DNA of 6,017 bases from positions 1 to 6,017 of the forward strand of contig JAAZYZ010000060.1 of assembly GCA_014239355.1 (NCBI GenBank). The letters are read 5' to 3'. Made by a program: the position numbers and the translations under genes. Below the pieces are notes generated by a model. It was not told the origin of the DNA and made no database searches. It worked only from the letters and a program-made list of their open reading frames with translations. The first letter of the stretch is position 1. Each line of letters opens with the position of its first letter. Source of the stretch: Fidelibacterota bacterium (GTDB lineage: Bacteria > Marinisomatota > Marinisomatia > SCGC-AAA003-L08 > TMED6). Below are positions 1 through 6,017 of this stretch, in pieces.

Positions 1-72
1 GTACATTTTAACGAATTAATAAAAAAAATAAAAGAAATTCAACTTTTTATAGATAAAAAAAATAAAAATTAA
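1..72 (+). CDS. 3' end of an unidentified upstream gene (partial)
   Basis: Frame 1 is open from the window edge for 23 codons and ends with TAA at 70-72. The other two + frames close within 20 bases. The predicted tail is charged and helical, with the pattern NELIKKIKEIQLFIDKK, which looks like a natural protein C-terminus. In DNA this AT-rich, a 23-codon open frame is only weak evidence. The family cannot be recognised from so short a piece. The gene would end about 76 nt before the M23 gene on the same strand. Confidence 0.4.
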   Translation, partial: VHFNELIKKIKEIQLFIDKKNKN

Positions 73-77
73 TAAAA

Positions 78-110
78 TTGAAAAGTAGGTCAGTTTTCTA
101 TAAATTATAG
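78..110 (+). promoter_or_regulatory. possible promoter with overlapping palindrome
   Basis: TTGAAA at 78-83 lies 17 nt before TAAATT at 101-106, giving a sigma70-like -35/-10 pair (5/6 and 4/6 matches). The -10 region lies inside a perfect inverted repeat, CTATAA-A-TTATAG, at 98-110, which could be an operator. It sits just upstream of the M23 gene, the first gene of the compact block. Chance matches to promoter boxes are common in DNA this AT-rich, so this is tentative. Confidence 0.28.
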
Positions 111-132
111 GACTTCAGTTAATTTAAATTTT

Positions 133-137
133 GGGAG
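133..137 (+). promoter_or_regulatory. ribosome binding site GGGAG deciding a TTG start
   Basis: GGGAG lies 11 nt before the TTG at 149. It is the only Shine-Dalgarno-like sequence near the 5' end of the M23 gene. An in-frame TTG at 131 overlaps this motif and has no such site of its own upstream, so TTG149 is preferred. Confidence 0.45.
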
Positions 138-148
138 ATAATTTATAC

Positions 149-1177
149 TTGTTTAAAAAAGGTTATAAGATTATTGTTATTAAGGATGGACAGTTTGATT
201 TAAAACAGTTTCATATTAATAAATTGACAGGTACTCTTCTTTTATTGATTTTACCGATTCTGTTTTCAGGATTTTATTATTTACTTAACACCTTTAATTC
301 TAATTCTTTATCAAATCAAAATAATACTATTAATGAACAGAGTGAGAAGATAAAAGGTTTAGAATATGAAAATAAATTTCAAAGTGATGAATTAAAAAAA
401 TATGAAAATTCTATAGAAAATAAAATTAAAGATAATGAAAAAAAATTAGATAGATTAAACGATATATTAGTTAGTAATCAAAAAAAATCAGATAAATTGG
501 TCAAAGTTTTATTTGATACTAAGGGGTTATCACGAGAAAGTAGAAAAGCTGGAAGTGGTGGAGAAATAGATAACGATTCAAATAAAATCAATCTTGATAA
601 TTCAGATATGCAAAAATTATATAACAAATCTGTTCTTACTTCTAACAGAATTGATAAATTATTTAAAAAATTATATATAGAAAAAATTTATTTAAGTAAT
701 ATTGAAGAAAAATTTAATTCTAACATTAAATATTGGTCTTCTATTCCATCTAGAATGCCAATGGATATTAAAAGGGGTATTTATATTTCTTCATATTATG
801 GTTATAGAGATGATCCTATAAATGAAAGAAAACAATTTCATGCTGGAGATGATTTTTCTGCTAAAATTGGAACGCCAGTTAAATGTACTGGAGATGGGGT
901 TATCTCAAAAGCTCAATTTGATTCTCGTTTTGGTAATTTTATTGAAATTGATCATGGCTATGGATATAAAACTGTTTATGCTCATATGAAAAATGGTCTT
1001 TTAGTTTCTAAAGGCGACAAAGTCAAACGAGGACAATCTATTGGGTATGTAGGTAATACAGGCCGTTCTACTGCCCCTCATTTACACTATGAAGTTAAGT
1101 ATAAAAATAAAACTGAAAACCCACGAAAGTTTTATACCTATGATAAAAAATTAGAGCAACTGATTTATTACAGATAA
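149..1177 (+). CDS. membrane-anchored M23 family metallopeptidase (LytM-type peptidoglycan endopeptidase)
   Basis: The predicted protein is a zinc endopeptidase cleaving peptide cross-links in peptidoglycan on the periplasmic side. Read from TTG149 it has 342 residues. A short basic cytoplasmic tail is followed by one membrane helix at about 27-46 and a charged coiled coil at about 60-120. A SGGE motif resembles the linker glycines of this class. A second helical stretch covers about 156-195, and the C-terminal M23 domain spans about 205-325. All expected metal and catalytic residues are present: HAGDD gives ligands H231 and D235, YAHM gives H279, and HLH at 311-313 gives the third ligand. 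The domain therefore looks active, unlike the degenerate EnvC/NlpD amidase activators. No start codon is ATG; TTG131 (348 residues) is the alternative start. It opens a compact run of genes and is followed 12 nt later by miaB. Its partnership with the downstream SPOR protein in cell-wall remodelling or division is inferred. Confidence 0.88.
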   Translation: MFKKGYKIIVIKDGQFDLKQFHINKLTGTLLLLILPILFSGFYYLLNTFNSNSLSNQNNTINEQSEKIKGLEYENKFQSDELKKYENSIENKIKDNEKKLDRLNDILVSNQKKSDKLVKVLFDTKGLSRESRKAGSGGEIDNDSNKINLDNSDMQKLYNKSVLTSNRIDKLFKKLYIEKIYLSNIEEKFNSNIKYWSSIPSRMPMDIKRGIYISSYYGYRDDPINERKQFHAGDDFSAKIGTPVKCTGDGVISKAQFDSRFGNFIEIDHGYGYKTVYAHMKNGLLVSKGDKVKRGQSIGYVGNTGRSTAPHLHYEVKYKNKTENPRKFYTYDKKLEQLIYYR

Positions 1178-1189
1178 TATTGAATATTT

Positions 1190-2551
1190 ATGCTACAAGA
1201 TATAGAACAAAAACAATATCCAATTACTAAACAGGCACCATCTAATGGCCTAAAATATTTTGTTGAAACATATGGCTGTCAGATGAATGAGTATGATTCA
1301 GAATTGGTAGGGAAAATTTTAGGCGATTTAGGATATTCAAAATCTGATAAAATAGAAGAAGCAGATGCTATTTTTTTAAATACTTGTTCAATAAGAGAAA
1401 AAGCTGAAGAGACGGTACATAATAGGTTAAATAGCCTTGCTTATTTAAAAAAGCAGAAAAAACATCTTTTAATTGGAGTATTAGGCTGCATGGCTCAAAA
1501 TCTTAAGAATGTTTTATTAGAATCTAAACCTTATGTAGATATTATTTTAGGGCCTGATTCGTATAGGAAATTACCTGAGATTATTAAATTCAGAAATTCT
1601 AATATCAATCATATTGTAGATACTAAATTATCTAAACATGAAATATATGATGATTTATTTCCTAATAGAAAAGATGGAATAAATGCCTGGATTTCAATTA
1701 TGAGAGGATGTGATAAATTTTGTACTTTTTGTATTGTTCCATTTACTAGGGGACGTGAAAGAAGTCGTAGTATATCTAGCGTGATTAATGAAGCTAAAAA
1801 TATTTTAAAATCTGGTTATCAAGAAATTACATTATTAGGACAAAATGTTAATTCTTATAAAACACCAGAAGGTGATTTTCCAGTTTTATTAGATAAATTA
1901 GGTGGAATTAAAGCAATTAAACGAATTAGATATACTTCACCTCATCCTAGAGATATTGATGAAGATTTACTCAAAGTAATGGTCAAACATGATAATATTT
2001 GCAATCAAATACATCTTCCATTGCAAGCAGGTTCATCTAGAATCTTAAAACGTATGAATCGAACATATACAAAGGAAGAATTTTTGAATTTAGTAGATAT
2101 GATTAGAACATATATTCCTGATTGTGGGTTATCTACAGATATTATCGTAGGATTTCCAGGTGAAACTGAAGAAGAGTTTCAAGAAACTTTAGAAGTTGTT
2201 TCCAAAGTAAAATTTGATACGGCTTTTATGTTTAAATATTCTGCAAGACCTGGAACAAAAGCATCTCATTATACAGATCATATTTCAGAAGATATTAAGC
2301 AATCTAGATTACAGACATTAATAGAATTTCAACAGAATATTAGCTTAATGAATAATCGTAAGCGAATAGGATTAAATCTTGATGTGATAATTGAAAAGGA
2401 AAGTAAAAAATCAGTAAATCAGTGGGCAGGTAGAATTGAGAGTAATACTTGGGTTATATTCGATAAAAAAGATGGACACCAAATAGGTGATATGGTGAAT
2501 GTAAATATAATTGATGCTCAAGGAATTTCATTGTTTGGTAAAATAAATTAA
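1190..2551 (+). CDS. miaB: tRNA-2-methylthio-N6-dimethylallyladenosine synthase MiaB
   Basis: This is a radical-SAM methylthiotransferase converting i6A37 to ms2i6A37 in tRNAs that read codons beginning with U, using two [4Fe-4S] clusters. The 453-residue length is normal for the family. The N-terminal UPF0004 domain carries the three cluster ligands C30 (YGCQMN), C66 (NTCSIR) and C100 (LGCMA). The radical-SAM motif CxxxCxxC is at C174, C178 and C181 within RGCDKFCTFCIVP, followed by FTRGRERSR. GQNVNSY, SPHPRD, HLPLQAGS and DIIVGFPGETEEEF are further family signatures. A C-terminal TRAM domain covers about 390-453. The motif set favours MiaB over the related MtaB and RimO. The ATG starts 12 nt after the M23 stop with no clear Shine-Dalgarno, so translational coupling is likely. 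The selC product in this window carries A36-A37-A38, the loop favoured by the MiaA/MiaB pathway. Confidence 0.97.
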   Translation: MLQDIEQKQYPITKQAPSNGLKYFVETYGCQMNEYDSELVGKILGDLGYSKSDKIEEADAIFLNTCSIREKAEETVHNRLNSLAYLKKQKKHLLIGVLGCMAQNLKNVLLESKPYVDIILGPDSYRKLPEIIKFRNSNINHIVDTKLSKHEIYDDLFPNRKDGINAWISIMRGCDKFCTFCIVPFTRGRERSRSISSVINEAKNILKSGYQEITLLGQNVNSYKTPEGDFPVLLDKLGGIKAIKRIRYTSPHPRDIDEDLLKVMVKHDNICNQIHLPLQAGSSRILKRMNRTYTKEEFLNLVDMIRTYIPDCGLSTDIIVGFPGETEEEFQETLEVVSKVKFDTAFMFKYSARPGTKASHYTDHISEDIKQSRLQTLIEFQQNISLMNNRKRIGLNLDVIIEKESKKSVNQWAGRIESNTWVIFDKKDGHQIGDMVNVNIIDAQGISLFGKIN

Positions 2552-2562
2552 AGGAAGTTTAT

Positions 2563-2919
2563 ATGAAACTCATAAAATATATAATTAACTTAATAATTTT
2601 AATTGTTAGTTTAGTTTTCTTATTCAAGCTATCTGCTTTGAATGATATAGATGGCAAAAGTTTATTAATTAAAATACCTTACGGTATGGGACAAGATTAT
2701 CAGGAGTTTGAAGTTTGGGTTGTCGTTTTAGGGATATTGACTGTTGGAGTCTTATTAGGATTCTTTATTGCTTTATTTCAAATATTAGCTCAAAAAGGTG
2801 AATTAATGTCTGTACGTTCAAAATTAAAAAGATTACAAATAGAAATTGATAATCTTAGAAATGAATCAATTGATGAAGATATTATATTAACAGATTCTGA
2901 TAATAGCAAGGATCAGTAA
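2563..2919 (+). CDS. lapA: LapA family inner-membrane protein (DUF1049)
   Basis: This is a small inner-membrane protein of 118 residues, in the usual LapA size range. It has two hydrophobic helices at about 4-24 and 50-73, separated by a short polar loop. A charged coiled-coil segment follows at about 82-102, and the tail is acidic. This two-helix plus coil layout, together with the GxLLGFFIAL pattern in helix 2, is typical of the lipopolysaccharide assembly protein A domain. The LapB-type gene overlaps it directly, as in the enterobacterial lapAB operon, which supports the call. In E. coli, LapA and LapB help tune LPS synthesis through FtsH and LpxC; the same role here is inferred. AAGGAAG at 2551-2557, overlapping the end of the miaB stop codon, is a good ribosome binding site. 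Confidence 0.8.
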   Translation: MKLIKYIINLIILIVSLVFLFKLSALNDIDGKSLLIKIPYGMGQDYQEFEVWVVVLGILTVGVLLGFFIALFQILAQKGELMSVRSKLKRLQIEIDNLRNESIDEDIILTDSDNSKDQ

Positions 2920-4124
2920 TGTTAGGAAGTTATTTAATTGTAATTTTATGTTTTTGTGCTATTGGATTTTTGTTTTTCTATATTTTCAAATTAAAGCCTA
3001 GCAGGAAAACCGGTACGAAAGAACTCTACTCGGAAGGTTTAGATATGATGATTAATGGATTACAGAGATCAGCATATAATAATTTTAAAAAAATAGTTGA
3101 TTTAGATTCTAATAATATAAAAGCTTATTTAAGATTAGGCCAAGTTTTAAGAGAAAGTGGTAACCCTGATAAAGCATTGAAAATTCATAAAGGGTTGACT
3201 ATTAGACAAAATTTAACTTCTTATGATCGTCTTGAATTGTATAAAAATATTGCTCTAAACTATTTTGAGCTAAAAAAAATTGATAAGGCAATAGAATATG
3301 CATTAAAAATACTCAAATTAGATTCAAAAAACACGTGGTCAATTTCAAAATTAATGAATTTTTATATGGAAATAAATGAATGGGAAAAAGCTTCAGAATA
3401 TTTAGAAACTTTTCAAAGGATTACTAAAAATTCAAATCCTCATAAATTAGGTTTATTTATTATTCAACAAGGAAGAACTTTACTTGATAAAAATAATTTT
3501 AATTCAGCACGAAGAAAATTTGAAAAAGCTTTGGCTATAGATTCTGCATTAACTTCTTCATATTATTTTATTGCTGAATCTTTTTCTAAAGAAAGCGATA
3601 AATATTTTAATAGAGCAGAGAAAATTGATGACAAAAATAGTGAGGAATATAAAAAATTATTTGACCAGGCTTTATCTAGTCTATCAAATGCAATCCCAAT
3701 GTGGATAAAATATTCAAAATCAAAGCCTAAGCAGTCTTGGATGGTTATTCATCTTCTAAAGGATGCTTTATTTGCTTTAGATAGATATGATGAACTTGAA
3801 TATATTTTAAAAGAAATTATTGATAAGGATGATAATAATTCTGAAGTTATTGCGACGTTAGCTGATATGTATGCACACAAAGGAGATTTAGATAATGCAT
3901 TAGATATTGTTAATTCTAGTATGCATAAAGATTCTAATTCATTAATTATCAAACTAATTAAATTAAAATTGCTTTCATTAAATGGAGAGTATAATGTTTC
4001 TAAGGGTTTAGATGATATAATCCATTTTCTTGTTACAGATGAAGGTTATCATAAATATAAAAATACATCTCCTGATGAAGATATAGTTTGGATTTATGAA
4101 AATAGTTATGATATTAAAGTTTAA
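2919..4124 (+). CDS. LapB-like membrane-anchored TPR protein lacking the rubredoxin-type domain
   Basis: The protein has 401 residues: an N-terminal membrane helix at about 3-23, then TPR-like helical repeats from about 33 onward. The clearest are 35-68, 69-100, 107-139, 180-213 and 306-339. Size, anchor and position directly after lapA match LapB (YciM), the scaffold linking LPS synthesis to FtsH-mediated LpxC turnover. E. coli LapB ends in a rubredoxin-like metal-binding domain with two CxxC pairs. Here the only cysteines are C11 and C13 in the membrane helix, and the C-terminus has none, so that domain is absent. The protein may be a divergent LapB or a related TPR scaffold. The ATG overlaps the lapA stop by one base (TAATG), with AGGA at 2909-2912 as ribosome binding site, so translation is coupled. 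The 3' end overlaps the next gene by 29 nt. Confidence 0.72.
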   Translation: MLGSYLIVILCFCAIGFLFFYIFKLKPSRKTGTKELYSEGLDMMINGLQRSAYNNFKKIVDLDSNNIKAYLRLGQVLRESGNPDKALKIHKGLTIRQNLTSYDRLELYKNIALNYFELKKIDKAIEYALKILKLDSKNTWSISKLMNFYMEINEWEKASEYLETFQRITKNSNPHKLGLFIIQQGRTLLDKNNFNSARRKFEKALAIDSALTSSYYFIAESFSKESDKYFNRAEKIDDKNSEEYKKLFDQALSSLSNAIPMWIKYSKSKPKQSWMVIHLLKDALFALDRYDELEYILKEIIDKDDNNSEVIATLADMYAHKGDLDNALDIVNSSMHKDSNSLIIKLIKLKLLSLNGEYNVSKGLDDIIHFLVTDEGYHKYKNTSPDEDIVWIYENSYDIKV

Positions 4125-4863
4125 AAATTTTCTTTTTTTATTTTTAATTGGACTTTCATCCCTGTACAGTTTAGATGTTAAAACAGGTATTAATAAAGTT
4201 TTAAAGGATAGTCTTATTAATATTAGTGAAATAGATTCAAAATATTCTAATCAACCTGAATATTTGTTTTTAAGTGCTCTTATTGATTCAGATGGTGAAA
4301 ATACAATTCAAAAGTATAAAGATTTTTATAATCAGTATCCCTCTCATATTTATGCTGATAATGCTGTGTTTGAAGTAGGGTCTTATTTTTATACTAAAGG
4401 ATATTATGTAAAATCTTCACAGTGGTATAAAAAAATACCAATTTATTATCATGATTCAGAGTTGTTAGATCAATCAATCGATATGTTTTTTAAGACTTTA
4501 GAGATAACAGATGCTTCAGATTCAATTAAGTATTATAAAAATGTTTTTTCAAAATTATATCCAATTATTGATGATGCTAATGATGAAAAAGAATATATAT
4601 CAACTCTTGATCAAAAAGAAAAAAAATATGATCAAAAATATACAATACAGATAGGTGCTTTTAAAGAGTACCCTAGGGCAGAGTCTAGATTATATATGCT
4701 AAGAGATATTGGTTTTGGAGTTATGATTGAGGAAACTATGATTAATAATGAACCATTTTTTGTTATTAGAGAAGGAATATATTCAACAAAAAAAAGTGCA
4801 GAGAAAATTGCATCAAGAATTAAAGCACGAACTGGTATTAAGTGCATGATTATAGAATTATAA
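4096..4863 (+). CDS. secreted SPOR-domain protein with TPR/YbgF-like region
   Basis: The predicted periplasmic protein has 255 residues. Residues 1-25 form a signal peptide: a basic start, then a hydrophobic core FLFLFLIGL, with likely cleavage near 22-25. Residues about 50-135 resemble the tetratricopeptide repeats of YbgF/CpoB-like proteins, including a YPSHIYADNAVFEVGSYF stretch. The C-terminal 182-255 is a SPOR domain: it starts YTIQIGAF, continues with FFVIREGIYSTKKSAE, and ends in a short beta strand. SPOR domains bind glycan strands stripped of stem peptides, mostly at the division septum. A cell-division or wall-remodelling role alongside the M23 enzyme is inferred. The start overlaps the lapB-like gene by 29 nt. 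ATG4108, four codons later, is an alternative start that keeps the signal peptide; neither start has a strong ribosome binding site. The stop codon ends 2 nt before selC. Confidence 0.82.
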   Translation: MKIVMILKFKNFLFLFLIGLSSLYSLDVKTGINKVLKDSLINISEIDSKYSNQPEYLFLSALIDSDGENTIQKYKDFYNQYPSHIYADNAVFEVGSYFYTKGYYVKSSQWYKKIPIYYHDSELLDQSIDMFFKTLEITDASDSIKYYKNVFSKLYPIIDDANDEKEYISTLDQKEKKYDQKYTIQIGAFKEYPRAESRLYMLRDIGFGVMIEETMINNEPFFVIREGIYSTKKSAEKIASRIKARTGIKCMIIEL

Positions 4864-4865
4864 AA

Positions 4866-4957
4866 GGAAGCGAGAGTGCTCTGGTGAGTACCACGGCCTT
4901 CAAAGCCGTTGATAGGCGTTAGTCTATGGTCGGTTCGATTCCGACACGTTTCCGCCA
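4866..4957 (+). tRNA. selC: tRNA-Sec (anticodon TCA), CCA encoded
   Basis: This is a selenocysteine tRNA that decodes UGA with SelB and is charged through SerRS and SelA. It folds as bacterial tRNA-Sec. The acceptor strand GGAAGCG (4866-4872) pairs with CGTTTCC (4947-4953), and the discriminator is G4954, followed by encoded CCA. The diagnostic 6-bp D stem, GTGCTC/GAGTAC (4876-4881 with 4886-4891), has a four-base TGGT loop. The anticodon arm is ACGGC-CTTCAAA-GCCGT with TCA at 4900-4902. A long variable arm, ATAGGC/GTCTAT, covers 4912-4927, and the T arm is GTCGG/CCGAC (4929-4945). The expected eighth acceptor pair is an A-A mismatch (4873 and 4946), and one acceptor pair is G-T. The gene begins 2 nt after the SPOR stop, so it is probably processed from the operon transcript. 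Its presence implies selA, selB and selD elsewhere in the genome. Confidence 0.96.
4898..4947 (+). repeat. intact member of a 50-bp direct repeat within selC
   Basis: This part of selC runs from the anticodon loop (CTTCAAA) through the variable and T arms to the first base of the 3' acceptor strand. It recurs without gaps at 5659-5708 with three substitutions, opposite 4909, 4914 and 4926. Left and right ends are sharp: the flanking bases do not match in the upstream direction. Confidence 0.93.
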
Positions 4958-4965
4958 TTTAGACG

Positions 4966-4998
4966 ACAACACCCCTCACTTATAGAGGGGTTTGTTGT
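4966..4998 (+). terminator. hairpin terminator after selC
   Basis: A perfect stem CCCCTC/GAGGGG (4972-4977 with 4985-4990) has a 7-nt loop. It is extended by ACAACA pairing with TGTTGT across a two-base TT bulge, and followed by a T-rich tract broken by G. It lies 9 nt after the encoded CCA and probably ends the M23-to-selC transcription unit. Confidence 0.8.
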
Positions 4999-5012
4999 TT
5001 CATAGCCACATC

Positions 5013-5075
5013 TTACTACCTTATCCAAACTTCCTCGCAAGTGTCCAAATCATAGAATGCAATAAATGGATCTTT
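5013..5075 (-). other. C-rich patch with a short coding-like minus-strand reading, possible gene relic
   Basis: On the minus strand, from 5075 down to 5013, one frame reads KDPFIAFYDLDTCEEVWIR and then two stop codons in a row (TAG, TAA). An in-frame TAA also lies immediately upstream at 5078-5076, and there is no start codon. The base mix here is richer in C on the + strand than the surrounding AT-rich DNA. It could be the broken 3' end of a minus-strand gene brought in with the segment, but 19 codons are too few to identify a family, and chance is possible. Confidence 0.15.
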
Positions 5076-5124
5076 TTAATAGTCTCATAATTAGTAATCA
5101 AATAAAGCCTCAATAAATAAAAAT

Positions 5125-5130
5125 AAGGAG
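5125..5130 (+). promoter_or_regulatory. strong ribosome binding site AAGGAG
   Basis: A complete AAGGAG lies 7 nt before ATG5138. It is among the strongest Shine-Dalgarno matches in the window and supports the chosen start of the small TPR gene. Confidence 0.7.
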
Positions 5131-5137
5131 ATTAATT

Positions 5138-5575
5138 ATGAAAAAAATAGTACCATTAATTTTGTTGTGTTTTGTTCTTACACAACCTGATTTAGATAAG
5201 GTAATTCAATATGCAAAAGATAGTCTAAATATAAATGAATTATCAAATTTCGGAGTAATAATTGCTCAAGATGGTTATTTTGTTGAAGCGATTTCTATTT
5301 TTAAAGAGGTTACTTTCAGAGATTCTTTAAGAGATAAGGCCTATAATAATATTGGGAATTGTTATTCTGAATTAAACTATCAAGATCAAGCTTTAGAGTA
5401 TTACTTGAAAGCTATAGAAATAAACCCTGAAAATGAACAAACATTACAATCAATAGGTCAATATTATTATGAAAAAGATGAATTAGAATTAGCATTAAAA
5501 TATTTTAAACAATCTGCACAATTAGGTAATCCTATTGTTCAAAATTGGTTAACTAATAATGGTTATATTTGGTAG
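5138..5575 (+). CDS. small secreted or membrane-anchored TPR protein, function unknown
   Basis: The protein has 145 residues. It begins MKK followed by a short hydrophobic stretch (about 4-15), which looks like a signal peptide or anchor. C11 is preceded by ILL, not a good lipobox, so a lipoprotein is unlikely. Three TPR repeats fill the rest, at about 33-66, 67-100 and 101-134. The middle one is the most canonical (NNIGNCYSEL, then ALEYYLKAIEINPENE). The last ends with a Sel1-like pattern, QSAQLGNPIVQNWL. Such repeats bind partner proteins; no catalytic domain is present and the specific role cannot be stated. It is the only gene between selC and the displaced selC fragment, is separated from the upstream operon by a terminator, and must have its own promoter. 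AT content resembles its neighbours, so composition gives no sign of recent transfer. The ATG is supported by AAGGAG 7 nt upstream. Confidence 0.82.
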   Translation: MKKIVPLILLCFVLTQPDLDKVIQYAKDSLNINELSNFGVIIAQDGYFVEAISIFKEVTFRDSLRDKAYNNIGNCYSELNYQDQALEYYLKAIEINPENEQTLQSIGQYYYEKDELELALKYFKQSAQLGNPIVQNWLTNNGYIW

Positions 5576-5598
5576 CAAAAATATAAGGAACTAAAAAG

Positions 5599-5619
5599 CA
5601 GGTAACTCTTTCAAACCTG
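5599..5619 (+). repeat. weak inverted repeat after the TPR gene
   Basis: CAGGT (5599-5603) and ACCTG (5615-5619) form a 5-bp stem with an 11-nt loop, 24 nt after the TPR stop codon. No solid T tract follows, so it is at best a weak terminator or an mRNA 3' hairpin. Confidence 0.3.
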
Positions 5620-5658
5620 ATAATATTTACCCACGATTGATTACATTTGAACAGGGAA

Positions 5659-5708
5659 CTTCAAAGCCGCTGATTGGCGTTAGTCTTTGGTCGGTTCGAT
5701 TCCGACAC
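5659..5708 (+). pseudogene. displaced 3' fragment of tRNA-Sec (selC relic)
   Basis: The fragment matches 47 of 50 bases of selC 4898-4947 without gaps. It keeps the anticodon loop with TCA, the variable-arm sequence and a perfect T arm, GTCGG/CCGAC. It cannot form a working tRNA. The 5' acceptor strand and D arm are missing, and the base stretch before the anticodon loop (GGGAA) does not pair with GCCGC after it. Two variable-arm substitutions create T-T mismatches. The sequence after the T arm (TTAAC) lacks the 3' acceptor strand and CCA. It is best read as an attachment-site-like remnant or decayed duplicate. Confidence 0.88.
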
Positions 5709-5713
5709 TTAAC

Positions 5714-5750
5714 AAAAAAACCCCTCTATAAAGAAGGGATTTTTTGTTTT
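5714..5750 (+). terminator. hairpin terminator after the selC relic
   Basis: An A-run plus CCCCT (5714-5725) can pair imperfectly with AGGGA plus a T-run (5735-5745), with a C-A mismatch, and is followed by TTTTTGTTTTT. The core resembles the terminator after selC (CCCCTC, TATA, then a purine arm), so it looks like a diverged homologue. It would end transcription from the small TPR gene before ileS. Confidence 0.65.
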
Positions 5751-5966
5751 TAGGGAGTTATTCATATTTGAATAATAGTAAAAAATAAACAAACTTAGTA
5801 TGGTACTAATTTATAGTAAACTAATATTATTTTAAAAATTGCATTCATTTCACTATTAAGATATTAAAATAAATTCAAAGTTTATGTGATAGATGTCAAT
5901 TATTATATTTTTACTAAACAAATAACTTTATTTTTACTAAATTTTGGGTCAATAAAAGATATAAAC
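5751..5966 (+). promoter_or_regulatory. AT-rich leader region upstream of ileS with small repeats
   Basis: I see no gene here. Inverted repeats are TTATTCA/TGAATAA at 5758-5775 and TTAGTA/TACTAA at 5795-5809. A 12-bp direct repeat, ATTTTTACTAAA, occurs at 5907-5918 and 5930-5941, spaced 23 bp apart. A weak sigma70-like pair, TTGCAT at 5839-5844 and TATTAA at 5862-5867 with 17-nt spacing, is one possible promoter. No T-box-like specifier structure or antiterminator was recognised. The promoter for ileS should lie in this stretch because a terminator precedes it, but its exact position is uncertain. Confidence 0.3.
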
Positions 5967-6017
5967 ATGGCAAAGAAATTTAAAGAAGTAAATAATCAAA
6001 TTAATTTTGTTGAATTA
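5967..6017 (+). CDS. ileS: 5' end of probable isoleucyl-tRNA synthetase (partial)
   Basis: An ATG at 5967 opens a frame of 17 codons that continues past the right edge. The predicted start MAKKFKEVNNQINFVEL resembles the N-terminus of bacterial IleS, where KFKE and a hydrophobic-acidic FxELE-type segment come before the FW and HIGH-motif regions. Those diagnostic motifs lie outside the window, so the assignment rests on the short N-terminus only. No strong ribosome binding site is visible; AAAAGAT lies about 6 nt upstream. IleS charges tRNA-Ile in the cytoplasm. A related class I synthetase or an unrelated lysine-rich N-terminus cannot be excluded. Confidence 0.55.
   Translation, partial: MAKKFKEVNNQINFVEL

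Follow-up and report, generated by a model that had tools for sequence, protein, structure and literature searches.

Genomic islands of Enterobacteriaceae use selC, the gene for selenocysteine tRNA (tRNA-Sec), as an integration site, as the locus described here also appears to do. Foreign DNA of 3.4–57 kb has been described at selC, pheU and pheV (PMC6174562). In the account given of the Islander collection, the crossover is centred on the anticodon in 2083 of 3919 islands (PMC4383910). The additive flexible genomic islands (fGIs) of Ca. Actinomarinales, which are streamlined marine hosts, are presented as gene cassettes flanked by tRNA fragments (PMC7771536). Additive fGI-2 of Ca. Methylopumilus, located at tRNA-Lys, is reported to range from 330 bp to 42 kb and from 1 to 63 coding sequences, mostly of unknown proteins, and the same paper describes tycheposons as elements of 4–200 kb in which the tyrosine recombinase xerD is present (PMC10872708).

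Here we analyse a stretch of DNA of 6,017 nt (hereafter the window), which likely bears the mark of site-specific integration into selC by an insert with one gene and no recognisable recombinase. The literature searched, in which titles and the openings of abstracts were covered, yielded no description of selC insertions in Marinimicrobia.

Results

selC and the layout of the interval

The window encodes, in order, an M23 peptidase, a miaB-like radical SAM protein, a LapA-domain protein, a TPR protein, a SPOR protein, selC, a 145-aa TPR ORF, a selC fragment and ileS. Its host is a member of Neomarinimicrobiota, the phylum to which the nine best-matching named records of the miaB-like protein belong (58–68%). 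Intact selC, with a TCA anticodon, was called on the forward strand at 4866–4957 by ARAGORN and at 4866–4953 by Rfam. Fifty bp of this gene, running from the anticodon loop to the T arm (4898–4947), recur on the same strand at 5659–5708, with 47 of the 50 bases identical and a spacing of 761 bp. A pattern fitted to both copies and allowing up to three mismatches matched at only these two places in the window and nowhere in 200 dinucleotide-preserving shuffles, confirming a repeat that had been noticed in an earlier reading of the letters alone (the sequence-only reading). That reading had placed the start of the repeat exactly at the anticodon loop, and this agrees with the numbering of the gene: the anticodon lies at selC positions 35–37 and the 7-nt loop CTTCAAA opens with position 33. 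The acceptor strand, which reads GTTTCCGCCA in intact selC, is missing from the second copy, where the equivalent place reads TTAACAAAAA, and neither ARAGORN nor Rfam called a tRNA at 5659–5708. We read the intact gene as the regenerated one, on the attL side of an insert, and the second copy as a displaced 3′ fragment of selC on the attR side.

A single ORF of at least 60 aa lies between selC and the fragment. It occupies 5138–5575 on the forward strand and encodes the 145-aa TPR protein, in which a putative signal peptide was recognised by eye. Ahead of it are a terminator-like hairpin after selC (4971–4991, forward strand) and what would be the left flank of the cassette (4992–5137); bases 4876–5011 are 89.7% identical to contig C30 of a relative, G029, and the remainder of this flank is without a match there. 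The right flank (5576–5658) is the sequence that leads up to the displaced fragment. Behind the fragment come the presumed displaced terminator and old flank (5709–5796), a flank common to G029 (5797–5967) and the start of ileS (5968–6017, forward strand), which is cut by the window end and whose G029 orthologue passes the TIGR00392 cut-off. The sequence-only reading had stated that the enclosed segment is below 0.8 kb and has no recombinase; none of the six forward ORFs (of eight ORFs listed) gave a Pfam match to a recombinase. An integron-type IntI integrase was likewise absent from the six ORFs scanned, and inspection of the window by eye for integrase-arm-site motifs gave nothing convincing.

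A weaker likeness of the two copies continues past the tRNA and reaches the terminator (local score of 26, against a maximum of 23 in 1000 shuffles); both terminators are CCCCTC hairpins, and part of this likeness may come from convergence. Local duplication of part of the locus, namely the 3′ half of selC and its terminator, without site-specific insertion, would account for a likeness that reaches beyond the tRNA and for ORFs without a recombinase. We judge such an origin improbable, and a breakpoint exactly where the anticodon loop opens argues against it.

Comparison with the closest relative

G029 is the closest relative compared and is 81% identical to the window over the 4.9 kb upstream, as far as selC. 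The slot after selC, filled by the TPR ORF in the window, holds a YgjP-like metallopeptidase ORF in G029. Variation of content at one site between close relatives, which is characteristic of the tRNA cassettes of additive fGIs, is thus found in one relative, and it too counts against a duplication. Likeness to G029 returns at 5797: bases 5797–5963 align upstream of a DUF547 gene and bases 5908–6017 align upstream of and into ileS. That the junctions are an assembly artefact, with two strains or two loci joined, is highly improbable, since the G029 matches stand in order on either side of the interval and the cargo protein is found on three contigs, the window's own possibly among them.

The sequence-only reading had proposed a search of relatives for differing content or an empty site between selC and ileS. 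Differing content was seen in G029, the sole relative sharing the slot, but no empty site was found, which would suit a duplication; the slot was compared in G029 only. Near ileS of G029, no match to the displaced selC fragment was found. Neither the selC DNA nor the SPOR gene had a match in G030 or G031. In G023, selC and ileS are about 46 kb apart, so that this genome is uninformative for the slot, and the same applies to the other genomes of the family.

The sequence after intact selC scores 85 against G029 contig C30 and 61 against contig C32. The flank behind the fragment, 88 AT-rich bases, scores 36 against C32 (shuffle mean of 17.9) and 26 against the flank that follows selC in the window itself (shuffle mean of 13.7), both higher than in any of 1000 shuffles; against C30 its score is 18, with no distinction from shuffles. 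Resemblance of the displaced flank to the window's own post-selC flank would be expected of a duplication, but the score to C32 is somewhat better. Taken together, these scores would fit an insertion that supplied a fresh 3′ half with its terminator and pushed the previous pair downstream, the difference being modest. Four bases vary among the two window copies and the selC of G029: two are shared by the fragment and G029, one by the two window copies and one by the intact gene and G029. These differences within the repeat do not decide the origin of the pieces.

The first 91 nt of G029 contig C30 are identical to C32, and the last 87 nt of C32 are identical to C30. The two versions of the selC–YgjP junction in G029 probably come from alleles of two strains, although they may represent a tandem copy; the identical contig ends resemble a fork between alleles more than a pair of selC genes. 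A second insertion in G029, with the DUF547 gene, was rejected, its two flanks aligning poorly to each other (score 21). The G029 genome has two PF00589 matches at E ≤ 1e-8, one of them Xer-like. Separately, tRNA-Val(tac) is immediately followed by a YgjP-like gene in three of the eight further genomes from which stretches were taken (G017, G018 and G019); these may represent one inherited arrangement and were left out of the supporting count.

The same layout at other tRNA genes

We surveyed 136 tRNAs in stretches of eight genomes (G012, G024, G026, G029, G030, G031 and one stretch each of G014 and G015; G024 was partly covered), over up to 7 kb downstream. Five tRNAs with less than 100 nt were dropped and identical ones were counted once. 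Seven of the 136 gave a copy match: long copies at two (tRNA-Pro of G029 and tRNA-Ala of G026), short copies of 15–17 nt at four, all in G012, and a match for tRNA-Cys that was set aside as it falls within a neighbouring tRNA-Leu. The opposite-strand control gave no match for any of the 136 tRNAs.

After tRNA-Pro(ggg) of G029, an interval of 0.7 kb holds one gene, a 186-aa ORF without a Pfam match and with nine homologues at 61–93%, followed at +731 by a copy of the tRNA 3′ part (50 of 50 identical) and by another terminator. After tRNA-Ala(ggc) of G026, 4.4 kb with a tyrosine integrase are closed by a 49-bp copy (98%) at +4442, and this repeat begins within the anticodon arm and extends across the terminator. 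The recurrence of this layout at other tRNAs, in one case with an integrase and a repeated terminator, argues against a duplication at selC and, together with the other content of the G029 slot, for tRNA insertion, one of the two options of the sequence-only reading. Similar terminators, which it had taken as a hint of a duplicated unit, lose this meaning, because the integrase-bearing element of G026 repeats its terminator too.

The locus could also be the remnant of a larger, integrase-bearing selC island, from which an internal deletion took the integrase and other cargo and left two att sites and one gene. We regard this as possible, if somewhat doubtful; its probability overlaps that of the best explanation because it is a sub-case of the same insertion mechanism. 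The 4.4-kb integrase-bearing element of like layout in G026 and the degraded state of the displaced copy itself are in keeping with a remnant, and inserts were not judgeable at six selC loci with less than 300 nt downstream. However, the single-gene interval at tRNA-Pro of G029, with its 100% identical repeat, suggests that small units arise as such, and the six window ORFs scanned contain no integrase match.

selC was found in 148 of 245 genomes of the phylum, with one match in 144 of these 148. Copies were sought after 54 selC genes for which 300 nt or more of downstream sequence was available (the window included and G154 represented twice; six genes with less were dropped), 23 of which were viewed for less than 1.5 kb and none beyond 10 kb; most of the 148 genomes lie outside this survey. 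A copy was present at four of the 54 genes, again with the window included, and absent from the stretches viewed at 50, a tally that speaks against the insertion reading. Downstream of selC in G012 come an HTH gene, a HigB-like gene and a 41-bp copy (98%). This copy takes 11 nt from the tRNA and its other 30 nt from the terminator side, which places the crossover in G012 outside the anticodon loop. The copies found after selC in G003 and G160 are shorter, at 17 and 25 nt, respectively.

Short repeats were seen near several tRNA genes. The selC 3′ end of G160 (L239) lies in a short tandem array with copies about 87 bp apart. Several tRNAs of G012 (L319, L325, L331) have, behind their 3′ end, a short palindromic module together with a 15–17 nt copy of that same end. 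Such copies stand in tandem at tRNA-Met, spaced 122 bp, and the copy at tRNA-Arg(acg) precedes a 56-aa ORF, putatively GIY-YIG-like as judged by eye. Upstream of selC in the same genome (L179), tRNA-Arg(ccg) has a 15-nt copy of its 3′ end 366 nt downstream. Short direct repeats resembling integrase arm sites follow tRNA-Pro(ggg) of G031 (L351), where the contig ends inside them, and similar arm-site-like repeats flank the displaced tRNA-Pro copy of G029 (L313) on both sides.

The cargo gene

Nine other proteins in a large protein set are 65–80% identical to the TPR cargo protein. Among the 245 phylum genomes, four have a match to the family of this protein at E ≤ 1e-15. One of them, G024, encodes a 40% homologue (L177, 796–2080) about 600 bp after tRNA-Met; in the other three, no tRNA was found within the stretches taken. 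In IMG/VR, the search with the cargo protein alone found no relative and the selC pattern gave no match; a cargo alignment picked up a single remote locus (27%) that has no tRNA.

Discussion

We propose that a small element, bearing a selC 3′ half and a terminator of its own, underwent recombination with the resident gene within the anticodon loop. The enzyme would most likely have been a tyrosine recombinase that acted in trans or has since been lost. The resident 5′ half would have been joined to the 3′ half of the element, so that selC stayed whole, and the old 3′ half with its terminator would have been displaced 761 bp downstream, ahead of ileS, with one TPR cargo gene in between. The displaced copy would later have lost its acceptor strand. 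When the flanks are joined in a script, a tRNA is again called for G029 (Pro), for G026 (Ala) and for G012 (selC), but not for the window. Because the displaced copy is without an acceptor strand, excision through the repeats would leave no recognisable selC, and the cassette looks locked in place by the decay of that copy.

In this uncultured marine phylum, selC appears to have been used to capture genes, even in an insert as small as one gene with no recognisable recombinase, and the decayed state of the displaced copy would render the insertion irreversible. A broader and rather unlikely extension is that Neomarinimicrobiota carry tRNA-anchored single-gene cassettes of about 0.7 kb, each composed of a gene, a tRNA 3′ half and a terminator, which a shared tyrosine recombinase would insert in trans in an integron-like manner, with acceptor-strand loss as a latch. 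It is equally speculative that, among such cassettes, anticodon loops would serve as the sites and an excision destroying the tRNA would fix the cassette. If a trans-acting recombinase were found, single-gene capture at tRNA sites of streamlined marine bacteria would become directly testable.

Comparison with known systems

The selC islands of Enterobacteriaceae come from a phylum other than that of the window. As in the tDNA islands of Islander, the window combines a tRNA gene read as regenerated with a displaced fragment on the same strand; as described, Islander needs an integrase gene between tDNA and fragment, whereas the interval of the window has the TPR ORF only (PMC4383910). Tycheposons are, like this locus, tRNA-bordered cargo elements of marine bacteria, but the interval here is smaller than 0.8 kb and no recombinase was found in it (PMC10872708). 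An integron cassette would have IntI nearby, in contrast to the six window ORFs scanned. Repeats of the tRNA 3′ end are common to fGI-2 of Ca. Methylopumilus and the window; the fGI-2 repeat is described as the last 20 nt of the tRNA, whereas that of the window is 50 nt long, starts at the anticodon loop and lacks the acceptor strand (PMC10872708). Relative to the cassettes described in Ca. Actinomarinales, the locus differs in having selC as target, a Neomarinimicrobiota host, one gene only and a degraded displaced copy (PMC7771536). The locus joins the known tRNA-targeted additive islands and is no new class; it is set apart by the gene targeted, the phylum of its host and the degraded state of the displaced copy.
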